Shown one piece after another: positions 1 to 64,000 of a stretch of DNA of 64,000 nt; within the stretch, counting starts at the first letter, position 1; every line of letters begins with the position of its first letter. The position numbers and the translations under genes were made by a program. Below the pieces are notes generated by a model. That model was given only the letters and a program-made list of their open reading frames with translations. It searched no databases and was not told the origin of the DNA. The DNA comes from a virus: the IMG/VR virus record IMGVR_UViG_3300012931_000015, positions 62,001-126,000 of that record; one strand, given 5' to 3'.

Positions 1-63
1 ATAAAAAAAGAAATGTTCAGGTTTGAAGGTGTTTTACAATCAGGCTGGGAAATAATAAAATAG
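1..63 (+). CDS. 3' end of an unidentified gene (partial)
   Basis: An open frame enters from the left edge and ends at TAG 61-63, giving about 20 residues rich in F, G and K. It is followed 10 bases later by the next plus-strand start, as expected for a small co-directional operon. Too little is visible to assign a function. Confidence 0.5.
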   Translation: MKKEMFRFEGVLQSGWEIIK

Positions 64-73
64 AGAGGTAAGC

Positions 74-178
74 ATGAATCTTTTTTTAAAAATATGGAGC
101 ATTATAAGCATAATCATTTCCATACCAGTATGTTTATTTTTTGGTTATATACTCTTAGTTGTAATGGAGGTTATATAA
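74..178 (+). CDS. Small single-pass membrane protein (34 aa)
   Basis: ATG at 74 follows a GAGAGGT-type ribosome site. Nearly the whole 34-residue product is one hydrophobic segment rich in I, L, V and F. Its TAA overlaps the next ATG as TAATG, so the two genes are probably translationally coupled. Function unknown. Confidence 0.6.
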   Translation: MNLFLKIWSIISIIISIPVCLFFGYILLVVMEVI

Positions 179-354
179 TGTTAGATCAGCTTTTAAAAGA
201 AATAAATGATTTAAAAGAAGCTAAAAATTTGCTGGATAGAATACTAACTTATTATGATATTTATGGACAGCAGATAGACAACGAAAGATTATTTAAAGAT
301 GATTTATTAAATAAAGATTTAAGGTTATATGAAAAGTTTGATGATAGCGAATGA
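178..354 (+). CDS. Small hypothetical protein (58 aa)
   Basis: I take ATG 178 as the start because GGAGG lies just upstream and the preceding small gene ends in the same TAATG. The product is acidic and largely helical, with D, E, K and L heptad-like spacing. It has no recognised domain. The open frame extends upstream to 94, but that part overlaps the membrane-protein gene in another frame. Confidence 0.7.
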   Translation: MLDQLLKEINDLKEAKNLLDRILTYYDIYGQQIDNERLFKDDLLNKDLRLYEKFDDSE

Positions 355-377
355 AACAATAAAAAAGAGGTTATAAT

Positions 378-668
378 ATGTCAGAACAATTTTTAAAAGA
401 CAGAAAAACAATTTGGGAGCAAATCGTTGAGAAGAAAGAAAAATTTATTGGGAAAATTTTAGTTGATACAGATTTTAACGTTATTTGTGAAACCAAAATT
501 AAAGATATAACTTTAACACCTAATGGGGATAGCTACTTTTTTGCAGTAAAAGGCGAAAACTTTAATTGTGGCTTTGATATAAAAGTAGGGGGAGTTAGCT
601 CTAGTAAAAAAGAAAACGAGATATTGCGATTCTCTACTCTTTATTCAGGTGATTTTTATATTAAATAA
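378..668 (+). CDS. Hypothetical protein (96 aa)
   Basis: ATG 378 is preceded by AAAGAGGT. The N-terminal third is charged and helical; the rest alternates hydrophobic and polar residues as in a beta-sheet domain. It is the last plus-strand gene and converges on the minus-strand block with only 9 bases between the two stops. I see no hairpin terminator at the junction. Function unknown. Confidence 0.75.
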   Translation: MSEQFLKDRKTIWEQIVEKKEKFIGKILVDTDFNVICETKIKDITLTPNGDSYFFAVKGENFNCGFDIKVGGVSSSKKENEILRFSTLYSGDFYIK

Positions 669-677
669 AAAATAAAT

Positions 678-941
678 TTAGCTGTTGTTGAAATCTTCTA
701 ATTCGCCGAGATCGCAAATACCATACTCAGTATATCCAATTTCTTCTTCCAGTCTAAAAGCTTCTTTTAGTGCGGATTTTTTTGTTTTGAAAATTTTAGA
801 ATCTTTGAAATAACTTTTTATTACTTTTTTCCGTGCTTTAGTATTTGGTTTATGATAAAAAATATTGTCAATAGCTTGATCGTGAATTACTCTATAACCA
901 TCTGAAAACTTTGCTAAATATATGCCGTTGTCGGAACTCAT
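678..941 (-). CDS. Conserved small phage-type protein (87 aa)
   Basis: A compact alpha/beta protein. Its opening, GIYLAKFSDGYRVIHDQAI, resembles a family of small proteins common in large phages whose role is unknown. The middle is basic (several K and R) and the C-terminus acidic. It starts 6 bases after the glycosyltransferase upstream stops and is the last gene of the leftward block. Only a weak ribosome site (AAGG) is seen. Confidence 0.75.
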   Translation of the reverse strand: MSSDNGIYLAKFSDGYRVIHDQAIDNIFYHKPNTKARKKVIKSYFKDSKIFKTKKSALKEAFRLEEEIGYTEYGICDLGELEDFNNS

Positions 942-947
942 TGGGGG

Positions 948-1811
948 TTATGCCTTTTTATATTTGTAAGGATTCCCTAAATCTTTTTTCATTTCTTCTA
1001 TGTGGCACAATAATTCATTAAAGGGCATAGTACAAGTTGCATTCATTATTTCTGAGTTCTTCTTATAAAGAGGGTCTATTCTTATAGCCTCTAAATTTAC
1101 ACGTTCATGAAATAAATGATATATGTTGTGATTTAATCTTGGATTCCAATCCCTCTTCTGAGATTCTAACACCCTGCTAATTCTATAGTAATACTCGTCA
1201 TCTTCACACCCCCAGCCTCTCATTTTTTCATCCATACCACCAATTGATAAATGAAAATTTCTTTTAACAAAGTAACAGCCTCCGACTTTATTAATTTGGC
1301 TTGAAGGTCTACCATACCTGCATACTTGATTAGGAAAATCTAACTGTCCGGTCTTTTTCCAGATTTTAGTTTGTTCTGGGTTAAGATCAATAAAATTTTC
1401 GTAGCACCATAAAACTTCATAAGGAAAATTAAATTTATCTTTTCCTGATATAAGAGTTTGTAAAGATTTTAAAATGGTTTCTTTCTTTAAAATTATATCA
1501 TTATCAGAACACAAGCATATATCCGCATGACTTAAATTAACACCAACATTCATACCCCACGATCTGTTGAATTCTTTATCACTATAACAAAATTGAGTTA
1601 TGAAAGGTATTGAAAGTTTTACTTGCTGTTGAAGTTTATCAATACGAGTGTGAGTATCCTGCTCGATTATCCAAATATCAAACTTTAGATTAGGCTGAAC
1701 TCTCATTATTTCATTAAAAGTTCTGTCATAATATTTTAGTTGATAAAATAGATTTTCTTTTCTTTCTTCTGAATTTTGTCTATGACATATTACAAGACTT
1801 ATGTTTATCAT
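948..1811 (-). CDS. Glycosyltransferase, galactosyltransferase-like
   Basis: A 287-residue GT-A-fold glycosyltransferase that should transfer a sugar from a nucleotide sugar onto a glycan or protein. An SDND metal-binding (DXD-type) motif lies at about residues 102-105. GWGCEDDEYYYR at about 199-210 matches the signature of the galactosyltransferase C-terminal domain family (Glyco_transf_7C). No signal peptide or membrane segment is visible, so it should act in the cytoplasm. Its first 32 bases overlap the 3' end of an HNH endonuclease gene, beyond which lies a second glycosyltransferase; the endonuclease therefore looks inserted between two neighbouring sugar-transfer genes. Acceptor and donor cannot be read from the sequence. 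Confidence 0.85.
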   Translation of the reverse strand: MINISLVICHRQNSEERKENLFYQLKYYDRTFNEIMRVQPNLKFDIWIIEQDTHTRIDKLQQQVKLSIPFITQFCYSDKEFNRSWGMNVGVNLSHADICLCSDNDIILKKETILKSLQTLISGKDKFNFPYEVLWCYENFIDLNPEQTKIWKKTGQLDFPNQVCRYGRPSSQINKVGGCYFVKRNFHLSIGGMDEKMRGWGCEDDEYYYRISRVLESQKRDWNPRLNHNIYHLFHERVNLEAIRIDPLYKKNSEIMNATCTMPFNELLCHIEEMKKDLGNPYKYKKA

Positions 1812-2646
1812 AATTTTTTATTTCCCTTATAATTTTTGTTTTTATATTGTATAATATATAATATATTATATATTTTTTTGGTAGTAAGTGGTGTATATTA
1901 TATTTTTTTATTAATTCATAGTTTATTTTATTCTTTTTTTCATTATTTTTTACTGCACATAAAGGTCTTAAATTTTTTAAATTCCAACATTTTTTAAAAT
2001 TTAATGAATTATAATTTTTTATTTTATAACATGATACGGGTATTATGTGGTCAATGTTCCATTTCTTATTTTTATAATCTCTTATTTGTTTACCATAATT
2101 ATTCCAATTCATCCAGTCTTCAAATTGGGATTCTAAATGTTGTTTTAGATCATTAAATGTATATTTTAGTATATGCTCACTTTTTTTATTGTTTTTATTT
2201 TTTTTCAACGATTTATAAATATAAGATGATATATTACTATGTAATTTTAAATAAGGTTTTTCTTCTAATCTTTTTTTTATTCTTTTTACGTGTTTTTCTA
2301 ATTTTTGTTTATGTTTAGAAATATTGTTTTTAGTATTATAGTAATATTTTTTATCATTTATTTTTTGTTTCTCTTTATTTTTAATTTTTTTTCTTCTTTT
2401 TTTATTTTTCTCCATATTATTATATTTATTATAATATTCTAATCTTTTTTTGTGATTTTTAGAATTTGCTGTATAATTTAACCATGATTTTTGTAACTTT
2501 TTATAATTTTCTAGCATACTATAATATTTTTTTCTTTGTATTTTTATACATTCTTTACATTGTGGTCTATATTTTTTAGTATCTTTTTTAAATTCAAAGT
2601 TTTTTATATTTTTTTTCTTATTACATACAACACAAATTTTTTTCAA
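1780..2646 (-). CDS. HNH homing endonuclease
   Basis: A 288-residue, extremely K/N/Y-rich protein. A CxxC pair at the N-terminus (CVVCNKKK) and a second one (CKEC) near residue 31 suggest a small zinc finger. The C-terminal third carries DHIIPVSCYK and NLKNLRPLCAVKNNEK, the DH...N layout of HNH nucleases. Translation appears to begin at TTG 2646, overlapping the previous stop as TTGA; the next Met would remove the zinc finger. Free-standing HNH genes of this kind are mobile and cut homologous sites lacking them. The same C-terminal layout recurs in the gene at the right edge of the window (63094-64000), so the two are probably related. Confidence 0.88.
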   Translation of the reverse strand: MKKICVVCNKKKNIKNFEFKKDTKKYRPQCKECIKIQRKKYYSMLENYKKLQKSWLNYTANSKNHKKRLEYYNKYNNMEKNKKRRKKIKNKEKQKINDKKYYYNTKNNISKHKQKLEKHVKRIKKRLEEKPYLKLHSNISSYIYKSLKKNKNNKKSEHILKYTFNDLKQHLESQFEDWMNWNNYGKQIRDYKNKKWNIDHIIPVSCYKIKNYNSLNFKKCWNLKNLRPLCAVKNNEKKNKINYELIKKYNIHHLLPKKYIIYYILYNIKTKIIREIKNYDKHKSCNMS

Positions 2647-3491
2647 CTTTTATTCCCCGTAAATTCATCCCAATTATTCATTACAGGATCGCGCTGTAAG
2701 TATATAGGTAAATCAGATTTATTTATCTTAACAAGCGATTTCCAGCATTGTGATGCGCCTTGCGAGGGGTGTAAATTTCTCATTGTTGAAATAGTATTTG
2801 AGTTTATTTTAAAAAATACTTCATTTAACCAATTTTTTGTAGAAGGACACCCGTCGGCTACAGGAATTGCAAGCGATTTACGTCTTATACTATCATCGTT
2901 AGCTCTTACATAGCACATGTGGTGATATTTTACATCTTCAAAATGTTTTCGGTCAGTTACTCTGTTTACTCTAACTCCTGTTATTTCTTTTACTTTTTTT
3001 GGGTTTAAAGCAAATACTGGACTACAAGGTTCTGTTGGTTCAACTCTAAAAAAAACACTTGAAACATAGGTGAACATTTTACAACTATAACTTGTATGAC
3101 TTAAATTATCATCTTTTATATGTTGTATTGCTCTCTGTAAGTTCTCATCATCAAATATTTCATCCGTATCTAAAACTAATATTAAATCTGCTTCTGGATA
3201 ATGTCTTTTAGCAAAATCTACCGCATAGGTATAATGGTCTAATTGATTGTCCCAAGCTCCGGTTATATTAACTATTTTATCAGCGTGGTCATTTACTTTT
3301 TTCCATTCACTCATTATAGGTAAACAGGTATTGCCTATACTATCACTTTGACCTTTCCATGATACCATAGAATGAAAAAATAGCATTTTATAACAAGTAT
3401 TATAAATACTATCTGCCATTGCCTTTACAAAATCTTCACCCTGATATGTTGGCGAAATACTTATTATTTTCAAATCATTATTATTTGTCAT
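2643..3491 (-). CDS. Glycosyltransferase, GT-A/GT2-like
   Basis: A 282-residue predicted sugar transferase. DLILVLDTDEIF places a DTDE metal-binding motif at about residues 108-111, after an N-terminal nucleotide-sugar fold. YHHMCYVR further on supplies conserved histidines typical of the C-terminal half of such enzymes. No secretion signal is seen. The ribosome site AAGGAG lies about 13 bases before ATG 3491. Its downstream neighbour is an HNH gene that starts on its stop codon. The specific sugar is unknown. Confidence 0.8.
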   Translation of the reverse strand: MTNNNDLKIISISPTYQGEDFVKAMADSIYNTCYKMLFFHSMVSWKGQSDSIGNTCLPIMSEWKKVNDHADKIVNITGAWDNQLDHYTYAVDFAKRHYPEADLILVLDTDEIFDDENLQRAIQHIKDDNLSHTSYSCKMFTYVSSVFFRVEPTEPCSPVFALNPKKVKEITGVRVNRVTDRKHFEDVKYHHMCYVRANDDSIRRKSLAIPVADGCPSTKNWLNEVFFKINSNTISTMRNLHPSQGASQCWKSLVKINKSDLPIYLQRDPVMNNWDEFTGNKS

Positions 3492-3499
3492 ACTTTTAT

Positions 3500-3619
3500 T
3501 TAATTCTCCTTAAACTTTTTTATAAAAATAAGAAATGAAACCATAAAATAGATTACACATAATATTAGTAGTGGAGATAATAAAATCAAAATTATTATTT
3601 CAAGAACTTTCTTTATCAT
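3500..3619 (-). CDS. Small single-pass membrane protein (39 aa)
   Basis: ATG 3619 overlaps the stop of the preceding gene as ATGA. The protein has a short basic head, about 25 hydrophobic residues (I, L, V, F with a PLL break) and a lysine-rich tail, so it should be a membrane peptide with one span. Tiny holin-like or toxin-like peptides have this shape, but nothing assigns a role. Confidence 0.65.
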   Translation of the reverse strand: MIKKVLEIIILILLSPLLILCVIYFMVSFLIFIKKFKEN

Positions 3620-3948
3620 TTAAATTTTTCTATTTCTTTTTCTAAATCGAATATTTTATCTTTTAAATCTTCAATATTTTCTTCTAATTCTTCTATTTTG
3701 TTTTCTTTATCTTCAAAACAACTCTCACAATATACTACATCATTAGTTATATCGATAGGTAAATGACAATCATTACAGTTTATATAATCTTCTAAAATTT
3801 GTTTTATTACATTTTCGTTTACAGCTTCAATTTTACAACTGGCTAAACTTACATTGTCTTCAGTATCAATCTCTATTCTGCTAAAGCTAGTATTTGGAAG
3901 ATTAGTTATAGTAAAATCAGATTTTAGTATATCAATTCTAAATTTCAT
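3616..3948 (-). CDS. Zinc-finger and coiled-coil protein (110 aa)
   Basis: The N-terminal half looks beta-rich. CNDCHLPI and a following CESC form a possible Cys4 zinc-binding pair at about residues 58-76. The last 30 residues repeat E, K, L and I in a heptad pattern, a clear coiled coil. A GAGG ribosome site precedes ATG 3948. The start overlaps the previous gene by 11 bases. Function unknown. Confidence 0.75.
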   Translation of the reverse strand: MKFRIDILKSDFTITNLPNTSFSRIEIDTEDNVSLASCKIEAVNENVIKQILEDYINCNDCHLPIDITNDVVYCESCFEDKENKIEELEENIEDLKDKIFDLEKEIEKFK

Positions 3949-4165
3949 AATATCGTTTTTCCTCTTCTTCCAGATATTTTTTTAAAAAATCATATAATAT
4001 TTTTGTAACAGAAGAGGGCATACTTATTGTGGTTGGATCGCCTAAACTTGTAGCAGTTATTTTTAATTCTTGATTAAGTTTTAATTCAATTGTTCCAAAT
4101 CCTACAACTACAATTGGTTTTATTCCTTCTTCTACTTCTTGTATCATTTTTTCAATTTTTAACAT
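3938..4165 (-). CDS. Hypothetical protein (75 aa)
   Basis: The open frame runs up to a TTG at 4180, but ATG 4165 is preceded directly by AAGGAG and is the better start. The product has an acidic helical head, a beta-like centre (VVVGFGTIELKL) and a charged helical tail. No domain recognised. Confidence 0.7.
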   Translation of the reverse strand: MLKIEKMIQEVEEGIKPIVVVGFGTIELKLNQELKITATSLGDPTTISMPSSVTKILYDFLKKYLEEEEKRYYEI

Positions 4166-4176
4166 TTTTTTCTCCT

Positions 4177-4341
4177 TCAAATTTTTGTATATGAGTATTC
4201 AGGTAATAAGCCTAAATAAACTTCTGGTCTTTCATCAATAGTTCTGTTTACAGTTTTAAGCCATACCCAACCCGTATTAGTTTTAACGGGTTTCCATGCA
4301 AACCACTTATCTTTTATTATATAATCCTTATTGTTTTTCAT
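4177..4341 (-). CDS. Small hypothetical protein (54 aa)
   Basis: ATG 4341 follows AAAGG. The protein is rich in Trp, Lys and Tyr (KWFAWKPVK, GWVWLKT), which suggests a compact beta fold. Its stop overlaps the ribosome site of the next gene. Function unknown. Confidence 0.6.
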   Translation of the reverse strand: MKNNKDYIIKDKWFAWKPVKTNTGWVWLKTVNRTIDERPEVYLGLLPEYSYTKI

Positions 4342-4356
4342 TTTATAACCTTTTTA

Positions 4357-4536
4357 TTATATTAATTTATTTTTACTCAAAAAAGTATCTCTTTCGTATT
4401 TGGTATCAAATTCAAGTTTAAAATTACTCATGTACTTATTATGAGTATCAATGTTTAATTCAATTTTAACAAACTCTGAATTTAATAATTCTGTTATACT
4501 AAAATCTTTTTTTGTAATTTCTGCTGTTATTTTCAT
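4357..4536 (-). CDS. Small hypothetical protein (59 aa)
   Basis: ATG 4536 overlaps the previous stop as ATGA, so translation is probably coupled. The sequence alternates charged and hydrophobic residues like a beta sheet. No motif recognised. Confidence 0.6.
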   Translation of the reverse strand: MKITAEITKKDFSITELLNSEFVKIELNIDTHNKYMSNFKLEFDTKYERDTFLSKNKLI

Positions 4537-4748
4537 AATTTTTCTTTCAACTCTTTTATTAATTTTTCTAATTTTGCATTTCTTTGATAATTTTTAAGTA
4601 AAAGATAGCAATAATAAAAACTCAATATACTCATAAACCCTGCCGGAAAGTTTTTTGCTGAAAAGTAATAAATACTAAATCCTACTAAAAGTGCTAAAGT
4701 AATTATAAATGATGCTACATTAATGTTAAATACAAAGCTTCTTTTCAT
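4533..4748 (-). CDS. Two-span membrane protein (71 aa)
   Basis: Two hydrophobic segments (about residues 10-28 and 37-51) are followed by a lysine- and glutamate-rich helical tail. GAGGT precedes ATG 4748. It lies directly downstream of the lytic transglycosylase gene, a position often taken by lysis helpers, but holin function is only a guess. Confidence 0.7.
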   Translation of the reverse strand: MKRSFVFNINVASFIITLALLVGFSIYYFSAKNFPAGFMSILSFYYCYLLLKNYQRNAKLEKLIKELKEKL

Positions 4749-4759
4749 TTTTTTTACCT

Positions 4760-5416
4760 CTATACTCTTATGTTGTTAAACTGATAATAATAACTTAAAA
4801 CTTTCTCATCATAAGGTTTTATGTTTTTTACTCTATACATTACAGTTTTGAATTGTTCTATTTCACTTGATGAATTACAATTTTTTAAAATATTATGTCT
4901 TCCGGCATTATAAGCTAAGATTGTTTTTTTAAGATCACCATTAAAATAGGTATTCCACTTATTAACATATTTATACCACATTTTAGCTACATATAAAATA
5001 TCTTTTTCACTACCTTTTTTGTAATTATGCTCATCCTGCGTTACTTCCTGCCATGTCCCCTGCATAAACTGAACTGCTGTTATTTCTCCACTTGATCCAA
5101 TACTGTTATTATCAAAACCAGTTTCTACAAGGGCAGTTGCTATGAAAAGATTTGAGGACAGATGAGGGTATTTTTTTTCTAAATCATAAAGCAAATTAGA
5201 AAGTGTAATTTTTTGTTCGTTGTTTATATTTATGTTATACTTATTTAATATTGCTAAAGTTTTTTTAACATAATTATTTTTTTTAATTTGTTCTATTACT
5301 CTAAAATATTCATTTTTAAATTCATTATCCCTATCTCGATATTGTACGGAAGAACATAAAACAAACAGCAACACTATCGAAATAACTAATACAGTAAAAT
5401 TCTTTTTTTTATTCAT
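4760..5416 (-). CDS. Lytic transglycosylase (SLT domain)
   Basis: Predicted to cleave the MurNAc-GlcNAc bond of peptidoglycan. A basic N-terminus and a hydrophobic stretch (residues about 7-22) form a signal peptide or anchor; the Cys at 21 is not in a good lipobox. The SLT domain holds ATALVETGFD (catalytic Glu near 98), then GSSGEITAVQFMQGTW and AYNAGRHN (about 168-175), matching the ES/GLMQ/AYNAG order of the family. At 218 residues it is a secreted stand-alone domain rather than a tail-tip fusion. It probably helps in lysis or in local wall opening. A TTGACA promoter lies just upstream, on the end of the previous gene. Confidence 0.9.
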   Translation of the reverse strand: MNKKKNFTVLVISIVLLFVLCSSVQYRDRDNEFKNEYFRVIEQIKKNNYVKKTLAILNKYNININNEQKITLSNLLYDLEKKYPHLSSNLFIATALVETGFDNNSIGSSGEITAVQFMQGTWQEVTQDEHNYKKGSEKDILYVAKMWYKYVNKWNTYFNGDLKKTILAYNAGRHNILKNCNSSSEIEQFKTVMYRVKNIKPYDEKVLSYYYQFNNIRV

Positions 5417-5446
5417 AATCTTTCTCCTATCAAAAAATATTTAAAC

Positions 5447-5475
5447 AAAATAATATAATTTTACTGTTTTGTCAA
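5447..5475 (-). promoter_or_regulatory. Sigma70-type promoter for the transglycosylase
   Basis: On the minus strand TTGACA (5470-5475) is followed by a 17-base spacer and TATTTT (5447-5452), about 30 bases before ATG 5416. The -35 box overlaps the last codons of the upstream pyruvyl-transferase gene. Confidence 0.6.
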
Positions 5476-6405
5476 GTTACTTTTTGAAATAATTTCATTT
5501 ATTTTACATTTGAGTTTATCCGAGAATTCAGCTTTGTATTTTTCAATTCTATCTTTATTTTGTTCTAAAATAGTACAATCCGGTTTTACAAAAACACCAA
5601 CCCTTTTAAAAAGTTTTATTCTGGGGGTTACCGGAATATTTTTATAAGTCCATGTAAAACAAACAGGTACATTATTACTAAGGCAAGCTATTGCTGTATG
5701 AACTCTATTTGTAATTACAAAACTAGCATTCTGATATAACTGATATAAACTATACCAATGACTTAAAAATAAATAATGATCTTTAAACTTCGGTATGTTA
5801 TGTTTTGTGGTTGAAGTATTTTCTATTATGTATACATATTTATAATGTTTTTTTAAATCATTTAAAGTATTTTTTATTTTAGGTATATTATCTTGTAAGC
5901 TATCAATATTAATTACTGCGTATCTTTTTTTATTATTCAATTTTTTATGAATATCACTAAGATAAAAAGCACAATCAATTCCTCTAAAGACATTATTATT
6001 TGATCTGTCAAAAGCTTTATATGTCTCATCATCCCTTATAAAAAAATAATTATTTGATACTTTTTCCATTTCTTTGCAGTAACTTATTTCTATTTCATCA
6101 TAATTAAACATACCTAAACCAAGCCATATCTTAATTGGTTTCAGGCTTAATATATTTCTTATTGCTTGTATCGCATATTCAGAAATTAAAGAACCACATG
6201 CTATAAATATTATATCATAGCTATTAAGTTCTTTCTGAAAAGGTTTTATAAAACTTTTATTATCTTGATTAACAGTTTCAAGAGCTTCAAATAAATCTAT
6301 GTGTTCGTTTGGAAATATTTGTTTTATTAGATATTCTGCGCCGATGTTAATAAATTCATTTCCGGCATTTAAAGAAGTCGGACAGGTCAATAAGGCTATT
6401 CTCAT
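5461..6405 (-). CDS. Polysaccharide pyruvyl transferase family protein
   Basis: A 314-residue member of the PS_pyruv_trans family, which moves pyruvate from phosphoenolpyruvate onto sugars of cell-wall or exopolysaccharide. The N-terminus shows the expected NAGNEFINIGAEYL loop, the centre has IIFIACGSLISEYA, and the C-terminal half has FVITNRVHTAIACL and NVPVCF, matching the family's conserved R(V/L)H and A motifs. There is no signal peptide. Its start overlaps the previous stop as TAATG. In a phage with many glycosyltransferases it could alter surface glycans of the host or virion. Confidence 0.85.
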   Translation of the reverse strand: MRIALLTCPTSLNAGNEFINIGAEYLIKQIFPNEHIDLFEALETVNQDNKSFIKPFQKELNSYDIIFIACGSLISEYAIQAIRNILSLKPIKIWLGLGMFNYDEIEISYCKEMEKVSNNYFFIRDDETYKAFDRSNNNVFRGIDCAFYLSDIHKKLNNKKRYAVINIDSLQDNIPKIKNTLNDLKKHYKYVYIIENTSTTKHNIPKFKDHYLFLSHWYSLYQLYQNASFVITNRVHTAIACLSNNVPVCFTWTYKNIPVTPRIKLFKRVGVFVKPDCTILEQNKDRIEKYKAEFSDKLKCKINEIISKSNLTKQ

Positions 6406-6794
6406 TATTCATTGCTCTTTAATTTTATTAGTTTAAATACTTTGTTTTCCATTATTCGTATTACACGGTGAACTTCTGTATCTACTTCTCTTTTTGATAT
6501 TTTTTTAGTTGTGTTACTTGAGAAATCTCTTAGTTTAGCTAGTAACAATTCTAGCACTTCGTGAAATGATGCTTTGTATATTTCTTCTTTTGTTGTAGTT
6601 TTATCTTCTATCCAATCCTTACCCCATGAAAAAATAACGTTTTGAGCTCCATTCATTTCATGCCAGCGAGTAGAAGCTATAGTGCCTTTTTCATCATCTT
6701 CTTCAAAATAGATTTCCCATTCGTGTAAGCTGAAGAAGTCAATGTATTTTGTTATGCTATCTTTAAATAATTTTACTTTTACAGCTTTTGTCAT
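6405..6794 (-). CDS. Conserved phage protein with HExxE motif
   Basis: Resembles a family of about 130-residue phage proteins with a beta-rich N-terminus (LHEWEIYFEEDD), a central SWGKDW and a helix FHEVLELLLAKL, then EVHRVIRIMEN. The HEVLE spacing recalls zinc-metalloprotease helices, but the second His of HExxH is replaced by Glu, so peptidase activity is unproven. It sits between two sugar-modifying enzymes and is coupled to the downstream gene by TAATG. Confidence 0.65.
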   Translation of the reverse strand: MTKAVKVKLFKDSITKYIDFFSLHEWEIYFEEDDEKGTIASTRWHEMNGAQNVIFSWGKDWIEDKTTTKEEIYKASFHEVLELLLAKLRDFSSNTTKKISKREVDTEVHRVIRIMENKVFKLIKLKSNE

Positions 6795-6801
6795 AAATAT
6801 T

Positions 6802-7593
6802 TTATCTATAATTTCTTTTTATTTCTTCACATAGTTTATTAAAATTTATACTATCCCAATCTTTCTTGCAATCGCTAAAACTGTATCCTACTTCTTTAAC
6901 TGCTTCTTGTACCCAAGCTTCTTTTTCTCTACATGTTTCACTAATAGTTCCGCTATGATCTCTGTAATAAAACATAGCATTAGGATTATTTACAATTTTT
7001 CCGGTTTTACAAATAAAAGCGTACAAAATTCCTTCAAAATAATACGACCAACTATTTTTATATTGATCTAAACCACTATTTAAAATAGCTTTTCTATTTA
7101 ATAAAAATCCACCCATATACATAGGGTGTTGACCAATAAATTGCTTAAAGTTTAAATTGCCATCATTTACTTTTCTTACATTACCATGATTATTATTATA
7201 ATTACTACAAAAACAAGCATTAGCATTAAATGATTTTATAGTTTGTAATTGAAAAGCACAACTTCTTCTATCTATGTAGTCATCATAAGAATTCCATTTC
7301 AAGTATTCACAATCACTTTCTTTCCAGCATTCCCATATTTTTTTCCATATACCGCCCGGTCTAAAATAGCTGTGTTTTGGAAAAGTTACAATTTTATGTG
7401 CATATTGTTTTACTATTTCTAGTCTGTCTGGTTGTAGGTTTTCATCTACAGCACAAGTTATTTTAACAGGAATTGTTTGTTCTTTTAATAAGCTTAGACT
7501 GAATTTTAAATAATCAATGTTTGGATTTTCCCAATTTTTACCGGATACACCGAGAGGCATTACTACTTCTATTTGAAAATTATTGTTGTTCAA
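6802..7593 (-). CDS. Glycosyltransferase, GT2-like
   Basis: A 263-residue predicted GT-A enzyme. IEVVMPLG opens the nucleotide-binding fold. WNSYDDYIDRR near residue 100 supplies the acidic metal-binding pair. GQHPMYMGGFLLNRKAI and the later RDHSG fit the acceptor half. ATG is absent at the right place; TTG 7593 has a good AGGAG about 9 bases upstream and is the likely start. No secretion signal. Sugar and acceptor unknown. Confidence 0.75.
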   Translation of the reverse strand: MNNNNFQIEVVMPLGVSGKNWENPNIDYLKFSLSLLKEQTIPVKITCAVDENLQPDRLEIVKQYAHKIVTFPKHSYFRPGGIWKKIWECWKESDCEYLKWNSYDDYIDRRSCAFQLQTIKSFNANACFCSNYNNNHGNVRKVNDGNLNFKQFIGQHPMYMGGFLLNRKAILNSGLDQYKNSWSYYFEGILYAFICKTGKIVNNPNAMFYYRDHSGTISETCREKEAWVQEAVKEVGYSFSDCKKDWDSINFNKLCEEIKRNYR

Positions 7594-7597
7594 AATA

Positions 7598-7972
7598 TTA
7601 TACTCCTGTTGGTGCTGTAAACACTTTAAAAATATTATTATCAGTTTTTTCCCTACACTTAGTATTTATTGCAAAAATTACTAATTGTATTTTTGCTTTA
7701 GAAACTCTGCTTTGAAATTTTAATACTGATAAATCAATTGTTTTCCATCTTAGCCAGTTAAAAAATCCCTTTTTTAAAATGTGTTCAATATCTTTTAAAT
7801 CTTTAGTGGATAAGTGAGCATAATATATTGGTTTTAAGAAGGGTTGTTTATCTGTAATTATTTTAGTAAAATCATAAACTGTTAATTTTTTATTAGTTTT
7901 TTTATTTAACCAATCATCATAAGGAAAAGCCCATATACATATTTTATCACTAATCCATTTGTTATTTTTCAT
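7598..7972 (-). CDS. Hypothetical protein (124 aa)
   Basis: An alpha/beta protein with an aromatic N-terminus (WAFPYDDWLNKK) and a central helical FFNWLRWK block. Its ATG overlaps the OB-fold gene by 11 bases and follows GGGG. It may work with that single-strand-binding-like neighbour, but I recognise no domain. Confidence 0.65.
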   Translation of the reverse strand: MKNNKWISDKICIWAFPYDDWLNKKTNKKLTVYDFTKIITDKQPFLKPIYYAHLSTKDLKDIEHILKKGFFNWLRWKTIDLSVLKFQSRVSKAKIQLVIFAINTKCREKTDNNIFKVFTAPTGV

Positions 7973-8249
7973 TATTACCCCGTTTTAGATAATCAATACT
8001 TTTTGCTTCCATAAATAATATATCATTTTTTGTGAAAACACTACCCGAAGCTTTAATTGAAATAGAAGGTTTTAAATATTTAAGACAAGTATCAGCTAGG
8101 GTATTATAAGTTTTTATTATCATTTCATTGATAGGTTTCTTATTGTATTTTAGATTGTCTGCTTTTATTATAAGATGAGTTTCTTTTTGATCTGGATTTA
8201 TATCATTTTTTACATTTATAATTTTTAATACTTTACCTTTTACTGTCAT
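7962..8249 (-). CDS. OB-fold protein, single-strand-binding-like
   Basis: A 95-residue protein with the beta pattern of an SSB-type OB fold: ETHLIIKADNLKY, then MIIKTYNTLADTCLKYLKP where SSB has its 'gklAe...yLkKG' helix, then ISIKASGSV and a closing strand. The last eight residues are polar and charged, without the acidic aromatic tail of host SSB. It could bind single-stranded DNA or RNA in replication. A second protein of this type is at 20715-20981. Confidence 0.5.
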   Translation of the reverse strand: MTVKGKVLKIINVKNDINPDQKETHLIIKADNLKYNKKPINEMIIKTYNTLADTCLKYLKPSISIKASGSVFTKNDILFMEAKSIDYLKRGNNEK

Positions 8250-8540
8250 AACTTTTTTTTACCTTTTTAAAATAAGTAAAAGACAGAGTGATTTACATTT
8301 TAGACAAAAAGCTTGAAACAATGTGTACTGGCAACCATGTTTCCTTTATATTTACCCAAATTTAAAATAGTTAGCCACTTCAAGTAAAACTATATCCTTT
8401 TGTAATAAATCTACAAGTTACATATACTATTTATTTTAGCAACTATTTTTCTCTGCCTTCTACAAGTGAATTATAATGTATCAAAATTAAACTTATAAGT
8501 CAAATAAAATTTTTAATTATATAATATTTTTACAATTATA
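8250..8540. other. Gene-free stretch (about 290 bases)
   Basis: No ORF over 15 codons with a ribosome site is seen on either strand. It contains a promoter-like element (8475-8503), and on the minus strand the octet-like pair ATAGTT/AACTAT could close a long stem over about 8368-8445. It may be a structured leader of the OB-fold gene or a small RNA. It is the longest gap in this half of the window. Confidence 0.4.
8475..8503 (-). promoter_or_regulatory. Promoter-like element before the OB-fold gene
   Basis: TTGACT (8498-8503), 17-base spacer, TACATT (8475-8480); an overlapping TATAAT sits at 8470-8475 but with a 22-base spacer. It would give a leader of over 200 bases before ATG 8249. Confidence 0.4.
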
Positions 8541-8789
8541 TTACATAAAGAAGTTTTTTAATTTAGTAATCATAATATTCCCGACTTCTTTTTTTATTTC
8601 ATTCCCATTATCATCTATTTTTAATAATGTAGGAACACTCATAATAGAATATTTTTCAATTAAATTAAAATTAGTTTCATCTGCTATATTTATGTTTTCT
8701 ATATTTTGTGATAAGTCTAATTCATTTAGATGTTTATTAAGCTGTTTACAAGGTATGCAAGTATCAGAATAAAATTTATATATTTTCAT
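8541..8789 (-). CDS. Thioredoxin/glutaredoxin-like protein
   Basis: An 82-residue thioredoxin-fold protein with the active site CIPC at residues 11-14 (FYSDTCIPCKQL) and the cis-proline motif SVPTLL. It should pass electrons to the class II ribonucleotide reductase encoded immediately upstream. The frame is open to 8825, but ATG 8789 has AAAAGGA in place and gives the standard N-terminus. It lacks any export signal, so it is cytoplasmic. Confidence 0.9.
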   Translation of the reverse strand: MKIYKFYSDTCIPCKQLNKHLNELDLSQNIENINIADETNFNLIEKYSIMSVPTLLKIDDNGNEIKKEVGNIMITKLKNFFM

Positions 8790-8817
8790 AATTTTTTTCC
8801 TTTTTATATAATTATAA

Positions 8818-11800
8818 TTAACCACACAAACTATAAAAACAAGTAGGACATTTCATACACGATTCACTAAAAACTAATTTTTCACCACATTCAGGACAAA
8901 TTACTGATGATTTTTCCCCTACTTTGATATATTTTAAAAGAGCTTTTGCAATACTTTTTTCTAGTGATAAAATTGAGCCTTGTGCTTTCTGTAATTGTTC
9001 AACTATAAATTTTAGATCAATCTCATGTCTTAATGCTAACGATATTAATCTAGTCAACCCTTCATTTGTAGGATTATCATAATATTTATTAATATCTTCT
9101 ATTACAATTTTACCATCAATTTCAACTTGATATATTTTTTTACTTTTCTTTATTAAGAAACATTCTTCAACATTGTCTTCAATATGAACTCCATTTTCTT
9201 TTCCAGCAAAAATCTCAAAAGGTTTATTATCAACCAATCCTAAAAATATATTCCAGCGTTCGCCTTTAAAATTAATTTTATAAATTTTAGTTTTAACTTT
9301 AATAGGTCTTTTTTTAGCAATTCTTTTATCTTGATTATTATCTTCTCTTATTAAGATACCTTCTCTGCATCCATCTCTATAAACAGTTACCCCTATAATA
9401 CCTAATTTATGAGCTTGTAAATATACTTCTTCAATATCTTGTACAGTAGCATTAGAAGGTAAATTAATTGTTTTACTAACACTAAGACTTACATTATAGC
9501 TGACTTTACTTAAAAGTTGTAAATGTTCTAATGGTTTAATGTCGCTTGCAACAACAAAAATTTGTTTTTCTTTATCTGTTAGATATTTTGATTTCTGGCA
9601 TGAACCATTATTACTTGATACTTCTTCTAAAATGTTTAATTTTTTATCAGAATAATTATTATCTAAATATTTATCAAATACAGGATCAGTTATAAATATT
9701 TCATCATATTGTTTATTTAACTTTTCAATTTTACGTTTGTAGGCTAGAGCAAAGACAGGTTCAATACCTCCCGATGTTTCTGCTAAAAACGAAATACTGC
9801 CTGTTGGGGCTATTGAACTTATATAACTATTTCTACTCCCATATTTCTTTAAATCTTTTTGTAGTTGTATTAAATCAATACCCGCAAACTCGTATTCAAT
9901 TTCAAAAAATCTTTTATTTGCATTAATAAATAATTCATAATCATAGCTAGGGTAACTGCCATATTCTTTTGCTAATTTTACAGAAGTTTCCATTCCTTTT
10001 AATGTGAGATATTTAATAACTTTATCTGTGAACTGATAAGCTTCTTCAGAATTATAAGATATATTTAACTTATAAAGACAATGTGCTAAACCCATAATTC
10101 CCAATCCAATTGGTCTAATGTTTAATGTAACATTTTTTATTTTTTCTAATGGATAACTATTATTATCTAGCACACTATTGAGAAAAAAAACACCTTTTTT
10201 AATTAGATCAGCATATTTAATCCAGTCAAATTGATTATCTTTATTTACTAAGTTATATAGGTTTATTGAAGCAAGGCAACAACTAGAGTAAGGAGCAGAA
10301 ACGAATTCGTGGCAATTAGAAATATTAAAACCATAACACCAAAAAGTATGAGATAAATTATTAACTGTAATATCATAAACTTCTTGAATACCTAAAGATT
10401 CTATTTTTTTTATTTCAAATGATTCTTTAATTTTGTTTTTGTTTTTTCTTAATTCACATTTTTGTATTAAAATTTCTAATTTTTCCATTTTATATTTTTG
10501 TAAAAATCCTATTGATTCGTAAAATTTTTGTCTATCATTAGATATTGATAAATCATAAGATTGTTTACATTGATATTCGCCATTTCTGAAATTAACTTTT
10601 TTTGGTTTATTTGTTGTATAGTAAGTTCTTATACCTAAAGAAGATAATATGATCTGTAAAGATTTAATCATATTAAAAGAAGCAGATTTATATGTTATTC
10701 TATCTCCAACTATACTACTATTGGCAGAATATAAACCTCGTAAAAAAGAATATAAATCATCTTTGTTCAATTTTAAAAATCTTTCAGGAATTTGTCTATT
10801 ATATGTTTTGCATATTTCGTGAGGTGTAAGTGATGTTTTTATTTCATAACCATTTTTAAAAGCTTTTTGTCTATCTTTAATTATAAGCTTCTCGACTTCT
10901 GAATTAAAATAATCTTGGTCATTTTTTCCTATAATCAAATATATTAAATTATTACTAGCTTTATGTACTGCTCCATCCCCCAAAACTAAGCCATCCATTA
11001 TATAATCTGGGTTAAATTTTTTTAAAGGTTCATAATTTCCTGATAAAATATCTATACTTTTTGCATTTTTTATTTGTGTTTTTACACCGTTTGTTATTAT
11101 TTCGTGGTTATCTGTTGATTCAAAAGTTCCTGCTGTTGTATAATATCTAAAAACTTCTTTTTTACCTGTACAAAACTTATTTATAACTTTAGTCCAACCT
11201 TCCTTAGACCATATAATGTCATTTATCTCAATATCATTTAAATTTTTTATACCCTGTGGTGTTAATATTTTTGCTGTATTAAGTAAACAAGGATTACTCA
11301 ATACATAATCAGTTACATTCTTTATAGGGCATCTATTCCATGCTATTGAATAGTTCATGAGTCCCGGCTCTGCCGAATTCCAAGCATTTTTAACAATTTT
11401 AAGCCATAACTCACTAACAGTAACTTTATTATTATTTTTATCTATCAAATCTATATATTCACCCGATTTTAATTTTACTTGATGAATGCTTTTAGGATTG
11501 TTTTGTAATTTATTATAAAACTCATCAATTATTTTTACTGAAAAATTAAACCTATTAAATTTTGTTAAATCTTTTTTAGCTTCTATGAAATCTAATATAT
11601 CAGGATGTTCTATTGATAAGATACTTGCCCCTGCACCACGTCTTACTCCATTTTGCTGGATACCATCTAATACAGCATTAAATATATTTATAAAAGGAAG
11701 TGGCCCGGAACTATTTCTATTTAAACTTATTATATTTTCTTGTGAACTTCTAAGCTGGGAATGGTCATAACCGACTCCCCCCGATGCTTTTGTAACTATT

Positions 11801-12060
11801 GCACATTCTTTTAAAGCATCAAAAATACCTTCAATACTATCTTCAATTGCCATAGGAAAACAACTACTAAGAGTACCTTTTCTTTCATTATTTGTATTTG
11901 CGTTCATTAGGGTAGGAGATGAAGGAATAAAATTCATATCTCTTATATCTTCATAAATAGGTTCATATAATTTACTAACTCGTTTTGCTATATCATCCCA
12001 TTCTTTTTCATCTTTTAAAAAATATCTATCCTGTAATAGTTTTAGTATATTGTCATTCAT
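8818..12060 (-). CDS. nrdJ: Class II (B12-dependent) ribonucleotide reductase with intein
   Basis: Converts ribonucleotides to deoxyribonucleotides using adenosylcobalamin. The precursor is 1080 residues: N-extein 1-257, intein 258-582, C-extein 583-1080, leaving about 755 residues after splicing. Extein features are the conserved NPC at the splice junction, PTGSISFLAETSGGIEP in the barrel, VSKTINLP and GVTVYRDGCREG, and a C-terminal zinc ribbon (CPECGEKL...CMKCPTC...C). That ribbon and the lack of a partner NrdB gene nearby point to class II rather than class I. ATG 12060 follows AAGGAA. It forms a dNTP-supply group with thioredoxin downstream and MazG upstream. Confidence 0.93.
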   Translation of the reverse strand: MNDNILKLLQDRYFLKDEKEWDDIAKRVSKLYEPIYEDIRDMNFIPSSPTLMNANTNNERKGTLSSCFPMAIEDSIEGIFDALKECAIVTKASGGVGYDHSQLRSSQENIISLNRNSSGPLPFINIFNAVLDGIQQNGVRRGAGASILSIEHPDILDFIEAKKDLTKFNRFNFSVKIIDEFYNKLQNNPKSIHQVKLKSGEYIDLIDKNNNKVTVSELWLKIVKNAWNSAEPGLMNYSIAWNRCPIKNVTDYVLSNPCLLNTAKILTPQGIKNLNDIEINDIIWSKEGWTKVINKFCTGKKEVFRYYTTAGTFESTDNHEIITNGVKTQIKNAKSIDILSGNYEPLKKFNPDYIMDGLVLGDGAVHKASNNLIYLIIGKNDQDYFNSEVEKLIIKDRQKAFKNGYEIKTSLTPHEICKTYNRQIPERFLKLNKDDLYSFLRGLYSANSSIVGDRITYKSASFNMIKSLQIILSSLGIRTYYTTNKPKKVNFRNGEYQCKQSYDLSISNDRQKFYESIGFLQKYKMEKLEILIQKCELRKNKNKIKESFEIKKIESLGIQEVYDITVNNLSHTFWCYGFNISNCHEFVSAPYSSCCLASINLYNLVNKDNQFDWIKYADLIKKGVFFLNSVLDNNSYPLEKIKNVTLNIRPIGLGIMGLAHCLYKLNISYNSEEAYQFTDKVIKYLTLKGMETSVKLAKEYGSYPSYDYELFINANKRFFEIEYEFAGIDLIQLQKDLKKYGSRNSYISSIAPTGSISFLAETSGGIEPVFALAYKRKIEKLNKQYDEIFITDPVFDKYLDNNYSDKKLNILEEVSSNNGSCQKSKYLTDKEKQIFVVASDIKPLEHLQLLSKVSYNVSLSVSKTINLPSNATVQDIEEVYLQAHKLGIIGVTVYRDGCREGILIREDNNQDKRIAKKRPIKVKTKIYKINFKGERWNIFLGLVDNKPFEIFAGKENGVHIEDNVEECFLIKKSKKIYQVEIDGKIVIEDINKYYDNPTNEGLTRLISLALRHEIDLKFIVEQLQKAQGSILSLEKSIAKALLKYIKVGEKSSVICPECGEKLVFSESCMKCPTCFYSLCG
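10315..11289 (-). mobile_element. Intein with LAGLIDADG endonuclease inside NrdJ
   Basis: A 325-residue in-frame insertion. It starts with Cys (CLLNTAKILTPQGIKNL), has block B-like FESTDNHEI, and ends with VYDITVNNLSHTFW...FNISN before a Cys of the C-extein, the usual Asn/Cys splice junction (the penultimate residue is Ser rather than His). The middle holds two LAGLIDADG-like helices (IMDGLVLGDGAV and FLRGLYSANSS), so it should be a full homing intein. It interrupts NP^C in the conserved active-site region, so no enzyme is made until splicing occurs. Confidence 0.93.
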
Positions 12061-12118
12061 ATTATATAATTCCTTAGTTTTACTTTTTTGAGAAATTTAA
12101 TAATTATTAATTTATTTT

Positions 12119-12502
12119 TTAGTATTGTTTTCCATGTAATCTTTCACGAGTTTTGTTATATTGCATCTTTAATTCAATATGTTTTTCTATGTCTATATTT
12201 AGACCCCCACACATATCGAATAGTCTAATGAAAGTATCACAAATTTCATCTTCCCAGCTATCTTTAATTTTATTTTCAAATTCTTTTTTAAAATTTTCTA
12301 ATGATTTTGATTCATCATGAATGGTAGTATTATATTCAAAAGATTCTAAATCTGCTGTTTTATTTTTTCTGTGAGCTTCAAGGCATTCACCTAATTCACT
12401 TGTAACAAGCATTAGCATTTCGCCAAAATTACGTTCTTTATCCCAAAACCCTTTATCTTTAGCAGTTTGATGACATTCTTTAACTAATTCTTTTAATTCC
12501 AT
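12119..12502 (-). CDS. MazG-like nucleotide pyrophosphohydrolase
   Basis: A 127-residue all-helical protein. SELGECLEAHRKN near residue 35 and DEICDTFIRLFDMCG near residue 84 give the ExxE...ExxxD metal-binding set of the MazG/all-alpha NTP-PPase superfamily. KMQYNKTRERLHGKQY is the usual tail. It would hydrolyse NTPs or dNTPs and so tune the nucleotide pool beside the reductase gene. AAGGAG precedes ATG 12502. Confidence 0.85.
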   Translation of the reverse strand: MELKELVKECHQTAKDKGFWDKERNFGEMLMLVTSELGECLEAHRKNKTADLESFEYNTTIHDESKSLENFKKEFENKIKDSWEDEICDTFIRLFDMCGGLNIDIEKHIELKMQYNKTRERLHGKQY

Positions 12503-12506
12503 GTTT

Positions 12507-12665
12507 TTATTTATTCTCCTTATTTTCTTTTTTAAGTTTTTTTATTTCATTTTTTAGTTTTTCAATTTCTTCATTTTTTTCAAGCAGACATAATTCACAA
12601 AAAACATTTTCATTTTCTGAATTGATTTCAGTTAAACAATTATAACATTTTAATTCACGAGGCAT
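12507..12665 (-). CDS. Small zinc-finger/coiled-coil protein (52 aa)
   Basis: Begins at ATG 12665. CYNC and CELC form a Cys4 pair in the first 27 residues, followed by a heptad-rich K/E/L tail. The layout is the same as the longer protein at 3616-3948. Its 3' end carries the AAGGAG of the MazG gene. Function unknown. Confidence 0.65.
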   Translation of the reverse strand: MPRELKCYNCLTEINSENENVFCELCLLEKNEEIEKLKNEIKKLKKENKENK

Positions 12666-12687
12666 AGTTATAAATAGTCCTTTCGTT

Positions 12688-12990
12688 TCAATAATGTGCT
12701 GTTAAATATAATTTATTGTCTTCTCTGTATTTTATATAACTAAATATATCAAAGAATTCGGAATTTGTTTCGGGATAATCTATATTTGGTTTTTTTATTG
12801 TTTTCCAATTATGTTCTGTAAAATATTTATCCTCTATTCTTTCAACAAAAATAGGAGAATTTCTATCAATATCATATTTATAAATATAATCTAATAAATC
12901 TTGAACTGTAAAACACCAAGGTTTTATTTCACTTTCTTTAGTAGTTAATAGTTCTTCTTTTATTTCATCATCTGTAATTATAGTACCCAT
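12688..12990 (-). CDS. Hypothetical protein (100 aa)
   Basis: An acidic alpha/beta protein with no recognised domain. FTVQDLLDYIYKYDIDRNSPIF resembles a short segment found in small phage proteins that precede a beta strand. Begins at ATG 12990, 6 bases after the previous stop. Confidence 0.65.
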   Translation of the reverse strand: MGTIITDDEIKEELLTTKESEIKPWCFTVQDLLDYIYKYDIDRNSPIFVERIEDKYFTEHNWKTIKKPNIDYPETNSEFFDIFSYIKYREDNKLYLTAHY

Positions 12991-12996
12991 TATATT

Positions 12997-13134
12997 TTAT
13001 TTCCTTTTACTTTTCATTTCAAGATATTTAAACTTAATGTAAGCAATCGGGTATTGTGTTATAAACCTAAACCATTGTTTAAATGTTACTGGCATAATGA
13101 ATCTTAAACTTTCTTTATAAAACCCTTTCCTCAT
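12997..13134 (-). CDS. Small basic protein (45 aa)
   Basis: ATG 13134 has AAGGAG eight bases upstream. The protein has many K, R and aromatic residues and no acidic patch, so it could bind nucleic acid or membrane. It is the first gene after the promoter at 13163-13190. Confidence 0.6.
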   Translation of the reverse strand: MRKGFYKESLRFIMPVTFKQWFRFITQYPIAYIKFKYLEMKSKRK

Positions 13135-13162
13135 AATTATTTTTCTCCTTAACTATTTTTTT

Positions 13163-13190
13163 ATTTTAACTTATAATTTTTTAATGTCAA
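13163..13190 (-). promoter_or_regulatory. Sigma70-type promoter
   Basis: TTGACA (13185-13190), 16-base spacer, TAAAAT (13163-13168). The sequence just upstream, TTTTTGC, is shared exactly with the helicase promoter at 58743-58770. Confidence 0.6.
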
Positions 13191-13202
13191 GCAAAAATTA
13201 AA

Positions 13203-13985
13203 TTAATTTTTAAATATTTTTTCTTGTTCTATAATATCAAATTTAGTCTCAATTGGTAAATATATAATACCTGATTCTAATATTTCATCTGACATTTTGG
13301 CATTAGCAATACTCATTTTTGTTTTATTTTTTCTTTCAGTAAAAGAATCATCCATGTGGATATTTTTAATATATTTTTTACTACCTTTAAAATCGTACAA
13401 ATAATTTTCTCTGTTTAAAAAAGTATTAATTCTTTTTTGCACACAAAAATGCTCCAAGCCGTACTTTTCTGGTAACAAAGGAAATCCCCCAACATTTTCT
13501 ATTATATATTTATCTAGCATTATAAAATTACCATAAAATCTTGTAAAACAATCAACATCAATATTATTAAGTTTAATTGAAGTTTGATAATCACTATAAA
13601 CAGTAAAATCATTATGAAGATTTACATTATGAATATTACTTTTAATAAAATTTTCACAATAAAATTTATCCCAATCCCTATGAAATATGTTATCATTATC
13701 AGATAGTATTATTATATCACAATCACTTAATAATTGCAAGCCTTGATTTTTAACTGAAGCAATGCCGGTATTTATTTTATTTCTAACTGTTTTTATTCTG
13801 CTTTCAATAGATTTATAAAAACTGTAAACCGCTTGTAAAGTAGAATAGTCATCAATTATTACTATTTCATCAATTATATTAGCTGTATGAATAAGAGATA
13901 TTACAGATTTTTTAAGTATACTATAAGTAATTTCGTTTGTAACATAACTAGAAATGCAGAGTCCGACTTTTTTATTATCAATCAT
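13203..13985 (-). CDS. Family 2 glycosyltransferase
   Basis: 260 residues with a classic GT2 layout: GLCISSYV, EIVIIDDYST near residue 43, NTGIASVKNQGL near 72 and IIILSDNDNIF (the DXD equivalent) near 92. VGGFP and YGLEHF follow in the acceptor half. It lacks membrane segments, so it is a soluble cytoplasmic transferase. No ribosome site is obvious before ATG 13985, which follows the HAD nucleotidase gene by 10 bases. Confidence 0.85.
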   Translation of the reverse strand: MIDNKKVGLCISSYVTNEITYSILKKSVISLIHTANIIDEIVIIDDYSTLQAVYSFYKSIESRIKTVRNKINTGIASVKNQGLQLLSDCDIIILSDNDNIFHRDWDKFYCENFIKSNIHNVNLHNDFTVYSDYQTSIKLNNIDVDCFTRFYGNFIMLDKYIIENVGGFPLLPEKYGLEHFCVQKRINTFLNRENYLYDFKGSKKYIKNIHMDDSFTERKNKTKMSIANAKMSDEILESGIIYLPIETKFDIIEQEKIFKN

Positions 13986-13995
13986 TATACGGGTA

Positions 13996-14550
13996 TTAGT
14001 ATATAAAAATATTTTTTTTGTATAATTTGTAAAGTTCGTTTATATTCTTTAACCAACCTACTTTATCTCTCATATAATGGTTATAAGGAGTATTTTTATT
14101 ACTTATCATTGTGGAATAAATACCGTTTTTTCTATAGTCATTAAGGTGTGTTGGACAATCATCGATCCAAAAATCAGCTTTTAGTTTTTTTAACATACTT
14201 AATTTTGACTGATTAGGTTTTACAACAAAACAAGGAACATCAAATAGTTTTTCTACAAACTCTATGGTTTCGTTTGCTATATTTTTACTTCGAGCAGTAA
14301 TTATATAAATAGAAAATCCTTTATTTTTCAAAGATTTAATAAATTTTTTTGCATTATAGAAAGGTTTTAGCTTACACATTACATTACTATCTTTAAACAT
14401 TTCAAGAACTTCATTTTTTATATGAGCAGGATAATTACTTAGTTCCCAATCAAAAGCTGGTTGATATTTTAGTTTATGTTTTTTAAATATTTTTTTAATT
14501 GGTTTTTCTAAATCAACTAGAGTATTATCAAGATCAAAACATATAACCAT
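13996..14550 (-). CDS. HAD-family 5'-nucleotidase-like phosphatase
   Basis: 184 residues. CFDLDNTLVD at the start is the HAD nucleophile motif, IYIITARSK near residue 90 is motif II, and DFWIDDCPTHL near 131 is the motif IV acidic pair. The ITAR and IDD motifs are typical of 5'(3')-deoxyribonucleotidases and related phosphatases, which act on nucleoside monophosphates. It could contribute to nucleotide balance. It lies between a glycosyltransferase and a small gene. Confidence 0.8.
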   Translation of the reverse strand: MVICFDLDNTLVDLEKPIKKIFKKHKLKYQPAFDWELSNYPAHIKNEVLEMFKDSNVMCKLKPFYNAKKFIKSLKNKGFSIYIITARSKNIANETIEFVEKLFDVPCFVVKPNQSKLSMLKKLKADFWIDDCPTHLNDYRKNGIYSTMISNKNTPYNHYMRDKVGWLKNINELYKLYKKNIFIY

Positions 14551-14579
14551 AATCTTTTATCCTTTACTTTTAAAATTAA

Positions 14580-14750
14580 CTATTTTATTTTTTGCAATTC
14601 ATACCTGATAAATTTATTTACCTCTGAATTAAATATAGAAATAATTTCATAATTAAATATTTTTAATATAAAATTCAACATAGTTTTAAATTTTGGTTTA
14701 TGCCAGCTATTAATATATAAAGAACTTGTAAAATATAAATTATTATTCAT
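14580..14750 (-). CDS. Small hypothetical protein (56 aa)
   Basis: ATG 14750 follows AAAGGAA. The protein is rich in N, F, I and Y and ends in a basic helix. No domain recognised. Confidence 0.55.
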   Translation of the reverse strand: MNNNLYFTSSLYINSWHKPKFKTMLNFILKIFNYEIISIFNSEVNKFIRYELQKIK

Positions 14751-14768
14751 ATAATCTTTCCTTTTTTC

Positions 14769-14793
14769 AACTATCTGGAAATACCGGATAGTT
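14769..14793. other. Hairpin just after the methyltransferase gene
   Basis: The inverted repeat AACTATC/GATAGTT has an 11-base loop, 4 bases past the stop at 14797. On the minus strand it is not followed by a U-run, so it is not a standard terminator in the direction of transcription; a T-rich tract lies on its plus-strand side. Confidence 0.45.
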
Positions 14794-14796
14794 CAT

Positions 14797-15525
14797 TTAT
14801 TTTTTACATTTATAAAAAATCCATAGTTGGTGATCTGAGCTCCATGCCTGACTTATTTGATAAGTTATATCTTTAAATCCGATTTCTGTCAAGTCTTTTA
14901 TCACTTCATCAGGATTACTTACAATTGTATCACACATAGCATTTGTACCATGAGCATCAATATAATCCTCATAATAATCATGGTATCGTACCCAATTAGT
15001 TATTTTATAGGTATCAGGATCATAACCCATTTGAAAGCTAAATAAACCATCATTTTTCATAACTCGATAAATATCTTTCATTAAAGAGAATCTTATGGTA
15101 TACACACAAATGTGTTCCATTACGATAGTCGACATTACAAAATCAAAAAGATTATCTGGAATATTTTCTAAATTTACACCATTACAAAGATACAATTTTA
15201 AATTATCTATGTTTTCAAATTTTTCAAAATAATTCTTTTCAGTATAATTGAGATTATTTTGTGATATATCTGTTCCAGCACAAATACCCCAATCAACTAA
15301 ATCTTGTGTATTTAATAGATTGCGCCCGCAACCCGCCCCGAAATCCAGAAAATTTTTCCCCTTCCAATATTCAGGATTATTTCTTACATCGCTTATAAGA
15401 ATATTGTAATAATCTGGGTTATTGTTATGCCCGCCGTGGTTACCGATTTGCATTAGATCAGCATTACCTTCATACCATTCCTTCTGCATTTTAGTATACT
15501 TGTTGTTTTCATCTAATATAGTCAT
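14797..15525 (-). CDS. SAM-dependent methyltransferase (class I)
   Basis: 242 residues. FLDFGAGCGRNLL near 49 is the SAM-binding motif I, GTDIS the acidic residue of motif II, and FDFVMSTIVMEHI with VMKNDGLFSFQMG the later motifs, as in Methyltransf_11 small-molecule or sugar methylases. It lacks NPPY or DPPY, so it is not a base-N DNA methylase. Flanked by glycan enzymes, it may methylate a sugar, but the substrate is not visible. Confidence 0.8.
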   Translation of the reverse strand: MTILDENNKYTKMQKEWYEGNADLMQIGNHGGHNNNPDYYNILISDVRNNPEYWKGKNFLDFGAGCGRNLLNTQDLVDWGICAGTDISQNNLNYTEKNYFEKFENIDNLKLYLCNGVNLENIPDNLFDFVMSTIVMEHICVYTIRFSLMKDIYRVMKNDGLFSFQMGYDPDTYKITNWVRYHDYYEDYIDAHGTNAMCDTIVSNPDEVIKDLTEIGFKDITYQISQAWSSDHQLWIFYKCKK

Positions 15526-15571
15526 TTTTTATTTCCTTTTTAAAAAAGATAGATAGCTAAATTTTATATTC

Positions 15572-16000
15572 TTATAATCTTTCTAAAGTTTTACCTTCAT
15601 TATTTAGTAAGTAAATATCCTCATTATTTCTATAACAAGCAACACGAAGATCATTACCATTACTAAAGTTAATATCAATGATTTTTATACCCCAATAAGC
15701 TCTGTCATTTTCTTCATCTAAATGATGTTGCTGTAATACTTCTTCAGGGTCAAGTATCATTTCATCAACTGGCATGATTACATCTAATAATACTCTATGT
15801 TTTCCCTGCAATGTACAGTTTTCACTCAACCCACATATTTGAAGGTATTTATCATTTTCGTTAAATTCAAATCCTTCATCTTCTAGTTTTGATTTTTGAG
15901 TTAATGCAAAATCAGCAGGTATTGATACATCTATTTTATTAATGTTATCAATATAAATCCAGTTATTGCCTTTTTTACTTTTCTTAATTTTTAAAATCAT
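15572..16000 (-). CDS. Hypothetical protein (142 aa)
   Basis: A mixed alpha/beta protein with a long acidic middle (PEEVLQQHHLDEEND). GAGGT precedes ATG 16000. No domain recognised. Confidence 0.65.
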   Translation of the reverse strand: MILKIKKSKKGNNWIYIDNINKIDVSIPADFALTQKSKLEDEGFEFNENDKYLQICGLSENCTLQGKHRVLLDVIMPVDEMILDPEEVLQQHHLDEENDRAYWGIKIIDINFSNGNDLRVACYRNNEDIYLLNNEGKTLERL

Positions 16001-16074
16001 ATTCTTTTCTACCTCTTTAATTTTTTGTCTAACTTTCTTTTTATTTGGCTATCTATCTACTTGATATTAGTACG

Positions 16075-16605
16075 TTAATTTATTTTAAAACATTTTCCAT
16101 TTTCAGAAAATATTTCCTCAAATTTTTTATAATTTGTTCCTAAATATATCATACAACAAGCCATAGGCGCACCTTTTTTATTTTCTTTGCCTTTACTCCA
16201 AAACTTTAATCGTGTATCATTTAAAAAACAAATAGCAGTAGCATTTTTAAAAATTAAATTTTTAAAATGTTTTGTATTAGTTGCAACTGGTATTAATAAT
16301 AGTATTTCATTTTTGTACTGTATGAAAGTATTTATACATTTTTCTATCCAATCATAAATTGTTATTTTATTTTATTTATTTCTTCCATAGGGAGGATTTA
16401 CAAAAATTGTTTTATAATTCCATATTTCATTTAGTCCGTTCTTTTCTGGAAATATAAATTTTGTTTTAGCATTTATAAAACTATATTCATTACTACAAGG
16501 GTCAAGTTCAATATTATTATTAAAAAATTTATTAATTATTTGTACATATTTAGGAGGAGTGTTCCAATCCTTTTTATCTGTTATGTGCTTTCGTCCTGCT
16601 ATCAT
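16075..16605 (-). pseudogene. Phage DNA adenine methyltransferase, broken by an in-frame TAA
   Basis: The first 77 codons match the N-terminus of phage Dam-type N6-adenine methyltransferases: DWNTPPKYVQIINKFF, IELDPCSN and VNPPYGR (the catalytic NPPY). TAA then interrupts the frame at 16372-16374. The same frame continues open for another 98 codons to TAA 16075 and keeps family-like features (YDWIEKC, ILLLIPVATNTKHF, GAPMACCMIY). The stop lies in a repetitive AATAAAATAAAATAA tract, so a small slippage change probably created it. Unless readthrough occurs, only a truncated protein is made. Confidence 0.75.
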
Positions 16606-16805
16606 TGATTAGCTCTTGTGTTCCATTCAATAACTGCTTGTTCATCACTGCATTTATCACTAACCCATTTCTCACAACCGCAATTACATGCAAAATATCT
16701 TATTTTAGCCCCACAACATTCTTCTTCACATCTCACTATTTCTATTTCTTTGCTATTGCAAAATGGACAAGGTAGTAGTTGTTTTTTAATTTGTTTATCT
16801 TTCAC
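16602..16805 (-). CDS. Lar-like restriction alleviation protein
   Basis: 67 residues. LLPCPFCNSKEIEI, then CEEECCGAKIRYFACNCGC and EQAVIEWNTR match the Lar family, small zinc-binding proteins that in lambdoid phages and prophages relieve type I restriction. Begins at GTG 16805 after AGGA. Its stop overlaps the start of the broken adenine methyltransferase as ATGA, giving an anti-restriction pair. Confidence 0.8.
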   Translation of the reverse strand: MKDKQIKKQLLPCPFCNSKEIEIVRCEEECCGAKIRYFACNCGCEKWVSDKCSDEQAVIEWNTRANQ

Positions 16806-16810
16806 TTTAT

Positions 16811-17101
16811 TTATTTTCCTATATGACTAAATCTTAAATCACAATATGTTGCATCTGAAGAATAATAATAATCTCCACCCTGTCTGTCATAAAGTTTTAC
16901 AACTTCATAATATACTTTTTCATTATTTTCAAGTTCTTTCATTACAACTTTTAATCCTAGTTTACAATTAATATAATTGTCATTTTTATCAAAAATAATA
17001 GGATACTTTCTTTCTTTATTCCACACAGTAACATTGTACCAAACATCTTTTATATATTTTGGACTTTTATTTTTTATTCTTTTTAAAAATTCTTTGAACA
17101 T
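16811..17101 (-). CDS. Hypothetical protein (96 aa)
   Basis: A basic N-terminal helix is followed by beta-rich sequence with several Tyr residues (GGDYYYSSDATYC). Begins at ATG 17101. Not recognised. Confidence 0.65.
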   Translation of the reverse strand: MFKEFLKRIKNKSPKYIKDVWYNVTVWNKERKYPIIFDKNDNYINCKLGLKVVMKELENNEKVYYEVVKLYDRQGGDYYYSSDATYCDLRFSHIGK

Positions 17102-17109
17102 ATTAGTTT

Positions 17110-17265
17110 TTATCCTTTATTTTTTATAAATTTATAGCATTCTTCATAAGCTTTTAATTTACCTTTTGCATAATAGCCTAGTGTATCGTTTCCGTGTTTT
17201 TCAACTTCTTCTCTTTCTATTTGTATTCTCGTTTCTAAATCTGAAATATTTAAAATATCAGACAT
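17110..17265 (-). CDS. Small helical protein (51 aa)
   Basis: ATG 17265 follows AAAGGAG. The product is amphipathic and charged (TRIQIEREEVEKHG). Not recognised. Confidence 0.6.
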   Translation of the reverse strand: MSDILNISDLETRIQIEREEVEKHGNDTLGYYAKGKLKAYEECYKFIKNKG

Positions 17266-17268
17266 ATC

Positions 17269-17631
17269 TTAATTCTCCTTTTCTTCCACATTATCAAGTT
17301 CATCCTGACACTCTATAATATCTAATAATAATTGTTTACCTTTATCTGTTAGCCAACTACATCTAATAGTACTTCCATGTTCAAGATAACCTTTGTGAGT
17401 AGCCCAATAAGCAAAAAACATATAAGGTAGATCAGCATAATCTTGATATTTTTTATTATCAAATACCATAAGCATAGCTTTTACATAATCCATTATTTCT
17501 TCTGGATTACCACAACCACAAAAATCTAGTTCATCTATCATTAAAAAATCACTTTTAGAATCCCAATGACACCCTGTTGTATCAATATAACCACTACCAT
17601 AATATTCATCTTTTTTTAATATTTCTAACAT
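17269..17631 (-). CDS. Conserved phage-type hypothetical protein (120 aa)
   Basis: Compact alpha/beta protein with FCGCGNPEEIMDYV and a C-terminal STIRCSWLTDKGKQLL. This looks like a family of phage proteins of unknown role with a winged-helix-like tail; I cannot name it. It overlaps the previous gene by 7 bases. Confidence 0.65.
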   Translation of the reverse strand: MLEILKKDEYYGSGYIDTTGCHWDSKSDFLMIDELDFCGCGNPEEIMDYVKAMLMVFDNKKYQDYADLPYMFFAYWATHKGYLEHGSTIRCSWLTDKGKQLLLDIIECQDELDNVEEKEN

Positions 17632-17930
17632 TTAGTTTGTCCTTCTAATAATTCATCTATTTCTTTTTTAGTAAAATATGTTTCAAGTTTTATAGGTTTA
17701 AAAATATTAAACATCATTTTATTGTAACTTGGTAATTTATCATACAAGTGTTCTGGATTTTTTCCTTGACAAATTAATTTAATATTTTTTTTACTATCTA
17801 AATCAATCACTTTGTTTCTAAAACGAAAAACTTTATCATTTCTATAAAAAAAGAAGTAAAAATTTAAGAACGAAAGTAATACAGCAACGCTAATAATAAT
17901 TGTAGTAAAAGTAGTAATTGTTGAAATCAT
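17625..17930 (-). CDS. Membrane-anchored protein (101 aa)
   Basis: ATG 17930 follows GGAGG, so the TTG extension to 17945 is unlikely. A hydrophobic segment at residues about 5-28 anchors a basic cytoplasmic or periplasmic domain. Function unknown. Confidence 0.65.
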   Translation of the reverse strand: MISTITTFTTIIISVAVLLSFLNFYFFFYRNDKVFRFRNKVIDLDSKKNIKLICQGKNPEHLYDKLPSYNKMMFNIFKPIKLETYFTKKEIDELLEGQTKC

Positions 17931-18130
17931 GAATAAATCCTCCAATATAACTCTAAAGTATCATAATCTTTTAATTTAAATCTCCAATTTCTCAAATACA
18001 AATCTATAATTTTTCTATGCTCTCTTAGATCACAATATGTTCCATAATGTTTGTATTTTTTATGATATTTTTTGTAAATTTTTAATTCTTTTAATTGTTT
18101 CTTAAAACATTTTTTGTAGTTAAATTTCAT
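17927..18130 (-). CDS. Small basic protein (67 aa)
   Basis: Very rich in K, Y and R with regular helices (KKYHKKYKHYG). It overlaps the next start as ATGA. It may bind nucleic acid. Confidence 0.6.
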   Translation of the reverse strand: MKFNYKKCFKKQLKELKIYKKYHKKYKHYGTYCDLREHRKIIDLYLRNWRFKLKDYDTLELYWRIYS

Positions 18131-18141
18131 ACAATTACTTC

Positions 18142-18318
18142 CTATTCTTTTTTTAGTTCATCAAAATTTAATATAATTATATTAGCTTCAGGATCAAGAA
18201 ATGCTCCTCTATACTTTCCAGACATTTTGGAATAATACATTTCATTACCTACATTTAATATTATATCAGTATTTTCTTTAATATCTTTTATATAATTTAA
18301 TAAATCTTGTTTTTTCAT
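18142..18318 (-). CDS. Small hypothetical protein (58 aa)
   Basis: ATG 18318 overlaps the stop of the glycosyltransferase gene. The sequence has a helical head and a beta-like tail (NIIILNFDEL). Not recognised. Confidence 0.6.
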   Translation of the reverse strand: MKKQDLLNYIKDIKENTDIILNVGNEMYYSKMSGKYRGAFLDPEANIIILNFDELKKE

Positions 18319-19088
18319 ATATTATATTTATAATTACCCTCTGTAAAATATTCTTTGTACCAATCTTTTGTTTTGAAAATTTCTAGCATACCCTTTTGCA
18401 TATCTTCGCCAGCTTTTTTATAATATTCTTGACGATTCTTAAATTCTTTGTCATTACCACTATCATAGGTGATCGAAGTTTGATGTGAAAGCAAAATGGA
18501 GTAATCAACTCCGATGGACAAACCTGCTTTTCTTACAAAATATGAAAAAAAATAATCCGATCCCCAACTTGGGAATCTTGGGTCTAATTTCCAATTAAAA
18601 GAATCCAAAGCGTCCTTAGAAAAAAATGGGGCGATAAAGTCCACCATTGAATGCCCTTTTGTAATCCCGTTAAAATTTTCTTTATTAGGAATTTTCACCA
18701 TATAATCATAACAATAATCCGGCACGGGTTTAATAAGAGAAGGATGCAAAACCCCGATGTCTGGATTTTCTTCTAAATGCTTTATCATATTAGCTAAAGG
18801 GTCAACATTTGGGTATTCAAATTTTATGTCATTTGTTAATAACCACGCTCGGCGTGGATTATATTCTTTAGCAATTTTTAATATTGAATTCATTCCCCCA
18901 GTCAATCTAGTGTTTTGTTCTATACGGTGTGTTGTGCTTTTGGCTATTTTATCTTTTTCACTTCCATTATCAAAGCATATAAGTGTATAAGGTATCTTGA
19001 CAAGTTGTTTAATTTGATTTACAAGAGCATCGGAAAGTGAGGGCATATTATACGACAATACTGCAATAATGTTATCAGAGCTATTCAT
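18315..19088 (-). CDS. Family 2 glycosyltransferase
   Basis: 257 residues. IIAVLSYNMPSL and LICFDNGSE form the nucleotide-sugar half; RLTGGMNSILKIAKEY and RRAWLLTNDIKF give the GGMN and TND (DXD-like) elements near residues 63 and 86. WGSDYFFSYFVRKAG and LLSHQTS fit the GT2 acceptor half. Soluble. Coupled by TAATG to the gene upstream. Confidence 0.8.
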   Translation of the reverse strand: MNSSDNIIAVLSYNMPSLSDALVNQIKQLVKIPYTLICFDNGSEKDKIAKSTTHRIEQNTRLTGGMNSILKIAKEYNPRRAWLLTNDIKFEYPNVDPLANMIKHLEENPDIGVLHPSLIKPVPDYCYDYMVKIPNKENFNGITKGHSMVDFIAPFFSKDALDSFNWKLDPRFPSWGSDYFFSYFVRKAGLSIGVDYSILLSHQTSITYDSGNDKEFKNRQEYYKKAGEDMQKGMLEIFKTKDWYKEYFTEGNYKYNI

Positions 19089-19387
19089 TAATATTTTTCC
19101 TTAAATTTTTTATAACTTGTATTATTCTGGCTATCTTCTTTACTTTGCCCTATTATTTCTATGGTAACAGCTTCATCTTTATCTATATTTTCTAAAGTTT
19201 TATTTATTTCATTACCTGCTTTATTTAAAGCATCAACTAATTCTTTTTTATGCTTATACAATTTATTTACATACTGCAAAGCACCTAAACCATATATTGA
19301 ATTACATGTAATACACTTAAAATATTTACCATCCTCACTTATATTAAATATATCAGAACCACAACTACAATTTAAATTTTTAAACAT
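19088..19387 (-). CDS. Zinc-ribbon protein (99 aa)
   Basis: CSCGSDIF and CITCNSIYG form a Cys4 ribbon in the first 30 residues; the rest is a charged helix. Function unknown. Confidence 0.65.
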   Translation of the reverse strand: MFKNLNCSCGSDIFNISEDGKYFKCITCNSIYGLGALQYVNKLYKHKKELVDALNKAGNEINKTLENIDKDEAVTIEIIGQSKEDSQNNTSYKKFKEKY

Positions 19388-19393
19388 AATATT

Positions 19394-19588
19394 TTATTCC
19401 TTTTCTTTTTCAAGGTTTGTTTTTATATCTATATTTACTAATTTCATTAAATATACAATTTCTTCTTCTCTTTCTATTATATCACATAATAACTCTTCTG
19501 CATCATCCGCTGATTCAGATGTTATTGTTTTCTTTAAATATTTAAGCCAAGCTAAAGTTTTATGTTTTATAAGTTCTTGATCTTTCAT
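19394..19588 (-). CDS. Small helical protein (64 aa)
   Basis: All-helical and acidic (DDAEELLCDIIEREEEIV). Begins at ATG 19588. Not recognised. Confidence 0.6.
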   Translation of the reverse strand: MKDQELIKHKTLAWLKYLKKTITSESADDAEELLCDIIEREEEIVYLMKLVNIDIKTNLEKEKE

Positions 19589-19590
19589 AA

Positions 19591-19773
19591 TTAAATTTTT
19601 CTCCTATATTTTATAGCCGGATGAAAAAATGTGCTATTATGAATTTCTTCATATTTTTCAATAGCTTCTTGCTCCGACATAGCATAAATTATTTCTATAT
19701 TCTCATAATGCCCACCTACACAACTATATTCAGATTCAGTATCTATATAAGTTCCTACCCAAAATTTTGTCAT
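19591..19773 (-). CDS. Small hypothetical protein (60 aa)
   Basis: A beta-rich start and MSEQEAIEKYEEIH helix, the pattern of small phage proteins with a YxxxA(I)xKY helix. Begins at ATG 19773. Not recognised. Confidence 0.6.
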   Translation of the reverse strand: MTKFWVGTYIDTESEYSCVGGHYENIEIIYAMSEQEAIEKYEEIHNSTFFHPAIKYRRKI

Positions 19774-19776
19774 AAG

Positions 19777-20544
19777 TTATTTCCCTTTCTTTATTTTAAT
19801 AATCTTACTACTAACCATTGTTCCACTTTCTTTAAATGCGCCACTATCTAAGTCAAATATTTCAGCATTGTTTATTTTTAAAAATTCTCTAAACTCATCA
19901 TTTATTTTTCTACTATTACTGAATGCTCCACTACTTAATATTCCAACCAAAATACCATTATCTGTTAAATGATCAAATGCTTTCATTGTATGAATAATAT
20001 CTTGATTTTTAGTAAATGGAGGATTCATTAATATTCTGTCAAACGAAAATAAAATATCGTAGTCTAAAAAATTACCATTTATTATATTAAAGTTAATATT
20101 ATTTGGTTTGTTATTTTCTAATAGTTCACAATTTTCTTTATCTAGCTCAATACAAGTTATATCAAGATTTAAATTAGGTAAATTAAGAATTATGTTTCCA
20201 ATTCCTGCGCTTGGTTCTAACAACCAGCAACCAGTATATAATTCTGCCAATTCTATCATTTCTTCTACAATTTCTATTGGAGTATAGTACTGTTGATATT
20301 CTTTTTTTATATCAATATATTCTCCGGTCTCTATTAAATTATTTATTGATTCTTTCAAATCTGTTTCTGTATTTTCACATACATGATATTTTAGTTTTCT
20401 ACCCCATTTTATGTTTAGGGTTTCTAATACTTTCATTAAATCTAAATATAGTTTTCTATCTAACTGTGTGTTTGGAAGATATAAGTTATTATCTTCAATG
20501 TTACAATTTGATAGTACATTAATTATTTCTTGTTTAATTTTCAT
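19777..20544 (-). CDS. N6-adenine-type DNA methyltransferase
   Basis: 255 residues. YYTPIEIVEEMIEL, LLEPSAGIGNIIL (SAM motif I near residue 109), ITCIELDKEN (motif II) and DRILMNPPFTKNQD (catalytic NPPF near 173) identify a gamma-class amino-methylase fold, as in solitary phage adenine methyltransferases. The N-terminal 85 residues are a less conserved helical region. It could protect phage DNA from restriction, or act on RNA. GAGG precedes ATG 20544, immediately after the structured RNA candidate. Confidence 0.85.
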   Translation of the reverse strand: MKIKQEIINVLSNCNIEDNNLYLPNTQLDRKLYLDLMKVLETLNIKWGRKLKYHVCENTETDLKESINNLIETGEYIDIKKEYQQYYTPIEIVEEMIELAELYTGCWLLEPSAGIGNIILNLPNLNLDITCIELDKENCELLENNKPNNINFNIINGNFLDYDILFSFDRILMNPPFTKNQDIIHTMKAFDHLTDNGILVGILSSGAFSNSRKINDEFREFLKINNAEIFDLDSGAFKESGTMVSSKIIKIKKGK

Positions 20545-20576
20545 AGTTTAATTTCCTCTTATATTTTTTAATAAAT

Positions 20577-20710
20577 AAAAAAAGACTCATTCCAACTGTT
20601 CCTGTTGGAGATACCTGTTAATTCAGGTCGACTGGTGCGCTTACGACTTGTAGTCTTTAGAGGCGTTCGAGTCATTTCAAAAAACATTAAATGGAGGGGA
20701 GTCCATCTAT
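20577..20710 (-). ncRNA. GC-rich structured RNA candidate ending in a U-run
   Basis: This gap is far richer in G and C than the rest of the window. On the minus strand GACTC (20669-20673) can pair with GAGTC (20584-20588) around three hairpins: GACT/AGTC (20655-20645), ACCTG/CAGGT (20628-20613) and CCAAC/GTTGG with a 7-base loop (20608-20592). It ends in seven U residues (20583-20577) like a terminated transcript. Upstream, CCCCTCC (20699-20693) is complementary to a ribosome-binding site. No ORF is present. It resembles no RNA family I can name. The plus strand could also fold, so orientation is inferred from the U-run and the neighbouring genes. Confidence 0.5.
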
Positions 20711-20714
20711 AATT

Positions 20715-20981
20715 TTATAATATTTCCCTTTTTATAAACTGACTTATTATAAACTCTTCTTTTTTTGTGAAATCATTAAATTTTCTATAACCTTTGATAA
20801 TTACTCTATCACCTTTTCTTAAATCTGCCAAAGTTTCACCTATTTCTTCCCAGCCTATCAAAATTAGTTCTTCATCGTCATTTTTTATTTTTACTTTACT
20901 TAATAATTTACCAGAAGGTACATATTTAGTTTCAGGATCATGTTGTAATATACCATCTGTAAATTCATGTTCATAACTCAT
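20715..20981 (-). CDS. OB-fold protein, single-strand-binding-like
   Basis: 88 residues with an SSB-like pattern: VPSGKLLSKVKI, then ELILIGWEEIGETLADLRKGDRVIIKG, where SSB proteins have '...w...gk.AE.l...lkKGd.V.v.G', and a final strand ending ISQFI. It may bind single-stranded nucleic acid. Shares the fold, but little sequence, with the protein at 7962-8249. Confidence 0.55.
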   Translation of the reverse strand: MSYEHEFTDGILQHDPETKYVPSGKLLSKVKIKNDDEELILIGWEEIGETLADLRKGDRVIIKGYRKFNDFTKKEEFIISQFIKREIL

Positions 20982-20996
20982 AATAATTTTTATTCC

Positions 20997-21194
20997 TTAA
21001 TTTTGATTTAAAAATTTTGCATCTTTTTCAGATAAATTACTATAAAAACCGCACTCATTAATTCCATTACTATTTAAACAAAATCCATTATATTCAAAAT
21101 TACATTGTATAGTAATATTTGCTGGTGTGTTTATATTGACAATACTTTCTGATTCATTCTTAGTACACATTTGCATATTTTCAACGTATTTCAT
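20997..21194 (-). CDS. Small Cys-containing protein (65 aa)
   Basis: Four Cys residues (MQMCTKN, IQCNF, GFCLN, NECGF) suggest a metal site or disulphides. Begins at ATG 21194, overlapping the previous stop as ATGA. Not recognised. Confidence 0.6.
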   Translation of the reverse strand: MKYVENMQMCTKNESESIVNINTPANITIQCNFEYNGFCLNSNGINECGFYSNLSEKDAKFLNQN

Positions 21195-21430
21195 ATTTCC
21201 TCATCATGATTAAAATCTAAAATATTTGTATCTTCTAGTTTAAATTTTTTATTTTCAAAGTATCTACTTAAATCTTCACAATTAATTGCAATACAATTAT
21301 TATTTTCATCATTTTCTATGCTCTTAACATCCCAATAAGAAAAGCCTACATCAATCACTATACCTATGTTTATATCTTTATCTTGTATTTTATTTTTCTT
21401 AATAAATTTAATTAATTCTTTACCTGTCAT
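21191..21430 (-). CDS. Hypothetical protein (79 aa)
   Basis: A helical head (GKELIKFIKKNKIQDKDI) and beta-rich body, as in small phage proteins of the type 'eLi..L.......v'. Not recognised. Confidence 0.65.
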   Translation of the reverse strand: MTGKELIKFIKKNKIQDKDINIGIVIDVGFSYWDVKSIENDENNNCIAINCEDLSRYFENKKFKLEDTNILDFNHDEEI

Positions 21431-21440
21431 ATTTTTCCTT

Positions 21441-22184
21441 TCATCTAAAAAGTGGAATTCGTTCTCCGCTAAGTCTTATTATATGTAATTTTAAATCACT
21501 ATATTTCATCTGACAATCAAAATTTTTATTTTCTGATAGAAACATAGTAAAAGGAAATTCGCCTTCTATTACTTTATGTTTTCTAATAGAAACATCAAAG
21601 TATTTATCCATTATTTTTGGAAAATTTTCAATAATTTTTACAAATATATTACGAGAAATAATAATAAAAGAATCATGCCGAAGTGAATAATCTAAGGAAT
21701 GGGGGGATGGGATTATGTAAATTGTATTTGGGTTTTTAAAAACATCTTTTATCTCGTTCATGTTTATTTTAGTATTATAGAATAAATCATATCTAGTTTT
21801 AATAACTATATCAAACTGCATATTATTTTCTTTTTCATATTCAAGCATTAAGTTATAAGCTTGCTCTATTGAATACCACATTCCATGTACAGAATTATAC
21901 CCCCCAACTTCATTATAAAGGGGCTTATCCTTACATACAAAAACTTGTTCCTGTTCTATTAAAAGCTTAGTTGGTTTATAAAAAATAAAATTGTCTTTTG
22001 TAATAATTTTATTAGCCTTTTCTCCGTCTCCAGTTTTATTCCACCACACATGATTTTTATGACTAATTTTATTATAGGAGTGGCAAAATATTTTTGGTTG
22101 AAGATGAGCAAAAGCTTGATGAAATGATTCATAGGTTTGAATAGCTGATCTATAATGACCTGTTAGAAGTATTGCTATGTTCAT
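21441..22184 (-). CDS. Putative glycosyltransferase
   Basis: 247 residues. IAILLTGHYRSAIQTYESF and IVIKTRYDLFYN match sugar-transferase-like proteins of capsule and lipopolysaccharide clusters, where the 'R.D' pair stands in for the DXD motif. PFTMFLSEN and a terminal basic tail follow. No signal peptide. It overlaps no neighbour and starts one base after the previous stop. Less certain than the GT2 genes. Confidence 0.6.
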   Translation of the reverse strand: MNIAILLTGHYRSAIQTYESFHQAFAHLQPKIFCHSYNKISHKNHVWWNKTGDGEKANKIITKDNFIFYKPTKLLIEQEQVFVCKDKPLYNEVGGYNSVHGMWYSIEQAYNLMLEYEKENNMQFDIVIKTRYDLFYNTKINMNEIKDVFKNPNTIYIIPSPHSLDYSLRHDSFIIISRNIFVKIIENFPKIMDKYFDVSIRKHKVIEGEFPFTMFLSENKNFDCQMKYSDLKLHIIRLSGERIPLFR

Positions 22185-22751
22185 TCAAATTTTCCATTCA
22201 ACATTAAAATAGCCACTTTCTTTTTCAAACTTATTTCCGGTTATAATATTTATTCCTTTGAATTTTGTTGTACATAAATAAGCTGTACCTTTCAATCCTT
22301 TGCGTTTAGCACCATGATTTAAAATATCTTGTTCTATAATTTTCATTTTTCTATTTGTTTTGAATCTTGAAGCTGGCATACCTATAAAACTAAATTGTCT
22401 ATAACTTTGATCTTTTTGATACTCTTCTGTAAGTTTTTCATTTATTAAATCAGATATTTGATCGAGTGTTGAATTTATCGGAGCTTTCACATAATAAAAA
22501 CTGCCACAACCTTCTCTATCAACATTTCTTATTTGAAATTTTTTTATTTCTTTACTTAGTTTATTAATATAAGTTATATTTTTTAGAATAGATTTGCAAT
22601 AAGGGCATTCGGTTATTGTTTCTAAACAACCATGACAATCTTCTGATTTTTTAAATGAAGTATAAGTTTTTATATTATAGTTATTAATATTTTGTTTCAT
22701 ATCTTCACAAGGCACAAAAGTTTCTTCATCCCAATGACATTTGTTATCCAT
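22185..22751 (-). CDS. Hypothetical zinc-binding protein (188 aa)
   Basis: ATG 22751 is preceded by AAGGAG; the longer frame to 22790 has no ribosome site. CHGCLETITECPYC forms a likely zinc pair. The C-terminal half is basic with GAKRKGLKGTAYLC. Function unknown. Confidence 0.65.
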   Translation of the reverse strand: MDNKCHWDEETFVPCEDMKQNINNYNIKTYTSFKKSEDCHGCLETITECPYCKSILKNITYINKLSKEIKKFQIRNVDREGCGSFYYVKAPINSTLDQISDLINEKLTEEYQKDQSYRQFSFIGMPASRFKTNRKMKIIEQDILNHGAKRKGLKGTAYLCTTKFKGINIITGNKFEKESGYFNVEWKI

Positions 22752-22764
22752 ATAAGCACTCCTT

Positions 22765-23238
22765 TTAATACCAGTATTGCAAATAACCATATTTTATTTT
22801 ATAGTTTTCTTTTCCATAGTATTTATCTAAAAATTGAATAATGTTATAATGTTGTTTTTGAAAATTTTGAATAATTTCTGAAATATTTGTATCAGTTAAA
22901 TCAATTATTAAATCATTGTTTCCTATAAAGTTGGTATAATGAGGATATTCTATATTTAAGTAATAATAAATAAAATCAGGAGCATTTCCCATCTGTAATT
23001 TAATTATTTCTTCTTCGAGTTCATCTGTTATTTCATCCCAAAAATCATTTATTATATTTTGTGATTTAGAGATGGTTTTTACTTCTCCTCCACAAAGTTT
23101 ACAATATTTTCCCTCATAATTATATTTATTGTAAGTTTCATGACATTTTATATATTCAGTTTCAGTTATTTCAACATTTCTATATTGTGGTTCACATTTA
23201 AAATAAATGCCTAAATATTGATGTAAATCTAAACTCAT
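22765..23238 (-). CDS. Hypothetical protein with CxxC (157 aa)
   Basis: CKLCGG near residue 46 with an earlier CHETYN could bind metal. The C-terminal part is an alternating alpha/beta sequence ending in many Tyr. It is the first gene after the promoter at 23277-23305. Not recognised. Confidence 0.65.
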   Translation of the reverse strand: MSLDLHQYLGIYFKCEPQYRNVEITETEYIKCHETYNKYNYEGKYCKLCGGEVKTISKSQNIINDFWDEITDELEEEIIKLQMGNAPDFIYYYLNIEYPHYTNFIGNNDLIIDLTDTNISEIIQNFQKQHYNIIQFLDKYYGKENYKIKYGYLQYWY

Positions 23239-23276
23239 AATTTTATCCTTTAGAAATAAAGATTTAATTTTTATTG

Positions 23277-23305
23277 AGTATAAAATATTTTAGCAGATTT
23301 GTCAA
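23277..23305 (-). promoter_or_regulatory. Sigma70-type promoter
   Basis: TTGACA (23300-23305), 17-base spacer, TATACT (23277-23282). It lies between tRNA-Tyr and the gene starting at 23238, so it restarts transcription after the tRNA array. Confidence 0.65.
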
Positions 23306-23341
23306 CAATTATTTTTAATTTTTTTTAAAGAAAATAAAAAT

Positions 23342-23425
23342 TGGGAGCCGTGTGAGTCGAACACACCGAGCCCGAAAGCACCAGATTTACAGTCTGACCT
23401 GCCTCCACTTACAGAATAGACTCCC
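23342..23425 (-). tRNA. tRNA-Tyr (GTA)
   Basis: Acceptor GGGAGTC/GGCTCCC pairs fully (one G-U). The anticodon loop gives GTA. A long variable arm (GGTGCTTTCGGGCTC region) is proper for Tyr. The T-arm GTGTG-TTCGACT-CACAC is canonical. Discriminator A; CCA is not encoded. Confidence 0.93.
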
Positions 23426-23436
23426 ATTTAAAAAAA

Positions 23437-23510
23437 TAGCTTCGGAGGGATTTGAACCCATCACTACACAGAGCTTAAATCTGTTGACTCTTCCGTTGGT
23501 TTACGAAGCC
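23437..23510 (-). tRNA. tRNA-Leu (TAA), atypical
   Basis: Acceptor GGCTTCG/CGAAGCT and anticodon stem ACAGA/TCTGT pair well, with anticodon TAA. The variable loop is short, unlike normal Leu tRNAs. The D-stem is weak, and the T-stem GA-T-GGG/CCCTC has a bulged T. It lies next to a homing endonuclease gene. Confidence 0.75.
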
Positions 23511-23518
23511 ATACTATA

Positions 23519-24451
23519 TTAATTAATTTTCAGTTTTCTTCCTTTTATAAATCCTAATGATATATAAGAATCAAAAGCATTTTTATTTATTGATAATGAT
23601 TTTTTTTCTTTATCGGAATATACCCAAATTTTTCCATAATTATTATTATTTTCTTTTTGTTGATGCCTTATCTTTTTAAATGTATCGTATACTTTTTTAT
23701 GGGGTCTGTGGATTTTTAAAAGTATTTTTTCGTTATCTTTTTTTATCTTACTATATTTTTTCATAATTTTAATTATCTTATGTATGTTTTCCAATTTTAG
23801 TATTTTATCATTTAATGCTTTTACTTCCGCTATTCTTTTAATATCATATTTTTCGATAAAATTTCTAGCTACTGAAATATATTTTTTTGTATCATTAAAT
23901 AATTGTTTCCAAGAAATTCTTAATATGTGCCATCCATTATTTTGTAAATACTCATCTTTTCTTTTATCTCTAATAATATGTTGAATATACCTGTGATGTT
24001 GAGCACCATCAATTTCTATAGCTAACATTTTATTTACCCATGCAAAATCTATATGATATTTGTGAACATGATAATTATATTCATAATTTTTATCTTCAAA
24101 TTCATTCTCTATCACTTTCATAAAAAATTGTTCAGGATATGAAGGTATTCCTTTCCAATGATTAAAACCAATATTTGAAGCTCGTCCTTCCTTATGAGCT
24201 TTTTTCATGCCATCTGAAACTTTTTTCTTAAAATATTTTGTAAAACATTCAGTATTTCCGCATGTTTTAGTATAATTTATATTATTTTTATTTATACAAT
24301 CTTTACCACAGATAGGACATTTGGGTATTATAAAATTATCATATTTAATTTTATATTCTAATAATTTAATATTATGTTTACTATATAGATGTCTACTAAG
24401 TGATTGCAAGTTATTATATTGTTTTATATTACAAATTTTACATACGCCCAT
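23519..24451 (-). CDS. Vsr-like (EDxHD-type) homing endonuclease
   Basis: 310 residues. The N-terminus has two zinc-binding segments (CKICNIKQ with a later HLYSKH, and CPICGKDC...CGNTEC). The nuclease core is YHIDFAWVNKMLAIEIDG with QHHRY, then LQNNGWHILRISWKQL, the strand-helix-strand pattern of Vsr/PD-(D/E)xK-like nucleases such as I-Bth0305I. It sits inside the tRNA array between tRNA-Leu and tRNA-Ser, and probably moves between phages by cutting array sequence. AAGGAG precedes ATG 24451. Confidence 0.8.
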   Translation of the reverse strand: MGVCKICNIKQYNNLQSLSRHLYSKHNIKLLEYKIKYDNFIIPKCPICGKDCINKNNINYTKTCGNTECFTKYFKKKVSDGMKKAHKEGRASNIGFNHWKGIPSYPEQFFMKVIENEFEDKNYEYNYHVHKYHIDFAWVNKMLAIEIDGAQHHRYIQHIIRDKRKDEYLQNNGWHILRISWKQLFNDTKKYISVARNFIEKYDIKRIAEVKALNDKILKLENIHKIIKIMKKYSKIKKDNEKILLKIHRPHKKVYDTFKKIRHQQKENNNNYGKIWVYSDKEKKSLSINKNAFDSYISLGFIKGRKLKIN

Positions 24452-24467
24452 ACATAATTTTTCTCCT

Positions 24468-24519
24468 TATAGTGAATGATAATAAATTAATTTTTATGAA
24501 TCATAGCTTCCTCACTATA
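24468..24519. repeat. Inverted repeat upstream of the endonuclease gene
   Basis: TATAGTGA (24468-24475) is repeated inverted as TCACTATA (24512-24519), with a second pair AATGATA/TATCATT just inside and outside. It could be a transcript hairpin separating the endonuclease gene from the tRNAs, or a trace of insertion. Confidence 0.4.
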
Positions 24520-24529
24520 TAATATCATT

Positions 24530-24615
24530 CGGAAAACAGAGAACTCGAATCTCATACACTTATCATGTACAATCAGTTTAGCAAACTGTTTCTGCTCCTA
24601 GCAGATTTGTTTTCC
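24530..24615 (-). tRNA. tRNA-Ser (GCT)
   Basis: Acceptor GGAAAAC/GTTTTCC, anticodon loop TTGCTAA (GCT), long variable arm (TGTACATGATAAGTGTA), T-loop TTCGAGT and discriminator G, all expected for serine. The outermost T-stem pair is T-T. Confidence 0.92.
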
Positions 24616-24617
24616 AT

Positions 24618-24689
24618 AGCCTTCAGTTTGGACTTGAACCAACACAAAATCCTTACAAGGGATTTATACTACCATTATATTATGAAGGC
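24618..24689 (-). tRNA. tRNA-Thr (TGT)
   Basis: Acceptor GCCTTCA/TGAAGGC, D-stem ATAT/GTAT, anticodon stem AATCC/GGATT around CTTGTAA (TGT). The T-loop TTCAAGT is canonical, but the T-stem has an extra A on its 3' side (GTTGG/CCAA-A-C). Confidence 0.88.
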
Positions 24690-24696
24690 GTAAAAT

Positions 24697-24783
24697 CGGA
24701 AGATAGGTCTACTCGAAAGCCATGCTTTTTTCAGCACCTACCGATTTCAAGTCGGCGGTAGTACCCTGACTACTTTATCTTCC
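24697..24783 (-). tRNA. tRNA-Ser (TGA)
   Basis: Acceptor GGAAGAT/ATCTTCC, anticodon loop CTTGAAA (TGA), long variable arm and discriminator G fit serine. The T-loop TTCGAGT is normal, but the T-stem is irregular, with six bases on the 3' side and mismatches. Confidence 0.87.
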
Positions 24784-24789
24784 CAAATG

Positions 24790-24863
24790 GGTGTCTATGG
24801 AGAATTGAACTCCAACTATCAGAGCCACAATCTGACGTGCGAACCTTTAACACTTTAGACACC
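24790..24863 (-). tRNA. tRNA-His (GTG)
   Basis: An eight-pair acceptor GGTGTCTA/TAGACACC gives the G-1:C73 pair unique to His. The anticodon loop is TTGTGGC (GTG), T-arm TGGAG-TTCAATT-CTCCA. Canonical in every part. Confidence 0.93.
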
Positions 24864-24895
24864 ACACATAAAGTCAAAATGATATTTGACTATAT

Positions 24896-24967
24896 CGGAT
24901 TTACGGAGAATTGAACTCACGACTTCAGGTTAGACAGACCTGCATACTACCTTTATATTATAAATCC
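24896..24967 (-). tRNA. tRNA-Asp (GTC)
   Basis: Acceptor GGATTTA/TAAATCC, anticodon stem CAGGT/ACCTG with loop CTGTCTA (GTC), discriminator G. The T-stem is CG-T-GAG/CTCCG, with a bulged T at the same place as in tRNA-Leu. Confidence 0.9.
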
Positions 24968-24969
24968 AT

Positions 24970-25042
24970 TAGCGGATAGTAGATTTGCACTACTGACCTT
25001 CAGCTTATGAGGCTGTCGAGCTAACTACTGCTCCAATCCGCT
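24970..25042 (-). tRNA. tRNA-Met (CAT)
   Basis: Acceptor AGCGGAT/ATCCGCT, anticodon loop CTCATAA (CAT), T-stem AGTAG/CTACT. A1-T72 pairs, so it is an elongator (or a CAT tRNA modified to read ATA), not an initiator. The T-loop is TGCAAAT, with G in place of T55. Confidence 0.88.
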
Positions 25043-25047
25043 ATAAT

Positions 25048-25119
25048 AGCAATTAACCAGCAACGATCTGGTAATTTCAGCTTGGAAGGCTGATGTGTTG
25101 CCTATTACACTATACTTGC
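25048..25119 (-). tRNA. tRNA-Gly (TCC)
   Basis: Acceptor GCAAGTA/TAATTGC (one G-T), D-stem GTGT/ACAC with GG in the loop, anticodon stem TCAGC/GCTGA with CTTCCAA (TCC), T-stem ACCAG/CTGGT. The T-loop ATCGTTG departs from TTCRANY, lacking T54 and A58. Confidence 0.85.
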
Positions 25120-25143
25120 AAAAAATGTTTTCAAAGATCGTAT

Positions 25144-25214
25144 CAGTGGTTGAAGGTACTGCCCCTTCGCTTTGCGTGCCAAAAACGCAGGTACTACTTT
25201 TATACTAAACCACT
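25144..25214 (-). tRNA. tRNA-Gln (TTG), unusual elbow
   Basis: Acceptor AGTGGTT/AACCACT, anticodon stem TGCGT/ACGCA with TTTTGGC (TTG), T-stem GAAGG/CCTTC and discriminator G as for Gln. The T-loop is GGCAGTA and the D-loop has no adjacent GG, so the usual G18-psi55 and G19-C56 contacts cannot form. Confidence 0.82.
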
Positions 25215-25216
25215 CT

Positions 25217-25287
25217 TGGAGCTACTCAGAATTGAACTGAGATACTGAGCTTGAAAAGCTCATGTCCTGCCATTAGACGATAGCTCC
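25217..25287 (-). tRNA. tRNA-Glu (TTC)
   Basis: Acceptor GGAGCTA/TAGCTCC, anticodon stem TGAGC/GCTCA with TTTTCAA (TTC), T-arm CTCAG-TTCAATT-CTGAG. Canonical. First tRNA of the array in the transcription direction. Confidence 0.93.
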
Positions 25288-25294
25288 ATAAAAT

Positions 25295-25337
25295 AAAAAA
25301 GGCTTCAACACAACTTATAATAAATTATGTTAAAGCC
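25295..25337 (-). terminator. Terminator-like hairpin upstream of the tRNA array
   Basis: On the minus strand GGCTTTAACATAA (25337-25325) pairs with TTGTGTTGAAGCC (25313-25301) with two mismatches or wobbles, followed directly by TTTTTTATTT. A second hairpin ATTGAG/CTCAAT lies 3 bases upstream. It sits between the promoter at 25526-25554 and tRNA-Glu, so it would terminate or attenuate before the tRNAs, or mark an RNA-processing site. Confidence 0.6.
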
Positions 25338-25368
25338 CATATTGAGTTAATATCTCAATAAACTTATT

Positions 25369-25506
25369 TTAACATAATATATACCTTTCATAATCTGTTG
25401 ATTGTAATCCAGATAATAAAAAAGCAGACCCCTGATATTGGAGTTCACTATTACTTGGATTATTTTTATAATTGTGTTTTGGCATAGCCTTTAATAAATT
25501 TTTCAT
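25369..25506 (-). CDS. Leader peptide candidate (45 aa)
   Basis: ATG 25506 is about 20 bases after the -10 of the consensus promoter, and the frame ends at TAA 25369, just before two hairpins and the tRNA array. The ribosome site is poor (AAAAGA). The peptide is polar, without a recognisable motif. It may be a small gene or a leader whose translation affects the hairpins. Confidence 0.4.
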   Translation of the reverse strand: MKNLLKAMPKHNYKNNPSNSELQYQGSAFLLSGLQSTDYERYILC

Positions 25507-25525
25507 AATCTTTTATTGTGTTTGT

Positions 25526-25554
25526 ATTATACACCTTTTATTTAATATTGTCAA
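25526..25554 (-). promoter_or_regulatory. Consensus sigma70 promoter for the tRNA region
   Basis: TTGACA (25549-25554), exactly 17 bases, TATAAT (25526-25531): a perfect match to the bacterial housekeeping consensus. It heads the leader ORF and tRNA array. Confidence 0.8.
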
Positions 25555-25596
25555 TAGTATTAGTAAGTATTTTTACAATAAGTTTACTTTGTAATT

Positions 25597-25773
25597 TTAT
25601 AATTTTGTTACATCATTAAAGCTTACTGCTATCAAAATACCTGATATTAATCCTCCTATACCACCTATAAGCCAATATACCACAGGATGAATATTTGAAC
25701 CTGAAAGATTGAGAGCCAAGCCTATTAGACCACTTGTAATAATTATAAGAATTGCAAATATTAAGTATTTCAT
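25597..25773 (-). CDS. Two-span membrane protein (58 aa)
   Basis: ATG 25773 follows AAGGAG. Two hydrophobic segments (about 3-22 and 31-52) are joined by a short polar loop (NLSGSNIHP). Glycine-rich second helix. Function unknown. Confidence 0.65.
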   Translation of the reverse strand: MKYLIFAILIIITSGLIGLALNLSGSNIHPVVYWLIGGIGGLISGILIAVSFNDVTKL

Positions 25774-25786
25774 TGTTTAACTCCTT

Positions 25787-25984
25787 TTATTTTTTGTTTC
25801 TTTTTCTATAAGCCATAATACCACATAATATTTGAATTAAAAGAAATGTTATTTGTACTATAAAAAATATTAAATGATAATTGCTTGAAATAATGTTTAT
25901 TTTTTCTTCACTTATAAAACTTAACATGCCAAAACCAGCATTAAAAAACATAGCTATTAAACATATTATAAAATATTTTTTCAT
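25787..25984 (-). CDS. Two-span membrane protein (65 aa)
   Basis: Hydrophobic segments at about 4-24 and 36-58 with a charged loop (SEEKINI) and a basic tail (YRKRNKK). ATG 25984 overlaps the upstream lipoprotein stop as ATGA. Function unknown. Confidence 0.7.
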   Translation of the reverse strand: MKKYFIICLIAMFFNAGFGMLSFISEEKINIISSNYHLIFFIVQITFLLIQILCGIMAYRKRNKK

Positions 25985-26232
25985 TTTTCATCCTTTAAAT
26001 TTATTAAAATATATTCTTTATCAGTTTTTATAATAATATCATACTTAAAACGATAGTTATCAAAATTTTTTTCAATTTCTTTTTCATTATCATCATCAAT
26101 TGTACTAAAAGGTCTAACTATTTTTATATTTTTTATTTTGCTATTTCCTTGCAATACATTTACACGAACAACATAAGATGAACAAGAAATAAACATAAAT
26201 AAAATTATAATTAAAACTAGTATTTTTTTCAT
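25981..26232 (-). CDS. Predicted lipoprotein (83 aa)
   Basis: ATG 26232 has AAGGAG upstream; the longer frame to 26328 is a different overlapping gene's region. MKKILVLIIILFMFISCSS is a signal peptide ending in a lipobox-like FISC. The mature part is small and charged. It may act at the cell surface, for example in superinfection exclusion, but this is inference. Confidence 0.7.
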   Translation of the reverse strand: MKKILVLIIILFMFISCSSYVVRVNVLQGNSKIKNIKIVRPFSTIDDDNEKEIEKNFDNYRFKYDIIIKTDKEYILINLKDEK

Positions 26233-26233
26233 T

Positions 26234-26347
26234 TTAAATTGCTCTCCTTTTGTTTGTTTCAATATGTTCTTTTTTGTCATGTCTTTCAAACAAATAAAAA
26301 ATAATTGCAGCAATAACACATACTCCAAGAAAAATACAGAATCCCAT
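26234..26347 (-). CDS. Small single-pass membrane protein (37 aa)
   Basis: ATG 26347 follows a strong GGAGGT and overlaps the previous TAA as TAATG. A hydrophobic N-terminal helix of about 19 residues is followed by a charged tail. Function unknown. Confidence 0.65.
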   Translation of the reverse strand: MGFCIFLGVCVIAAIIFYLFERHDKKEHIETNKRRAI

Positions 26348-26511
26348 TATTTTAGCACCTCCGCTTTTATTTTAAATAAACTTCCTCTTATTTTTTCAGT
26401 TTGGGATAGACTATCAACTTTTTCTAAAATGTCTTTGAAATCATAAAGTAGCAGTTCTTTTGCATTCATTACTCGTAACTCTTTCTCTGCTTCTGTTAGT
26501 TCTTGTGTCAT
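26347..26511 (-). CDS. Small helical protein (54 aa)
   Basis: Acidic amphipathic helices (TEAEKELRVMNAKELL). Begins at ATG 26511 and ends in TAATG coupling. Function unknown. Confidence 0.6.
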   Translation of the reverse strand: MTQELTEAEKELRVMNAKELLLYDFKDILEKVDSLSQTEKIRGSLFKIKAEVLK

Positions 26512-26523
26512 AACTTTTACTCC

Positions 26524-26646
26524 TTATATTAAACTATAATTGAAAACTAATTTAACAAAAACTTGTATTGCTATTATAAATGCTATGCCCCAAATTGCAC
26601 CGAAGATTAAACTTATTCTTATATTTAATTTTTCTTTGTCTGTCAT
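26524..26646 (-). CDS. Small single-pass membrane protein (40 aa)
   Basis: ATG 26646 follows AGAGGA. A charged head and one span of about 23 residues containing GAIWGIAFIIA. Function unknown. Confidence 0.6.
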   Translation of the reverse strand: MTDKEKLNIRISLIFGAIWGIAFIIAIQVFVKLVFNYSLI

Positions 26647-26657
26647 ATTTTATTCCT

Positions 26658-26834
26658 CTAGTCAATATTAGATAGTTTATAAATTTTAATTTTATCTGCC
26701 TTATATAAATTTCTTAATTTTTCAATTAAGGTATTTTTTTCATCCACATTACCTTCAACCTCTGAATAAAAAGTTTTTTCACTAAAAGCAAGATGGTCAT
26801 CTTTATAAACTTCAAATAAACAATTAAATATCAT
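26658..26834 (-). CDS. Small hypothetical protein (58 aa)
   Basis: A beta-rich first half and helical middle (EKNTLIEKLRNLYKAD). Begins at ATG 26834 and ends in TAG. Not recognised. Confidence 0.6.
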   Translation of the reverse strand: MIFNCLFEVYKDDHLAFSEKTFYSEVEGNVDEKNTLIEKLRNLYKADKIKIYKLSNID

Positions 26835-26851
26835 AATATATTACTCTCCTT

Positions 26852-27457
26852 TTATTTATAAAGCTGGTCAATAACATTATCAGGATAATTCATATCTTCC
26901 AATAGCTGTTTAAAATATTCTATCTCATCCGGCGCATATTTTTTAACCAGCATAGTTATTTTTTTAATATCATCAATAGTTTTTAATAAATAAACAATAT
27001 CTTTATGATCCTTACTTCTTCCAGCTAATAATTTATTTATAATTAAATAATAAACATTAAATACTCTTATTGTATTTCCATGATAATTAAACTTTGTTGC
27101 AGATAATATACCCTTTAAAGATATAACATCATCAACAACAGCTATGTCGACATTCTGGTTATCTTTTTTATAAACTAGCCAGTACATATCTTGAAAATAA
27201 TGATTATCTTTTAATTCAAAACCGATTGATTCCAATTCTTTTTTTAAATTATTAACTTCAGCTTTTGATACCATAATATCAATATCGTCAGGTGAAATCT
27301 TGCGAGCATTTTTTGAATAGAAAGAAACAGCAAAGCCCCCGATAAAAGCATAATTATATTTCTGTAAAATTGTTAATAATTGTTTTATGAGTTCCGGTCT
27401 ATTTGTTGATTCAATTATATAGCTTAGTAATTGTTTATTTATTTCTGTAAATTTCAT
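26852..27457 (-). CDS. Nucleotidyltransferase-fold protein
   Basis: 201 residues. AFIGGFAVSFYSKNARKISPDDIDIMV (GG near 40-41, acidic pair near 57-60) and QNVDIAVVDD give the GG...DxD...D pattern of polymerase-beta-type nucleotidyltransferases. The latter half (NVYYLIINKLLAGRSKDHKD) matches the AbiEii/DUF6036-like group. Such proteins transfer NMPs to RNA or proteins. In phages the role is open: toxin, defence against rival phages, or tRNA modification near this tRNA array. AAGGAA precedes ATG 27457. Confidence 0.7.
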   Translation of the reverse strand: MKFTEINKQLLSYIIESTNRPELIKQLLTILQKYNYAFIGGFAVSFYSKNARKISPDDIDIMVSKAEVNNLKKELESIGFELKDNHYFQDMYWLVYKKDNQNVDIAVVDDVISLKGILSATKFNYHGNTIRVFNVYYLIINKLLAGRSKDHKDIVYLLKTIDDIKKITMLVKKYAPDEIEYFKQLLEDMNYPDNVIDQLYK

Positions 27458-27465
27458 AATTTTAT

Positions 27466-28110
27466 TTATTCCTTAATAAGTTTATTATCGACTTCCCAAT
27501 TTATATCATTTGCCCAATCTGTTAATATTTCATTAAACTCTGTAATTTTACCCTCTATCTCATATAGCTTTTCTGATGTTTGTTGTTTTACTATTTCTGT
27601 TGCTTCGTTTTTTACTTGGTCGGTATATTGCTCATATAATAATTCAAAAAATTCTTTTGGATTACAATCGTATCCATCTATTTTTAATTCAATATTTATT
27701 TGTTTTCTTTGGGTTTTTCTTGTTTTACCAGCAATTTTTTCAGCGTATCCCCCTATACAATTTAAAAATACATGAGATAAAATTTCATTATCATTTAACA
27801 ATATTTCTGATAAACTATATTTCATGTATTTTTGGATAAGTTCTTTAAATATTCCATAACGACACTTTACAACCGAACAAGAACAATCTTCACAAATTAA
27901 CTTTAAAACATTCTGCGACTCATTTATCAACTCTTCCTTCTCGGCTTGCTGTTTATCCGAGTGTTGTTTTATGAGTTCAATTATTTTATCTATTTCAGCA
28001 ACAATAATTGCATTTATAAATTTCTCTGAAATATTTTTAAATTGAACATTTGTACTTGAATTTTTTAACTCTTGTTTATAATCTTCAATCTCTTTTATAA
28101 TTTTCTCCAT
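27466..28110 (-). CDS. Hypothetical coiled-coil protein (214 aa)
   Basis: ATG 28110 with GGAG 6 bases upstream is preferred over ATG 28122. The protein is mostly charged helix with a cysteine-rich middle (CEDCSCSVVKC), which may bind metal. Not recognised. Confidence 0.65.
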   Translation of the reverse strand: MEKIIKEIEDYKQELKNSSTNVQFKNISEKFINAIIVAEIDKIIELIKQHSDKQQAEKEELINESQNVLKLICEDCSCSVVKCRYGIFKELIQKYMKYSLSEILLNDNEILSHVFLNCIGGYAEKIAGKTRKTQRKQINIELKIDGYDCNPKEFFELLYEQYTDQVKNEATEIVKQQTSEKLYEIEGKITEFNEILTDWANDINWEVDNKLIKE

Positions 28111-28112
28111 AA

Positions 28113-28391
28113 TTATCTCCATGTTATATTTTTTAAAACGGCGTATATTGTGGCTTGCGAAACATTAAACATTTTTGCTAGTTTTCTTGAACTAATTGTA
28201 TCTTTATTTTCTCTTATAAATTTTACTTCTTTATCTTTTAACTTACTGTTAGAATGTTGCTCTCCTTTTTTTCTTAATCCTATATCATAAGCATGTTTTA
28301 AGTTTTCGCCTTGAGTAACCCATTCAAGATTAGAGACATTGTTATTTAAAGGATTACCGTCAATATGATTAACTCCGAGTTTTCCTATTCC
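28113..28391 (-). pseudogene. HNH homing endonuclease remnant
   Basis: Without a start codon, the frame reads [21 protein letters not shown], the HNH_3 core, then [11 protein letters not shown], then a C-terminal helix-turn-helix like NUMOD1 ([21 protein letters not shown]). The N-terminal half of the usual gene is missing, and a different ORF runs across the break. It is a truncated, probably dead mobile gene. Confidence 0.75.
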
Positions 28392-28500
28392 TTAGTCTAT
28401 CTTTTTCATTTTTATCGAGAGCATCCCATTGATTATATTTATCAGCAAAATTGTTCCAAGCTTCTTTTGCCTGCTTTTCTGTTAATTTATTTTTACTCAT
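28369..28500 (-). CDS. Small hypothetical protein running into an HNH remnant (43 aa)
   Basis: ATG 28500 follows GAGG. The charged helical product ([19 protein letters not shown]) ends soon after entering the endonuclease remnant in another frame, so its natural C-terminus may have been lost at insertion or deletion. Confidence 0.55.
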
Positions 28501-28537
28501 TTTTACCTCAATTTACAATTATTGTATTTTTGTCGGA

Positions 28538-28672
28538 CTAATATGACTCTACTTTATTTTTGTTATCCGGTTTAACAGTTTTTGCATCCTGTTCAAACTC
28601 ATTTAAAAAGTACCCAAACATCAATGTTTTCTCATAAGGTGTCATAGCATTTACTTGATTAAGTGTCAACAT
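28538..28672 (-). CDS. Small hypothetical protein (44 aa)
   Basis: ATG 28672 follows AAGGAG. LNQVNAMTPYEKTLMFGYFL suggests one amphipathic helix, then a charged tail. Not recognised. Confidence 0.6.
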   Translation of the reverse strand: MLTLNQVNAMTPYEKTLMFGYFLNEFEQDAKTVKPDNKNKVESY

Positions 28673-28758
28673 AAGCTAACTCCTTAAAAATAAATTTTAC
28701 TTTGATATTATAATATTTTTTAGTAATTGTAAAATAGTTTTACATTTTTATTACACAG

Positions 28759-29118
28759 CTATTCAACGACCAGTCCAGTATCAATAACATAATCTAAAGC
28801 ATTTTTATCAATTTCAATTATAGTAGTAAAATTAGATTGTTCTGATCTAGTATAGCAAATATAATATTTTTCACCTAGTTTAAAATAGCAAGCATAAAAT
28901 TCAGCACTTTCATAAATAGGTTGTGTTTTTATTGTTGTCTTTTCAGTATGCAGTATGATAGAACCTCTAGGTAATACTTGAACAAAATAATTTTCAATTG
29001 GTGATAGTGTTGTCTTGGTTTTAACGGGCGAACTACAAGGTATCGATGCGGTAAATATTGCTAAAGCTAATATCATGAGTATCGCGACAATGCTTAATAT
29101 TAATTTAAATGGTGGCAT
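28759..29118 (-). CDS. Membrane-anchored or secreted protein (119 aa)
   Basis: An N-terminal hydrophobic helix (residues about 5-27) ending SIPCSS, a possible lipobox or cleavage site, precedes a beta-rich domain of about 85 residues. AAGGAG precedes ATG 29118. Function unknown. Confidence 0.65.
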   Translation of the reverse strand: MPPFKLILSIVAILMILALAIFTASIPCSSPVKTKTTLSPIENYFVQVLPRGSIILHTEKTTIKTQPIYESAEFYACYFKLGEKYYICYTRSEQSNFTTIIEIDKNALDYVIDTGLVVE

Positions 29119-29129
29119 AATTTACTCCT

Positions 29130-29333
29130 TTATACTTCTTCTTCTATAGGTTCTTCAGCTATATATTCTCCGACTGCTTTTCTAGTTCCGTCTTTGTAAA
29201 ATCTAATTTCAAGATTTTCAACTTCACCATAACTATCGGCATACCTTTCTGATATATCTGCGAGTTTATCTTGAAGCTCTTGAATATTCTCTTCTGTTAA
29301 AGTTAGAATTACTGGATTTTTTGTTTTGCTCAT
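29130..29333 (-). CDS. Small hypothetical protein (67 aa)
   Basis: Acidic. The middle is helical (LQDKLADISERYAD). Its last nine residues, EEPIEEEV with the preceding IA, are repeated in a stray fragment at 30511-30542. Function unknown. Confidence 0.65.
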   Translation of the reverse strand: MSKTKNPVILTLTEENIQELQDKLADISERYADSYGEVENLEIRFYKDGTRKAVGEYIAEEPIEEEV

Positions 29334-29341
29334 TTTATTCC

Positions 29342-29524
29342 TTATTTTAGTTTATCTAAATTACATTTTTTCATAAGTATTAAAATTGCTCTGTTTTCAT
29401 CAGCATAACCTTCAGAACATGAGTCTGCTGTTATATCAGATAATATACATTTAATTATTTTTGTTCTTCCAAAATCTTTTGATTCAGTATTTGAATAAAA
29501 TCTACAGCCTTCGTTACATTTCAA
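29342..29524 (-). CDS. Small Cys-rich protein (60 aa)
   Basis: Starts at TTG 29524 after AAAGGA. Five Cys residues (CNEGC, IIKCILSD, DSCSEG and KKCN) suggest metal binding. Not recognised. Confidence 0.6.
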   Translation of the reverse strand: MKCNEGCRFYSNTESKDFGRTKIIKCILSDITADSCSEGYADENRAILILMKKCNLDKLK

Positions 29525-29538
29525 TGTTATATCCTTTT

Positions 29539-29793
29539 TTAATATTTCAACATATAGCTATAAAGCCAGCCATTAACTTCTGTTTCTGGTACTTGCTTAC
29601 AAAGTTTTGCTTCAACCATTGCTTCTTGTCTATTGTAGAATTTATTCTTATCGTCTATAAAACCATAGTTTTTTTCTTTGTCTTCAAACAAATCATATCT
29701 GTCATTGTAATATAACATATTAATAATACTTTGGTGATTGACTCCAGTTCTTATTTCATTATTTTTTAACTTAATTGCAGGGCATTTTATCAT
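29539..29793 (-). CDS. Conserved phage-type protein (84 aa)
   Basis: MIKCPAIKLKNNEIRTG, YGFIDDKNKFYNRQEAMVEA and a basic end match a small protein family widespread in large phages of enterobacteria and others; its role is not established. Begins at ATG 29793. Confidence 0.7.
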   Translation of the reverse strand: MIKCPAIKLKNNEIRTGVNHQSIINMLYYNDRYDLFEDKEKNYGFIDDKNKFYNRQEAMVEAKLCKQVPETEVNGWLYSYMLKY

Positions 29794-29810
29794 ATTATTA
29801 AACCTCTAAT

Positions 29811-29897
29811 TTAAAAAAGATATTTCAATAAACTGTTTTTACATTGAATCCAATCATTACTATCTCTTGTTTTTCCTTTAAATTCATAAGTTCTCAT
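29811..29897 (-). CDS. Very small protein (28 aa)
   Basis: ATG 29897 has AAGGAG eight bases upstream and a frame to TAA 29811. It has charged ends and no motif. Confidence 0.45.
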   Translation of the reverse strand: MRTYEFKGKTRDSNDWIQCKNSLLKYLF

Positions 29898-29909
29898 AGT
29901 ATAAACTCC

Positions 29910-30164
29910 TTAACCATCAATATCTATTTCAGTATTATCAGAAATCATCATGGCAAAATTAGCAACATCGGCGCATTCTCTTTGTATATGAGAAATAGTG
30001 TAGTTATTTTTTATAGCTTCTTTTAATTCTAATATCTCTTGATCTAGCAATAGTAGCAGTTGAGTATTAGACAAAGTTCTCCAGTGAGGCTTCCGTAAGT
30101 TTTCATGTAGTTTTCCATCCATAATTTTTACAAACGTTTTTAATTCTTTTTTATACTTTGCCAT
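29910..30164 (-). CDS. MazG-like/NTP-PPase-fold protein (84 aa)
   Basis: QEILELKEAI and ECADVANFAMMISD give the E...E / ExxxD metal-binding set of all-alpha NTP pyrophosphohydrolases, here in a short single domain. It may cleave a nucleotide or alarmone. It is distinct from the MazG protein at 12119-12502. Confidence 0.65.
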   Translation of the reverse strand: MAKYKKELKTFVKIMDGKLHENLRKPHWRTLSNTQLLLLLDQEILELKEAIKNNYTISHIQRECADVANFAMMISDNTEIDIDG

Positions 30165-30174
30165 AATTTAATCC

Positions 30175-30492
30175 TTAATTAAATTTATCTTCATAAGACT
30201 TAATAGCTACATCAGTTCCCCAGATATAATACCCATCATTTTCTAGTTCTTCTCTTTTAGGTGGATTACTTATTGTTTTTGCTTGAGCTGAAAAATCAAA
30301 TTTTAACAAATCTAAATATTTGCCTTTCCATAATTTCCTTAATTCTCCAACATATCCAACCGGAGACATTATAATCTTGATTGTTCTTTCTTCAATTTTC
30401 AAACCACTATCATCACATCCGATGTCTTCTCCATAAATAAGACTAACCGAGTAATGTCCTAGCTGTTTGATTTTTTCTAGTTTGTTTATCAT
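30175..30492 (-). CDS. Hypothetical protein (105 aa)
   Basis: ATG 30492 follows AAGGAG. VSPVGYVG-like loop and GYYIWGTD near the C-terminus; beta-rich. Not recognised. Confidence 0.6.
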   Translation of the reverse strand: MINKLEKIKQLGHYSVSLIYGEDIGCDDSGLKIEERTIKIIMSPVGYVGELRKLWKGKYLDLLKFDFSAQAKTISNPPKREELENDGYYIWGTDVAIKSYEDKFN

Positions 30493-30510
30493 TTTTAACT
30501 CCTTACAATT

Positions 30511-30542
30511 AAATTTCCTCTTCAATAGGTTCTTCTGCTATC
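30511..30542 (-). repeat. Duplicated gene-tail fragment
   Basis: The bases encode IAEEPIEEEI and a stop, about 80% identical to the 3' end of 29130-29333. It overlaps the tail of the gene at 30522-30737 in another frame and has no start of its own worth naming. It marks a past duplication or recombination. Confidence 0.55.
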
Positions 30543-30737
30543 ATAATATTTTATTAAATTTTGTAATAATTCTTCATCTTTTTTAAAATAATCACCTTCT
30601 TTTAAATTTTCTTTTATATTACAATATGGGTAAATATTATATCCATTCATTATAAACTCTTTCACCTGTTCATCAGTAGAAGGAGGCATAAAAGATATAG
30701 AAAATATTTTATGATCTTTATCTGTTATTATACACAT
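30522..30737 (-). CDS. Small hypothetical protein (71 aa)
   Basis: A beta-rich head (IFSISFMPPSTDE) and charged helical tail. The last residues lie over the duplicated tail fragment, so its end may be new. Begins at ATG 30737. Confidence 0.55.
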   Translation of the reverse strand: MCIITDKDHKIFSISFMPPSTDEQVKEFIMNGYNIYPYCNIKENLKEGDYFKKDEELLQNLIKYYDSRRTY

Positions 30738-30750
30738 TTATTTATCCCTT

Positions 30751-30942
30751 CTATTCACTTTTAGAAATAAATTGTATATTTTTTAATTTTTTAAAGAACA
30801 TTGAAGTTTCACCTATAGAACCAACACTCATAAAATCTAAATTTGTTTTTATTTCTTTTTCTGCATTTTTAAACCATTTTTTATCAAAAGGTTTATCATT
30901 TTCAATTTCATATTCACAACTAATAATTACTTTAGCTTTCAT
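30751..30942 (-). CDS. Small hypothetical protein (63 aa)
   Basis: Alternating alpha/beta (KAKVIISCEYEIEN). Coupled upstream by TAATG. Not recognised. Confidence 0.6.
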   Translation of the reverse strand: MKAKVIISCEYEIENDKPFDKKWFKNAEKEIKTNLDFMSVGSIGETSMFFKKLKNIQFISKSE

Positions 30943-31211
30943 TATTCTCCACCTTGTTCCTTATATTCTTTTTTTGTTATCCTATCACAACTTTCATAAG
31001 TAATATGCCCACCATAAAGATTTCTTTTTGCTTCTTTTAAAGCTTCTTCTTTACTATTTGCTTTTACAACAAAATCTTCTGTGTCTATATATTCAATATA
31101 AACTTGGTAGTATTTTGTTTTATTTTTTATAGTCTTTGCTGGCTTTATCTCTCCTTCGCGAAGTATTCTTCCTTTTGGTGCTTTTGGGGTTTTTGATTTT
31201 TTATTAATCAT
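30942..31211 (-). CDS. Hypothetical protein (89 aa)
   Basis: Basic, disordered-looking N-terminus, then a beta/helix unit YYQVYIEYIDTED...ANSKEEALKEAKRNL, resembling a small domain with a conserved aKeeA helix. Begins at ATG 31211. Confidence 0.6.
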   Translation of the reverse strand: MINKKSKTPKAPKGRILREGEIKPAKTIKNKTKYYQVYIEYIDTEDFVVKANSKEEALKEAKRNLYGGHITYESCDRITKKEYKEQGGE

Positions 31212-31222
31212 ATTTTTTCCTT

Positions 31223-31387
31223 TTATTCTAAAAGCTTATCCTTAATATTATTAAGAGATATATTTTCTTCTTTGATATATTGAAGAATTAAAACATTTTT
31301 CTCATTTTGAATTTCTTTACATAGAAGGGATATAAGAAAATTATTTTTATTTATTTCTTTGTCTATTTGGGTTTTGGTTATCAACAT
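31223..31387 (-). CDS. Small helical protein (54 aa)
   Basis: ATG 31387 follows AAGGGG. Charged helices with a leucine-rich end (NNIKDKLLE). Not recognised. Confidence 0.55.
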   Translation of the reverse strand: MLITKTQIDKEINKNNFLISLLCKEIQNEKNVLILQYIKEENISLNNIKDKLLE

Positions 31388-31398
31388 CTTTTGCCCCT

Positions 31399-31674
31399 TT
31401 ATTTTAGCATAAATTGATTTTCACAAGTACAATTAAAAGTATAACCATTAAATATTCTATAATACCCATAGCCCATACAAATTAACCACTCTACCTCTGA
31501 TAAAACAATTAACTCTTTAATTATAGGCAATCGTTTTCTAACTAAATAATGTGTCATTTGAATTTTTTCTGCTTCAGAAAGCTGTGTATTTATTAATTCA
31601 GTTATAATTTTTTTGGGCTTTTTTGTTGAAGATATTTTATCTAAAAGTTTATTAAATTCTCGTTTGTTTAACAG
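31399..31674 (-). CDS. Hypothetical protein without a standard start codon (about 91 aa)
   Basis: A coherent protein frame (EFNKLLDKIS, LSEAEKIQMTHYLV, FNCTCENQF) ends at TAA 31399. The first standard start is an internal ATG that would remove 40 residues. CTG 31674 has AAAGGA eight bases upstream and lies just after a strong promoter. A TTG in another frame would fit if one C were removed from a C5 run. The start is therefore uncertain. Confidence 0.5.
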   Translation of the reverse strand: MLNKREFNKLLDKISSTKKPKKIITELINTQLSEAEKIQMTHYLVRKRLPIIKELIVLSEVEWLICMGYGYYRIFNGYTFNCTCENQFMLK

Positions 31675-31702
31675 GGGGTAATCCTTTATCTTTTATCAAG
31701 CT

Positions 31703-31731
31703 ATAATACCAAATTTATAGCAGAATGTCAA
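31703..31731 (-). promoter_or_regulatory. Sigma70-type promoter
   Basis: TTGACA (31726-31731), 17 bases, TATTAT (31703-31708), overlapping the stop of the HAD gene. Confidence 0.65.
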
Positions 31732-32431
31732 CTATTATTTACATTTATTTTAATAAAATTTACAATATTTTCATAATTAACATCTTCAACTTTATCAACT
31801 TCTAATAACCAACCCCCCGAATTCTTAGCTGATTGAATACCATTAAAGTTATCTTCAAGTATAAGACATTCATCCGGTTTTAAATTAAGTTGTTTCATAG
31901 CTAATTGATAACAGTAAGGATCAGGTTTTGGTTTGCTTTTACCTTCTGTCATAAAATCTTCATTACCCAGAATAAAAGTCATATAATCATAAATACCAAT
32001 CACTTTTAATATTTTTTCTATTGTATCTCGAATGCTGTTACTCACACACGCTAAAATAAAGCCATTAGCAATCAAATTACAACACATAGATATTTTAATA
32101 GGGTCTAGTTGAAAATCATCAATCGCAAGCATTGTGTATTGTTGTTTCAATTCCCATATTTTTTCTTTATCGGATTCTTTAAGTAATCCTCTATTTTCAA
32201 GTATTTGTAGTTTTGTATTTGTAGTTTTTCCATCATAGTATTTCAGGTGGGTATCATAAGGTATTTCATAATCTATTACAGTTTTAAGAGCTTGGTTTAA
32301 ACATCTATAATGTTGATCTTTTAAATCAACAAGTGTACCATCGAGATCGAAAAATATTGCTTTAATTTTATAATTAGAAGATAAAATGATGATAACCTTA
32401 GCATTACTTTTTTAAACTTATCTTTCATCAT
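31728..32431 (-). CDS. HAD-family hydrolase, start region frame-shifted
   Basis: AIFFDLDGTLVD (nucleophile motif), ACVSNS (motif II), KPKPDPYCYQLA and CLILEDNFNGIQSAKN (motifs III/IV) define a phosphoglycolate phosphatase/beta-phosphoglucomutase-like HAD enzyme of normal length. The motif-I frame has no ATG, GTG or TTG: it is open only from a TAA at 32414. ATG 32431 with an AAGAAAG stretch opens a frame that would join it if the A6 run at 32408-32413 had one more A. The alternative is a rare ATT or ATC start. As written, a standard start (TTG 32150) would lack the catalytic Asp. Confidence 0.7.
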
Positions 32432-32479
32432 TTATCTTTCTTTGTTATTAGTATTTATAAAATTAAACTTTTAAATTGT

Positions 32480-32758
32480 TTATTTATCATCCTCTTTGAA
32501 ATAATAGCTTGTCTTATTATTTGAGTATAAACATATATAGTAAAATTCATGCTCTGTATTAAAAGAAGCTCTTATAGTATGAGGTAATCCTGTAATAGAT
32601 AATTTTTTTACAATTTTATCAATAAATATCTTTATTCTTTTTTCAATAGTTTCATCATCAAAATTCATTGGAAATTTAAGCCTAACTTTAAAATCAGGTG
32701 TTATCGTCAATCTTATATTATTTATATCTTTTTTAAAACATTCTAATGTATAATTCAT
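32480..32758 (-). CDS. Hypothetical protein (92 aa)
   Basis: FKKDINNIRLTITPDFKVRLKFPMNFDDETIEKRI resembles the N-terminal strand region of YgjP/DUF45-type metallohydrolases, but the HExxH half is absent. It may be a stand-alone domain. Begins at ATG 32758, just after the RNA ligase gene stops. Confidence 0.6.
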   Translation of the reverse strand: MNYTLECFKKDINNIRLTITPDFKVRLKFPMNFDDETIEKRIKIFIDKIVKKLSITGLPHTIRASFNTEHEFYYICLYSNNKTSYYFKEDDK

Positions 32759-32760
32759 AT

Positions 32761-34134
32761 TTATTCCTCAATAGTCTGGTCATCTTCAATATTTGTTATT
32801 CCTGTGTCTAATTCTTTTGTTTCGTGCTCTAAAAATTTTGTGGATTTTAATTTATAAGCTTCGATACCACTTTTTTCAATTCTTAACACAATACCTTCTC
32901 TTGGCACAACACAAGAAATATTCATTAGTTCGTTACCCTCAAGATAATCTTTTTTTAGTTTTTCAAGTAAATTTTCAGAAAATTCTTTACTAGAGTCATA
33001 TTCTTCACTATACCCCTGTTCAATCCAATCAAAAACTTTATAGGCAAACCCATAATATAATAATGGTACTGCCTTTATTCCATTTTCTTTGCACCAGTCC
33101 TGTACCTGTTTCATTGAGTATTCAAATACTTTACCATCAATATTTGTAAAAGTTATCCGATAAACATATATTTCAAATTGCCCCTGATTACAACCATAAT
33201 CATATCCTTTCTGAATATAACTGTTGTCCCCTAGATAACCAACTATTTCATAATAAATTGTCATGTTATTCTGCAATATTGGTAATAACCTGTCGTGAGC
33301 TCTTTTCCAAATATCTTCACTATAAAAGTCTGTAGGTTTCTTTGGGGTTTTATCATTATAAACAAACTGATTTTTTATAACACGGCGGGAAGCATACAAG
33401 TCTCTGTATTCTTTATCAACAATATTAACCCCAACTCTTTTTAGAATTTTCTCAAGAATGTTTAGTTTTTTGTTACATAAAATTTTACTTGATATAGAAC
33501 TTGTCCCGTGCATTTTTAAAGTTAAGGAAATTAAATCTTTTCCATTAGAATCAAGTTTATGTAAATTTCTTCCTAATTGTGAAGTATCTTCATGAAAATG
33601 AAATTGATTTTCAATAAGTAAATTAAATCTATTAAGATATTCTTTTCGTTTCTGCCCTGATCTCGATGTTGAATCATTTCTAACTACAACATATTTTTCA
33701 CATATTTTTATTCCGTTTAATTCATCAAACTCTGTACCTTCTATAAATCTATTATTATCAACATCTTCATATATTGCTGGAGAAGGAATATTTTTAAGAC
33801 TTTCAATAGGTATCCAAAACCCTTCTGATTTATTTTGTCGAAACTTAGCACACCTTATTCTTCCATTTTCTTCAAAGTAGCCTTTCTTTTCTTTATCAAC
33901 ATTTAGTTCCGGTTTTCTATAAAGATTATTATATGATAAAAATTCAGGTGATAGCTTTGTTTCAACAGGAAAAAATAACCCTAAATCACCAATTTTAACA
34001 TCTTTACTAACGATTACTAAATTACCAAAAATTGAGGTATGAACTACATTATCACAATTTGATAATGGGATAATATTTTTAATACTTACTACCACAGCGC
34101 AGTAATTTTTGTTTACGGGGTCTTTAATTCTCAT
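32761..34134 (-). CDS. RNA ligase, DraRnl (Rnl5)-type
   Basis: Seals 3'-OH/5'-phosphate RNA nicks through a lysine-AMP intermediate. 457 residues. The N-terminal 140 residues form an OB-like module (CAVVVSIKNIIPL, GLFFPVETKL) as in Deinococcus DraRnl. The nucleotidyltransferase domain carries LKMHGTS with the nucleophile Lys near 207, a GQFEIYVYRITF segment, EGIVLRIEK (motif IV) and YKLKS (motif V). It is directly downstream of the polynucleotide kinase/phosphatase gene, with 20 bases between, so the two form an RNA-repair unit likely to heal cut tRNAs. Confidence 0.9.
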   Translation of the reverse strand: MRIKDPVNKNYCAVVVSIKNIIPLSNCDNVVHTSIFGNLVIVSKDVKIGDLGLFFPVETKLSPEFLSYNNLYRKPELNVDKEKKGYFEENGRIRCAKFRQNKSEGFWIPIESLKNIPSPAIYEDVDNNRFIEGTEFDELNGIKICEKYVVVRNDSTSRSGQKRKEYLNRFNLLIENQFHFHEDTSQLGRNLHKLDSNGKDLISLTLKMHGTSSISSKILCNKKLNILEKILKRVGVNIVDKEYRDLYASRRVIKNQFVYNDKTPKKPTDFYSEDIWKRAHDRLLPILQNNMTIYYEIVGYLGDNSYIQKGYDYGCNQGQFEIYVYRITFTNIDGKVFEYSMKQVQDWCKENGIKAVPLLYYGFAYKVFDWIEQGYSEEYDSSKEFSENLLEKLKKDYLEGNELMNISCVVPREGIVLRIEKSGIEAYKLKSTKFLEHETKELDTGITNIEDDQTIEE

Positions 34135-34154
34135 TTTATTTCCTTATTATTTTA

Positions 34155-35051
34155 TTAAAATTTATTCTTGCAATAGACATCTTGATTTACATTAAAAGTA
34201 AACAATCCTAAGCTCTGCCACATATCAAGAACTTTAGGACGATCATCAATTACAAATAATACATTGTATTTGTCTTTTATTTCATTTTCATATATTTCTT
34301 TTTTTATTATGTTGTCCGGTCTGTTGTCATCAGCTTTTCTCATTAATAGTTTGTCAAACGGAATGTTGTTTTTATCTAACCATCTGATAGTTTGTTCTTT
34401 ACAGGAATCTTTTCTACCTGACAATAGAATTTTTGTAACTTCCCTATCATTTTTAATATTGTTAAGTATAAATTTAACAGGATAAATAACTTGATCTTCT
34501 ATAACTTTTGTTTCATCAAATTGCTGTCTTGACACATTTTTTGCAAGTGTGCCATCTAGGTCAATTATAGCACAATCTGGTAAATAAACATTATATTTAA
34601 TTTTTGGTTTTGAATCTTCTACCATTCTTCTTAGTTCAATCTCGTATTTTCTCCAAGTATTTTTTAATACATTCTCCCCGATAGAAAATTCTCTATTTTT
34701 ATCTCGTTCAATAGCTTCACCAAGCGTAATCGGAAATTCTTTTATTTCAATATCAATAATAACCGAACTTAAAGCTTCTTTTATTTTTCTAATATCTTCA
34801 TTAAGGGTTGTGTTATTTAAATTCATTTTGTCAACAATAACATTATAATTGTTTTTTAAAAGAGTTATTATTGCTTGGTATTCTAATTCGGTAACAAGTT
34901 TTTCTGTTTCTTTAGAAAAGGAATAGTTATCAAGCATGTGTCTAAAAGCATCACGATTTACAATTCTGTAATCTTTATTGGTTTTTACAAATTCTTTAGC
35001 ATAAAAACTTTTTCCGCTTGCCTGCATGCCACGCAAATATATTATTTTCAT
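34155..35051 (-). CDS. Polynucleotide 5'-kinase/3'-phosphatase
   Basis: 298 residues with the T4 Pnkp order: an N-terminal P-loop kinase (YLRGMQASGKSFYAKEF, NRD, DKMNLNN) and a C-terminal HAD phosphatase (CAIIDLDGTLAKNVSR near 160-176, LLSGRKD, VIDDRPKVLDMW). It converts 2',3'-cyclic or 3'-phosphate ends to OH and phosphorylates 5' ends, preparing them for the ligase next door. ATG 35051 gives the proper N-terminus; AAAGGA precedes it. The promoter at 35072-35100 should drive both genes. Confidence 0.92.
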   Translation of the reverse strand: MKIIYLRGMQASGKSFYAKEFVKTNKDYRIVNRDAFRHMLDNYSFSKETEKLVTELEYQAIITLLKNNYNVIVDKMNLNNTTLNEDIRKIKEALSSVIIDIEIKEFPITLGEAIERDKNREFSIGENVLKNTWRKYEIELRRMVEDSKPKIKYNVYLPDCAIIDLDGTLAKNVSRQQFDETKVIEDQVIYPVKFILNNIKNDREVTKILLSGRKDSCKEQTIRWLDKNNIPFDKLLMRKADDNRPDNIIKKEIYENEIKDKYNVLFVIDDRPKVLDMWQSLGLFTFNVNQDVYCKNKF

Positions 35052-35071
35052 ATTTAATCCTTTCATTAACT

Positions 35072-35100
35072 ATTATATGTATTTATTTTAATTAAATCAA
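35072..35100 (-). promoter_or_regulatory. Sigma70-type promoter for RNA repair
   Basis: TTGATT (35095-35100), 17 bases, TATAAT (35072-35077), in the gap before the Pnkp gene. Confidence 0.6.
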
Positions 35101-35143
35101 GTATTTTTTGAAGGGTAGTTAATAATTTACATTTTTTTTACAG

Positions 35144-35368
35144 TTATAGTCTAAAAGTTTTATCTTGAAGTATAATAAAAGTGCATATAAAAGTTCCTCC
35201 AATACATAAAGCAGACAATAATCTTAAACCTATATCTTGACCAGCAATAGAAAACAAAAACTCATGTCCTGATGTAAAACCTGCAAAAGTAAAATAGCAA
35301 AGCAGAAACATAAAGAATGAAGCTAATAAGCTAAGTCCAATTCTGATAAATAGTTCTGTAATTTTCAT
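35144..35368 (-). CDS. Two-span membrane protein (74 aa)
   Basis: Hydrophobic segments at about 9-31 and 48-67 with a loop (SGHEFLFSIAGQD). It overlaps the next gene by 4 bases. Function unknown. Confidence 0.65.
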   Translation of the reverse strand: MKITELFIRIGLSLLASFFMFLLCYFTFAGFTSGHEFLFSIAGQDIGLRLLSALCIGGTFICTFIILQDKTFRL

Positions 35369-35559
35369 AATTTTTTCTCCTTCAAATACAATAAAATACT
35401 ATTGTTAAATTTTTCTAAATTAACTAATGTAATTTTTGAAATAACGAATAGCATAATAAAAGGTATACCTACTATAGACACTACAAAAAATATTAAGGTT
35501 TCTAATATTCTACCGAGTATGGTTTTTAAAAAGTACATCTCTTTATTATTTATAGGCAT
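35365..35559 (-). CDS. Single-pass membrane protein (64 aa)
   Basis: One long hydrophobic stretch (about 18-44) between charged ends. Begins at ATG 35559. Function unknown. Confidence 0.6.
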   Translation of the reverse strand: MPINNKEMYFLKTILGRILETLIFFVVSIVGIPFIMLFVISKITLVNLEKFNNSILLYLKEKKL

Positions 35560-35572
35560 ATTTTGCTCCTTT

Positions 35573-36427
35573 CTACAATTTAACCGGAATATTAAAATAA
35601 TTTGATACTTCTACTAGATCAACTTTACCCAGATATAATAACTCACAAAACTTTGGATGAAGCTTTAGATTATTTCTATTCAAACCTTCTATTTGTCTTA
35701 CTAAGAAGTCAATATTTTTAGTTATGCTTTCTAATTGTTGCGGATGAGCTTCCCATTTTTCCCTAAGATTTTTCCTAATGAAATTCATGTGCATCATTTG
35801 TATTTGATTATGAGGAAACAGATAAGGTATTGCATCCGTATTATTATATCCTCGACTTTTGTCAACACTACAAGTTTTACCATCAACCATTTTAGTACAA
35901 TACTCATGACCACCTTTCACTTCAAAGTTATCTGTTATTTTACAAATGAAAGGGCTGTATCTTGGTTGCTTAGGGTTTCTTACACCCTGTATGGTTGCCC
36001 ATTTATAGAAGTTTACATATTCACAAATTGAATAACTTATATTGTGATCCATGATATATTTTTTAGCTTTTAAGAATTCATCCGGTTTGAAGGTCTCATC
36101 ACAATCTAAATCCAAAAAATGTGTGCAACCGGCTTCTTTACATAACAACTTACCTTGATTTCGTTTTTGAGCTTCTATTTGACTGGCTTCAAGTTCGGTC
36201 TTAGCATAATTAGTTATCTCAAAACAATTTATTTTATCAACTATTTTTTGTCTTAAAAGATCGTTGATTAAGTTGAGGTCATCTTGTTTTATTTGCTTTG
36301 TACCATAATAATTTACTTTCTGGTAATTTATGAGAATGAAATCAACAAAAGGTCTGATTGGTTTTATCATATATGGTAATAGTTCTACACCATTACTGAA
36401 GACATTGTAACTAACACCCAATTTCAT
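35573..36427 (-). CDS. Glycosyltransferase, paralogue A
   Basis: 284 residues. GVSYNVFSNGVELLPYMIKPI and HFLDLDCDETFKPDEF (DXD-like DLDCDE near 103) with a conserved KSRGYNNTD and late PHNQIQMMHMNF region mark a GT2/GT92-like enzyme. It shares its order of motifs and several short blocks with 41427-42254, so the two are paralogues. The metal-binding and histidine residues are intact. Likely soluble. Confidence 0.75.
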   Translation of the reverse strand: MKLGVSYNVFSNGVELLPYMIKPIRPFVDFILINYQKVNYYGTKQIKQDDLNLINDLLRQKIVDKINCFEITNYAKTELEASQIEAQKRNQGKLLCKEAGCTHFLDLDCDETFKPDEFLKAKKYIMDHNISYSICEYVNFYKWATIQGVRNPKQPRYSPFICKITDNFEVKGGHEYCTKMVDGKTCSVDKSRGYNNTDAIPYLFPHNQIQMMHMNFIRKNLREKWEAHPQQLESITKNIDFLVRQIEGLNRNNLKLHPKFCELLYLGKVDLVEVSNYFNIPVKL

Positions 36428-36528
36428 AATTTTCCTTTATAGCTTTATTTTATATTCTTGACTTTTAATGAACAATCACCCATATTCTGTTCCTAGCTAC
36501 ATTTACCTGAATAATACATACTTATTCC

Positions 36529-36600
36529 TTAATAATGTTTATAAATTATATATAGACCTAATGCCAATACCATACACATTCCCAATAGTTCCCAATTCAT
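36529..36600 (-). CDS. Very small membrane peptide (23 aa)
   Basis: ATG 36600 is two bases past the previous stop and downstream of AAAGGA. Nearly the whole peptide is hydrophobic. Tentative. Confidence 0.4.
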   Translation of the reverse strand: MNWELLGMCMVLALGLYIIYKHY

Positions 36601-36601
36601 T

Positions 36602-36931
36602 TTATTTTTTTCCTTTCTTTTCCATTTCATCGTAAAAGAAATAACCATTCATATTTAAATTTTTAAACTCTACTTCAAAAACTAATATACTATTATCAAT
36701 CCAATACCAATGTTTGAATATATCAACAATAATACCTGTTTCTTTCATAAAATTATTATATCTATCATAAGCCTCTTCAATACTTAAATTTATTCCTTCT
36801 TTATTTCTATCCATTCCGGCTTGATAACGCATTAGGCATTCATTATAAATATCAAATTCATCACTGGTTTTTATTTTTACTTCATCTCCAATTTTAAAAC
36901 TATTTTGTAAATCTATATATTTCTGATCCAT
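36602..36931 (-). CDS. Hypothetical protein (109 aa)
   Basis: FKIGDEVKIKTSDEFDIY suggests a small beta-barrel start, then a helix (SIEEAYDRYNNFM) and two strands. Not recognised. Begins at ATG 36931, directly after the upstream stop. Confidence 0.65.
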   Translation of the reverse strand: MDQKYIDLQNSFKIGDEVKIKTSDEFDIYNECLMRYQAGMDRNKEGINLSIEEAYDRYNNFMKETGIIVDIFKHWYWIDNSILVFEVEFKNLNMNGYFFYDEMEKKGKK

Positions 36932-37195
36932 CTAATTATCCTTTGTTGTTTCATTTTCAATCTTTTTAAAATATTCGTTTATTAAAACATTAATCTGCTC
37001 TAATGTCAAATTGTTTTTATTTCTATTTAAAAATTCATCAAACAGAGTATAACTAAAATAATCATTTATAAGCTTTATAGAAAAAACCCATTTATAAACT
37101 GCGTGTTTGTTATAAATGCAAAAGTTATGAAGAAAAGGGAACTTCTTTAAGATAGTTGAAATATTTGCTTTGGTGCTGATGTAATTATTAATCAT
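36932..37195 (-). CDS. Hypothetical protein (87 aa)
   Basis: Aromatic and basic, helical; no motif. Overlaps the previous stop as ATGA. Confidence 0.6.
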   Translation of the reverse strand: MINNYISTKANISTILKKFPFLHNFCIYNKHAVYKWVFSIKLINDYFSYTLFDEFLNRNKNNLTLEQINVLINEYFKKIENETTKDN

Positions 37196-37380
37196 AAATT
37201 TTTATTTCCTATTCTATCAAATTTATTTTCTAAAAATGTGTCTATTACAAAAATCATTATAAAAACAAACAAGGCAGAATAGAGCGCAGGTATTTGACCA
37301 TATTTTTCTAATAAAGTATAACAAAATATTGATAAAAATAACATTAAAACTATACTTAATATTCTTATAAATTTAAACAC
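37192..37380 (-). CDS. Two-span membrane protein (62 aa)
   Basis: GTG 37380 follows AAGGAG. Two hydrophobic helices separated by EKYGQIPALY. Function unknown. Confidence 0.65.
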   Translation of the reverse strand: MFKFIRILSIVLMLFLSIFCYTLLEKYGQIPALYSALFVFIMIFVIDTFLENKFDRIGNKNL

Positions 37381-37383
37381 CTT

Positions 37384-37608
37384 TTAACTCCTTAGAAAGA
37401 AAGGTAATACTATACCTAAAAATTTATGACATATATTTTTTAATCTTACAATATAGTATCTCAAATTTTTCTTTTTAGATTTATTACAATAGTCTTTGCC
37501 TTTATGAGTATAAACGAACACTTCGGTAAAAATCCAGTAATCGTAGTTATTTTTAAATGGCTTATAAAAAGTTTTAGTTAAAAATTCACAATGTTTACAT
37601 TTTTCCAT
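37384..37608 (-). CDS. Small Cys/aromatic protein (74 aa)
   Basis: CKHC at the start and a later DYCNKS may bind zinc; the C-terminus is hydrophobic and basic. Not recognised. Confidence 0.55.
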   Translation of the reverse strand: MEKCKHCEFLTKTFYKPFKNNYDYWIFTEVFVYTHKGKDYCNKSKKKNLRYYIVRLKNICHKFLGIVLPFFLRS

Positions 37609-37609
37609 T

Positions 37610-37834
37610 TTAGTTGCCTTTTAATTTCGTTAGTTTTTCCACAGTAGTTAGTTCATACTTGGCTTTTGGTCTTTGTCTATTCAATTCACTTATTTTGTCA
37701 TCAATCATTATATCTTTTTTAAAGTCTTCACAACCACATTCATAATATTGTTCAAACTCTTCATAGCTTCTATCAATTTCTTTTCCACAATATAAACAAT
37801 AAACTTTACCATTCAGTCTTGTGTATCTTTTCAT
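37610..37834 (-). CDS. Zinc-ribbon protein (74 aa)
   Basis: YCLYCGKEI and YECGCEDF form a Cys4 site in the first 37 residues; basic helical tail. Function unknown. Confidence 0.65.
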   Translation of the reverse strand: MKRYTRLNGKVYCLYCGKEIDRSYEEFEQYYECGCEDFKKDIMIDDKISELNRQRPKAKYELTTVEKLTKLKGN

Positions 37835-37840
37835 AACAAT

Positions 37841-37999
37841 TTATCCTTTTTTATTCTCAAATAAAATTTTTGACTTATAAATGTTTGGAGCAAAAGGTTT
37901 TCTATGTTCTATTACATCAATAATTTCATAATCCATTTTATTTGTTTTTTCTGTAATAACTTCTAACCAGTATTCTTCAAATTCCTTCCAGTAAATCAT
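37841..37999 (-). CDS. Small hypothetical protein (52 aa)
   Basis: ATG 37999 follows AAGGA. Acidic aromatic head (WKEFEEYWLEV). Not recognised. Confidence 0.6.
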   Translation of the reverse strand: MIYWKEFEEYWLEVITEKTNKMDYEIIDVIEHRKPFAPNIYKSKILFENKKG

Positions 38000-38022
38000 T
38001 TTGCAATCCTTTATGTTTTATT

Positions 38023-38301
38023 TTAACCATCACTAAATAACCATTTTGGTTTATCATCAATAACCAAGTCCGGTATTATATTATAATTATCTTTTAAAAA
38101 TGGTAACTTAGCTTGTCTATTTGTATAATAAACAGGTATTCTTGTAGCAATATATTTTAAACCATCATCTGCTTCCTGCTCATATCTCATAGTAGCAAGT
38201 ATTACTTTATAGTTAAAATTTACTTGATTATTTATTATAATATTCATAAGTTCAGGGAATTCAGTATAAGTGCCGTCATAGTCTAATAAAATTGTTCTCA
38301 T
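38023..38301 (-). CDS. Short HAD-like protein (92 aa)
   Basis: ATG 38301 gives MRTILLDYDGTYTEFPELM, matching the HAD nucleophile DxDGT. VILATMR is in the motif II place and DLVIDDKPKWLF the acidic motif IV. The cap and part of the core are missing relative to full HAD enzymes, as in short phage 'minimal HAD' proteins. Substrate unknown. Confidence 0.7.
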   Translation of the reverse strand: MRTILLDYDGTYTEFPELMNIIINNQVNFNYKVILATMRYEQEADDGLKYIATRIPVYYTNRQAKLPFLKDNYNIIPDLVIDDKPKWLFSDG

Positions 38302-38317
38302 AATATTTGTTACCTTT

Positions 38318-38665
38318 TTAACACTCAAAATAAAATTTTAAAAAATGTTTATCAGTAATAGGTACAAAAATATACCCCGAAAAATCATCACCCGTATATC
38401 CACAACTCTGATCTACATAGACACCTTTAAACCAATAAGGCTCTGTCTGGTATTCTCCAAACACCTTTCTTTTTCTTACAATACCTTCTATGCTGCAACC
38501 ACCGGATTCTTCTAAATATTCAAGAAGTTTATTATATCTGTATTTAGTCAAATGTTTTTTAATAACCGATAAATAACAATCATTTTCATCTGCTTTCTCG
38601 TGTTCTAAATCCATTAATAATCTATTGTAGTTATCAAATACTTCGTGTTCTTCAGCTTCGTTCAT
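38318..38665 (-). CDS. Hypothetical protein (115 aa)
   Basis: Acidic helical first half, beta-rich second half with YVDQSCGYTGDDFSGYIFV. Not recognised. Confidence 0.65.
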   Translation of the reverse strand: MNEAEEHEVFDNYNRLLMDLEHEKADENDCYLSVIKKHLTKYRYNKLLEYLEESGGCSIEGIVRKRKVFGEYQTEPYWFKGVYVDQSCGYTGDDFSGYIFVPITDKHFLKFYFEC

Positions 38666-38673
38666 ACTACTTA

Positions 38674-39057
38674 TTATCCTTTAAATATTTTTTCAATTGG
38701 TTTCCACATTATAATTTGTTCCCATGTATTAATTCTTTTTGACCACGATTCTCCATCAAAAGCAGAAACATCATAAAGAAATATTCCATCTTCTTTATTT
38801 TTATTTTTTACTGCAACTAAAACAAGTTCATCTATATATCCATTATTTAAAGATGGTAAACTATCATTAATATTTATCCATGATTTATTCTGTGTTTGTT
38901 GTGCGAGTTCAAGTTTGGGAATAATCCAATCATATACATCTTTTTGACCAGCTCTAATAAGATTAGAATATATCTGATCTGGCTTCTTAGGAGAATCATA
39001 ATATTTTTGATTATTTTTTTGCTCTTTAATATCTTCAATTATTTTTTCTATTGTCAT
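38674..39057 (-). CDS. DUF551-like protein (127 aa)
   Basis: SWININDSLPSLNNGYIDELVLVAV followed by a final WEQIIMWKPIEK matches the W(I)xxxxxLP...VLV...H/W.P pattern of DUF551, common in phages and prophages with no known role. Confidence 0.7.
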   Translation of the reverse strand: MTIEKIIEDIKEQKNNQKYYDSPKKPDQIYSNLIRAGQKDVYDWIIPKLELAQQTQNKSWININDSLPSLNNGYIDELVLVAVKNKNKEDGIFLYDVSAFDGESWSKRINTWEQIIMWKPIEKIFKG

Positions 39058-39062
39058 ACTAT

Positions 39063-39209
39063 TTACCCATTAAATAAACCATAATTCTTCCAAGTATTTT
39101 TTAATTTTACTAAATGATAATCACAATATAAACCATTAAGATTTAATATCTCGCAATTCTTTACTTCATTATCATTAAGTTCTTTTTTGCAATCTATACA
39201 ATATGCCAT
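39063..39209 (-). CDS. Small zinc-finger-like protein (48 aa)
   Basis: CIDCKKEL and CEIL...YCDYH form a possible Cys3His site. Begins at ATG 39209, after AGGT. Function unknown. Confidence 0.55.
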   Translation of the reverse strand: MAYCIDCKKELNDNEVKNCEILNLNGLYCDYHLVKLKNTWKNYGLFNG

Positions 39210-39210
39210 A

Positions 39211-39354
39211 CTATTTACCTGCTTTTTCTTTATATTTAAAATAGTCTTTTAAAACTTTTTCAGCACACCCATAATATCCCATCCATTCAGTTCTTCCGGT
39301 ATCTTCACACCAAGTAATAAAAGCTTTTATATTTTTATATTCATCTGTGTACAT
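39211..39354 (-). CDS. Small hypothetical protein (47 aa)
   Basis: ATG 39354 follows AAAGGA. Helical with WCEDTGRTEWMGYYG. Not recognised. Confidence 0.55.
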   Translation of the reverse strand: MYTDEYKNIKAFITWCEDTGRTEWMGYYGCAEKVLKDYFKYKEKAGK

Positions 39355-39367
39355 CTTTTATTTCCTT

Positions 39368-39613
39368 TTATATTTTAACCGTTTCAAATTTATAAATATT
39401 TTCAGGTGTCCAGAATGAATGATAAAGAGGTTTATGATCCGGTAAAGGAAAACTTTCTTTACATTCAATTTCTAATATTATATTTCTACCTGTTTTCTTA
39501 TTCCAATTAATAGCTGATTGTAAATACTTCCAACCTCTAACCGGACTTATTATAAAACCTGTTTGTTTATATCTTAATAGTTTTTTATTGGTCGTGCAAT
39601 GATATAATTTCAT
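39368..39613 (-). CDS. Small protein of possible ADP-ribosyltransferase-like fold (81 aa)
   Basis: LYHCTTNKKLLRYKQTGFIISPVRG, NWNKKTGRNIILEIE and PLPDHKP resemble short phage and plasmid proteins whose H-x-T and following pattern recalls ADP-ribosyltransferase/Tpt1-like folds. No catalytic triad can be proven. It could also be an unrelated small phage family. Confidence 0.4.
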   Translation of the reverse strand: MKLYHCTTNKKLLRYKQTGFIISPVRGWKYLQSAINWNKKTGRNIILEIECKESFPLPDHKPLYHSFWTPENIYKFETVKI

Positions 39614-39945
39614 ATTATTTTTGTAACTTTGTCTTTGTCTTTTTCTTCTACTTCTGAATTATTATTAACATAATTAAGAGCTTCTTTTATAAAACTTACC
39701 ATAGCATCACATTCTTTTTTTGTTTCATAATCATAAACAAAAATTTTATTATCATATTGTTCTTCTACCCCCCTCATATAAAAACAATTCGAGGATAAAT
39801 ATGAAAATGATATTGATATTAACTTAAAACCGTCTTTTTCAAAGATACAATCTTTATCTCTTAAATTTTCATCCTGTTCTAAAATCTTGCCAAACAACAC
39901 ATTTTCATAGCGATACAATTCAATTTTTAATTTTTCTTTTGACAT
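39610..39945 (-). CDS. Hypothetical protein (111 aa)
   Basis: ATG 39945 follows AAGGAG. Beta-rich centre (FKLISISFSYLS) and acidic C-terminus. Not recognised. Confidence 0.6.
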   Translation of the reverse strand: MSKEKLKIELYRYENVLFGKILEQDENLRDKDCIFEKDGFKLISISFSYLSSNCFYMRGVEEQYDNKIFVYDYETKKECDAMVSFIKEALNYVNNNSEVEEKDKDKVTKII

Positions 39946-39971
39946 ATTATTTCTCCTTTTTATTTTGGTTA

Positions 39972-40175
39972 TTACCAATGATCCTTCACGTAACTTTCAA
40001 AATCTTCTATAAGACTATCATTATGAAAAGGGTCAATATTACTTCCTCTTATATGATTAGCTAAATCAGGATTCATATCATATAAAGTATTAAAATATGT
40101 TTGTCCTAATCTCCATTTAGGATTAGCCATGAAATTATATGATACTCTTTCTTTGTATTCTTCGATAATATTCAT
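39972..40175 (-). CDS. Small hypothetical protein (67 aa)
   Basis: RVSYNFMANPKWRLGQTYFNTLYDMNPDLA resembles small phage proteins with a conserved RxGQxxxN element. Role unknown. Confidence 0.6.
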   Translation of the reverse strand: MNIIEEYKERVSYNFMANPKWRLGQTYFNTLYDMNPDLANHIRGSNIDPFHNDSLIEDFESYVKDHW

Positions 40176-40195
40176 ATTTATTTTTACCTCTACTT

Positions 40196-40366
40196 TTAAA
40201 ATGGATTAAAATTTAAATCAGTATAATACTTGCTATGATCTATTCTATTATCTATACCTTTTCTTATTTTTAATATTTCAAATATATTTTTGTTATTCAT
40301 ATTTATTGTTTTACAAATGTGTTTGTCTTTTAGAAATTTTATAAAAAGCTTTTTATCATCGTTCAT
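40196..40366 (-). CDS. Small basic protein (56 aa)
   Basis: ATG 40366 overlaps the stop of the Pth2 gene. K/N/I-rich helices. Not recognised. Confidence 0.55.
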   Translation of the reverse strand: MNDDKKLFIKFLKDKHICKTINMNNKNIFEILKIRKGIDNRIDHSKYYTDLNFNPF

Positions 40367-40776
40367 AATAATTTTAAATGTCCTGTTATTTCATTAACAT
40401 TTTCATTCCAGCCTAAAATAGCACCACAGGTAATAGTTTTAACTCCATGAAATTCTGTTAAACCATTATCTTCAATAAGTGATGTATAAAGAAAATTTGC
40501 TTTTGCTCTATTTATTAAGTGTATGAGTTCCTGCTCTGAATCAACCTGTAAACATATTTTAGTAAATATTCCATTTAACCAATCATCCATTAAACTTCTC
40601 GAACCTTTAGTTATAATTATAGAATATTCTTTTTCTTTTTCCGTATTTATTCTTCCATCTGCCATTAAATCAAGAATTAATTTTAGAGAAGCATGACTCC
40701 CCATAGCCACCATTTTGCCTTTTCTCATATTGAGATCAGTTCTCATAAGAATTACCATTTTTGATTTACTTTCCAT
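40363..40776 (-). CDS. pth2: Peptidyl-tRNA hydrolase, Pth2 type
   Basis: 137 residues. VILMRTDLNMRKGKMVAMGSHA matches the N-terminal signature of Pth2 (RxDLxMxxGKxxAQxxHA; here Met replaces Gln). CLQVDSEQELIHLINRAKA and the SLIEDNGLTEF segment follow the same family to its end. Pth2 releases peptides from peptidyl-tRNA in archaea and eukaryotes; bacteria normally use unrelated Pth. The phage copy may recycle stalled tRNAs or modulate translation during infection. Confidence 0.8.
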   Translation of the reverse strand: MESKSKMVILMRTDLNMRKGKMVAMGSHASLKLILDLMADGRINTEKEKEYSIIITKGSRSLMDDWLNGIFTKICLQVDSEQELIHLINRAKANFLYTSLIEDNGLTEFHGVKTITCGAILGWNENVNEITGHLKLL

Positions 40777-40788
40777 TAGTCTAATCCT

Positions 40789-40992
40789 TTAAAAAATATA
40801 TGTTTTATCATCTTCAATTAATTCACCATTATCTAATTTGGTAATATTAAAAACATCTTTTAGGGTTTTTCCTTTCATTTGTGCATAACTTATACTACCT
40901 CGTTTTATATCTTTTTCTATATCCATATGAGCTTTGTTTATATTTTCTAATATTGAATTTGCGTGCACTTCATATTCTTGTTCGTTTAACAT
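40789..40992 (-). CDS. Small hypothetical protein (67 aa)
   Basis: Helical and acidic; NITKLDNGELIEDDKTYIF suggests a beta hairpin at the end. Not recognised. Confidence 0.6.
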   Translation of the reverse strand: MLNEQEYEVHANSILENINKAHMDIEKDIKRGSISYAQMKGKTLKDVFNITKLDNGELIEDDKTYIF

Positions 40993-40994
40993 TT

Positions 40995-41402
40995 TTACCA
41001 GCTTCTATGTTTTTCATGAATAGTTTCAATTCCATCATATTCATCTATTACCCATTCTATATTATCTGGTATTTCAACTATTTCTAAATCAGCATATTTT
41101 GAATTTGCTTCTCCCCCTAATTCTTCAACAACTTTCACTAAAATAGGGTTTGATCTATTTTCATAACTATTAGCCCAAGTATCCCAATATCTGCCCAACA
41201 AAGAATAAGTTTTACTGCTTTCATTCAAATTATTGTCAAAAATTACTTTTTCATCATACAACGGATTTCTAATAACCAATCCGTTTTTATCTCTCTGTTC
41301 TTCTTCATATTTTATAACAGGTATTCCATATTCTATAAGCTTTTCATAAGCTTTTTCACTTAACCCAAAACCACCAAAACATTTATTCACTACTACCTTC
41401 AT
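40995..41402 (-). CDS. Conserved phage/prophage protein (135 aa)
   Basis: Starts KVVVNKCFGGFGLSEKA and ends IPDNIEWVIDEYDGIETI, with VVEELGGEANSKYADLEIV between: a family found across many phages and prophages with no known function. Likely a soluble alpha/beta protein. Confidence 0.75.
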   Translation of the reverse strand: MKVVVNKCFGGFGLSEKAYEKLIEYGIPVIKYEEEQRDKNGLVIRNPLYDEKVIFDNNLNESSKTYSLLGRYWDTWANSYENRSNPILVKVVEELGGEANSKYADLEIVEIPDNIEWVIDEYDGIETIHEKHRSW

Positions 41403-41426
41403 TATCTTTCTCCTTTTTTTCTATTC

Positions 41427-42254
41427 TTACCAGCCATTATAATCAATATTAAATAAATTGTCAACAATTTTTACATTCACAACATGATTTATACCTGGTA
41501 CAGGTACATGAAATAATTTAAGATTTTTATCACATATAGCGTTTATATTACCCGTTATATTTATTATGCTATCATGGCTTCTATCCAAAACCGTTTGACT
41601 TGTACTTCGATACTTCAACTGCAAATCTCGTCTAACTGTTGTCATGTGGTGCATCAATAAATCTTCCGGCTTGAATATCCAATGCGGATTATGTCTATCA
41701 ATATTATATCCTCTAGTTGGATCAATAAAAACATTTTTTAAGCTATTTGTTCCAAGCTTCTTTTTCGGGTCAAGCTTACAAATGAAGGGAATATGTATTC
41801 TCGATACTTGAGTATTTTGATAGATAGGTAATTTGTGATATTCAATAAGTCTACAATAACTATATTGATATTTAGTTTCTTCAATAAAGTTTTTTGCTTT
41901 TATGAATTGATCTGTTTCAAATAGCTCATCCACATCAAGCATTAAAAAATGGTCATAGCCTCTATTATAGCAATGAGTTCTTAAATAGTTTCGTTTTTCT
42001 ATTTCGGTGTTTTTTGCTTCTCTGGAATTGTTAGCAAATAGTTTGATTGGAAAACATAGAAGTTCATCAATTAGTTTTTGTTTTTTTAAATCTTTTAGTA
42101 TATCGAGATCGTAAGGGCTTATTTTTGATTTTCCCCACCAATCCTGCTCGGAGTAACTGACAACTATCCAGTCAACATTTTCTCGTATTTGTTTTATTGA
42201 ATAGGGTAATAATTCACAACCACTAAAAACGCTATAAGCTACTGCTAATTTCAT
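41427..42254 (-). CDS. Glycosyltransferase, paralogue B
   Basis: 275 residues, with the same motif order as 35573-36427: KLAVAYSVFSGCELLPYSIKQI, YDHFLMLDVDELFETDQF (DVDE near 111), DPTRGYNIDRHNPHW, LLMHHMTT. Predicted nucleotide-sugar-dependent transferase of GT2/GT92 type, with intact acidic and His residues. A perfect promoter sits in its last 30 codons. Confidence 0.75.
   Translation of the reverse strand: MKLAVAYSVFSGCELLPYSIKQIRENVDWIVVSYSEQDWWGKSKISPYDLDILKDLKKQKLIDELLCFPIKLFANNSREAKNTEIEKRNYLRTHCYNRGYDHFLMLDVDELFETDQFIKAKNFIEETKYQYSYCRLIEYHKLPIYQNTQVSRIHIPFICKLDPKKKLGTNSLKNVFIDPTRGYNIDRHNPHWIFKPEDLLMHHMTTVRRDLQLKYRSTSQTVLDRSHDSIINITGNINAICDKNLKLFHVPVPGINHVVNVKIVDNLFNIDYNGW
41436..41464 (-). 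promoter_or_regulatory. Consensus sigma70 promoter
   Basis: TTGACA (41459-41464), 17 bases, TATAAT (41436-41441), a perfect match, inside the 3' end of the glycosyltransferase gene and just upstream of ATG 41402. Confidence 0.75.
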
Positions 42255-42748
42255 TTAGTTTTTACAAATTCATCAATTAAGCTATTAACCATTAATGTTA
42301 GTTTACTTCTAAAAACCTGATCTTGTTTCATTTGATTTAAAAGTTTGTCAACATTTCCATCAATGCCAGTTATTACTGTTCTAGCAATTTTATTTAATAA
42401 TGCTTCTTTAACATTTTCCCTAAACTCTATTGATGCTATTTCACTGCTTACTATATTATCAAAAACTGATTCTATTTCTTTTTGATATTTTGTTATTATA
42501 TTTTCTGCATATTTTTTCAAAGGAGAATTATAATCAACCAAAACTTTTTTTAAAGCGTCTCTTATAGAATCATTAACAGCATAAAGTACATCTTTTTCTA
42601 AAGTGATAGGTAATTCTTTTTTATCCACTTTAAGAATAATATCTTCTACTTGTTTTTTTACTTCTGCTTTAAAAAATTCATTTTCTCGTCTAATGTCTGT
42701 CATTAATTGCTGTATTTCTTTTAATGTTTGATTTTCTTTTTCTGTCAT
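42251..42748 (-). CDS. Coiled-coil protein (165 aa)
   Basis: Almost entirely charged amphipathic helix (for example LKEIQQLMTDIRRENEFF), with a more hydrophobic C-terminal third. It may be structural or regulatory. The stop overlaps the next gene as ATGA. Confidence 0.6.
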   Translation of the reverse strand: MTEKENQTLKEIQQLMTDIRRENEFFKAEVKKQVEDIILKVDKKELPITLEKDVLYAVNDSIRDALKKVLVDYNSPLKKYAENIITKYQKEIESVFDNIVSSEIASIEFRENVKEALLNKIARTVITGIDGNVDKLLNQMKQDQVFRSKLTLMVNSLIDEFVKTK

Positions 42749-42749
42749 T

Positions 42750-42899
42750 CTAATTCTCCTTTTTATCTACCCATACTATAACTTCATTACAATCAGGACA
42801 ATTAGAATCTCCAATATCTATACCTCGTTTTCCTTGACATTTTGGACAAACAACAACATCAAGAAAGGGTATTAATCCTTTTTTATTTATTTCTATCAT
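42750..42899 (-). CDS. Small zinc-ribbon protein (49 aa)
   Basis: CPKCQGKRG and CPDCNEVI form a Cys4 site like that of DnaJ-type or RNA-polymerase ribbons. Begins at ATG 42899 after AAGGAG. Function unknown. Confidence 0.65.
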   Translation of the reverse strand: MIEINKKGLIPFLDVVVCPKCQGKRGIDIGDSNCPDCNEVIVWVDKKEN

Positions 42900-42900
42900 T

Positions 42901-42981
42901 CTATTTGTTTCTCCTTTTGCTTCTAATATATACTACAACTAAAATAACTTTTATTAAAATTGAAATTAAATATTTTTTCAT
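42901..42981 (-). CDS. Very small membrane peptide (26 aa)
   Basis: ATG 42981 is two bases past the previous stop, without its own ribosome site, so it may depend on coupling. One hydrophobic span with a basic tail. Tentative. Confidence 0.4.
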   Translation of the reverse strand: MKKYLISILIKVILVVVYIRSKRRNK

Positions 42982-42982
42982 A

Positions 42983-43093
42983 CTATGAATTAAAAATTAT
43001 CAAAACAACTGCTGTTACCACAACTAGAGCAATAAGTATTACTCCGGCATGATCTTCTAATTTTCCTATAAACTTTAATGTTTTTAGTTTCAT
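42983..43093 (-). CDS. Small single-pass membrane protein (36 aa)
   Basis: ATG 43093 follows AAAAGGA. A basic head and a span of about 20 residues (LIALVVVTAVVLII). Function unknown. Confidence 0.55.
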   Translation of the reverse strand: MKLKTLKFIGKLEDHAGVILIALVVVTAVVLIIFNS

Positions 43094-43152
43094 ACTATTT
43101 TCCTTTTCACTCTAAACAATCTTCTGCTTTTATACCGAGTTTACTCTCCCAT

Positions 43153-43620
43153 TTATCTACTATACTTTTTTTGTGAGTTATTGTTTGTTGATCTGCATAA
43201 CTCTTTTTGCTCTTCGGAACAATTATTAAACATAAAATCACAACCTTTGCACATATTTTCTGCTTCCATAACTATTTCCTTTCCCACACATTCAGATTTT
43301 TCATCACAGCTTTTACAAATACTACCTGTTAAATTTGCATCTACAAATACTTCCCATCCTGAATCATTGTTACTATTAATTGGTATACCACATCTTACAC
43401 AAAATTTAGTATTTAATGATTGAAATGGTTTTCCTTCTACTCCTAAAGTAAAATTATCCATTTCTTCTTCACATTGTTTAACATGTAACTCTTCAAATCC
43501 TATTTTTATATTTTTTCCACATGTTTTGCATTTACTACAACAAGGTGTAATATGAGTATATCTAATATTCATTCTTCCTGTTTCATCATGGCAATTACAA
43601 GTACATTCATAGAAATCCAT
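43153..43620 (-). CDS. Multi-zinc-finger protein with possible frameshifted tail
   Basis: 155 residues. CTCNCHDETG, CCSKCKTCG, CVRCG...CKSCDEKSEC and CKGCDF...C give four or more zinc-binding units. At an A7 run (43166-43172) the frame ends shortly, but the +1 frame stays open for about 20 more codons to TGA 43107 and reads like protein (VDKWESKLGIKAEDCLE). One A fewer would extend the protein. Role unknown. Confidence 0.7.
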   Translation of the reverse strand: MDFYECTCNCHDETGRMNIRYTHITPCCSKCKTCGKNIKIGFEELHVKQCEEEMDNFTLGVEGKPFQSLNTKFCVRCGIPINSNNDSGWEVFVDANLTGSICKSCDEKSECVGKEIVMEAENMCKGCDFMFNNCSEEQKELCRSTNNNSQKKYSR

Positions 43621-43657
43621 TATATTACCCCCCTTTTAATAATTAAATATATATTAT

Positions 43658-43879
43658 TTATTCTATTTTTTCAATATTTTTAATTATGTAATTAAATAAT
43701 TTTTTATTCATTTTGTGCCAATCACTATCACATAATAAATCATTAAATCGTAATGTATTCATCGCATCCTTACACTTATTAATATTATTTTTTCCCTTAT
43801 ATTTAAAACCTTGTTCTTCTAACTGAACAACTAAAGATTTTGATATTACACCAAAAGATAAATTAATAGTATCACTCAT
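43658..43879 (-). CDS. Small hypothetical protein (73 aa)
   Basis: ISKSLVVQLEEQGFKYK and LFNYIIKNIEKIE are helices joined by a central NTLRFNDLLCDSD. A family-like shape in phages, function unknown. Begins at ATG 43879. Confidence 0.6.
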   Translation of the reverse strand: MSDTINLSFGVISKSLVVQLEEQGFKYKGKNNINKCKDAMNTLRFNDLLCDSDWHKMNKKLFNYIIKNIEKIE

Positions 43880-44435
43880 AATGTGTATCCTTTTTCTTCC
43901 TCTCTAATACATTTATATATCTATTATCTTCATAATTATACATTTTTAATTTATATGTTTCAATCAAACTATAAAGCTGTTTTTTAAAATTACCAATTAT
44001 AACTTTTCCACTATAAATACAATTATTTTCATTCATTATAGAATCAAAACCAACCAAGTATATTTTTTCATACCCCCGATTCAAAGCTAAATTGATAAGC
44101 TCATTTCCAGTGCTAAATCCTAGATAAGTTGTAAGAGGTATTATTTCGTTAGAGGGAATTTTATATCGTTCAATAAAGTTTGAGGGGCAAGTTATGTCAA
44201 AGTGAATATTATTAAGTTGTCGATATTCACTAGCTTTTAATACTGCTCCATAATGAACAGAAGCCATCAATGATATTATACAACCAATATTTTTTTCTTG
44301 AAAACTATAATTACAAGCCCAGACAGGAATATTTTGATTATATATTTGATTTATAAATTGTTGAATATCAGGCTTTAATCGACTTGATCCATTACCTATT
44401 ATCAATACTGATTTTGTATCTTTTTCATCATTCAT
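43872..44435 (-). CDS. MptE/DUF115-like protein
   Basis: 187 residues from ATG 44435 (GGTGA upstream). SVLIIGNGSSRLKPDI opens a nucleotide-binding fold; VWACNYSF, then TTYLGFSTGNELINLALNRGYEKIYLVGFDS match the 6-hydroxymethylpterin-pyrophosphokinase MptE-like/DUF115 family, related to enzymes that glycosylate flagellin with sialic-acid-like sugars. It could add to the sugar-modifying set. Substrate unknown. Confidence 0.65.
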   Translation of the reverse strand: MNDEKDTKSVLIIGNGSSRLKPDIQQFINQIYNQNIPVWACNYSFQEKNIGCIISLMASVHYGAVLKASEYRQLNNIHFDITCPSNFIERYKIPSNEIIPLTTYLGFSTGNELINLALNRGYEKIYLVGFDSIMNENNCIYSGKVIIGNFKKQLYSLIETYKLKMYNYEDNRYINVLERKKKDTHYE

Positions 44436-44496
44436 ATCTTTCACCGCTCATGCTAATTAGTAATTCAAACCATAAAAGGTTAAAAACACGAATTCT

Positions 44497-44745
44497 TTAT
44501 TTAACTTTAATTGAATACTGAATTTTTAAAACATTTTTTGTAAAATATACACATGTTTTATCTTTGTTTATTCTTGCTATTTCTTTTCCAGAACCATCTT
44601 TAAAAACGCCTTTATTATCTGAAAGAAATTCTAATCCCCAAATAGATAATAAACAATTCTTTAATTTTTTTACTGGTGTGTAAGATAATTTAATCTCTAG
44701 TTCATCTTCTTCTACAACTTCATTTGCATAATACTCTTTTTTCAT
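44497..44745 (-). CDS. Hypothetical protein (82 aa)
   Basis: Acidic head, then beta-rich sequence (LEIKLSYTPVKKL, IARINKDKTC). Not recognised. Confidence 0.6.
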   Translation of the reverse strand: MKKEYYANEVVEEDELEIKLSYTPVKKLKNCLLSIWGLEFLSDNKGVFKDGSGKEIARINKDKTCVYFTKNVLKIQYSIKVK

Positions 44746-44769
44746 AGGTTTTCTCCTTTTATATTTGTA

Positions 44770-45219
44770 TCATTCATCTATTTCAAAGTCAACTACTATT
44801 GTCTTTTTAAATTTAAACTCAAAAGACTTATCTAACACACAAATTTTAAAGTTGTGTTTATCAACTTCATTATTATATTTTTTTAGATACTCGTAACACT
44901 TAACCTTTACGTTGTGCATAAAAGTAGGTTTGAAGTTTAATTTTTCATCAAATATATAATATCTAGGATACTTGTGTTCCATTATCAAAATACCATTATA
45001 CTTCATATCAACAGTAATTTCATCTGAATAGCTTATATCATAATTCTCTATTATATTACTATTTTCTTCTTGTTTTATTTTTCTATTTATTTCATCTAAT
45101 CTTCTTTCATTTTCTAACCAAGATATATTTCTTTTCTCATTTACATTATCACATTCAGAAAGGCATTCGTTACAATCTGAATGTTTTCCACACAACTGAA
45201 ATAATTTTGCATCGCTCAT
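44770..45219 (-). CDS. Cys-containing hypothetical protein (149 aa)
   Basis: CGKHSDCNECLSEC at residues about 10-23 is a likely metal or disulphide site; the remainder is charged and beta-rich. Its stop overlaps nothing. Not recognised. Confidence 0.6.
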   Translation of the reverse strand: MSDAKLFQLCGKHSDCNECLSECDNVNEKRNISWLENERRLDEINRKIKQEENSNIIENYDISYSDEITVDMKYNGILIMEHKYPRYYIFDEKLNFKPTFMHNVKVKCYEYLKKYNNEVDKHNFKICVLDKSFEFKFKKTIVVDFEIDE

Positions 45220-45431
45220 ATTTTCTCCTTATTTCTTACTGCCATAGTATAATTTCCATCAGCAGATAATTTATCCAGTCTATTAGCTTCACCTTCTATT
45301 TCAATAGCAAAGTCTTTTTTAGATATTGTATCCTGATGATATGTATTATATTTTTTGCATTCATTAGAGTTACATTTTATTTCTTCACATTTGTAACAAG
45401 GGGATATTATTTTTAAAGGTTTTTCTGTCAT
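45216..45431 (-). CDS. Small Cys-rich protein (71 aa)
   Basis: SPCYKCEEIKCNSNECKKY could bind zinc. Overlaps the next start. Not recognised. Confidence 0.6.
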   Translation of the reverse strand: MTEKPLKIISPCYKCEEIKCNSNECKKYNTYHQDTISKKDFAIEIEGEANRLDKLSADGNYTMAVRNKEKI

Positions 45432-45433
45432 AA

Positions 45434-45736
45434 CTATTTCTCTTTATTTAATTTTGAAAAGTGAAATCTATCACCAATATTATATTGTTCTTTAGTGTAT
45501 AATACTAATGTTAGTTTATGAATATCACCGCCCTGATAATAGTAAGAATCATTTGATTCTACATATTCCTTCCGATAATGTATAAAAGTTACTTCATTTA
45601 CTTTTACAGAATCAACTTCAACTTGTGTGATACCAACTACCATAAAATAATCATTATCATATAGCTTTAAAGATTCCTTTGCATCACAACCAATAAAGAA
45701 TAAAATAACAACAAATAAAAACACTAATTTTTTCAT
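45434..45736 (-). CDS. Predicted lipoprotein (100 aa)
   Basis: MKKLVFLFVVILFFIGCDAK is a lipoprotein signal with Cys 17. The mature part is a short, charged beta domain. It would be exported and lipid-anchored, a typical location for superinfection-blocking proteins. Confidence 0.75.
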   Translation of the reverse strand: MKKLVFLFVVILFFIGCDAKESLKLYDNDYFMVVGITQVEVDSVKVNEVTFIHYRKEYVESNDSYYYQGGDIHKLTLVLYTKEQYNIGDRFHFSKLNKEK

Positions 45737-45755
45737 AATATCTCCTTCTAATTAT

Positions 45756-45971
45756 TTAAATATAAAATTTTTTAATCTTATTATCTGTATCTGGATATTC
45801 TTTTTCTTCTGCTAATAACTGAATAGTATTTAGTTGTCTATCAGAGCTAAAACCATAATCCTTATCTGTTAAATTATTTTTAACTTTTTCATAAGCTTCA
45901 GTTTCATTTTCAGCCACAACATAAAAATTGAAAGAAAATTTTTGACAAGTAACTAAATATAGTTTTTTCAT
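45756..45971 (-). CDS. Small hypothetical protein (71 aa)
   Basis: A basic strand-rich head (LYLVTCQKFSFNFYVVAEN) then TEAYEKVKNNL helix, like small phage proteins with an ETEAYEK element. Not recognised. Confidence 0.6.
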   Translation of the reverse strand: MKKLYLVTCQKFSFNFYVVAENETEAYEKVKNNLTDKDYGFSSDRQLNTIQLLAEEKEYPDTDNKIKKFYI

Positions 45972-46312
45972 TTACTTTCTCCTGCTTTTATTGCCCCTAA
46001 GTAAAAATCAAGTAATTCCTTACCAATATAGCAATTAAACTCACCAAAGTCAATACCGATGTATTTTACTACTTGACCTTCAAATCCCTTGTGGTAATCA
46101 TATTCACCTGATCCAATTTTTAGCTTTACAGCATGATTCCAAGTATCAAGTTCAAAAAATAAATCTTTTGTATATTGTAGTTTTACCCAGTTACCATGTT
46201 TTTTACTCTGCATCTCACCGTTTTTGCAAAGATAGTTTACAAACTCATTGTAAAGTTTTTTGATTTCCTCATCACTTTCATAATTAATGTTGTTCACAAT
46301 TTTTCTCCTCAT
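45968..46312 (-). CDS. Hypothetical protein (114 aa)
   Basis: ATG 46312 and GTG 46297 are both possible; GAGGAG lies between them and favours the GTG (109 aa). The body is beta-rich (FFELDTWNHAVKLKIG, VVKYIGIDFGEF). Not recognised. Confidence 0.6.
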   Translation of the reverse strand: MRRKIVNNINYESDEEIKKLYNEFVNYLCKNGEMQSKKHGNWVKLQYTKDLFFELDTWNHAVKLKIGSGEYDYHKGFEGQVVKYIGIDFGEFNCYIGKELLDFYLGAIKAGESK

Positions 46313-46363
46313 TTTTTATCATCCTTTTTGCAAGGAAGCCCACGATTTTTGTCAAAGAATGAA

Positions 46364-46382
46364 TTACATATTAAATATGTAA
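46364..46382. repeat. Palindrome near the left side of the TnpB element
   Basis: TTACATAT-TAA-ATATGTAA is a near-perfect palindrome with a 3-base loop, the sort of hairpin IS605-type ends form. It also overlaps the -10 of a promoter-like sequence. About 30 bases further left, GGAAGCCCACGA resembles the right-end GGAAGCTCATGA. Confidence 0.4.
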
Positions 46383-46404
46383 CTTATTTAAGATTATTTG
46401 TCAA
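46376..46404 (-). promoter_or_regulatory. Promoter-like sequence before the 46312 gene
   Basis: TTGACA (46399-46404), 17 bases, TACATA (46376-46381). The -10 is weak and overlaps the palindrome. Confidence 0.35.
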
Positions 46405-46492
46405 ATAAATTTACAAATTTTTTAACTACTTTAAAAAATATAAGATACTAATAATAAAAGAAATGTTTTAACTAAATTATTTTAGGTAAAAA

Positions 46493-47692
46493 ATGAAAGA
46501 AACTAAAAGACAAAACATTATTAAATCTCTTCAAGAAACGAAAGAAAAAAGAAAAACTCAAAAATGTTTGGTTTTTGAATTAAAAATAAATTATTCTAAA
46601 TTAAATAAAGTCCAAAAAGAAACATTAAAAATGTTTTTTGTAGAAGCTAAGTGGTTATATAATTTTTATTTATCAACAGATGATATTTTTAATCAATCAG
46701 ATAAAATAGAAAAAGTTATAATTAAAGATAAAGATAAAAAGGATATAGAAAAAAAATTACAATATTTACCCGCTCAAGTAAAACAAACAATTCTAAAACA
46801 ATTAAAACAAAATGTTTATAATTTAAGCAGAGCTAAAAAGAAAAATAATAAAGTTGGTAAATTAAAATTTAAATCTGAAATTAATTCTATTGATTTTAAT
46901 CAATATGGTAATACTCATAGAATAATAAATAATAATTTATTTAAAATTGGGAGAATAAAAAAATATATTAAAGTTCACGGTCTAAATCAAATCAAACCAG
47001 AATATGAGATTGCAAATGCAAAATTAATAAAAAAAGCAAGTGGGTATTATATTAAATTAACTTGTTTTGAAAATTTGAATAGTAAAGATTTTAACTTTAT
47101 AAATAATAAAAAAGGAGATGTAGGAATTGATTTTGGAATTAAAGATAATATTGTAACATCTGATGGAGAGTTTTTTAATATAAAAATTCAAGAAGATGAA
47201 CACTTAAAAAGATTGCAAAGAAAATTTGCAAGACAAAAAAAAGGTTCAAAGAATTTTTATAAAACAAAACAAAAAATTAAAAGATGTTATGAAAAAATAT
47301 CTAATAAAAAACAAGATCAAGTAAATAAATTAGTAAATTATCTTTGTACTAGTTACACATCAATTTATATGCAAGATGAGAATTTAAAAGGGTGGCATTT
47401 AGGGCTGTTTGGGAAACAAGTTCAGCATTCAGCATTAGGAAGTATAAAACAAAAACTTTTTAAACAAAAAAATGTAATAATTATTAATAGGTTTGAACCT
47501 ACAACAAAACTTTGTCATGAATGCGGAGCTATTAATAAAGATATAAAACTATCTGATAGAATTTTTAAATGTGCCTGTGGTTATGAAGAACACAGAGATA
47601 TTAAATCTGCTAAAACAATCAGATTTATAGGTAGATTTAAAAATAATTATATACCTACGGAACATAGGGATTTTAAGCCTGTGGAGAAATAA
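46493..47692 (+). CDS. tnpB: TnpB, RNA-guided transposon nuclease
   Basis: 399 residues, the only rightward gene after 668. The RuvC-like core holds DVGIDFGIKDN (Asp about 213), YMQDENLKG (Glu about 296) and EEHRDIKSAKTI (Asp about 369). A Cys4 zinc knuckle CHEC...CACG sits at about 341-362. An N-terminal helical/wedge region (EAKWLYNFYL, YLPAQVKQTILKQL) is present, so the protein looks complete and active. No TnpA transposase is in the window. TnpB proteins use an RNA made from the element's right end to cut DNA beside a short motif, which helps IS200/IS605 elements persist. In a phage it may act as a homing nuclease. Confidence 0.9.
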   Translation: MKETKRQNIIKSLQETKEKRKTQKCLVFELKINYSKLNKVQKETLKMFFVEAKWLYNFYLSTDDIFNQSDKIEKVIIKDKDKKDIEKKLQYLPAQVKQTILKQLKQNVYNLSRAKKKNNKVGKLKFKSEINSIDFNQYGNTHRIINNNLFKIGRIKKYIKVHGLNQIKPEYEIANAKLIKKASGYYIKLTCFENLNSKDFNFINNKKGDVGIDFGIKDNIVTSDGEFFNIKIQEDEHLKRLQRKFARQKKGSKNFYKTKQKIKRCYEKISNKKQDQVNKLVNYLCTSYTSIYMQDENLKGWHLGLFGKQVQHSALGSIKQKLFKQKNVIIINRFEPTTKLCHECGAINKDIKLSDRIFKCACGYEEHRDIKSAKTIRFIGRFKNNYIPTEHRDFKPVEK

Positions 47693-47780
47693 ACCTCTAC
47701 TTTTTAGTGAATTTTTTCATTTAAAAGCAAGTTATGTTTCAATGAAACAGGAAGCTCATGAATTTATTCGTGGGTAGTTC
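47600..47780 (+). ncRNA. Likely omega (re)RNA and right end of the TnpB element
   Basis: The tail of tnpB and the following bases contain GTGGAGAAATAAACCTCTAC, GTTTC-AAT-GAAAC (47736-47748) and the hairpin CTCATGAA-TTTA-TTCGTGGG (47755-47774) followed by TAGTTCAC, the usual right end of IS605-type elements. By analogy the RNA scaffold ends here and the guide would begin with the flanking sequence from about 47781. The element end coincides with the stop codon of the gene on the other strand. Confidence 0.65.
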
Positions 47781-48387
47781 ACCAATTATAGCGCATTCCT
47801 GTATTATTGCTATTTATTTTACAATTATACCACAAATTTCTATAATGATAATTATTTGCTATCTTTTTATCTAAAGCTTCCATTTTCATTTTATGAGCTT
47901 TTAATTCATATTCATTAGCAAAACTTTTTATCCACGAAATACTTTCTTTCATTTTTAATAACTTATTTTCTTTATCTATTTCTTTCTGAATAAGCTTTGC
48001 TCTATGACGTTGTATAAACTCTTCTGTTATCCACTTTACATTATTTAGATATTTTTGACATTGGTCAATTGTTAAATACTCCATACCTGAAAATAGACCC
48101 CTTAAAAAATGAAAGTTCTGTAAATTTTTTTCAGACTTATGCTTTTTAGAAATCATCCATTCATCTAAATGTATTGCTATATAACATAATAACTCCCTTT
48201 CATATCCTACCCACAATTTAGCATTTGGATGATTTATAACAGATCGCTTAGGTGTAATTAGTTTGTCATTTACATATAATAAACTAGCTAGGATATGGAT
48301 ATTTTCATATATGTTAGCTTGAAGTCTTTTTGTATCAAGCATAGAAGCACTTTTATAAAAATCTTTATCTACTATCCACGATTGCAT
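47779..48387 (-). CDS. Pyrimidine-dimer DNA glycosylase-like protein
   Basis: 202 residues. MQSWIVDKDFYKSASMLD followed by TKRLQANIYENIHIL and NHPNAKLWVGYERELLCYIAIHLDEW match the family annotated as pyrimidine-dimer DNA glycosylase (DenV-like/MSMEG_6728). Such enzymes excise UV-damaged bases. The stop codon lies inside the TnpB right end, so the natural C-terminus may have been trimmed. Begins at ATG 48387. Confidence 0.7.
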   Translation of the reverse strand: MQSWIVDKDFYKSASMLDTKRLQANIYENIHILASLLYVNDKLITPKRSVINHPNAKLWVGYERELLCYIAIHLDEWMISKKHKSEKNLQNFHFLRGLFSGMEYLTIDQCQKYLNNVKWITEEFIQRHRAKLIQKEIDKENKLLKMKESISWIKSFANEYELKAHKMKMEALDKKIANNYHYRNLWYNCKINSNNTGMRYNW

Positions 48388-48404
48388 TTTAGTTTATTTC
48401 CTTT

Positions 48405-48887
48405 TTAAATCTTTATAATTTCATAAGTATTGTATAACACATTATTTTCAATAAATCTATCATAACTTAATTTTTTTAAATCTTTATTTATATGTTTCAA
48501 TCTTACCATTGATTCCTTATAAGCACTTTCTTCTAATTTATTTAATTGTTCAACAAATATTTCAATATCATTATGAGTATAATACTTTAATTCATTACTT
48601 CCTAAAGTTGTTGCTGTAAAGGCGTGATTTATATTATCCTTTTCTTTGAAGTCCGGTCTCCAATCAATTTGAATACCAAAATTATATTCTTGATTCACTA
48701 TTATATAATTGTCTGTTTTGTCTTTATACTTAGATATTATTTTATCAATACCCTTTTTTATAGTATTTATATAAATGTCTAATGTTTTACCTATTCTTTT
48801 ATTATACTGCTCTACTGAATGATTTATGTCAATTATTTTTCTATTTTTATAAGCAAAAACTTGTTTATAATATTCTTGTAAATACAT
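48405..48887 (-). CDS. Hypothetical protein, tandem pair member 1 (160 aa)
   Basis: Shares with its neighbour the order IDINHSVEQYNKRIG, ...KKGIDKI, YIIVNQEY, IQIDWRPD, TATTL and IEIFVEQ. The conserved Arg-Pro-Asp and Glu residues may form an active site. Family unknown. Confidence 0.65.
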   Translation of the reverse strand: MYLQEYYKQVFAYKNRKIIDINHSVEQYNKRIGKTLDIYINTIKKGIDKIISKYKDKTDNYIIVNQEYNFGIQIDWRPDFKEKDNINHAFTATTLGSNELKYYTHNDIEIFVEQLNKLEESAYKESMVRLKHINKDLKKLSYDRFIENNVLYNTYEIIKI

Positions 48888-48890
48888 AGT

Positions 48891-49388
48891 TTATATTTTT
48901 ACCTCTTTAAAATCTTTATAAGACTGCCCGTCTTCAAAATACAAATTAAACCATCTATCAATATAACTGTTCTCTTTGAAGTATCTAACTTTTTTATAGA
49001 ATCCTATTTTATTCTGTTCAACTATTATCTCAATTTCATTTTTTAAATTATGTTCATGTTCCGAGTTTTTAAGAACGGTTGTTATTACTGCAATCAATTT
49101 GTTTTTGTTGTGTCTATCTGGTCTTATTTCAATTGGAACTTTAAGATCATATTTTTTATTTATAAATACATAATTTTCCGCATAACTCTTTAAATTATCT
49201 ATATTTAATTTGTCAAGACCTTTTGATATGAGCTTATAAAAGATAATGTTTTTTAATTCAGGAAATCTTTCATGTAATCTGCCAATGGCGTGTTCTACAT
49301 CATATATTTCTATATTGTTATGTTTGAATAGTAGTTTAAAATTTTCCTGTAAATATTTACTTTCAAATAATAATGTTTTCTTTTTCAC
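48891..49388 (-). CDS. Hypothetical protein, tandem pair member 2 (165 aa)
   Basis: GTG 49388 start after AGGAT. Parallel motifs to the 48405 gene: IYDVEHAIGRLHERF, SKGLDKL, YVFINKKY, IEIRPD, ITTVL, IEIIVEQ. The two are a diverged tandem duplication. Family unknown. Confidence 0.65.
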   Translation of the reverse strand: MKKKTLLFESKYLQENFKLLFKHNNIEIYDVEHAIGRLHERFPELKNIIFYKLISKGLDKLNIDNLKSYAENYVFINKKYDLKVPIEIRPDRHNKNKLIAVITTVLKNSEHEHNLKNEIEIIVEQNKIGFYKKVRYFKENSYIDRWFNLYFEDGQSYKDFKEVKI

Positions 49389-49395
49389 AATTATC

Positions 49396-49911
49396 CTACT
49401 TATCTTTTACAAAACTAGCAAATTCTTTTAATCCTATTAAAGTATCTATATGATAGCAATCAACATATCTTTCAAGTTTTATAATTCCTTTATTACATAA
49501 TTCACTTACTTTCCCAACATAGAGTTCATTTATATCTAAATTTAATTCATTAGCAATTTTTATTAATTCTTCATTAATAGGTTGTGCTCCGTATTCATCA
49601 GGCGATGGTGCGCCACAATGTCCTCCACTTCTTATAACACTTCCTAGAATTTTTATTCTATCAGAAGGTATAGGATAAAATTTATTGTGTAATTCTAAAG
49701 CATCTTTTAATTTTAAACCATGTTCTTGTAATTTAGTGTATGCAATCCAATAATTCCAACTACGGATAAATATCCAATTATTTAGTATACCTTTAAAATT
49801 ATATGCAACTTCCCCCTTATATTTTTCAGTTTTTACAACAGTAATGCCAGCTAAATATAATTCTTCATTAATATAATCATCACAATCCACAACTCCGGCT
49901 AGATTTTTCAT
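49396..49911 (-). CDS. Conserved hypothetical protein (171 aa)
   Basis: A mixed protein with a central SGGHCGAPSPDEYGAQPI and an aromatic N-terminal half. Resembles no domain I know; Cys/His/Glu could bind metal. Begins at ATG 49911. Confidence 0.65.
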   Translation of the reverse strand: MKNLAGVVDCDDYINEELYLAGITVVKTEKYKGEVAYNFKGILNNWIFIRSWNYWIAYTKLQEHGLKLKDALELHNKFYPIPSDRIKILGSVIRSGGHCGAPSPDEYGAQPINEELIKIANELNLDINELYVGKVSELCNKGIIKLERYVDCYHIDTLIGLKEFASFVKDK

Positions 49912-50057
49912 TTTTTGTCTCCATTTAACCTTTCAAAAACTTTATTAATACCGTCTTCTCTGCCTCTTTGGTACATCTCTTTTATTTTAAAATATATCTC
50001 GTTTGATTTCATTTTTTCTATTTCAGCAATAGTTGGAAATATAATTTCATTTGACAT
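49908..50057 (-). CDS. Small helical protein (49 aa)
   Basis: PTIAEIEKMKSNEIYFKIKEMYQRGREDGINK is a helix-rich sequence. Ends in ATGA overlap with the next gene. It is the first gene after the promoter at 50082-50110. Confidence 0.6.
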   Translation of the reverse strand: MSNEIIFPTIAEIEKMKSNEIYFKIKEMYQRGREDGINKVFERLNGDKK

Positions 50058-50081
50058 TTTTTCTCCTATTTGCGATAATTG

Positions 50082-50110
50082 ATATTATCTTAATTTAATA
50101 TGTTTGTCAA
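50082..50110 (-). promoter_or_regulatory. Sigma70-type promoter
   Basis: TTGACA (50105-50110), 17 bases, TAATAT (50082-50087), overlapping the end of the 50085 gene. Confidence 0.6.
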
Positions 50111-50423
50111 GAAAAATTTTAACATTATTTACAATTATTTTAATATTATCATTTACAATTTTATATCCACTTCTTAATAAATATGAAACATAATAGTAAG
50201 ATCGTACACTATCACGTGTTTTATAATAAGATATTAAAGGACATTGTATAGTAATTGCTTTGTTTAGCTTTTTATAGATTTTGTTAAAACGATATTTTCC
50301 GGCAGGGAGAATTAGTTTGCTTTCTTGATATAATAATTGTATAAGATCGTTAAGGTCATCTTGATATATATTTGTGATGTGTTTTGAATTAATTTTGTTT
50401 AGTTTATTTTTTATACTCATCAT
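50085..50423 (-). CDS. Hypothetical protein (112 aa)
   Basis: ATG 50423 is preferred to the TTG at 50438. Basic (KINKKLN and many K/N) with a central YYYVSYLLRSGYKI. Overlaps the previous gene by 20 bases. Not recognised. Confidence 0.6.
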   Translation of the reverse strand: MMSIKNKLNKINSKHITNIYQDDLNDLIQLLYQESKLILPAGKYRFNKIYKKLNKAITIQCPLISYYKTRDSVRSYYYVSYLLRSGYKIVNDNIKIIVNNVKIFLDKHIKLR

Positions 50424-51003
50424 ATTTTTGTATTCCAAATACTATTGCATAAAGACACCAGATAAAATGATATGTTTTTTCCATACAGGAATCTTCCCAG
50501 AAATCAGATAAATCTAAATATTCTGAACTAAAATTTCTATATGCTTCCACACAAGAATATTCATCTTCCGCATAAGCAAACATATTTCGTATTTCTTCTT
50601 TTACTTCTTTTATCTCTTCTAGGCTTGTTAAATTATAACTTAACCAATTCTTATAGTATTCTATAATTCTTTCTTTAAATCTTTTTACACTAAACTCTCT
50701 TATACCATTACCAAAAACAGATTCAGCTATACATTTTTCAGCCCAATAATAAGAGTTTATTTTTAATTCTTCATTTCTGAAAAAATTAAACATATCTGTT
50801 GTTCTTTGAAATAAGTAACTACCATAATCCCCCGTAATACATAAATGATTATCCCATGTAATTATATCGTATCTTCCACAATAATCACCATTTTTGTTTT
50901 GTAATCTAATATGACGATTTATGTCATTATCATAAATTATTGTAAGCTTGTGATCTTTTACTACTTCTAAAAATCTTTCTTTTGTACACTCATTATTATT
51001 CAT
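50404..51003 (-). CDS. Conserved phage protein (199 aa)
   Basis: IITWDNHLCITGDYGSYLFQRTTDMFNFF and SYYWAEKC match a family present in many tailed phages and prophages, with no established function. The tail IWCLYAIVFGIQKYDEY is also typical. Likely soluble. Confidence 0.8.
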   Translation of the reverse strand: MNNNECTKERFLEVVKDHKLTIIYDNDINRHIRLQNKNGDYCGRYDIITWDNHLCITGDYGSYLFQRTTDMFNFFRNEELKINSYYWAEKCIAESVFGNGIREFSVKRFKERIIEYYKNWLSYNLTSLEEIKEVKEEIRNMFAYAEDEYSCVEAYRNFSSEYLDLSDFWEDSCMEKTYHFIWCLYAIVFGIQKYDEYKK

Positions 51004-51007
51004 GTCA

Positions 51008-51283
51008 TTATCCTTTTTTATTATGTTTAGGTACTATAACTTTTACTTTCTTAAACCAACCTTGATACCACTTCAAATATTTAATATCATAAAAAACAGA
51101 AGGGTTAGAATATTTTTCAAGTATGTTATTTTGTATAAGAATACGCACGAAAGAAGATTTTATAGGAACAAAAATAATCACAACTTGTTTTATATAATCA
51201 TTTATAATGTAATATCTTTTAATTTCAAGTACATTCTCGATATAGTTTTCTATATTTTTTATAGTTATTAAACAATTTCTCAT
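51008..51283 (-). CDS. Hypothetical protein (91 aa)
   Basis: ATG 51283 follows a strong AGGAGG. Basic, beta-rich. An overlapping plus-strand frame at 51002-51271 is a shadow. Not recognised. Confidence 0.6.
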   Translation of the reverse strand: MRNCLITIKNIENYIENVLEIKRYYIINDYIKQVVIIFVPIKSSFVRILIQNNILEKYSNPSVFYDIKYLKWYQGWFKKVKVIVPKHNKKG

Positions 51284-51301
51284 AATTTTATTCCTCCTAT
51301 T

Positions 51302-51496
51302 TTAATGAAATAACTCTTTTAATATATTAAATACTCCTTCTAATTTTTTTATGTTTTTTATAAGTGTTTCAATTTTGTATAATTCACTATTGTTTAAATT
51401 TTTTAAACCTTCTTCAATTTCTTTTAACAAGAATTCTTTTCTTTCTTTTTCCTGTTGTTTCAGGTCTTCTTCATATTGTTCAGAATAATGACTCAT
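51302..51496 (-). CDS. Small coiled-coil protein (64 aa)
   Basis: Charged heptads (EEDLKQQEKERKEFLLKEIEE). Begins at ATG 51496. Function unknown. Confidence 0.6.
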   Translation of the reverse strand: MSHYSEQYEEDLKQQEKERKEFLLKEIEEGLKNLNNSELYKIETLIKNIKKLEGVFNILKELFH

Positions 51497-51500
51497 AATT

Positions 51501-51746
51501 TCATTCTCCTTTTTTATTTCTGTTTTTCCAAATACCGAGTGAACTTGTTATAAAATAAACACTAAACATAAATGCCGGAGAATAATGTTTAAAATATAAA
51601 TTATATCCTACCCAGAAAAAATTAGAAATTACCCATAAGATAAAAGCAATAAATCTGTATTTTCTATTTATGCTTGTTACTAGAAAATTTCCTATCAAAG
51701 AAACAGCAATAAAAATCCATGAGATATATTCTAAAATTTCTTTCAT
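51501..51746 (-). CDS. Three-span membrane protein (81 aa)
   Basis: Hydrophobic helices at about 7-24, 29-47 and 56-72, with Trp and Tyr at the edges and a basic tail. The pattern recalls half of a PnuC-type or small transporter fold, but not enough to name it. Confidence 0.6.
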   Translation of the reverse strand: MKEILEYISWIFIAVSLIGNFLVTSINRKYRFIAFILWVISNFFWVGYNLYFKHYSPAFMFSVYFITSSLGIWKNRNKKGE

Positions 51747-51958
51747 TATTTTTTTACCTTTTTCTTATTTTTATTTATTTTCTTTAATTCTTTTTCTAGT
51801 ATTTTCTTATCTTCTTCGGATAACCCATTGTAAGCATCATTTACAACTTTACAAATTATATTCCCTAATTTTAAATACATTGTTGCTATTTTTTGCCAAG
51901 CTGTTTTTATTGCTTCTATATCTTTTTCGCTCAATTTATTTATTTTTTCTTTTTCCAT
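51746..51958 (-). CDS. Small helical protein (70 aa)
   Basis: Lysine- and glutamate-rich helices. Coupled to the downstream membrane gene by overlap. Not recognised. Confidence 0.6.
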   Translation of the reverse strand: MEKEKINKLSEKDIEAIKTAWQKIATMYLKLGNIICKVVNDAYNGLSEEDKKILEKELKKINKNKKKVKK

Positions 51959-51971
51959 ACTTTTTACCTTT

Positions 51972-52163
51972 TTAAAATAATTTATATTTTGTAATTAATT
52001 CATGTATAATATAAATCATAACCGCATTTATTCCTATAAAAATTACAAAGTCTTGAATATATTTTGTGAAGATCAGTTTTTTATGTCTTAATTGAAAAAA
52101 CCCTACCATAAATAAACAATCTAGTAAACTTAAAATGATTAAATAAAATATATCCAGAATCAT
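51972..52163 (-). CDS. Two-span membrane protein (63 aa)
   Basis: Two hydrophobic segments with a short basic loop (RHKKLIF). Begins at ATG 52163. Function unknown. Confidence 0.6.
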   Translation of the reverse strand: MILDIFYLIILSLLDCLFMVGFFQLRHKKLIFTKYIQDFVIFIGINAVMIYIIHELITKYKLF

Positions 52164-52188
52164 TTTATCTTTCTCCTTTATCTATTTG

Positions 52189-52416
52189 CTACCATAGTTT
52201 GAAACCTTTAAATTTATGGGTATTGGAAATTAAACATATTATTTCAGTTAGCAACCCAATGTAGCCAGAAAGCCCAATAACAATTGCGCATTTCATATCG
52301 TGGTAATAATGTTTTTTGGCAAGTGTTGGGTATTCTTTCTGATAATATGCAAAATCCATCATATAAGCTAATAACCCTGAAAACACATAAAAAATTACTA
52401 TTAATGTTACAATCAT
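52189..52416 (-). CDS. Two-span membrane protein (75 aa)
   Basis: ATG 52416 follows AGGAG. Spans at about 3-20 and 45-62 with a His/Tyr-rich loop (KKHYYHD). An overlapping frame at 52244-52477 is a shadow. Confidence 0.6.
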   Translation of the reverse strand: MIVTLIVIFYVFSGLLAYMMDFAYYQKEYPTLAKKHYYHDMKCAIVIGLSGYIGLLTEIICLISNTHKFKGFKLW

Positions 52417-52428
52417 TTATTTCTCCTG

Positions 52429-52578
52429 TTATAATTTCCACACAAAAATAATAGCTAATACTTCTAGTGAAATACAAAGCAAAGTAGAAATAGTGCTTGT
52501 TATCTTTTCATCTTTTTTGAGTAAGCCTAAATATCTAACAATTGCAAAACTTAACATTACTGTAATAAATATTTTCAT
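52429..52578 (-). CDS. Small two-span membrane protein (49 aa)
   Basis: ATG 52578 starts a peptide with two hydrophobic helices around a basic KKDEK loop. Function unknown. Confidence 0.55.
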   Translation of the reverse strand: MKIFITVMLSFAIVRYLGLLKKDEKITSTISTLLCISLEVLAIIFVWKL

Positions 52579-52590
52579 AATTTCTCCTTT

Positions 52591-52797
52591 TCACCATTTC
52601 CTCTGTTTAAACTCACTACAAAAAGTAATGCTTTTTAATTCGATTTTATCTTTATCATCAAGCCATTCCACAAACTTTCCACATTTATGCTCACAATTCA
52701 TACAATCTCTTGTATCTCTGTTAAACTTTAATTCGGATTCAATTTTTTCTATAATTCTTTCAACAATCTTTTTAATAAAATTATCTATTAGCTTCAT
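52591..52797 (-). CDS. Small Cys protein (68 aa)
   Basis: A helical head, then CMNCEHKCGKF and a later FCSEFKQ, a likely Cys4 metal site. Begins at ATG 52797. Similar in layout to the gene before it. Confidence 0.6.
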   Translation of the reverse strand: MKLIDNFIKKIVERIIEKIESELKFNRDTRDCMNCEHKCGKFVEWLDDKDKIELKSITFCSEFKQRKW

Positions 52798-52994
52798 TTA
52801 CTACCTGCTTTTTTAAATGCACTGTAACTTTCATCACATTCATAACAAGCAAACATGTCTGAAACATGAATACAGTTATTACAGTTGATCCCATTATTTA
52901 ATAGTTTTTTAAGTGCATATATTTTTGATGCTTTCTTCTTTATTTCTCTTTCTAGTTTTTCAACTTTTTTAAAAATAGCCTTATCTCTTAACAC
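52794..52994 (-). CDS. Small Cys/coiled-coil protein (66 aa)
   Basis: I place the start at GTG 52994, after GGAAGG, because upstream codons belong to the previous gene. A charged helix then CNNCIHV...CYECDE, a Cys4 site. Function unknown. Confidence 0.55.
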   Translation of the reverse strand: MLRDKAIFKKVEKLEREIKKKASKIYALKKLLNNGINCNNCIHVSDMFACYECDESYSAFKKAGSK

Positions 52995-52995
52995 T

Positions 52996-53418
52996 TTACT
53001 TCCCTTTCCTTCTAGGTGTACCCGTATTACAATGCCATATAGACACACCAGCACCTTTTAACTGAATAAAACTAAAGCATTCATCACATTTCCAATTATA
53101 GTAGTTTTTTAGTATATTGTCATCAATTTTTATTTCTTTTTTACATTTAGGACACACAATTATTATCTCTTTCTTTTTAATATCTTTATTCATAACCTTA
53201 TTATTTTCTCCTTCATTCATTTTCATTTCAATATGCTCCCAAAAAGCCATAGGATCATTCTTACAATTTTTTCCTATGTGCCAGCCATTACACCTTCTAC
53301 AATGATATACAGAAGCTTTTATACCATACTTTTTCTGTAATCTTTTTAGAGCTATGTATGCTCCTTCTTTTGATTTATGTCTAACTTTTCTTTCACAACA
53401 AATATGACGTTTAGGCAT
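52996..53418 (-). CDS. Double zinc-ribbon protein (140 aa)
   Basis: The first half (CCERKVRHKSKEGAYIALKRLQKKYG, CRRCNGWHIGK) is a Cys-rich fold seen in phage zinc proteins. The second has CPKCKKEIKI...CDECFSF. It could bind nucleic acid. Begins at ATG 53418. Confidence 0.65.
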   Translation of the reverse strand: MPKRHICCERKVRHKSKEGAYIALKRLQKKYGIKASVYHCRRCNGWHIGKNCKNDPMAFWEHIEMKMNEGENNKVMNKDIKKKEIIIVCPKCKKEIKIDDNILKNYYNWKCDECFSFIQLKGAGVSIWHCNTGTPRRKGK

Positions 53419-53441
53419 AACAACCCGCTTTCTTTTATTTC

Positions 53442-53879
53442 TTAAAGTTTAAAATTTTCAACAATAGAACCTTTTGGTAATGTTATTTTTATTCTACCTT
53501 CTAAATCAAAGTCGGTATTTAATAAATCTAATTCATCATAACTTATTTTACGTATAGAATAACCTCTCATTGTAAATCTTATATTTGGGATAACTAAATT
53601 GTTTTCAATAATTTCACACTTACTTGTTAATAAATTAAATCTTACAAAAGCATTTCCGCTTTTTACAAAACCTGTATAATACTCTTTATTATCTATTGTA
53701 ATTGTGCCTATAAATAGGAAACAACTTCCATAAGCTTTATACTTATCTTTTATTCCAATAGATTTTAATTCATAAGATCGAGTATATTCTTTCATTTCTT
53801 TTTCTTCAAATAACTCTTTACAAGATACAGCAAACAACAATATATTTGCTGTTACTACAAATAAAAGCAATTTTTTCAT
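53442..53879 (-). CDS. Predicted lipoprotein (145 aa)
   Basis: MKKLLLFVVTANILLFAVSC is a lipoprotein signal with Cys 20. The mature domain is beta-rich and about 125 residues. Predicted surface or inner-membrane-anchored; function unknown. Confidence 0.75.
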   Translation of the reverse strand: MKKLLLFVVTANILLFAVSCKELFEEKEMKEYTRSYELKSIGIKDKYKAYGSCFLFIGTITIDNKEYYTGFVKSGNAFVRFNLLTSKCEIIENNLVIPNIRFTMRGYSIRKISYDELDLLNTDFDLEGRIKITLPKGSIVENFKL

Positions 53880-53893
53880 TATTTTTCTCCTTC

Positions 53894-54088
53894 TTATTTC
53901 TTATAAAATTTTATCCACAACCATTCATGTGTTGCATAAGCAATAGCATTTATTAAGTTCAAAACAACTGTCAACACTACACTCTTAACAAACCCTAAGC
54001 CAAAAAACATACCCATGAAATAACTTGTTATTACTGCTAATATTCTCCATGTAATTGACTTATACAGTATAATTTTTTTACTCGACAA
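53894..54088 (-). CDS. DUF2061-like membrane protein (64 aa)
   Basis: TTG 54088 has GGAG seven bases upstream. KSITWRILAVITSYFMG and ATHEWLW match the short two-helix DUF2061 family (K(S/T)xTWR and H(E)xW signatures). Role unknown; found in many bacteria. Confidence 0.7.
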   Translation of the reverse strand: MSSKKIILYKSITWRILAVITSYFMGMFFGLGFVKSVVLTVVLNLINAIAYATHEWLWIKFYKK

Positions 54089-54335
54089 AATCTTTCTCCG
54101 CTTTAACTATAATATTTCTAAATTTTCCGTTTAGTTCAAAATAAAAATACAATTTATCCTCTTCTAACAGTATAATCTTTTCATTTATATTAATAATTGT
54201 CTTATAAGGAATTTTATTAACTGCACAAAAATTTAACAAATAATAAAAATTCTTTTCCGTTAAAACTTGTTGTCTAACAGCACCAAAAATAAACCCTACA
54301 AACAGTGATATAACTGCGACTAATACATACACCAT
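54078..54335 (-). CDS. Membrane-anchored protein (85 aa)
   Basis: An N-terminal helix (residues 2-20) and an extracytoplasmic-looking beta domain. Overlaps the next gene by 11 bases. Function unknown. Confidence 0.6.
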   Translation of the reverse strand: MVYVLVAVISLFVGFIFGAVRQQVLTEKNFYYLLNFCAVNKIPYKTIININEKIILLEEDKLYFYFELNGKFRNIIVKAEKDFVE

Positions 54336-54340
54336 ATTCT

Positions 54341-54457
54341 TTACTCCTTGTTATTTTTTATAATTTTAATTATCTCATAAATAGAAACTACCGGAACAAT
54401 AATAGTATAACAATACAATATTGATATAACCACTAGCAAAACAATTTTAATCGACAT
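54341..54457 (-). CDS. Small single-pass membrane protein (38 aa)
   Basis: ATG 54457 follows a strong AGGAGGT. Hydrophobic through residue 30 with a basic end. Function unknown. Confidence 0.55.
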   Translation of the reverse strand: MSIKIVLLVVISILYCYTIIVPVVSIYEIIKIIKNNKE

Positions 54458-54480
54458 AAAAGCTTTACCTCCTAGTTAAA

Positions 54481-54639
54481 TTAAAATCTTATCTCCAGTT
54501 TAGTATTATATTTTTTCTCATAACTATCAATTGCATCTGCTAAATATCTTTTAGAATTATCTAAGTTCTGATATTTATCATTCAAGAGATTGTCGATAGT
54601 TTTAACAATTCTTTCCAGTTCAATTATTCTCTCATCCAT
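54481..54639 (-). CDS. Small coiled-coil protein (52 aa)
   Basis: ATG 54639 has GGAG in place; the longer TTG frame overlaps the previous gene. Charged helices (RIIELERIVKTIDNLL). Not recognised. Confidence 0.55.
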   Translation of the reverse strand: MDERIIELERIVKTIDNLLNDKYQNLDNSKRYLADAIDSYEKKYNTKLEIRF

Positions 54640-54931
54640 ATATAACTCCAGTATTAGGTAATCTTCTATCAAATTTTATTTCAAAAGTTCTATTATTTAA
54701 ACTTGAAATTGATCTCTTTTCCACTTTATACCAAACATCTTTTAATTCTAAGAAACATAACTTTGATGCTTCCGAAGGTGAAAATATTTTTAAAGCTATA
54801 TTATTTTTATCTGTTACTTCTTTGAATAAAAACCAACAATTGTTTTCCCTTAAATTAGGGCTTCTATGTATTGCTGGTTTAGTTGTTTTTCTAATTTTAA
54901 AAACTTTGTTATCATCATTCAAGATATACAT
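54632..54931 (-). CDS. Hypothetical protein (99 aa)
   Basis: A basic beta-rich protein with FKEVTDKNNIALKIF and CFLELKDVWYKVE. Begins at ATG 54931. Not recognised. Confidence 0.6.
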   Translation of the reverse strand: MYILNDDNKVFKIRKTTKPAIHRSPNLRENNCWFLFKEVTDKNNIALKIFSPSEASKLCFLELKDVWYKVEKRSISSLNNRTFEIKFDRRLPNTGVIYG

Positions 54932-54951
54932 TATAAATCATTCTCCAATTT

Positions 54952-55818
54952 TTATTTTCTTTTATAAATTACTTTCGTCATTAAACAAGTATTATTTTGC
55001 TCACAAAATCTATCTCCAAAAGTATAATCATTATAGTATTTTTCATTCACTATATCATAAGGACACTGTATTAATTTATACCCTATAAAATAATTAGCAA
55101 ATCTACATTTATTTATATTACTACATAAGGTACTCTCAAACACCCCTCTTTTAGAAATATGAATTTCACAGTTACCTTCGTATTTCTTTAAAAATTCATG
55201 AACTAACTCTTTATACCCGATCAGAGGCATTGTTAAGTTTGTATCTTCAAAAAAATCACCTTTATCAAGCTCTCTATAACTTGAAATAAAAAATACTTTA
55301 CTATCAAATTTTTTCTCAAAGTAATCACAAGCACTTAATAAATCATCAACTTTTGTTTTTTTGGAAACCATAAAATTTGGTTCTATTTTGTTTCGTACAG
55401 AAGGTATATTATAATTAGGTTTTATATTTAAATAATTTTTAGTTAAAGAATCTATTGATAATCTTATTTTTGCTTTTCCTATACTTGAATTATCATTTTT
55501 AATATTTTTTATTTCTAATCCATTTGTATAGATAGTTGTTTTAAGCTTATAACTTTCATTTATATTAATAAAATCTTCTATTTGAGGATGAAGTAAAGGT
55601 TCACCTCCTAATAAATTTATTTGTTGAACACCTTTTTTAACTGCATCTTCAATACAAGATTTATATTCTTTTATATGAATATCAGAATTTTTATCTTTTA
55701 TAATATTTCTTACAAAACAACCTTTACAGGATAACTGACATTTGTTTGTTATAAATATTTGAAGAGTATTTCTAGTTTTTACTGGAAGTTCAATATAATC
55801 TGTCCACGGAAAATACAT
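54952..55818 (-). CDS. Radical SAM enzyme
   Basis: 288 residues. NKCQLSCKGCF gives the CxxxCxxC iron-sulphur motif at residues 27, 31 and 34; NLLGGEPLLHPQI supplies GGEP at 71-74 for SAM binding. The rest of the barrel follows (TTIYTNGLEI, AKIRLSIDS). C-terminal Cys residues (CSNINKC, CPYD, CEQNNTC) could hold a second cluster, as in SPASM-type peptide or sugar modifiers. The target is unknown. It lies among small membrane and zinc-protein genes, with no recognisable partner peptide. Confidence 0.85.
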   Translation of the reverse strand: MYFPWTDYIELPVKTRNTLQIFITNKCQLSCKGCFVRNIIKDKNSDIHIKEYKSCIEDAVKKGVQQINLLGGEPLLHPQIEDFININESYKLKTTIYTNGLEIKNIKNDNSSIGKAKIRLSIDSLTKNYLNIKPNYNIPSVRNKIEPNFMVSKKTKVDDLLSACDYFEKKFDSKVFFISSYRELDKGDFFEDTNLTMPLIGYKELVHEFLKKYEGNCEIHISKRGVFESTLCSNINKCRFANYFIGYKLIQCPYDIVNEKYYNDYTFGDRFCEQNNTCLMTKVIYKRK

Positions 55819-55831
55819 AATTTTTCTCCTT

Positions 55832-55990
55832 TTATTTTAACTCATATATTTCTTCTATTTCTGCAATCTCATGTTGAAGTATATCAATTTGCTCTCTTGC
55901 ATATTTTATATCTTTCATTACTTCGATTCCCTTAATAAAATTATATAAATCATCGAGAGTATCAAAATTCCAAACATCATTTTTTTGACT
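55832..55990 (-). other. Frame-shifted continuation of the 55992 gene
   Basis: After an A8 run (56000-56007) the +1 frame reads NDVWNFDTLDDLYNFIK, then KYAREQIDILQHEIAEIEE to TAA 55832. This is good protein sequence with no start of its own. One A fewer would join it to 55992-56204. An alternative short ORF from ATG 55918 is possible. Confidence 0.5.
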
Positions 55991-55991
55991 T

Positions 55992-56204
55992 TTATACTGT
56001 TTTTTTTCCTACTCTACATATTCCAAATAAAGTATAATATTCTTCATTTCCGTGATATTTATGATCTACTTTATATAAAATTGAAGTTCCTTTAGCAATA
56101 TTCTCATTACCTTTAGTAACAATGTATTTAATATCTTTTTCAATTATGAGTTTTTGTTTTTGTTTTAAAAAGTTTAATATTTTAATTTTATCCATTTTAT
56201 CCAT
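55992..56204 (-). CDS. Small protein, probably truncated by a poly(A) frameshift (70 aa)
   Basis: GAGG precedes ATG 56204. KIKILNFLKQKQKLIIEKD is helical; beta-rich TSILYKVDHKYHG and LFGICRVGKK follow. It ends just after an A8 run, but a better, longer protein continues in the +1 frame to 55832. Confidence 0.65.
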   Translation of the reverse strand: MDKMDKIKILNFLKQKQKLIIEKDIKYIVTKGNENIAKGTSILYKVDHKYHGNEEYYTLFGICRVGKKTV

Positions 56205-56209
56205 TTTAT

Positions 56210-56410
56210 TTATCCTCTTACTATTAATTTACTATAATCAATAAAATCATGCTGATCTGTATCTAGCTTATATTTTTTAACAAATTCCTTTATAGAAATA
56301 ATAATATTTTTAATATCTTCATTGTTTATATCTGCTTTACTATAAAATAAAATATCATCAAATCGTTCTAGTATTGCTTTTTCATTACTTGTTACAATCA
56401 TTTCTATCAT
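56210..56410 (-). CDS. Small hypothetical protein (66 aa)
   Basis: Helical head and tail; begins at ATG 56410 (a second Met is three residues on). Not recognised. Confidence 0.6.
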   Translation of the reverse strand: MIEMIVTSNEKAILERFDDILFYSKADINNEDIKNIIISIKEFVKKYKLDTDQHDFIDYSKLIVRG

Positions 56411-56425
56411 AATTTTTCCTTTTCC

Positions 56426-56454
56426 AAAATACTTTATTTTAAATATTTTGTCAA
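56426..56454 (-). promoter_or_regulatory. Sigma70-type promoter
   Basis: TTGACA (56449-56454), 17 bases, TATTTT (56426-56431). Confidence 0.55.
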
Positions 56455-56462
56455 GATAAATT

Positions 56463-56660
56463 TCACTTAAAATATTTACTTTTTCTTTTTTTAAGTTTTT
56501 GCTTTAATATCTCAAGCTCTTCATTATCTTTCATATTTTGAATAATATTAAATATATCCATTTTATCTCTTAGTATCAATTCCATTTTTGCTTTTTCTAA
56601 TTCTTGATTTATTATTCTTTCTATTTCTTTATTACTTTGACTTTTGTAATTATCATTCAT
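56463..56660 (-). CDS. Small coiled-coil protein (65 aa)
   Basis: Charged heptads (KEIERIINQELEKAKMEL). Begins at ATG 56660. Not recognised. Confidence 0.6.
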   Translation of the reverse strand: MNDNYKSQSNKEIERIINQELEKAKMELILRDKMDIFNIIQNMKDNEELEILKQKLKKRKSKYFK

Positions 56661-56684
56661 ACTTTTTTATTATTGTATATCAAA

Positions 56685-57026
56685 CTACTTTTCTATATTT
56701 AGAATAGCATGATTTATAACACCTTCACCTTTATATTTTCCATTATGAATTAATCTAAATTCTTCTCCTCTACTATGACAAGAAATAACAATTTGAGCTA
56801 CACAGCCAGCCATAAATCCCGTAATTCCTCCAGCACTTATATTATCATCCGCTTTACAAATTATTCCGTGTGTTGTATGAATATCAGGGTAATAACCTTC
56901 ATGTAAAGGAGTCAAATCCTCATCTAATAATCGCATTACTTCTTTTGCTACATCAACACAACACTTACCATAAGCATCTTGATTATTACTTTCCCATTCT
57001 TTTAATGCTTCTAAGTTATTAATCAT
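56685..57026 (-). CDS. Conserved phage-type protein (113 aa)
   Basis: YGKCCVDVAKEVMRLLDE, then IICKADDNISAGGITGFMAGCVAQIVISCHSRGEEF and a final VINHAILN resemble a soluble family common in phages and their hosts, function unknown. First gene after the promoter at 57053-57081. Confidence 0.7.
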   Translation of the reverse strand: MINNLEALKEWESNNQDAYGKCCVDVAKEVMRLLDEDLTPLHEGYYPDIHTTHGIICKADDNISAGGITGFMAGCVAQIVISCHSRGEEFRLIHNGKYKGEGVINHAILNIEK

Positions 57027-57052
57027 AATTTATTCTCCTTTTATATAAAAAA

Positions 57053-57081
57053 TGTATACTAAAAATTATTGTAAAAGTCAA
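57053..57081 (-). promoter_or_regulatory. Sigma70-type promoter
   Basis: TTGACT (57076-57081), 17 bases, TATACA (57053-57058), directly before ATG 57026. Confidence 0.55.
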
Positions 57082-57109
57082 GAAAAACTTTTAAAAACTT
57101 AAAAAATAT

Positions 57110-57268
57110 TTACAATTTACACTTATCACATCTGAATATAAATATTTGATTTCTTTTTTCCCAAACACAACTACTAAGAATCTCTTTATGGTAATTACAG
57201 AAAGGAAAGTTTAATTCATTTTTTGATAGATTAGAACAGACAGGATTACAAAGTTTTGATTTATCCAC
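57110..57268 (-). CDS. Small zinc-finger protein (52 aa)
   Basis: GTG 57268 starts a frame with CNPVC, FCNYH, SCVW and CDKC, two likely zinc sites. It begins seven bases after the helicase stop. The ribosome site is weak. Confidence 0.5.
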   Translation of the reverse strand: MDKSKLCNPVCSNLSKNELNFPFCNYHKEILSSCVWEKRNQIFIFRCDKCKL

Positions 57269-57274
57269 AACATT

Positions 57275-58678
57275 TTATTCTTTAAAAATAGTAAACCTAA
57301 AATAATTACCATCATATATATATTTCAATTTACCACCAACTTTACCCCTATTATATTTTAATACTTTGATTTCAATAATAGGCAACCCCCCACTTTCAAT
57401 TTCTAAGTCTTTTAAATCTTCTTCAAGCTGGTCATAATCGCTTATAAAAGCTTGTCTCATATATTCAAAATTCCATATATACAAAACTAATCTACTACCT
57501 GACGCTATTTCTGCACCACCTTTTATTGATTGAATAGTAGGTCTGTAATATTGAAGGTCTTTTACTTTTATAGCTTTACTATTATTACGCCATATATTTT
57601 CATTTTCTTGACATATATTTAAAATGTGTGTTTCTGTACTTTTAACAAGTCTTTGTAATTTATATACACAATTTTTTATTACCTTTGCGTCATCACCTTT
57701 TTCTGCAAAATCTAATAACATAGTTAATACATCTATTACTATAAAAACATATTTTTTACCAGTAATTGTTTGAACTTTTTTTATTAACATTTCTACATCT
57801 TTTATATATAAATTAGGATCATCAACAAGAAAAAAATTATTATATTGTCTCATTGAATGTGATACTAATTTTACATTATTATACTCATCTCTTGTTTTAA
57901 AATTCCCCATAGAAATAGTATTAAAGGTAATATCGGAACGCATTGAAGCTATTTTTTCCATAACAATATCTTTTGAATCTTCAAGACTTATGTATAATAT
58001 AGGAATACCAGAAGGAATTAAACCATTTATTAAATGTAAAGAAAAACTTGACTTTCCTGATCCTTTCTGACCAAACAACGTTGTCATCTCTTTTGGTCTT
58101 GCAGGATAGTTTAATAAAGCATCTAAATCTCTATCACCATAACTTGTTTTTATAGTTATTTTATTTTTTTCTTCGAGGCTGTTTAAAAAAAAGTCTTGTA
58201 ATCTATTTGAGTCCCACAATAATTCATCTGTATTTTTAATTTTAACCAGAGCGTCTTTTATATTATCAAGAGATTCTTCAAATTTATCTAGCCCTGTTGT
58301 TTCTCTTAAATTATTTGAATTGGTTAAATTAAATAAATCACTAAGAAGCTCATCATTTATTTTAAATCGAATATGATCTTTTTTCAGTAAATCAATTGCA
58401 TTTTCTATATTATCAAAGTTAAGAATATTATTATATATATCAGATATATGATGCTTTTCAATTTCTTTTCCACTTTCAATAATATTATTATAAAGTGTAT
58501 CTATATCAAATTGTTCTATTTTTTTATCATAGAGTAATAGAATACCACTTGATATATTTTTTGATTGGGGAAGATTAAAATATTCATTGACTTGTAAAAG
58601 ATCAACCCATTTATCTGGATTGTGCATGAAGTAGCTTAATACTCGTTGTTCATTATCTCTATTAACTGATATGCTCAA
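57275..58678 (-). CDS. Replicative DNA helicase, DnaB-like
   Basis: 467 residues. The C-terminal RecA-like domain holds FGQKGSGKSSFSLHL (Walker A near 203-210), LYISLEDSKD, YVFIVIDVLTML (Walker B), a QENENI motif and KYNRGKVGG (arginine finger region). The N-terminal 190 residues are helical like DnaB's primase-binding domain. It should unwind the phage fork with 5'-3' polarity. Driven by the promoter at 58743-58770. Confidence 0.88.
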   Translation of the reverse strand: MSISVNRDNEQRVLSYFMHNPDKWVDLLQVNEYFNLPQSKNISSGILLLYDKKIEQFDIDTLYNNIIESGKEIEKHHISDIYNNILNFDNIENAIDLLKKDHIRFKINDELLSDLFNLTNSNNLRETTGLDKFEESLDNIKDALVKIKNTDELLWDSNRLQDFFLNSLEEKNKITIKTSYGDRDLDALLNYPARPKEMTTLFGQKGSGKSSFSLHLINGLIPSGIPILYISLEDSKDIVMEKIASMRSDITFNTISMGNFKTRDEYNNVKLVSHSMRQYNNFFLVDDPNLYIKDVEMLIKKVQTITGKKYVFIVIDVLTMLLDFAEKGDDAKVIKNCVYKLQRLVKSTETHILNICQENENIWRNNSKAIKVKDLQYYRPTIQSIKGGAEIASGSRLVLYIWNFEYMRQAFISDYDQLEEDLKDLEIESGGLPIIEIKVLKYNRGKVGGKLKYIYDGNYFRFTIFKE

Positions 58679-58742
58679 ATTGTGTGATCCTTTATCTTTT
58701 ACCTTTAAAATAAAACAAGCACTACTATTTCTAATAATGCTT

Positions 58743-58770
58743 ATTATAAACTATAATGCTTTGTTGTCAA
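58743..58770 (-). promoter_or_regulatory. Sigma70-type promoter for the helicase
   Basis: TTGACA (58765-58770), 16 bases, TATAAT (58743-58748), preceded by TTTTTGC as at 13163-13190. Confidence 0.7.
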
Positions 58771-58789
58771 GCAAAAATATTAATTATTT

Positions 58790-58987
58790 TTATTTTCCTC
58801 TTTTGCTTTTTAAATCTGACTTAGCTTTTTTAAGTTCTTCGTCATATTGCTTTTTTGTTGCTTCTTCAAACTTTATCCATTTCCTATATAATTTCATCAT
58901 GTCATGCCCTTCGCTACTAGTCTCAACTTTATAACGAATCTTATATACCAACAAAAACTGGAGATTTTCCCACGACTCTCTGTCCAT
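58790..58987 (-). CDS. Small helical protein overlapping the gene before it (65 aa)
   Basis: ATG 58987 lies within the end of the 58941 gene (+1 frame), and the frame continues to 58790 with a lysine-rich helix (EATKKQYDEELKKAKSD). An overlapping pair like this is common for phage tail assembly proteins, but a +1 shift, not the usual -1, would be needed to fuse them. Coupled re-initiation is simpler. Confidence 0.55.
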   Translation of the reverse strand: MDRESWENLQFLLVYKIRYKVETSSEGHDMMKLYRKWIKFEEATKKQYDEELKKAKSDLKSKRGK

Positions 58988-60014
58988 CGGCAGGTACAAA
59001 CAATAAATTTTGAAAAAGTAACCTCCTTGACTTTATTTCATGGCAAACCGAGCATTCAAGCTCATAGTCCTCCTTGAAACCCATTTTAAGGTCATCCATT
59101 TTCATAAACAAATTAGTTGTTATAGCTGGATCAATTTTTAAAAATTCTTTATATTTTCTTTCTCGTTCTACTTCTATATCATTTATATGAGTTAAACATT
59201 GTGCTCTTGTATAATGTACTAAAGCTTTTAATTTTTCTTCATCTAACTCTCTCTGCATTTTTTTTGTAATGTCTCTAAGCTCATCTTTTGTAATTCCTGC
59301 TTTAGTAAAGTTATCTATTTTTTTCTGTTTAACACCATACAATTCTTGAACTTTCTGTTTTGCAAAAATTACATCATTTATTCTAGTAAATCTAAAACTA
59401 TATTTTATAGGATTAAGTTCTTGCGTATCAGAATTAAATATTTCATCTTCAACTGTAATAGGCTCATGTACATTATCCGGTACGTTATAAATAATAATGT
59501 TTTTAAGATTTAGTGTATATTTTTCAATAACTCTTTCATCATCATATTTAACTTTTTCTTGACATTCACACACCCATGGAATATCAATAGAAGTTCTCCA
59601 AAAATGTGCTAAAATTGTAGCAAGTATTTCTGTAAACTCTTCCTGTGTACAATTACCACAATCAAAATCTTCATAGCAATTTTCATTAAGTATTCTAACA
59701 AGATTTTCAACTGTATTAACTTCATTAGACAAAGTCAAATCATTAAGTTGAAGCGTTGTATAATCTTTATAGTGAAGTGTTTGAGGTGCTGAAAACTTAC
59801 CTAAGCTATGCAGATTAACAGTTATATAACTACTCGGTACTAGATTAACTGATTTAGTATTATCGTAAGCACTGTTGTTATTAATGTTGTTTCCGGTTTT
59901 ATTTGTAAAACTTTCTAATACTTTTTGTTTTGTTTCGGGGGGTAAATTTGATTTATTTATAAAATCATTAATATCATTTTTACCATTATTATTTTTTTTA
60001 TTATCACCATTCAT
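58941..60014 (-). CDS. Conserved phage structural/assembly-type protein (357 aa)
   Basis: The N-terminal 70 residues are N/K-rich and disordered-looking. SYITVNLHSLGKFSAP starts an ordered domain. Possible zinc pairs are CGNC, CECQ and CSVC. The final region (KSRRLLFQNLLFVPADG) is basic. This outline recalls T4 gp26/baseplate-hub-assembly proteins, but the match is weak. AAGGAG precedes ATG 60014. Confidence 0.5.
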   Translation of the reverse strand: MNGDNKKNNNGKNDINDFINKSNLPPETKQKVLESFTNKTGNNINNNSAYDNTKSVNLVPSSYITVNLHSLGKFSAPQTLHYKDYTTLQLNDLTLSNEVNTVENLVRILNENCYEDFDCGNCTQEEFTEILATILAHFWRTSIDIPWVCECQEKVKYDDERVIEKYTLNLKNIIIYNVPDNVHEPITVEDEIFNSDTQELNPIKYSFRFTRINDVIFAKQKVQELYGVKQKKIDNFTKAGITKDELRDITKKMQRELDEEKLKALVHYTRAQCLTHINDIEVERERKYKEFLKIDPAITTNLFMKMDDLKMGFKEDYELECSVCHEIKSRRLLFQNLLFVPADGQRVVGKSPVFVGI

Positions 60015-60141
60015 ACTTTTTCTTTTCTCCTTAAACTTTTAACCATTTTATTTTAATTTTTTATTTTTTTACCATACTTTGTTTAGTATAATATATGTCA
60101 AATCAACTTGTCTGTATGTTTAAATTTCCATCTATTATTAC

Positions 60142-60915
60142 TCATATAACATATTTCCAAGAAAACCCAAAAATACATTTATTTTCTTTAATTGATTTAT
60201 AAACTCTTCTATAATATTTCTTGTTTCCATATATTTTTTCTGCTCCATAAGCTTGGCAATCAAAAATTTCATTAGTTTCTAAACATAGAACTTTTTTAGA
60301 CATTGGATTATTTGCACCGGTATGTTTTCCTTTTTGAGATTTACTCATTTTTTCTAAAACATATTTACTTCGTTTTTTTCCTCTATTAGCAATTCCTATT
60401 TTTTTAGCGTGCTCTTCATTTCTAATAGTATTTCTTATAGTTTCGTGTGCATTCAATAGACCCATTTTCATTCGTAATATTGAAACATCATTCATATTAT
60501 CATAACCAATTTTTAATTTTCTTTTACGATCCTCACTAAGCTTTTTACCAAACATAGGACTTTTTTCTCCTATTCTCTTTGAATTATTCTTACTTAATTT
60601 ATTTCGTATTTCTTTCATTTCTTCTTCTGTTTTTCCTAAAAAAGTATTACCTCCATCTCCACCACTAGCAATATTATAACCTATATTTCTATTTGTAGCA
60701 TTAAGCTCTTTAATCCAGAATTTTTCTAATTCATTTAATATATTATTATCTACTATATTATCTTCTAATATTTCTTTTTTAAAATTTTCTTTACCATATT
60801 TTTTAATAGCTTTATTAATATTAATACCAGACCCAAAATAATCAGGATTACAACAAGAGTCTTTACCAACATAAATTTTATTATTTATTAAATTTATTAT
60901 TTTATAAATTTGCAT
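60142..60915 (-). CDS. GIY-YIG homing endonuclease
   Basis: 257 residues. IYKIINLINNKIYVGK is the GIY-YIG core and a later NELEKFWIKELNATNRNIGYN its remaining catalytic part. NUMOD3-like repeats (GEKSPMFGKKLSE, GANNPMSKK) and a NUMOD1-like end (VLCLETNEIFDCQAYGAEKIYG) bind DNA. It is a free-standing selfish nuclease between the 58941 gene and an HD-like gene. Confidence 0.9.
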   Translation of the reverse strand: MQIYKIINLINNKIYVGKDSCCNPDYFGSGININKAIKKYGKENFKKEILEDNIVDNNILNELEKFWIKELNATNRNIGYNIASGGDGGNTFLGKTEEEMKEIRNKLSKNNSKRIGEKSPMFGKKLSEDRKRKLKIGYDNMNDVSILRMKMGLLNAHETIRNTIRNEEHAKKIGIANRGKKRSKYVLEKMSKSQKGKHTGANNPMSKKVLCLETNEIFDCQAYGAEKIYGNKKYYRRVYKSIKENKCIFGFSWKYVI

Positions 60916-60919
60916 AATT

Positions 60920-61585
60920 TTACCATATTTTTTCCAATATAGATATAATCAATATTATTTGTTTTTCAGAAAACTTCCAACGAATCCCATTCACTTTTGA
61001 AAACCATTCAAAAGGTGTATTATGTCTCTCCTCACTCATTGAGCAAAAATCTGCACACATTTCAGCAACATAAATATCAGGCATCTTGGTAGCATCTATC
61101 ATTCCATTAGGAATAGTAGTTCCATCACGACTATTAATATCTAAAATATTTTCTTTTCTATCTTGCCAATACTCCGGGTGGTGTGGGCTATTCGTTACGT
61201 GGTGCTCCGTTGCTTTATACAAATTTTTTCTAATATCATCTGAAATATCAAACTTAATTTTATTATCGTTGCAATAGTAATCCCAAGTAATAATTATATA
61301 AGGTGTTAATTCAGGTTCTTCTAATTTTAATTTATCGTGATACCTTGCATTTTCAATTAAACCTATAAATCTATCACCAAATTTATCTTGAATAATTCTA
61401 CAATATTTTTGAACTAAATTTATATGATTGTGTGTTCTTTTATAATACCAATTAGTCATTTCAGGTGTTATAATTTTAGAAAGGGGATTATCAACTGAAG
61501 ATACATAAATAATATCATTTTCTTTTAAATCAATATTATCTAATCGTATATTTTCTTTTATCTTTAATTTATAAAGTTTTTTCAT
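60920..61585 (-). CDS. DUF5662/HD-like protein
   Basis: ATG 61585 gives a 221-residue protein. ARYHDKLKLEEPELTPY, YKATEHHVTNSPHHPEYW and AEMCADFCSMSEERHNTPFEWF match the phage-rich DUF5662 family, whose HD and HH pairs suggest a metal-dependent phosphohydrolase. Substrate unknown. Confidence 0.7.
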   Translation of the reverse strand: MKKLYKLKIKENIRLDNIDLKENDIIYVSSVDNPLSKIITPEMTNWYYKRTHNHINLVQKYCRIIQDKFGDRFIGLIENARYHDKLKLEEPELTPYIIITWDYYCNDNKIKFDISDDIRKNLYKATEHHVTNSPHHPEYWQDRKENILDINSRDGTTIPNGMIDATKMPDIYVAEMCADFCSMSEERHNTPFEWFSKVNGIRWKFSEKQIILIISILEKIW

Positions 61586-61586
61586 T

Positions 61587-62015
61587 TTATAATATTCCAA
61601 ATTCTCTTATACTTATCCATTTAGAAGTAGTTTTTTCTTTCCCATCATACACATCAAAGTATTTTATTACTTTATTATTAATTTCTAAAACATTACAATA
61701 GTGTCCTGTATTCAAATAAGGGACTTGAATTGCTAAAAAATTATTTCCTCTTGGCATAGGAATTTGAGGGGATAAATATTTTATCATAGAATATCCGGTA
61801 GCTTTCTGAAAAGCATTCCAAACAATATAACCATTATCAAAGCAACCACTTTTTTTAAGAAACTCTGCAAAAGTTTGAGGTGTATAATTGAATCCTTTAT
61901 TATTAAGCTCATTAGTAATAGTTGTTAATAAACAACCATAAACGCCAATTGAAGTTCCTTTATCATACTCATAATTTTTCCATAGGGGGTCTGACTGTAA
62001 ATATCTTGTTATCAT
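61587..62015 (-). CDS. C39-like cysteine peptidase
   Basis: 142 residues. SIGVYGCLLTTITNELN holds the catalytic Cys, NTGHYCNVLEI the His and YFDVYDGK the Asp, in the order of Peptidase_C39_2. No signal peptide. It may cleave a phage or host protein, or a peptide bond in cell wall if exported by lysis. Stop overlaps the next gene's start region. Confidence 0.75.
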   Translation of the reverse strand: MITRYLQSDPLWKNYEYDKGTSIGVYGCLLTTITNELNNKGFNYTPQTFAEFLKKSGCFDNGYIVWNAFQKATGYSMIKYLSPQIPMPRGNNFLAIQVPYLNTGHYCNVLEINNKVIKYFDVYDGKEKTTSKWISIREFGIL

Positions 62016-62035
62016 ATATTTTTCCTTTTATTTTT

Positions 62036-62215
62036 TTACCATTTGAACATTATACAATGTATTACAAAAGCAACAAAACTAAAACCAAATACATAAAACA
62101 TCCACGGATAAATACTACCATCAATTGTCTTTTTAATGCTCAAATACAAATAAATTGCTGTTGAAAGCATTATACCACCAAACAACACTCTTACTAAGAA
62201 AGAAAGAATTTCCAT
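62036..62215 (-). CDS. Two-span membrane protein (59 aa)
   Basis: ATG 62215 follows GAGGT. Two hydrophobic helices around a KKTIDGSIYP loop. Next to the C39 peptidase gene, but no functional link is shown. Confidence 0.6.
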   Translation of the reverse strand: MEILSFLVRVLFGGIMLSTAIYLYLSIKKTIDGSIYPWMFYVFGFSFVAFVIHCIMFKW

Positions 62216-62240
62216 AACTTTATTTTACCTCTTTTATACT

Positions 62241-62597
62241 TTAATTTATTTCTTCATAAGTTTCTTTAAAAATATCTGGTTTACAAGGATAAAATTCTCC
62301 GGCTATACCTTTAATTATATAATCTCCAATAGAAGCTAAATGATTCCCTTCCAAAGTAAATATTTTCAACCCGTTTTCTTTCACAACCTGTTCATAATCT
62401 TTCCATGACCATTTTTTTGCAGAATCATGTAAACCTGTAAAAGCAATAATTTCTTTTAAATTATCACCTTTCCAAATAATAAACTCTACCTTAACAGGTT
62501 TTTTTACAGCTTTGCCTATTTTAATACTACTACAAAACATTTCAATGCCTCTACAGTAGTAATAGGCGGAACAATTTTTACATTCATAATTAATCAT
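62241..62597 (-). CDS. Conserved phage-type protein (118 aa)
   Basis: KKPVKVEFIIWKGDN, LKIFTLEGNHLASIGDYIIKG and EFYPCKPDIFKETYE match a family very common in phages and prophages, function unknown. CKNC and a later C may bind metal in its N-terminus. Begins at ATG 62597. Confidence 0.75.
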   Translation of the reverse strand: MINYECKNCSAYYYCRGIEMFCSSIKIGKAVKKPVKVEFIIWKGDNLKEIIAFTGLHDSAKKWSWKDYEQVVKENGLKIFTLEGNHLASIGDYIIKGIAGEFYPCKPDIFKETYEEIN

Positions 62598-62615
62598 TTT
62601 TATATCCTTTATATT

Positions 62616-63080
62616 TTATTCTACACCAAAAATGAATTTTATTCCTTTTGTTGCCAAAGCTTTTTGACCTTCTGAATTATCCTTTGAAGATATACGCATC
62701 GTGTCAAATTGATCTGGTTCTAACTGTCTAAACCTGTGGTAGTTATCAGTAGTATCTACTTTTCCATATTTATATCCATGATCTTTAAGCCAAGCTTTAC
62801 TTTCACCCACACTAAATTTGTTGACATCAAATAAAATTGATTGAACTTCAGAAGCCTCTTTTAACTTCATTTCAACATATAATACATCGCCTTTCTTCAA
62901 TGTCAAGCTTTTTTCTAAAAAAATATCTCTATCTGCTATAAGTTTTACTAACTTTTTACTTTCTATCATGCCATCTATAACATCTTTTTTCTTCTTTTCT
63001 GTGCCTTGATTTTCTGGAACATCCACTGACCCTGTAATATCGCTTGAAACTTCTAATTCATTTAAGTTTTTATTTTTCAT
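62616..63080 (-). CDS. Hypothetical phage protein (154 aa)
   Basis: ATG 63080 with AAGGA is preferred; the frame upstream overlaps an HNH gene. The C-terminal half (VGESKAWLKDHGYKYGKVDTTDNYHRFRQLEPDQFD) resembles a segment found in phage prohead or structural proteins, where 'aWLkeHgyk' is common. Weak evidence for a virion role. Confidence 0.55.
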   Translation of the reverse strand: MKNKNLNELEVSSDITGSVDVPENQGTEKKKKDVIDGMIESKKLVKLIADRDIFLEKSLTLKKGDVLYVEMKLKEASEVQSILFDVNKFSVGESKAWLKDHGYKYGKVDTTDNYHRFRQLEPDQFDTMRISSKDNSEGQKALATKGIKFIFGVE

Positions 63081-63093
63081 AACTTTATAGTCC

Positions 63094-64000
63094 TTATTTA
63101 TTATTTTGGTTAAAAATGTAATCAAAAACATTAGCAGATATTTTTTCTGGTAGAATATCATACAAATTATATTCTAAGACAAAATTCCAATCTAGTTTAT
63201 CTAGTTTTTCTAAATTTTCTTTTTTAGGTATTAGTCTTAGATTCTTTAAAGACCAACAATTTTTAAAGTCTAAATCATTCATAGAAGTATATTCGTATTT
63301 TGAATGAGGAATAATATGATCCACGTGCAAAACATCTTTTTTAAGAAAATCATCAACAGTATAACCATAAGGAAGAGTAGATAATAGATGATTAATTAAT
63401 TCTTCGGGTGTATAAGACAGAGCTTCAAAAGTTGGTTTTTCTTTTGATTTACCTTTTAGTGCATCTCTTATATTTTTGGAAGTTCTTCGCTTAATTTTAA
63501 ACACTAAATCTTCTTTATATTTCTCATTTCTTCGCTTATTGTTTCTTTTATTAACCTCTTTTCTATTTTTCTTTTTATATTCTTTACTTTTTTCTATAAG
63601 TTCTTTTCTATTTTTTTGATAATATTTCTGTCTGTATTCTTTTTCTTTTTCTTGAGTTTCTGGACTTTGCCTGTATTTTCTTTTTCTTTGCAAAATAATT
63701 TCTCTATTTTCTTCATAATATTGTTTTGACTTTTCTTTATTATTTTTATGATACTCTCTATCTCTTTCATTTAATTTTTCTTTGTTTTTTTCTCTATACT
63801 GTTTTGCATAATTAAGTTTTTTATCTCTATTATTCTTATAATATTCTTTTTGTTTTTCTGATATTTTATTTTTATTTTTGTTATAAGATTCTTTTTTCTT
63901 TTGTTTTACTTTATCATTATTTTCTAATCTATATTTTTTATTATATTCTTTTGCCCATGCTTTAAGTTTTTCTTTATTTTTTTCCTTATATTTTTTTTGG
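63094..64000 (-). CDS. HNH homing endonuclease, 5' end outside the window
   Basis: The frame is open to the window edge, over 300 residues. The first two-thirds are repeats of K/E/Y/R-rich units (KEYNKKYRLENN, QYREKNKEK and similar), as in several phage and virus HNH nucleases. The C-terminus has VDHIIPHSKYEYTS, CWSLKNLRLIPKKEN, the DH...N motif set. It resembles the HNH gene at 1780-2646. TTG 63693 is the first internal start, but the real one is probably beyond 64000. Confidence 0.85.
   Translation of the reverse strand, partial: QKKYKEKNKEKLKAWAKEYNKKYRLENNDKVKQKKKESYNKNKNKISEKQKEYYKNNRDKKLNYAKQYREKNKEKLNERDREYHKNNKEKSKQYYEENREIILQRKRKYRQSPETQEKEKEYRQKYYQKNRKELIEKSKEYKKKNRKEVNKRNNKRRNEKYKEDLVFKIKRRTSKNIRDALKGKSKEKPTFEALSYTPEELINHLLSTLPYGYTVDDFLKKDVLHVDHIIPHSKYEYTSMNDLDFKNCWSLKNLRLIPKKENLEKLDKLDWNFVLEYNLYDILPEKISANVFDYIFNQNNK

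Follow-up and report, generated by a model that had tools for sequence, protein, structure and literature searches.

Genomic setting of a GC-rich gap

The DNA analysed here (the window, 64,000 bases) is taken from a virus record of 163,578 bases, of which it spans positions 62001-126000. The record encodes homologues of the tail-sheath, baseplate, portal and head proteins of contractile-tailed phages. Among known phages, the portal protein matched a single phage record at 21% identity and the head protein gave two matches at 25-26% identity; by these protein sequences, the record appears to be a phage very remote from known phages. Its GC content is 25-27% (25.6% in the window). As a separate observation, a ribonucleotide-reductase-like ORF in the window (8818-12060, minus strand) seemingly carries an intein-like insert, judging from its translation only. 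The element under study, here called A, occurs once in the record. Assigned to the minus strand like both its neighbours, it sits in a 170-base gap that runs from the stop of an 88-aa ORF (20715) to a methyltransferase-like gene starting at 20544. The features of the locus, in window coordinates, are as follows.

19777-20544, minus: methyltransferase-like gene, 255 aa, Pfam MTS, downstream of A
20577-20713, minus: A, a proposed structured RNA element; the strand is assigned from gene context, and the plus strand folds better
20715-20981, minus: 88-aa ORF without a Pfam match, upstream of A
23277-23305, minus: near-consensus sigma-70-type promoter TTGACA-17-TATACT, the likely start of a transcript through A

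The end of A lies about 32 nt upstream of the methyltransferase-like start on the same strand, and a promoter scan found no convincing promoter of its own adjoining A. Ranking gaps by GC content and length is an established route to structured RNAs in AT-rich genomes, with the warning that about 40% of such gaps held known genes and that many others held short peptides (PMC6429828). When the 57 gaps of 80 bases or more in the whole record were ranked by their best 80-base GC, only three exceeded 37%, namely those holding a tRNA cluster (48.7%), A (48.7%) and a second element, B (47.5%), while the next gap reached 36.2% and the median was 27.5%. Together with a GC content of 47% in 20584-20674 and 41% in 20577-20710, where the window averages 25.6%, this ranking bears out the original prediction that A is far richer in GC than its surroundings. 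The accompanying claim that the stretch is gene-free also holds: a 40-codon ORF is present (20565-20687, minus), but its codon score falls below those of all 1,499 40-codon windows taken from the long ORFs of the phage, and A is non-coding by codon usage. A degraded HNH gene (WCAYD in the plus-strand translation, RCAYC in HNH proteins) was rejected as well, since three readings had no Pfam match.

Like the GC-IGR ncRNA candidates of AT-rich bacteria (PMC6429828), A is a long, GC-rich, non-coding gap with a predicted structure that stands out from its genome; that genome is AT-rich and compact, and A separates in the length and GC ranking as known ncRNAs do. The GC-IGR classes differ in being defined by comparative alignments, whereas A is without a homologue in our searches. 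A is a credible orphan candidate of the GC-rich intergenic ncRNA type, as far as such predictions go.

Predicted fold, strand and C-rich tract

The elements of the predicted minus-strand fold are listed below in 5' to 3' order.

20688-20709, minus: 5' hairpin UAGAUGGA-CUCCCC-UCCAUUUA with the CCCCUCC tract (20699-20693), mean pair probability 0.88
20669-20673, minus: P1 5' strand GACUC, mean pair probability about 0.8 with 20588-20584
20638-20665, minus: hairpin 1, CGC/GCG (pair probability 0.5) around GACU-ACA-AGUC (0.9)
20630-20633, minus: AGUC, whose pairing with GACU at 20673-20670 in a competing fold of the predicted ensemble would free GAGUC
20613-20628, minus: hairpin 2, ACCUG-AAUUAA-CAGGU, pair probability 0.98
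20591-20609, minus: hairpin 3, UCCAAC-AGGAACA-GUUGGA, pair probability 0.95-0.98
20584-20588, minus: P1 3' strand GAGUC of the predicted fold
20577-20583, minus: U7 tract immediately past P1; such runs are common in this genome

The architecture first proposed, three hairpins under a closing stem followed by seven U residues, is recovered in the minus-strand minimum free energy (MFE) structure, in which P1 (GACUC/GAGUC) encloses the three hairpins and U7 follows, with the 5' hairpin standing separately. Its stability is modest, however, with a z-score of about -1.6 against dinucleotide shuffles (-1.64 and -1.63), and the plus strand does better (z -2.5 to -2.8). Over 100 nt the plus strand reaches -30.3 kcal/mol (z -2.8), below all 1,616 100-nt windows sampled in a genome fold scan. 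Two G-U pairs in the stem at 20637-20665 form only on the plus strand, while on the minus strand it is the 5' hairpin that has an additional G-U pair. Thermodynamics slightly favours the plus strand and gene context favours the minus strand.

Within the minus-strand ensemble, the P1 form (-25.2 kcal/mol) lies about 1.8 kcal/mol below its competitor (-23.5 kcal/mol), and a nascent RNA that lacks the P1 3' strand has the competing GACU/AGUC helix as its MFE structure. As a terminator, P1 followed by U7 would rest on a stem of 5 bp that closes a multiloop, and a terminator scan did not flag the site; runs of at least seven T occur about every 930 bases per strand in this genome.

Small RNAs with C-rich loops, for example of the RsaE/RoxS type, bind Shine-Dalgarno sites, and A resembles them in having its CCCCUCC (CCCCTCC in the DNA, 20699-20693, minus) partly exposed in the loop of the 5' hairpin. 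The tract noted in the original prediction is present, but its proposed pairing with ribosome-binding sites does not rise clearly above shuffled controls: across 228 phage start regions the mean was -5.3, compared with -4.9 ± 0.45 for shuffles, and GGAGG is carried by 6 of the 228. A further difference from RsaE/RoxS-type RNAs is that A has no Rfam match.

Known families, homologues and a second candidate

Against Rfam release 15, A gave no hit at the gathering score, and relaxing the threshold to E ≤ 10 still left 20577-20710 without one, in agreement with the earlier statement that it fits no known RNA family. Finders for tRNA and tmRNA left it uncalled at normal thresholds, on which ground a degraded tRNA was rejected; at a 70% threshold, there was only a spurious-looking call with a 4-base anticodon. 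A remnant of a TnpB-type (IS605/TnpB-associated) RNA was likewise rejected, since A has no similarity to the TnpB 3' ends and guide-RNA scaffolds of this phage or to anything elsewhere in the record. The record does contain a solo TnpB 3' end with its downstream hairpin region, with no full tnpB seen beside it (L003:6197-6338 and window 47645-47786, 81% identical over 148 bases), which is possibly a stand-alone guide RNA or a non-autonomous IS605-type remnant.

Homologues of A were sought widely. BLAST against phages and plasmids gave no match, IMG/VR gave no credible match, and scans of viral and genome contigs, together with covariance-model searches of remote relatives, returned nothing credible. 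Viral-contig scans with the methyltransferase, DnaB-like and RecD-like proteins found no relatives of the phage, and alignment of the head protein yielded only relatives at 22-27% identity, none with A or the methyltransferase. Because the collections may omit near relatives of this record, the absence of homologues is weak evidence. DNA patterns derived from A matched coding sequence or occurred at background number and score. One such lead, in IMG/VR contigs, was an apparent 5' leader with an 8-bp stem past a strong promoter (L088:10905-10962, minus; also L113 and L145). It has short blocks in common with A, for which chance may account. A relationship through the shared CGAACGCCTCTA...TAAGCGCACCA.TCG was rejected, as the alignment scored like unrelated matches and the model E-value of 0.018 was obtained for a sequence preselected by the same pattern.

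The third GC-rich gap holds B, found by the GC ranking (record 59833-59925, L004:19833-19925, plus strand, outside the window). B folds with a z-score of -2.7 to -3.0, combines a long closing stem, GCUAAAGGUAG/CUACUUUUAGU, with an inner hairpin, has a near-consensus promoter (TTGACT-17-TATTAT) just upstream and UUUU in its 3' arm, and had no match in Rfam or BLAST; in several respects, it is a better stand-alone RNA candidate than A. A link between the two through CGAACG and AGCGCA was discarded, as chance alone would yield about two 6-mers in common, and the model of each element fails to find the other. In the tRNA cluster (window 24570-24990, minus), ARAGORN at a 90% threshold enlarges the default call by tRNA-Ser(gct), tRNA-Ser(tga) and tRNA-Asp(gtc), and the position of the last is also found by Rfam. 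Upstream of the cluster lies a perfect sigma-70-type promoter, TTGACA-17-TATAAT (window 25554-25526, minus), and downstream of it, immediately ahead of the first tRNA, a terminator-like hairpin of 18 pairs (25338-25300, minus); the leader of this tRNA transcript (window 25360-25554, minus) may be attenuated.

A candidate leader RNA and its alternatives

A structured RNA near the methyltransferase-like gene is a plausible description of A, and a structured ncRNA is the best reading of the locus. The suggestion that A serves as a leader or small regulatory RNA survives to that extent, without support for an action of its C-rich tract on the ribosome-binding sites of phage genes. Our preferred reading, to which we give a probability of only about 0.36, is that A is a structured leader RNA of the minus-strand operon that may switch between P1 and the competing helix. 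The position of A and the lack of a convincing promoter of its own fit such a role, and the promoter at 23305-23277, with no good promoter by A, suggests transcription within the operon. The strand of A, its transcription, termination and switching, any effector and any control of the methyltransferase are points that we infer. A would be transcribed on the minus strand within the polycistronic transcript of the region, probably from that promoter, and would form the leader of the methyltransferase-like gene, acting in cis. In the nascent RNA, the 5' GACU would pair first with AGUC (20633-20630), and P1 would take over after its 3' strand is made. In the closed form, with P1 and the three hairpins, GAGUC would be paired right before U7, favouring termination or 3'-end formation; in the open form, GACU would pair with AGUC, GAGUC would be freed, and transcription could read through into the methyltransferase gene. 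The predicted layout resembles that of an attenuator, although P1, a 5-bp stem that closes a multiloop, would make termination weak. With attenuators and riboswitch-type leaders, A shares a place upstream of a same-strand gene and two mutually exclusive predicted helices near a U tract, and it differs from them in lacking an Rfam riboswitch match and in its weak, multiloop-closing stem.

In favour of the leader reading, A is one of three high-GC gaps, another being the tRNA cluster; it is non-coding, shares strand and operon with its neighbours and has no good promoter adjoining it; and P1 directly precedes U7, with a competing helix only about 1.8 kcal/mol away that forms first. Against it count the modest minus-strand fold relative to shuffles and the better plus-strand fold, a P1 that is no canonical terminator, the frequency of T7 runs, the possibility that alternative helices of 4-5 bp arise by chance, and the lack of a homologue.

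A possible, if doubtful, alternative is that A acts in trans or structurally as a stable RNA, transcribed from a promoter of its own or processed from the minus-strand transcript, and exerts no control over the methyltransferase. A folded, GC-rich RNA of about 100-137 nt ending in a stem and U7 would suit this, as would the large tRNA cluster on the same strand 2.6 kb away and B, apparently another stand-alone RNA candidate of the phage; but A has no convincing promoter of its own, and its C-rich tract does not pair with phage start regions clearly better than shuffled controls do. The tRNA region of phage T4 encodes the stable RNAs C and D, and A is likewise a phage RNA candidate that is close to them in size and shares its strand with a tRNA cluster, the likeness being one of size and strand; unlike them, it lies 2.6 kb away from the cluster and behind a different promoter.

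It is unlikely that A is a DNA site (a replication, packaging or transposon-end hairpin) or foreign DNA of recent arrival that has no function as RNA. Its composition is sharply unlike the rest of the genome, and the phage has several TnpB-type genes and the solo TnpB 3'-end remnant, yet A is present in a single copy and resembles neither TnpB-associated ends nor any other part of the record, and structured RNAs such as tRNAs usually stand out in this way here. Also unlikely is a functional plus-strand RNA, which would form three hairpins in succession and be antisense to the operon. The exceptional plus-strand folding energy, the two G-U pairs peculiar to that strand and a better-defined ensemble argue for it, but every neighbouring gene is on the minus strand, the only promoter-like site is weak (20538-20565, of a class not much above shuffles), no terminator lies past A, and the G-U pair of the 5' hairpin works only on the minus strand. 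Highly improbable is a short coding sequence, whether the 40-codon ORF or an in-frame remnant of the upstream gene: the frame stays open for about 49 codons past the upstream stop codon and the ORF would leave about 20 nt before the methyltransferase start, but its codon score lies under that of every gene window, its shuffle-normalised score is 1.1 against 2.7 ± 0.3 in genes, it has neither a good SD nor a Pfam match, and the same stretch is equally open on the opposite strand.

Non-coding RNAs of phages are under-explored, and in this AT-rich, compact phage, ranking gaps by GC isolates the tRNA cluster and two unknown elements, which makes such a genome a good hunting ground for new RNA classes. 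That A represents a new class of phage RNA seen here for the first time (a small switch or a stable RNA in a methyltransferase operon), with B as an unrelated new RNA, is a rather doubtful prospect. Should A indeed switch expression of the methyltransferase-like gene, it would represent a cis-regulator carried by a phage.

Follow-up and report, generated by a model that had tools for sequence, protein, structure and literature searches.

Probable replacement tertiary contacts in the elbows of unusual tRNAs encoded by a viral gene array

Introduction

The L-shape of tRNA is held at the elbow, the junction of the D-loop and the T-loop, by contacts between a small number of bases. Passages of the structural literature call G18:U55 and U54:A58 invariant or conserved (PMC6337575, PMC4810234, PMC7912444), and parts of the same literature apply the term invariant to G18:pseudouridine-55 and G19:C56, or describe position 55 as conserved universally (PMC6337575, PMC4810234). 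An array of eleven tRNA genes in the virus record IMGVR_UViG_3300012931_000015 departs from this rule in many of its T-arms. Are these genes decaying, have they been altered under selection, or do they maintain the elbow by other means? In this study we analysed the surrounding 64,000 nucleotides (positions 62,001 to 126,000 of the record, "the window") and compared the elbow contacts with those of other viral and cellular tRNAs.

The tRNA array and its detection

All eleven genes lie on the minus strand. The first gene of the array is tRNA-Glu(TTC) (25217..25287), which has a canonical T-arm, CTCAG[TTCAATT]CTGAG (loop in square brackets). Just upstream, also on the minus strand, a strong hairpin followed by a T-run resembles a terminator or attenuator (25300..25338; z-score -6.48), and further upstream a sigma-70-type promoter match, TTGACA-17-TATAAT, agrees with the consensus at 12 of 12 positions (25526..25554, minus strand). 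This is a consensus match only, in a region that holds 26 promoter-like sites vs 16.3 expected. tRNA-His(GTG) (24790..24862) likewise has a canonical T-arm, and tRNA-Tyr(GTA) (23342..23425) combines the canonical T-loop TTCGACT with G18G19.

In a whole-window scan with the Rfam tRNA model RF00005, seven of the eleven genes exceeded the gathering cut-off of 29 bits, and a narrower scan added tRNA-Gln (42.6 bits), yielding eight. Tyr, Ser(GCT) and Ser(TGA) scored below the cut-off; ARAGORN calls Tyr, and both Ser genes at a low threshold. Since ARAGORN at lowered thresholds produced many false genes, a structural scanner of our own was used for the comparisons. A control on reversed sequence gave 3 hits of at least 29 on one strand, compared with 826 real hits on both strands, and thus perhaps about six false hits are to be expected. 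The scanner missed Leu, His and both Ser genes of the window, one of its nine "own" hits is plainly false (T-loop TCATATT, score 29.6), and a few low-scoring comparison hits also look false.

At least seven of the eleven T-arms are odd when read by hand, vs 12 of 174 scanner-called tRNAs of comparison phages and relatives (Fisher P ~1e-5); by the scanner alone, the window count is five of seven. The remainder of the molecules is well preserved: according to the parser, U33 is present and the acceptor and anticodon stems are paired across the array, with few exceptions. The initial annotation had described these stems as sound, which holds overall except that the Gly acceptor contains a G.A mismatch and the anticodon stem of Met ends in A.A (27-43). 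The D-stem of Leu is weak. The array thus resembles the bacterial elongator tRNAs described by RF00005 in its acceptor and anticodon arms, its class I and class II variable loops and the G19:C56 pair of the odd-loop tRNAs. It differs from them in replaced 18:55 (Met, Gln) and 54:58 (Gly, Gln) contacts and in four T-stems that are one nucleotide longer.

Exchanged elbow contacts in tRNA-Met, tRNA-Gln and tRNA-Gly

Three T-loops singled out by the initial annotation are aligned identically by RF00005, and the covariance model yields no normal T-arm as an alternative. These are TGCAAAT in tRNA-Met(CAT) (24970..25042; loop 24983-24989), GGCAGTA in tRNA-Gln(TTG) (25144..25214; loop 25157-25163) and ATCGTTG in tRNA-Gly(TCC) (25048..25119; loop 25061-25067). 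Judged by a UUCRA T-loop together with G18G19, all three depart in the T-loop, and Met and Gln lack G18 as well. These D-loop changes had been overlooked. Met and Gln are the two window tRNAs with G55, and both carry A18 in place of G18. In Met (D-loop AGTAGTTA), A18 (25026) is matched with G55 (24988). Gln (D-loop AAAAGTA) combines A18 (25198) with G54, G55, C56 and G58, so that A18:G55 and G54/G58 occur together, and G19 is kept. Gly has a D-loop with the normal GG (AATAGGCA) and retains U55 and C56, and here A54 with U58 replaces U54:A58. G19:C56 is preserved in all three. Moreover, the homologous tRNA-Met genes of the window and of LR745206 differ by the double swap.

In Met and Gln, A18:G55 would stand in for the G18:U55 contact, and U54:A58 would be replaced by A54/U58 in Gly and by G54/G58 in Gln. 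The Met T-loop would thereby become a loop of the UGNRA type, in which the triloop G contacts an outside A, as reported for UGNRA lonepair triloops of other RNAs in the part of the literature considered (PMC2258182). UGCAA of Met fits this consensus, and the outside A would here be position 18 of the tRNA's own D-loop; the Gln loop, GGCAG, is without the U...A closing pair of these triloops (PMC2258182).

Where U is lost at position 54 or 55, the usual modifications cannot form there for chemical reasons. It is thus chemically entailed that Met and Gln are without pseudouridine at 55, and Gln and Gly without m5U at 54. The proposal that altered elbows avoid T-loop modification survives in this sense, as a consequence of replacing U54 or U55, which selection may or may not have favoured.

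T-stem insertions in tRNA-Leu, tRNA-Asp, tRNA-Thr and tRNA-Ser(TGA)

A separate group of four tRNAs carries an extra T-stem nucleotide. In tRNA-Leu(TAA), which has a short variable loop (23437..23510), and tRNA-Asp(GTC) (24896..24967), a T is inserted in the 5' strand (23460 and 24919; GA(T)GGG[TTCAAAT]CCCTC and CG(T)GAG[TTCAATT]CTCCG, respectively). The parser places it at the identical position of both stems, and the bulged T that the initial annotation reported for Leu and Asp is present in the sequence, with parser and RF00005 in agreement. In tRNA-Thr(TGT) (24618..24689) and the class II tRNA-Ser(TGA) (24697..24783), for which the initial annotation had noted extra or mismatched T-stem bases, an extra A lies in the 3' strand: one of 24627-24629 in Thr, GTTGG[TTCAAGT]CCAA(A)C, and 24708 in Ser(TGA), GGCT[TTCGAGT]AG(A)CC. 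The RF00005 alignment shows the inserted base in Leu, Asp and Thr, the parser supporting it for Thr, and Ser(TGA) is a hand reading. For the latter the parser settled on five pairs in a shifted register; the hand reading was chosen because it leaves the T-loop canonical, and the bulged form is the one adopted by the isolated T-arm on folding. The class II tRNA-Ser(GCT) (24530..24615) departs mildly, too: its T-loop TTCGAGT is canonical, and its T-stem is either four pairs (GAGA/TCTC), as favoured by energy, or contains a bulged T, as read by the parser.

The insertions are rare elsewhere, occurring in 4 of 11 window tRNAs read by hand vs 7 of 548 viral tRNAs read by the scanner (P ~2.5e-5). 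With the scanner applied to both sets the figures are 2 of 9, one of the nine being a false match, and 7 of 548 (P ~0.008).

Single unpaired T-stem nucleotides have a precedent in selC* tRNA-Cys, for which an A51a bulge in the T-stem is described in the portion of the work on these RNAs and allo-tRNAs considered here (PMC7609411). The window Ser tRNAs could form the 8/4 plan that is discussed there. The whole Ser(GCT) molecule folds into a cloverleaf whose acceptor has eight pairs and whose T-stem has four, and Ser(TGA) could add A8-U65 as its eighth acceptor pair, so that an 8/4 or 9/3 plan is possible in the predicted folds of both. In contrast to selC* tRNA-Cys and the allo-tRNAs, the parse of Leu, Asp and Thr has seven pairs in the acceptor and five in the T-stem, which contains one inserted base, a plan that is neither 8/4 nor 9/3, and anticodons and identities differ (PMC7609411). 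When T-arms were folded in isolation, a shorter unbulged stem had the lower energy for Leu and Thr, and the bulged stem for Asp and Ser(TGA). Whole-molecule minimum-energy folds, which ignore tertiary contacts, gave the cloverleaf for Gly, Gln and Ser(GCT), and other folds for Met, Asp, Thr and Ser(TGA), the last of which was folded first without its two 5' bases and then again whole. A compensation of the D-loop type was not seen for the four insertions; they appear to be a separate change, probably bulged and tolerated.

Covariation of elbow positions among viral tRNAs

After removal of scores under 31 and of copies with 90% identity or more, a survey of scanner hits comprised 524 viral tRNAs, 486 of which lie outside the search patterns ("unanchored"). 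Among these 486, G55C56 is accompanied by the D-loop dinucleotide AG in ten of ten cases (two from the window) and by GG in none, U56 by GA in 20 of 22, and A56 by GT in three of three, again without GG; the dinucleotide test records occurrence at a plausible place only. For the 440 tRNAs with U55C56, the baseline is 63 with AG, 53 with GA, 297 with GT and 432 with GG. G55 is strongly associated with the absence of GG (P 8e-12). Within all 524, A54 is accompanied by U58 in 12 of 16 cases. C55 occurs together with GG in 11 tRNAs, the D-loop being unchanged.

Pattern-based searches extended these observations; the viral loci had been selected as carriers of an odd tRNA, and their rates are therefore not population rates. 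Viral stretches lacking G19 (41 of 56 retained, 15 being unparsed or scoring 20 or less, and some sequences repeated) have a Watson-Crick pair at 19:56 in 35 of 41 cases (A-U 26, C-G 5, U-A 4), leaving four of the 41 with A19:C56 and two with C19:C56. Viral stretches lacking G18 and scoring above 20 (17 of 28, 11 dropped) combine A18 with G55 in 11 of 17, two of which (L275, L284) parse poorly; the exceptions comprise three with A18:U55, which are a single sequence, and three that combine T18 with U55. Model searches returned a further 547 (300 among the matches listed) and 166 tRNA hits, which were excluded from all counts.

Cultured viruses display the same exchange. Enterococcus phages of two herellevirus genera encode a tRNA-Tyr with A18:G55, the homologues of which, including the Tyr of the window, have G18:U55, and the Enterococcus-phage and enterobacterial-phage tRNA-Tyr differ by the double swap. 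Many of the odd-tRNA loci listed bear no tRNA feature in their annotation.

Could the odd T-arms nevertheless belong to pseudogenes that are losing function? Oddity in seven of eleven T-arms, a second, canonical tRNA-Gln elsewhere in the genome of the window phage and four T-stem insertions without obvious compensation might be read in this way. Yet partner positions change jointly, tRNA-Tyr with A18:G55 occurs in two herellevirus genera, and the stems of odd tRNAs are as intact as those of canonical ones, with all seven acceptor pairs in 0.91 of 101 odd vs 0.91 of 423 canonical viral tRNAs and all five anticodon-stem pairs in 0.85 vs 0.82. Decay is thus very improbable, and in its plain form it was rejected in view of stem integrity and covariation. 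As the partner positions of the T-loop covary, the odd T-loops appear to be mostly compensated elbow contacts, and the description of these tRNAs as "not random ruins" finds good support. Judging from sequence, the window tRNAs are probably intact and working, with the elbow held by replacement tertiary contacts.

Cellular tRNAs and the origin of the swaps

The phenomenon is not purely viral, a possibility ruled out by the same covariation in cellular tRNAs. Of the cellular rows lacking G19 (11 of 118 dropped), 104 of 107 keep a Watson-Crick 19:56 pair (A-U 27, U-A 15 after merging identical tRNA fields). Saccharibacteria appear in 52 of the 80 titles listed for such tRNAs, together with some Alphaproteobacteria. 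Three A18 tRNAs, from two genomes of the phylum of the Saccharibacteria anchor, all have G55 among the matches listed. These observations would suit phage tRNAs that mirror the machinery of a host lineage using such elbows, or that derive from that host. However, the swaps differ between tRNAs of one phage, the window phage has its canonical second tRNA-Gln, and A18:G55 also occurs in Enterococcus phages; a match to the host is rather improbable. Common descent of the array was also considered and rejected: relatives found through the RNA ligase, when parsed, carry other tRNA sets, and two other protein queries did not find relatives.

Selection for escape is possible, though on the unlikely side. 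In this scenario, a nuclease or modification enzyme of the host recognizes tRNAs by the T-arm or elbow; the altered T-arms evade it, and the phage continues to translate while host tRNAs are cut. T-stem insertions and elbow swaps occur together in the window phage, and odd tRNAs are concentrated in certain records (8/8, 6/14 and 6/13 unanchored scanner tRNAs in L104, L276 and L147, respectively). The window phage also encodes an RNA ligase adjacent to a polynucleotide kinase-phosphatase (PNKP). As a precedent, escape mutations have been proposed for phage tRNAs that, like those of the window, depart from the host at positions important for recognition (PMC10264068). Those changes affect the anticodon loop, unlike the D/T elbow and T-stem changes described here, and the terms T-loop, D-loop and T-arm are absent from the main text of that article by term search. 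A plausible nuclease to be evaded is Cas12a3, which contacts the T-arm and, in a cell-free assay, targeted less well once the contacting residues had been mutated; yet the contact is one to the backbone, and its in vitro cutting was unimpaired by removal of tRNA loops (PMC12851939).

A nuclease reading bases 18/55, 19/56 or 54/58 was not found, and an arms race confined to viruses is made less likely by the occurrence of the swaps in cellular tRNAs. The PNKP domain is present in only 4 of the 22 records with an odd-D-arm match, a set that includes many fragments; the positive records include one of 164 kb, and those of 212, 202, 171 and 158 kb are negative. An RNA-repair gene was accordingly dropped as a marker of odd-tRNA phages.

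Neutral compensatory drift accounts for the data as well as nuclease escape does. The tRNAs of the array are probably made, charged and used, and their changes may have accumulated because selection keeps the shape of phage tRNAs, while recognition of exact bases by host enzymes matters less.

Implications

A broader reading is that the contacts 18:55, 19:56 and 54:58 make up a covarying code whose elements can be exchanged, both in phages and in some Saccharibacteria and their relatives. Used together with T-stem insertions, this code would supply tRNA sets free of the usual T-loop modifications and able to elude host immunity that grips the T-arm or elbow; taken as a whole, this reading is speculative and rather unlikely. 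EF24C and other cultured Enterococcus phages carry A18:G55, which makes the exchange accessible to laboratory experiments. Annotation can miss tRNA genes of this kind, and natural tRNAs with swapped contacts are ready-made double mutants for finding out what keeps the bases of the elbow conserved, be it shape, modification, processing or nuclease recognition.

The tRNA array

The window (positions 62001-126000 of the 163,578-base IMG/VR virus record) encodes 11 tRNAs on the minus strand (23342-25287), which read Glu, Gln, Gly, Met, Asp, His, Ser(TGA), Thr, Ser(GCT), Leu and Tyr. The Ser(GCT) and Leu genes flank a DUF559/MTES_1575-type endonuclease gene, and elsewhere the record has another tRNA-Gln(TTG), whose elbow is canonical (G18:U55, G19:C56 and U54:A58). 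Upstream of tRNA-Glu, within 25300-25554 on the minus strand, a TTGACA-17-TATAAT promoter match (12/12) is followed by an 18-pair hairpin and a T-run immediately before the tRNA gene; judging from the sequence, read-through or attenuation may govern the array, or this leader may itself act as a small RNA.

Elsewhere in the window, the ribonucleotide reductase large subunit (8818-12060, minus) harbours a LAGLIDADG domain at residues 438-518, which probably is an intein. A phrog_506-family transposase gene of the TnpB type, with OrfB/Cas12f1-like domains, lies at 46493-47692 on the plus strand; a second gene of this family occurs in the comparison stretch L021 (11530-12792).

Insertions in the T-stem

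The seven odd T-arms named in the initial annotation (Leu, Asp, Thr, Ser(TGA), Met, Gly and Gln) are indeed present, as judged by our structural tRNA parser and, for Ser(TGA), by hand. Leu (GA(T)GGG/CCCTC) and Asp (CG(T)GAG/CTCCG) carry an extra T at the identical T-stem place, where a T is also inserted in a tRNA with an Ile anticodon from L158, another phage whose tRNAs include odd ones, and Thr holds one extra A (GTTGG/CCAA(A)C). For Ser(TGA) the parser preferred a shifted stem; we chose the hand reading GGCT/AG(A)CC because the T-loop TTCGAGT is then kept, and the T-arm folded by itself matches this reading. The Ser(GCT) T-arm may depart from the norm, too: its predicted fold is a cloverleaf in which the acceptor stem has eight pairs and the T-stem four, and the parser instead gives a bulged T. 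Both Ser tRNAs (24530-24615 and 24697-24783, minus) could adopt such an 8/4 plan, with A at position 8, in contrast to the 7/5 plan of ordinary tRNA-Ser.

T-arms are odd in 7 of the 11 window tRNAs by hand and in 5/7 by our structural scanner, which finds 12/174 in comparison phages and relatives. An extra T-stem nucleotide is present in 4/11 window tRNAs by hand versus 7/548 viral tRNAs by scanner (P about 2.5e-5), or, with the scanner on both sides, in 2/9 (one of the nine being a false hit) versus 7/548 (P about 0.008). These insertions are a feature separate from the elbow swaps described below, and the T-stem bulge of selC* tRNA-Cys, reported in the available part of PMC7609411, provides a precedent. 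Predicted energies of the isolated T-arms favour a shorter stem for Leu and Thr and the bulged form for Asp and Ser(TGA), while the predicted whole-molecule fold of Leu includes the bulged T-stem; these energies do not settle whether the inserted nucleotides are bulged.

Matched changes in the D- and T-loops

The T-loops of Met, Gly and Gln read TGCAAAT, ATCGTTG and GGCAGTA. Met and Gln are the only two window tRNAs with G55, and the parser places an A instead of G at position 18 in both D-loops (Met AGTAGTTA, Gln AAAAGTA), a change missed by the initial annotation. A homologous Met tRNA in the huge-phage record LR745206 (77.6% identity) combines AGTGGTCA with TTCGAAT; positions 18 and 55 thus both differ between the two genes, along with other sites. 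G19:C56, the outer face of the tRNA elbow, is retained in Met, Gln and Gly. In Met, A18:G55 together with U54 and A58 would turn the T-loop U-G-C-R-A into a UGNRA lonepair triloop; in the available text of PMC2258182, the G of such triloops commonly touches an A from outside, and the Met loop fits this pattern. The elbow fold should therefore stand in this model, since A18:G55 replaces the lost contact and G19:C56 is kept.

Covariation among viral tRNAs

IMG/VR was searched for a common D-arm with any base except G at position 19, yielding 56 stretches. Position 19:56 forms a Watson-Crick pair in 35 of the 41 parsed as tRNA, some of them repeated sequences (A-U 26, C-G 5, U-A 4); the other six are A-C (4) and C-C (2). 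A search for D-arms lacking G18 gave 28 stretches, 17 of which scored above 20: A18/G55 in 11 (two parse poorly), A18/U55 in three (one sequence) and T18/U55 in three (one also readable as G18 with U19:A56). A recurring tRNA-like gene with A18 and the T-loop CGCAACT (L274, L275, L284, L290, L294, L296 and L299) has an anticodon arm that fails to parse, and perhaps bears an intron. Records found via the RNA ligase also include A18/G55, A19/U56, C19/G56 and A54/U58 cases.

The scanner set comprises 524 viral tRNAs (<90% identity, score 31 or more), 486 of which contain none of the search patterns. Among the 486, U55C56 occurs with GG in the D-loop in 432 cases and without in 8; G55C56 is always joined by AG (10/10, GG 0/10; window Met and Gln are two of these), U56 by GA in 20/22 and A56 by GT in 3/3 (GG 0/3). 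G55 is associated with absence of GG (P 8e-12). All counts from the scanner set ignore shared descent, and most of its loci were fetched for holding one odd tRNA. C55 keeps GG in 11/11 cases; because these TCCRA-type tRNAs (L107, L131, L132, L147, L276 and L291) retain a normal D-loop, G18:C55 seems to be tolerated without compensation. In the full set of 524, bases 54 and 58 are U-A in 498, A-U in 12, G-G in 5, A-A in 4 and other in 5. In L104, a stretch of a 212-kb record, all 8 scanner tRNAs that contain no search pattern have odd T-arms, three with G54/G58.

Cultured phages show the same swap. The tRNA-Tyr of Enterococcus phage PBEF129 pairs the D-loop GTAAGTAGTA with the T-loop TGCGACT; 37 records, including some duplicates, contain the surrounding 101-base stretch with an identity of at least 97%, and the tRNA letters were checked in two of them, PBEF129 and EF24C. 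Across 13 aligned tRNA-Tyr genes, A18/G55 is found in all four Enterococcus herelleviruses (PBEF129 and EF24C, Kochikohdavirus; EFDG1 and vB_Edu_21C1, Schiekvirus), and GG with U55 in the window and all eight Escherichia, Klebsiella and Cronobacter phages. The swapped state is therefore common to two genera whose genes otherwise differ.

Decay, drift or selection

Decay of the odd tRNAs was rejected: among viral tRNAs, the fraction with a completely paired acceptor stem is 0.91 for both the 101 odd and the 423 canonical ones, and for the anticodon stem it is 0.85 and 0.82, respectively, which bears out the earlier view that they are not random ruins. Because phage tRNAs have to fold and function for the length of one infection, contact pairs may drift together neutrally. 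Alternatively, host enzymes that grip the T-arm might favour altered forms. Since U55 is gone in Met and Gln, and U54 in Gln and Gly, pseudouridine-55 and m5U54 cannot form there; the proposed avoidance of T-loop modification holds to this extent, and selection for it is one of these two readings. Adjacent genes for an RNA ligase, with relatives in Synechococcus, Prevotella Lak and mycobacterial phages, and a polynucleotide kinase-phosphatase (32761-35066, minus) resemble a tRNA-repair pair and fit a phage meeting tRNA-cutting hosts, yet the latter domain, in 4/22 records, is no marker of odd-elbow phages. In favour of selection, Cas12a3 contacts the T-arm backbone; against it, Cas12a3 cutting in vitro, as far as the accessible text of PMC12851939 goes, is unimpaired by tRNA loop removal. 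A further paper deals with tRNA-Tyr cutting by Septu (PMC13096335).

Selection studies of tRNAs with altered D- and T-loops exist. One of them is PMC6337575, judging from its accessible portion. None of the titles and abstract beginnings listed for open-licence papers describes such elbow covariation in naturally occurring tRNAs of phages or bacteria, and an open-licence search on Patescibacteria tRNA loops found no paper.

Elbow swaps in bacteria

The same non-G19 pattern in GTDB genomes gave at least 115 stretches, and 107 of 118 matches were parsed. Among the matches listed, 19:56 is A-U in 53, U-A in 51 and mismatched in 3, or 27, 15 and 3 once identical tRNA fields are merged; by our count, 52 of 80 record titles among these name Saccharibacteria. 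In the cellular stretches L159-L273, tRNA-Gly(GCC) with U19:A56 accounts for 48 rows among the matches listed and A19:U56 recurs in Ala and Val tRNAs, many of these genomes being titled Saccharibacteria; elbow swaps may thus be fixed in a bacterial lineage. Among the matches listed from 61 genomes of the Flavobacteriaceae anchor's phylum, every D-arm apart from those of the anchor genome has GG, and those listed from 59 genomes of the Saccharibacteria anchor's phylum include three non-GG D-arms, all A18 and all with G55. The elbow swap is therefore not confined to viruses.
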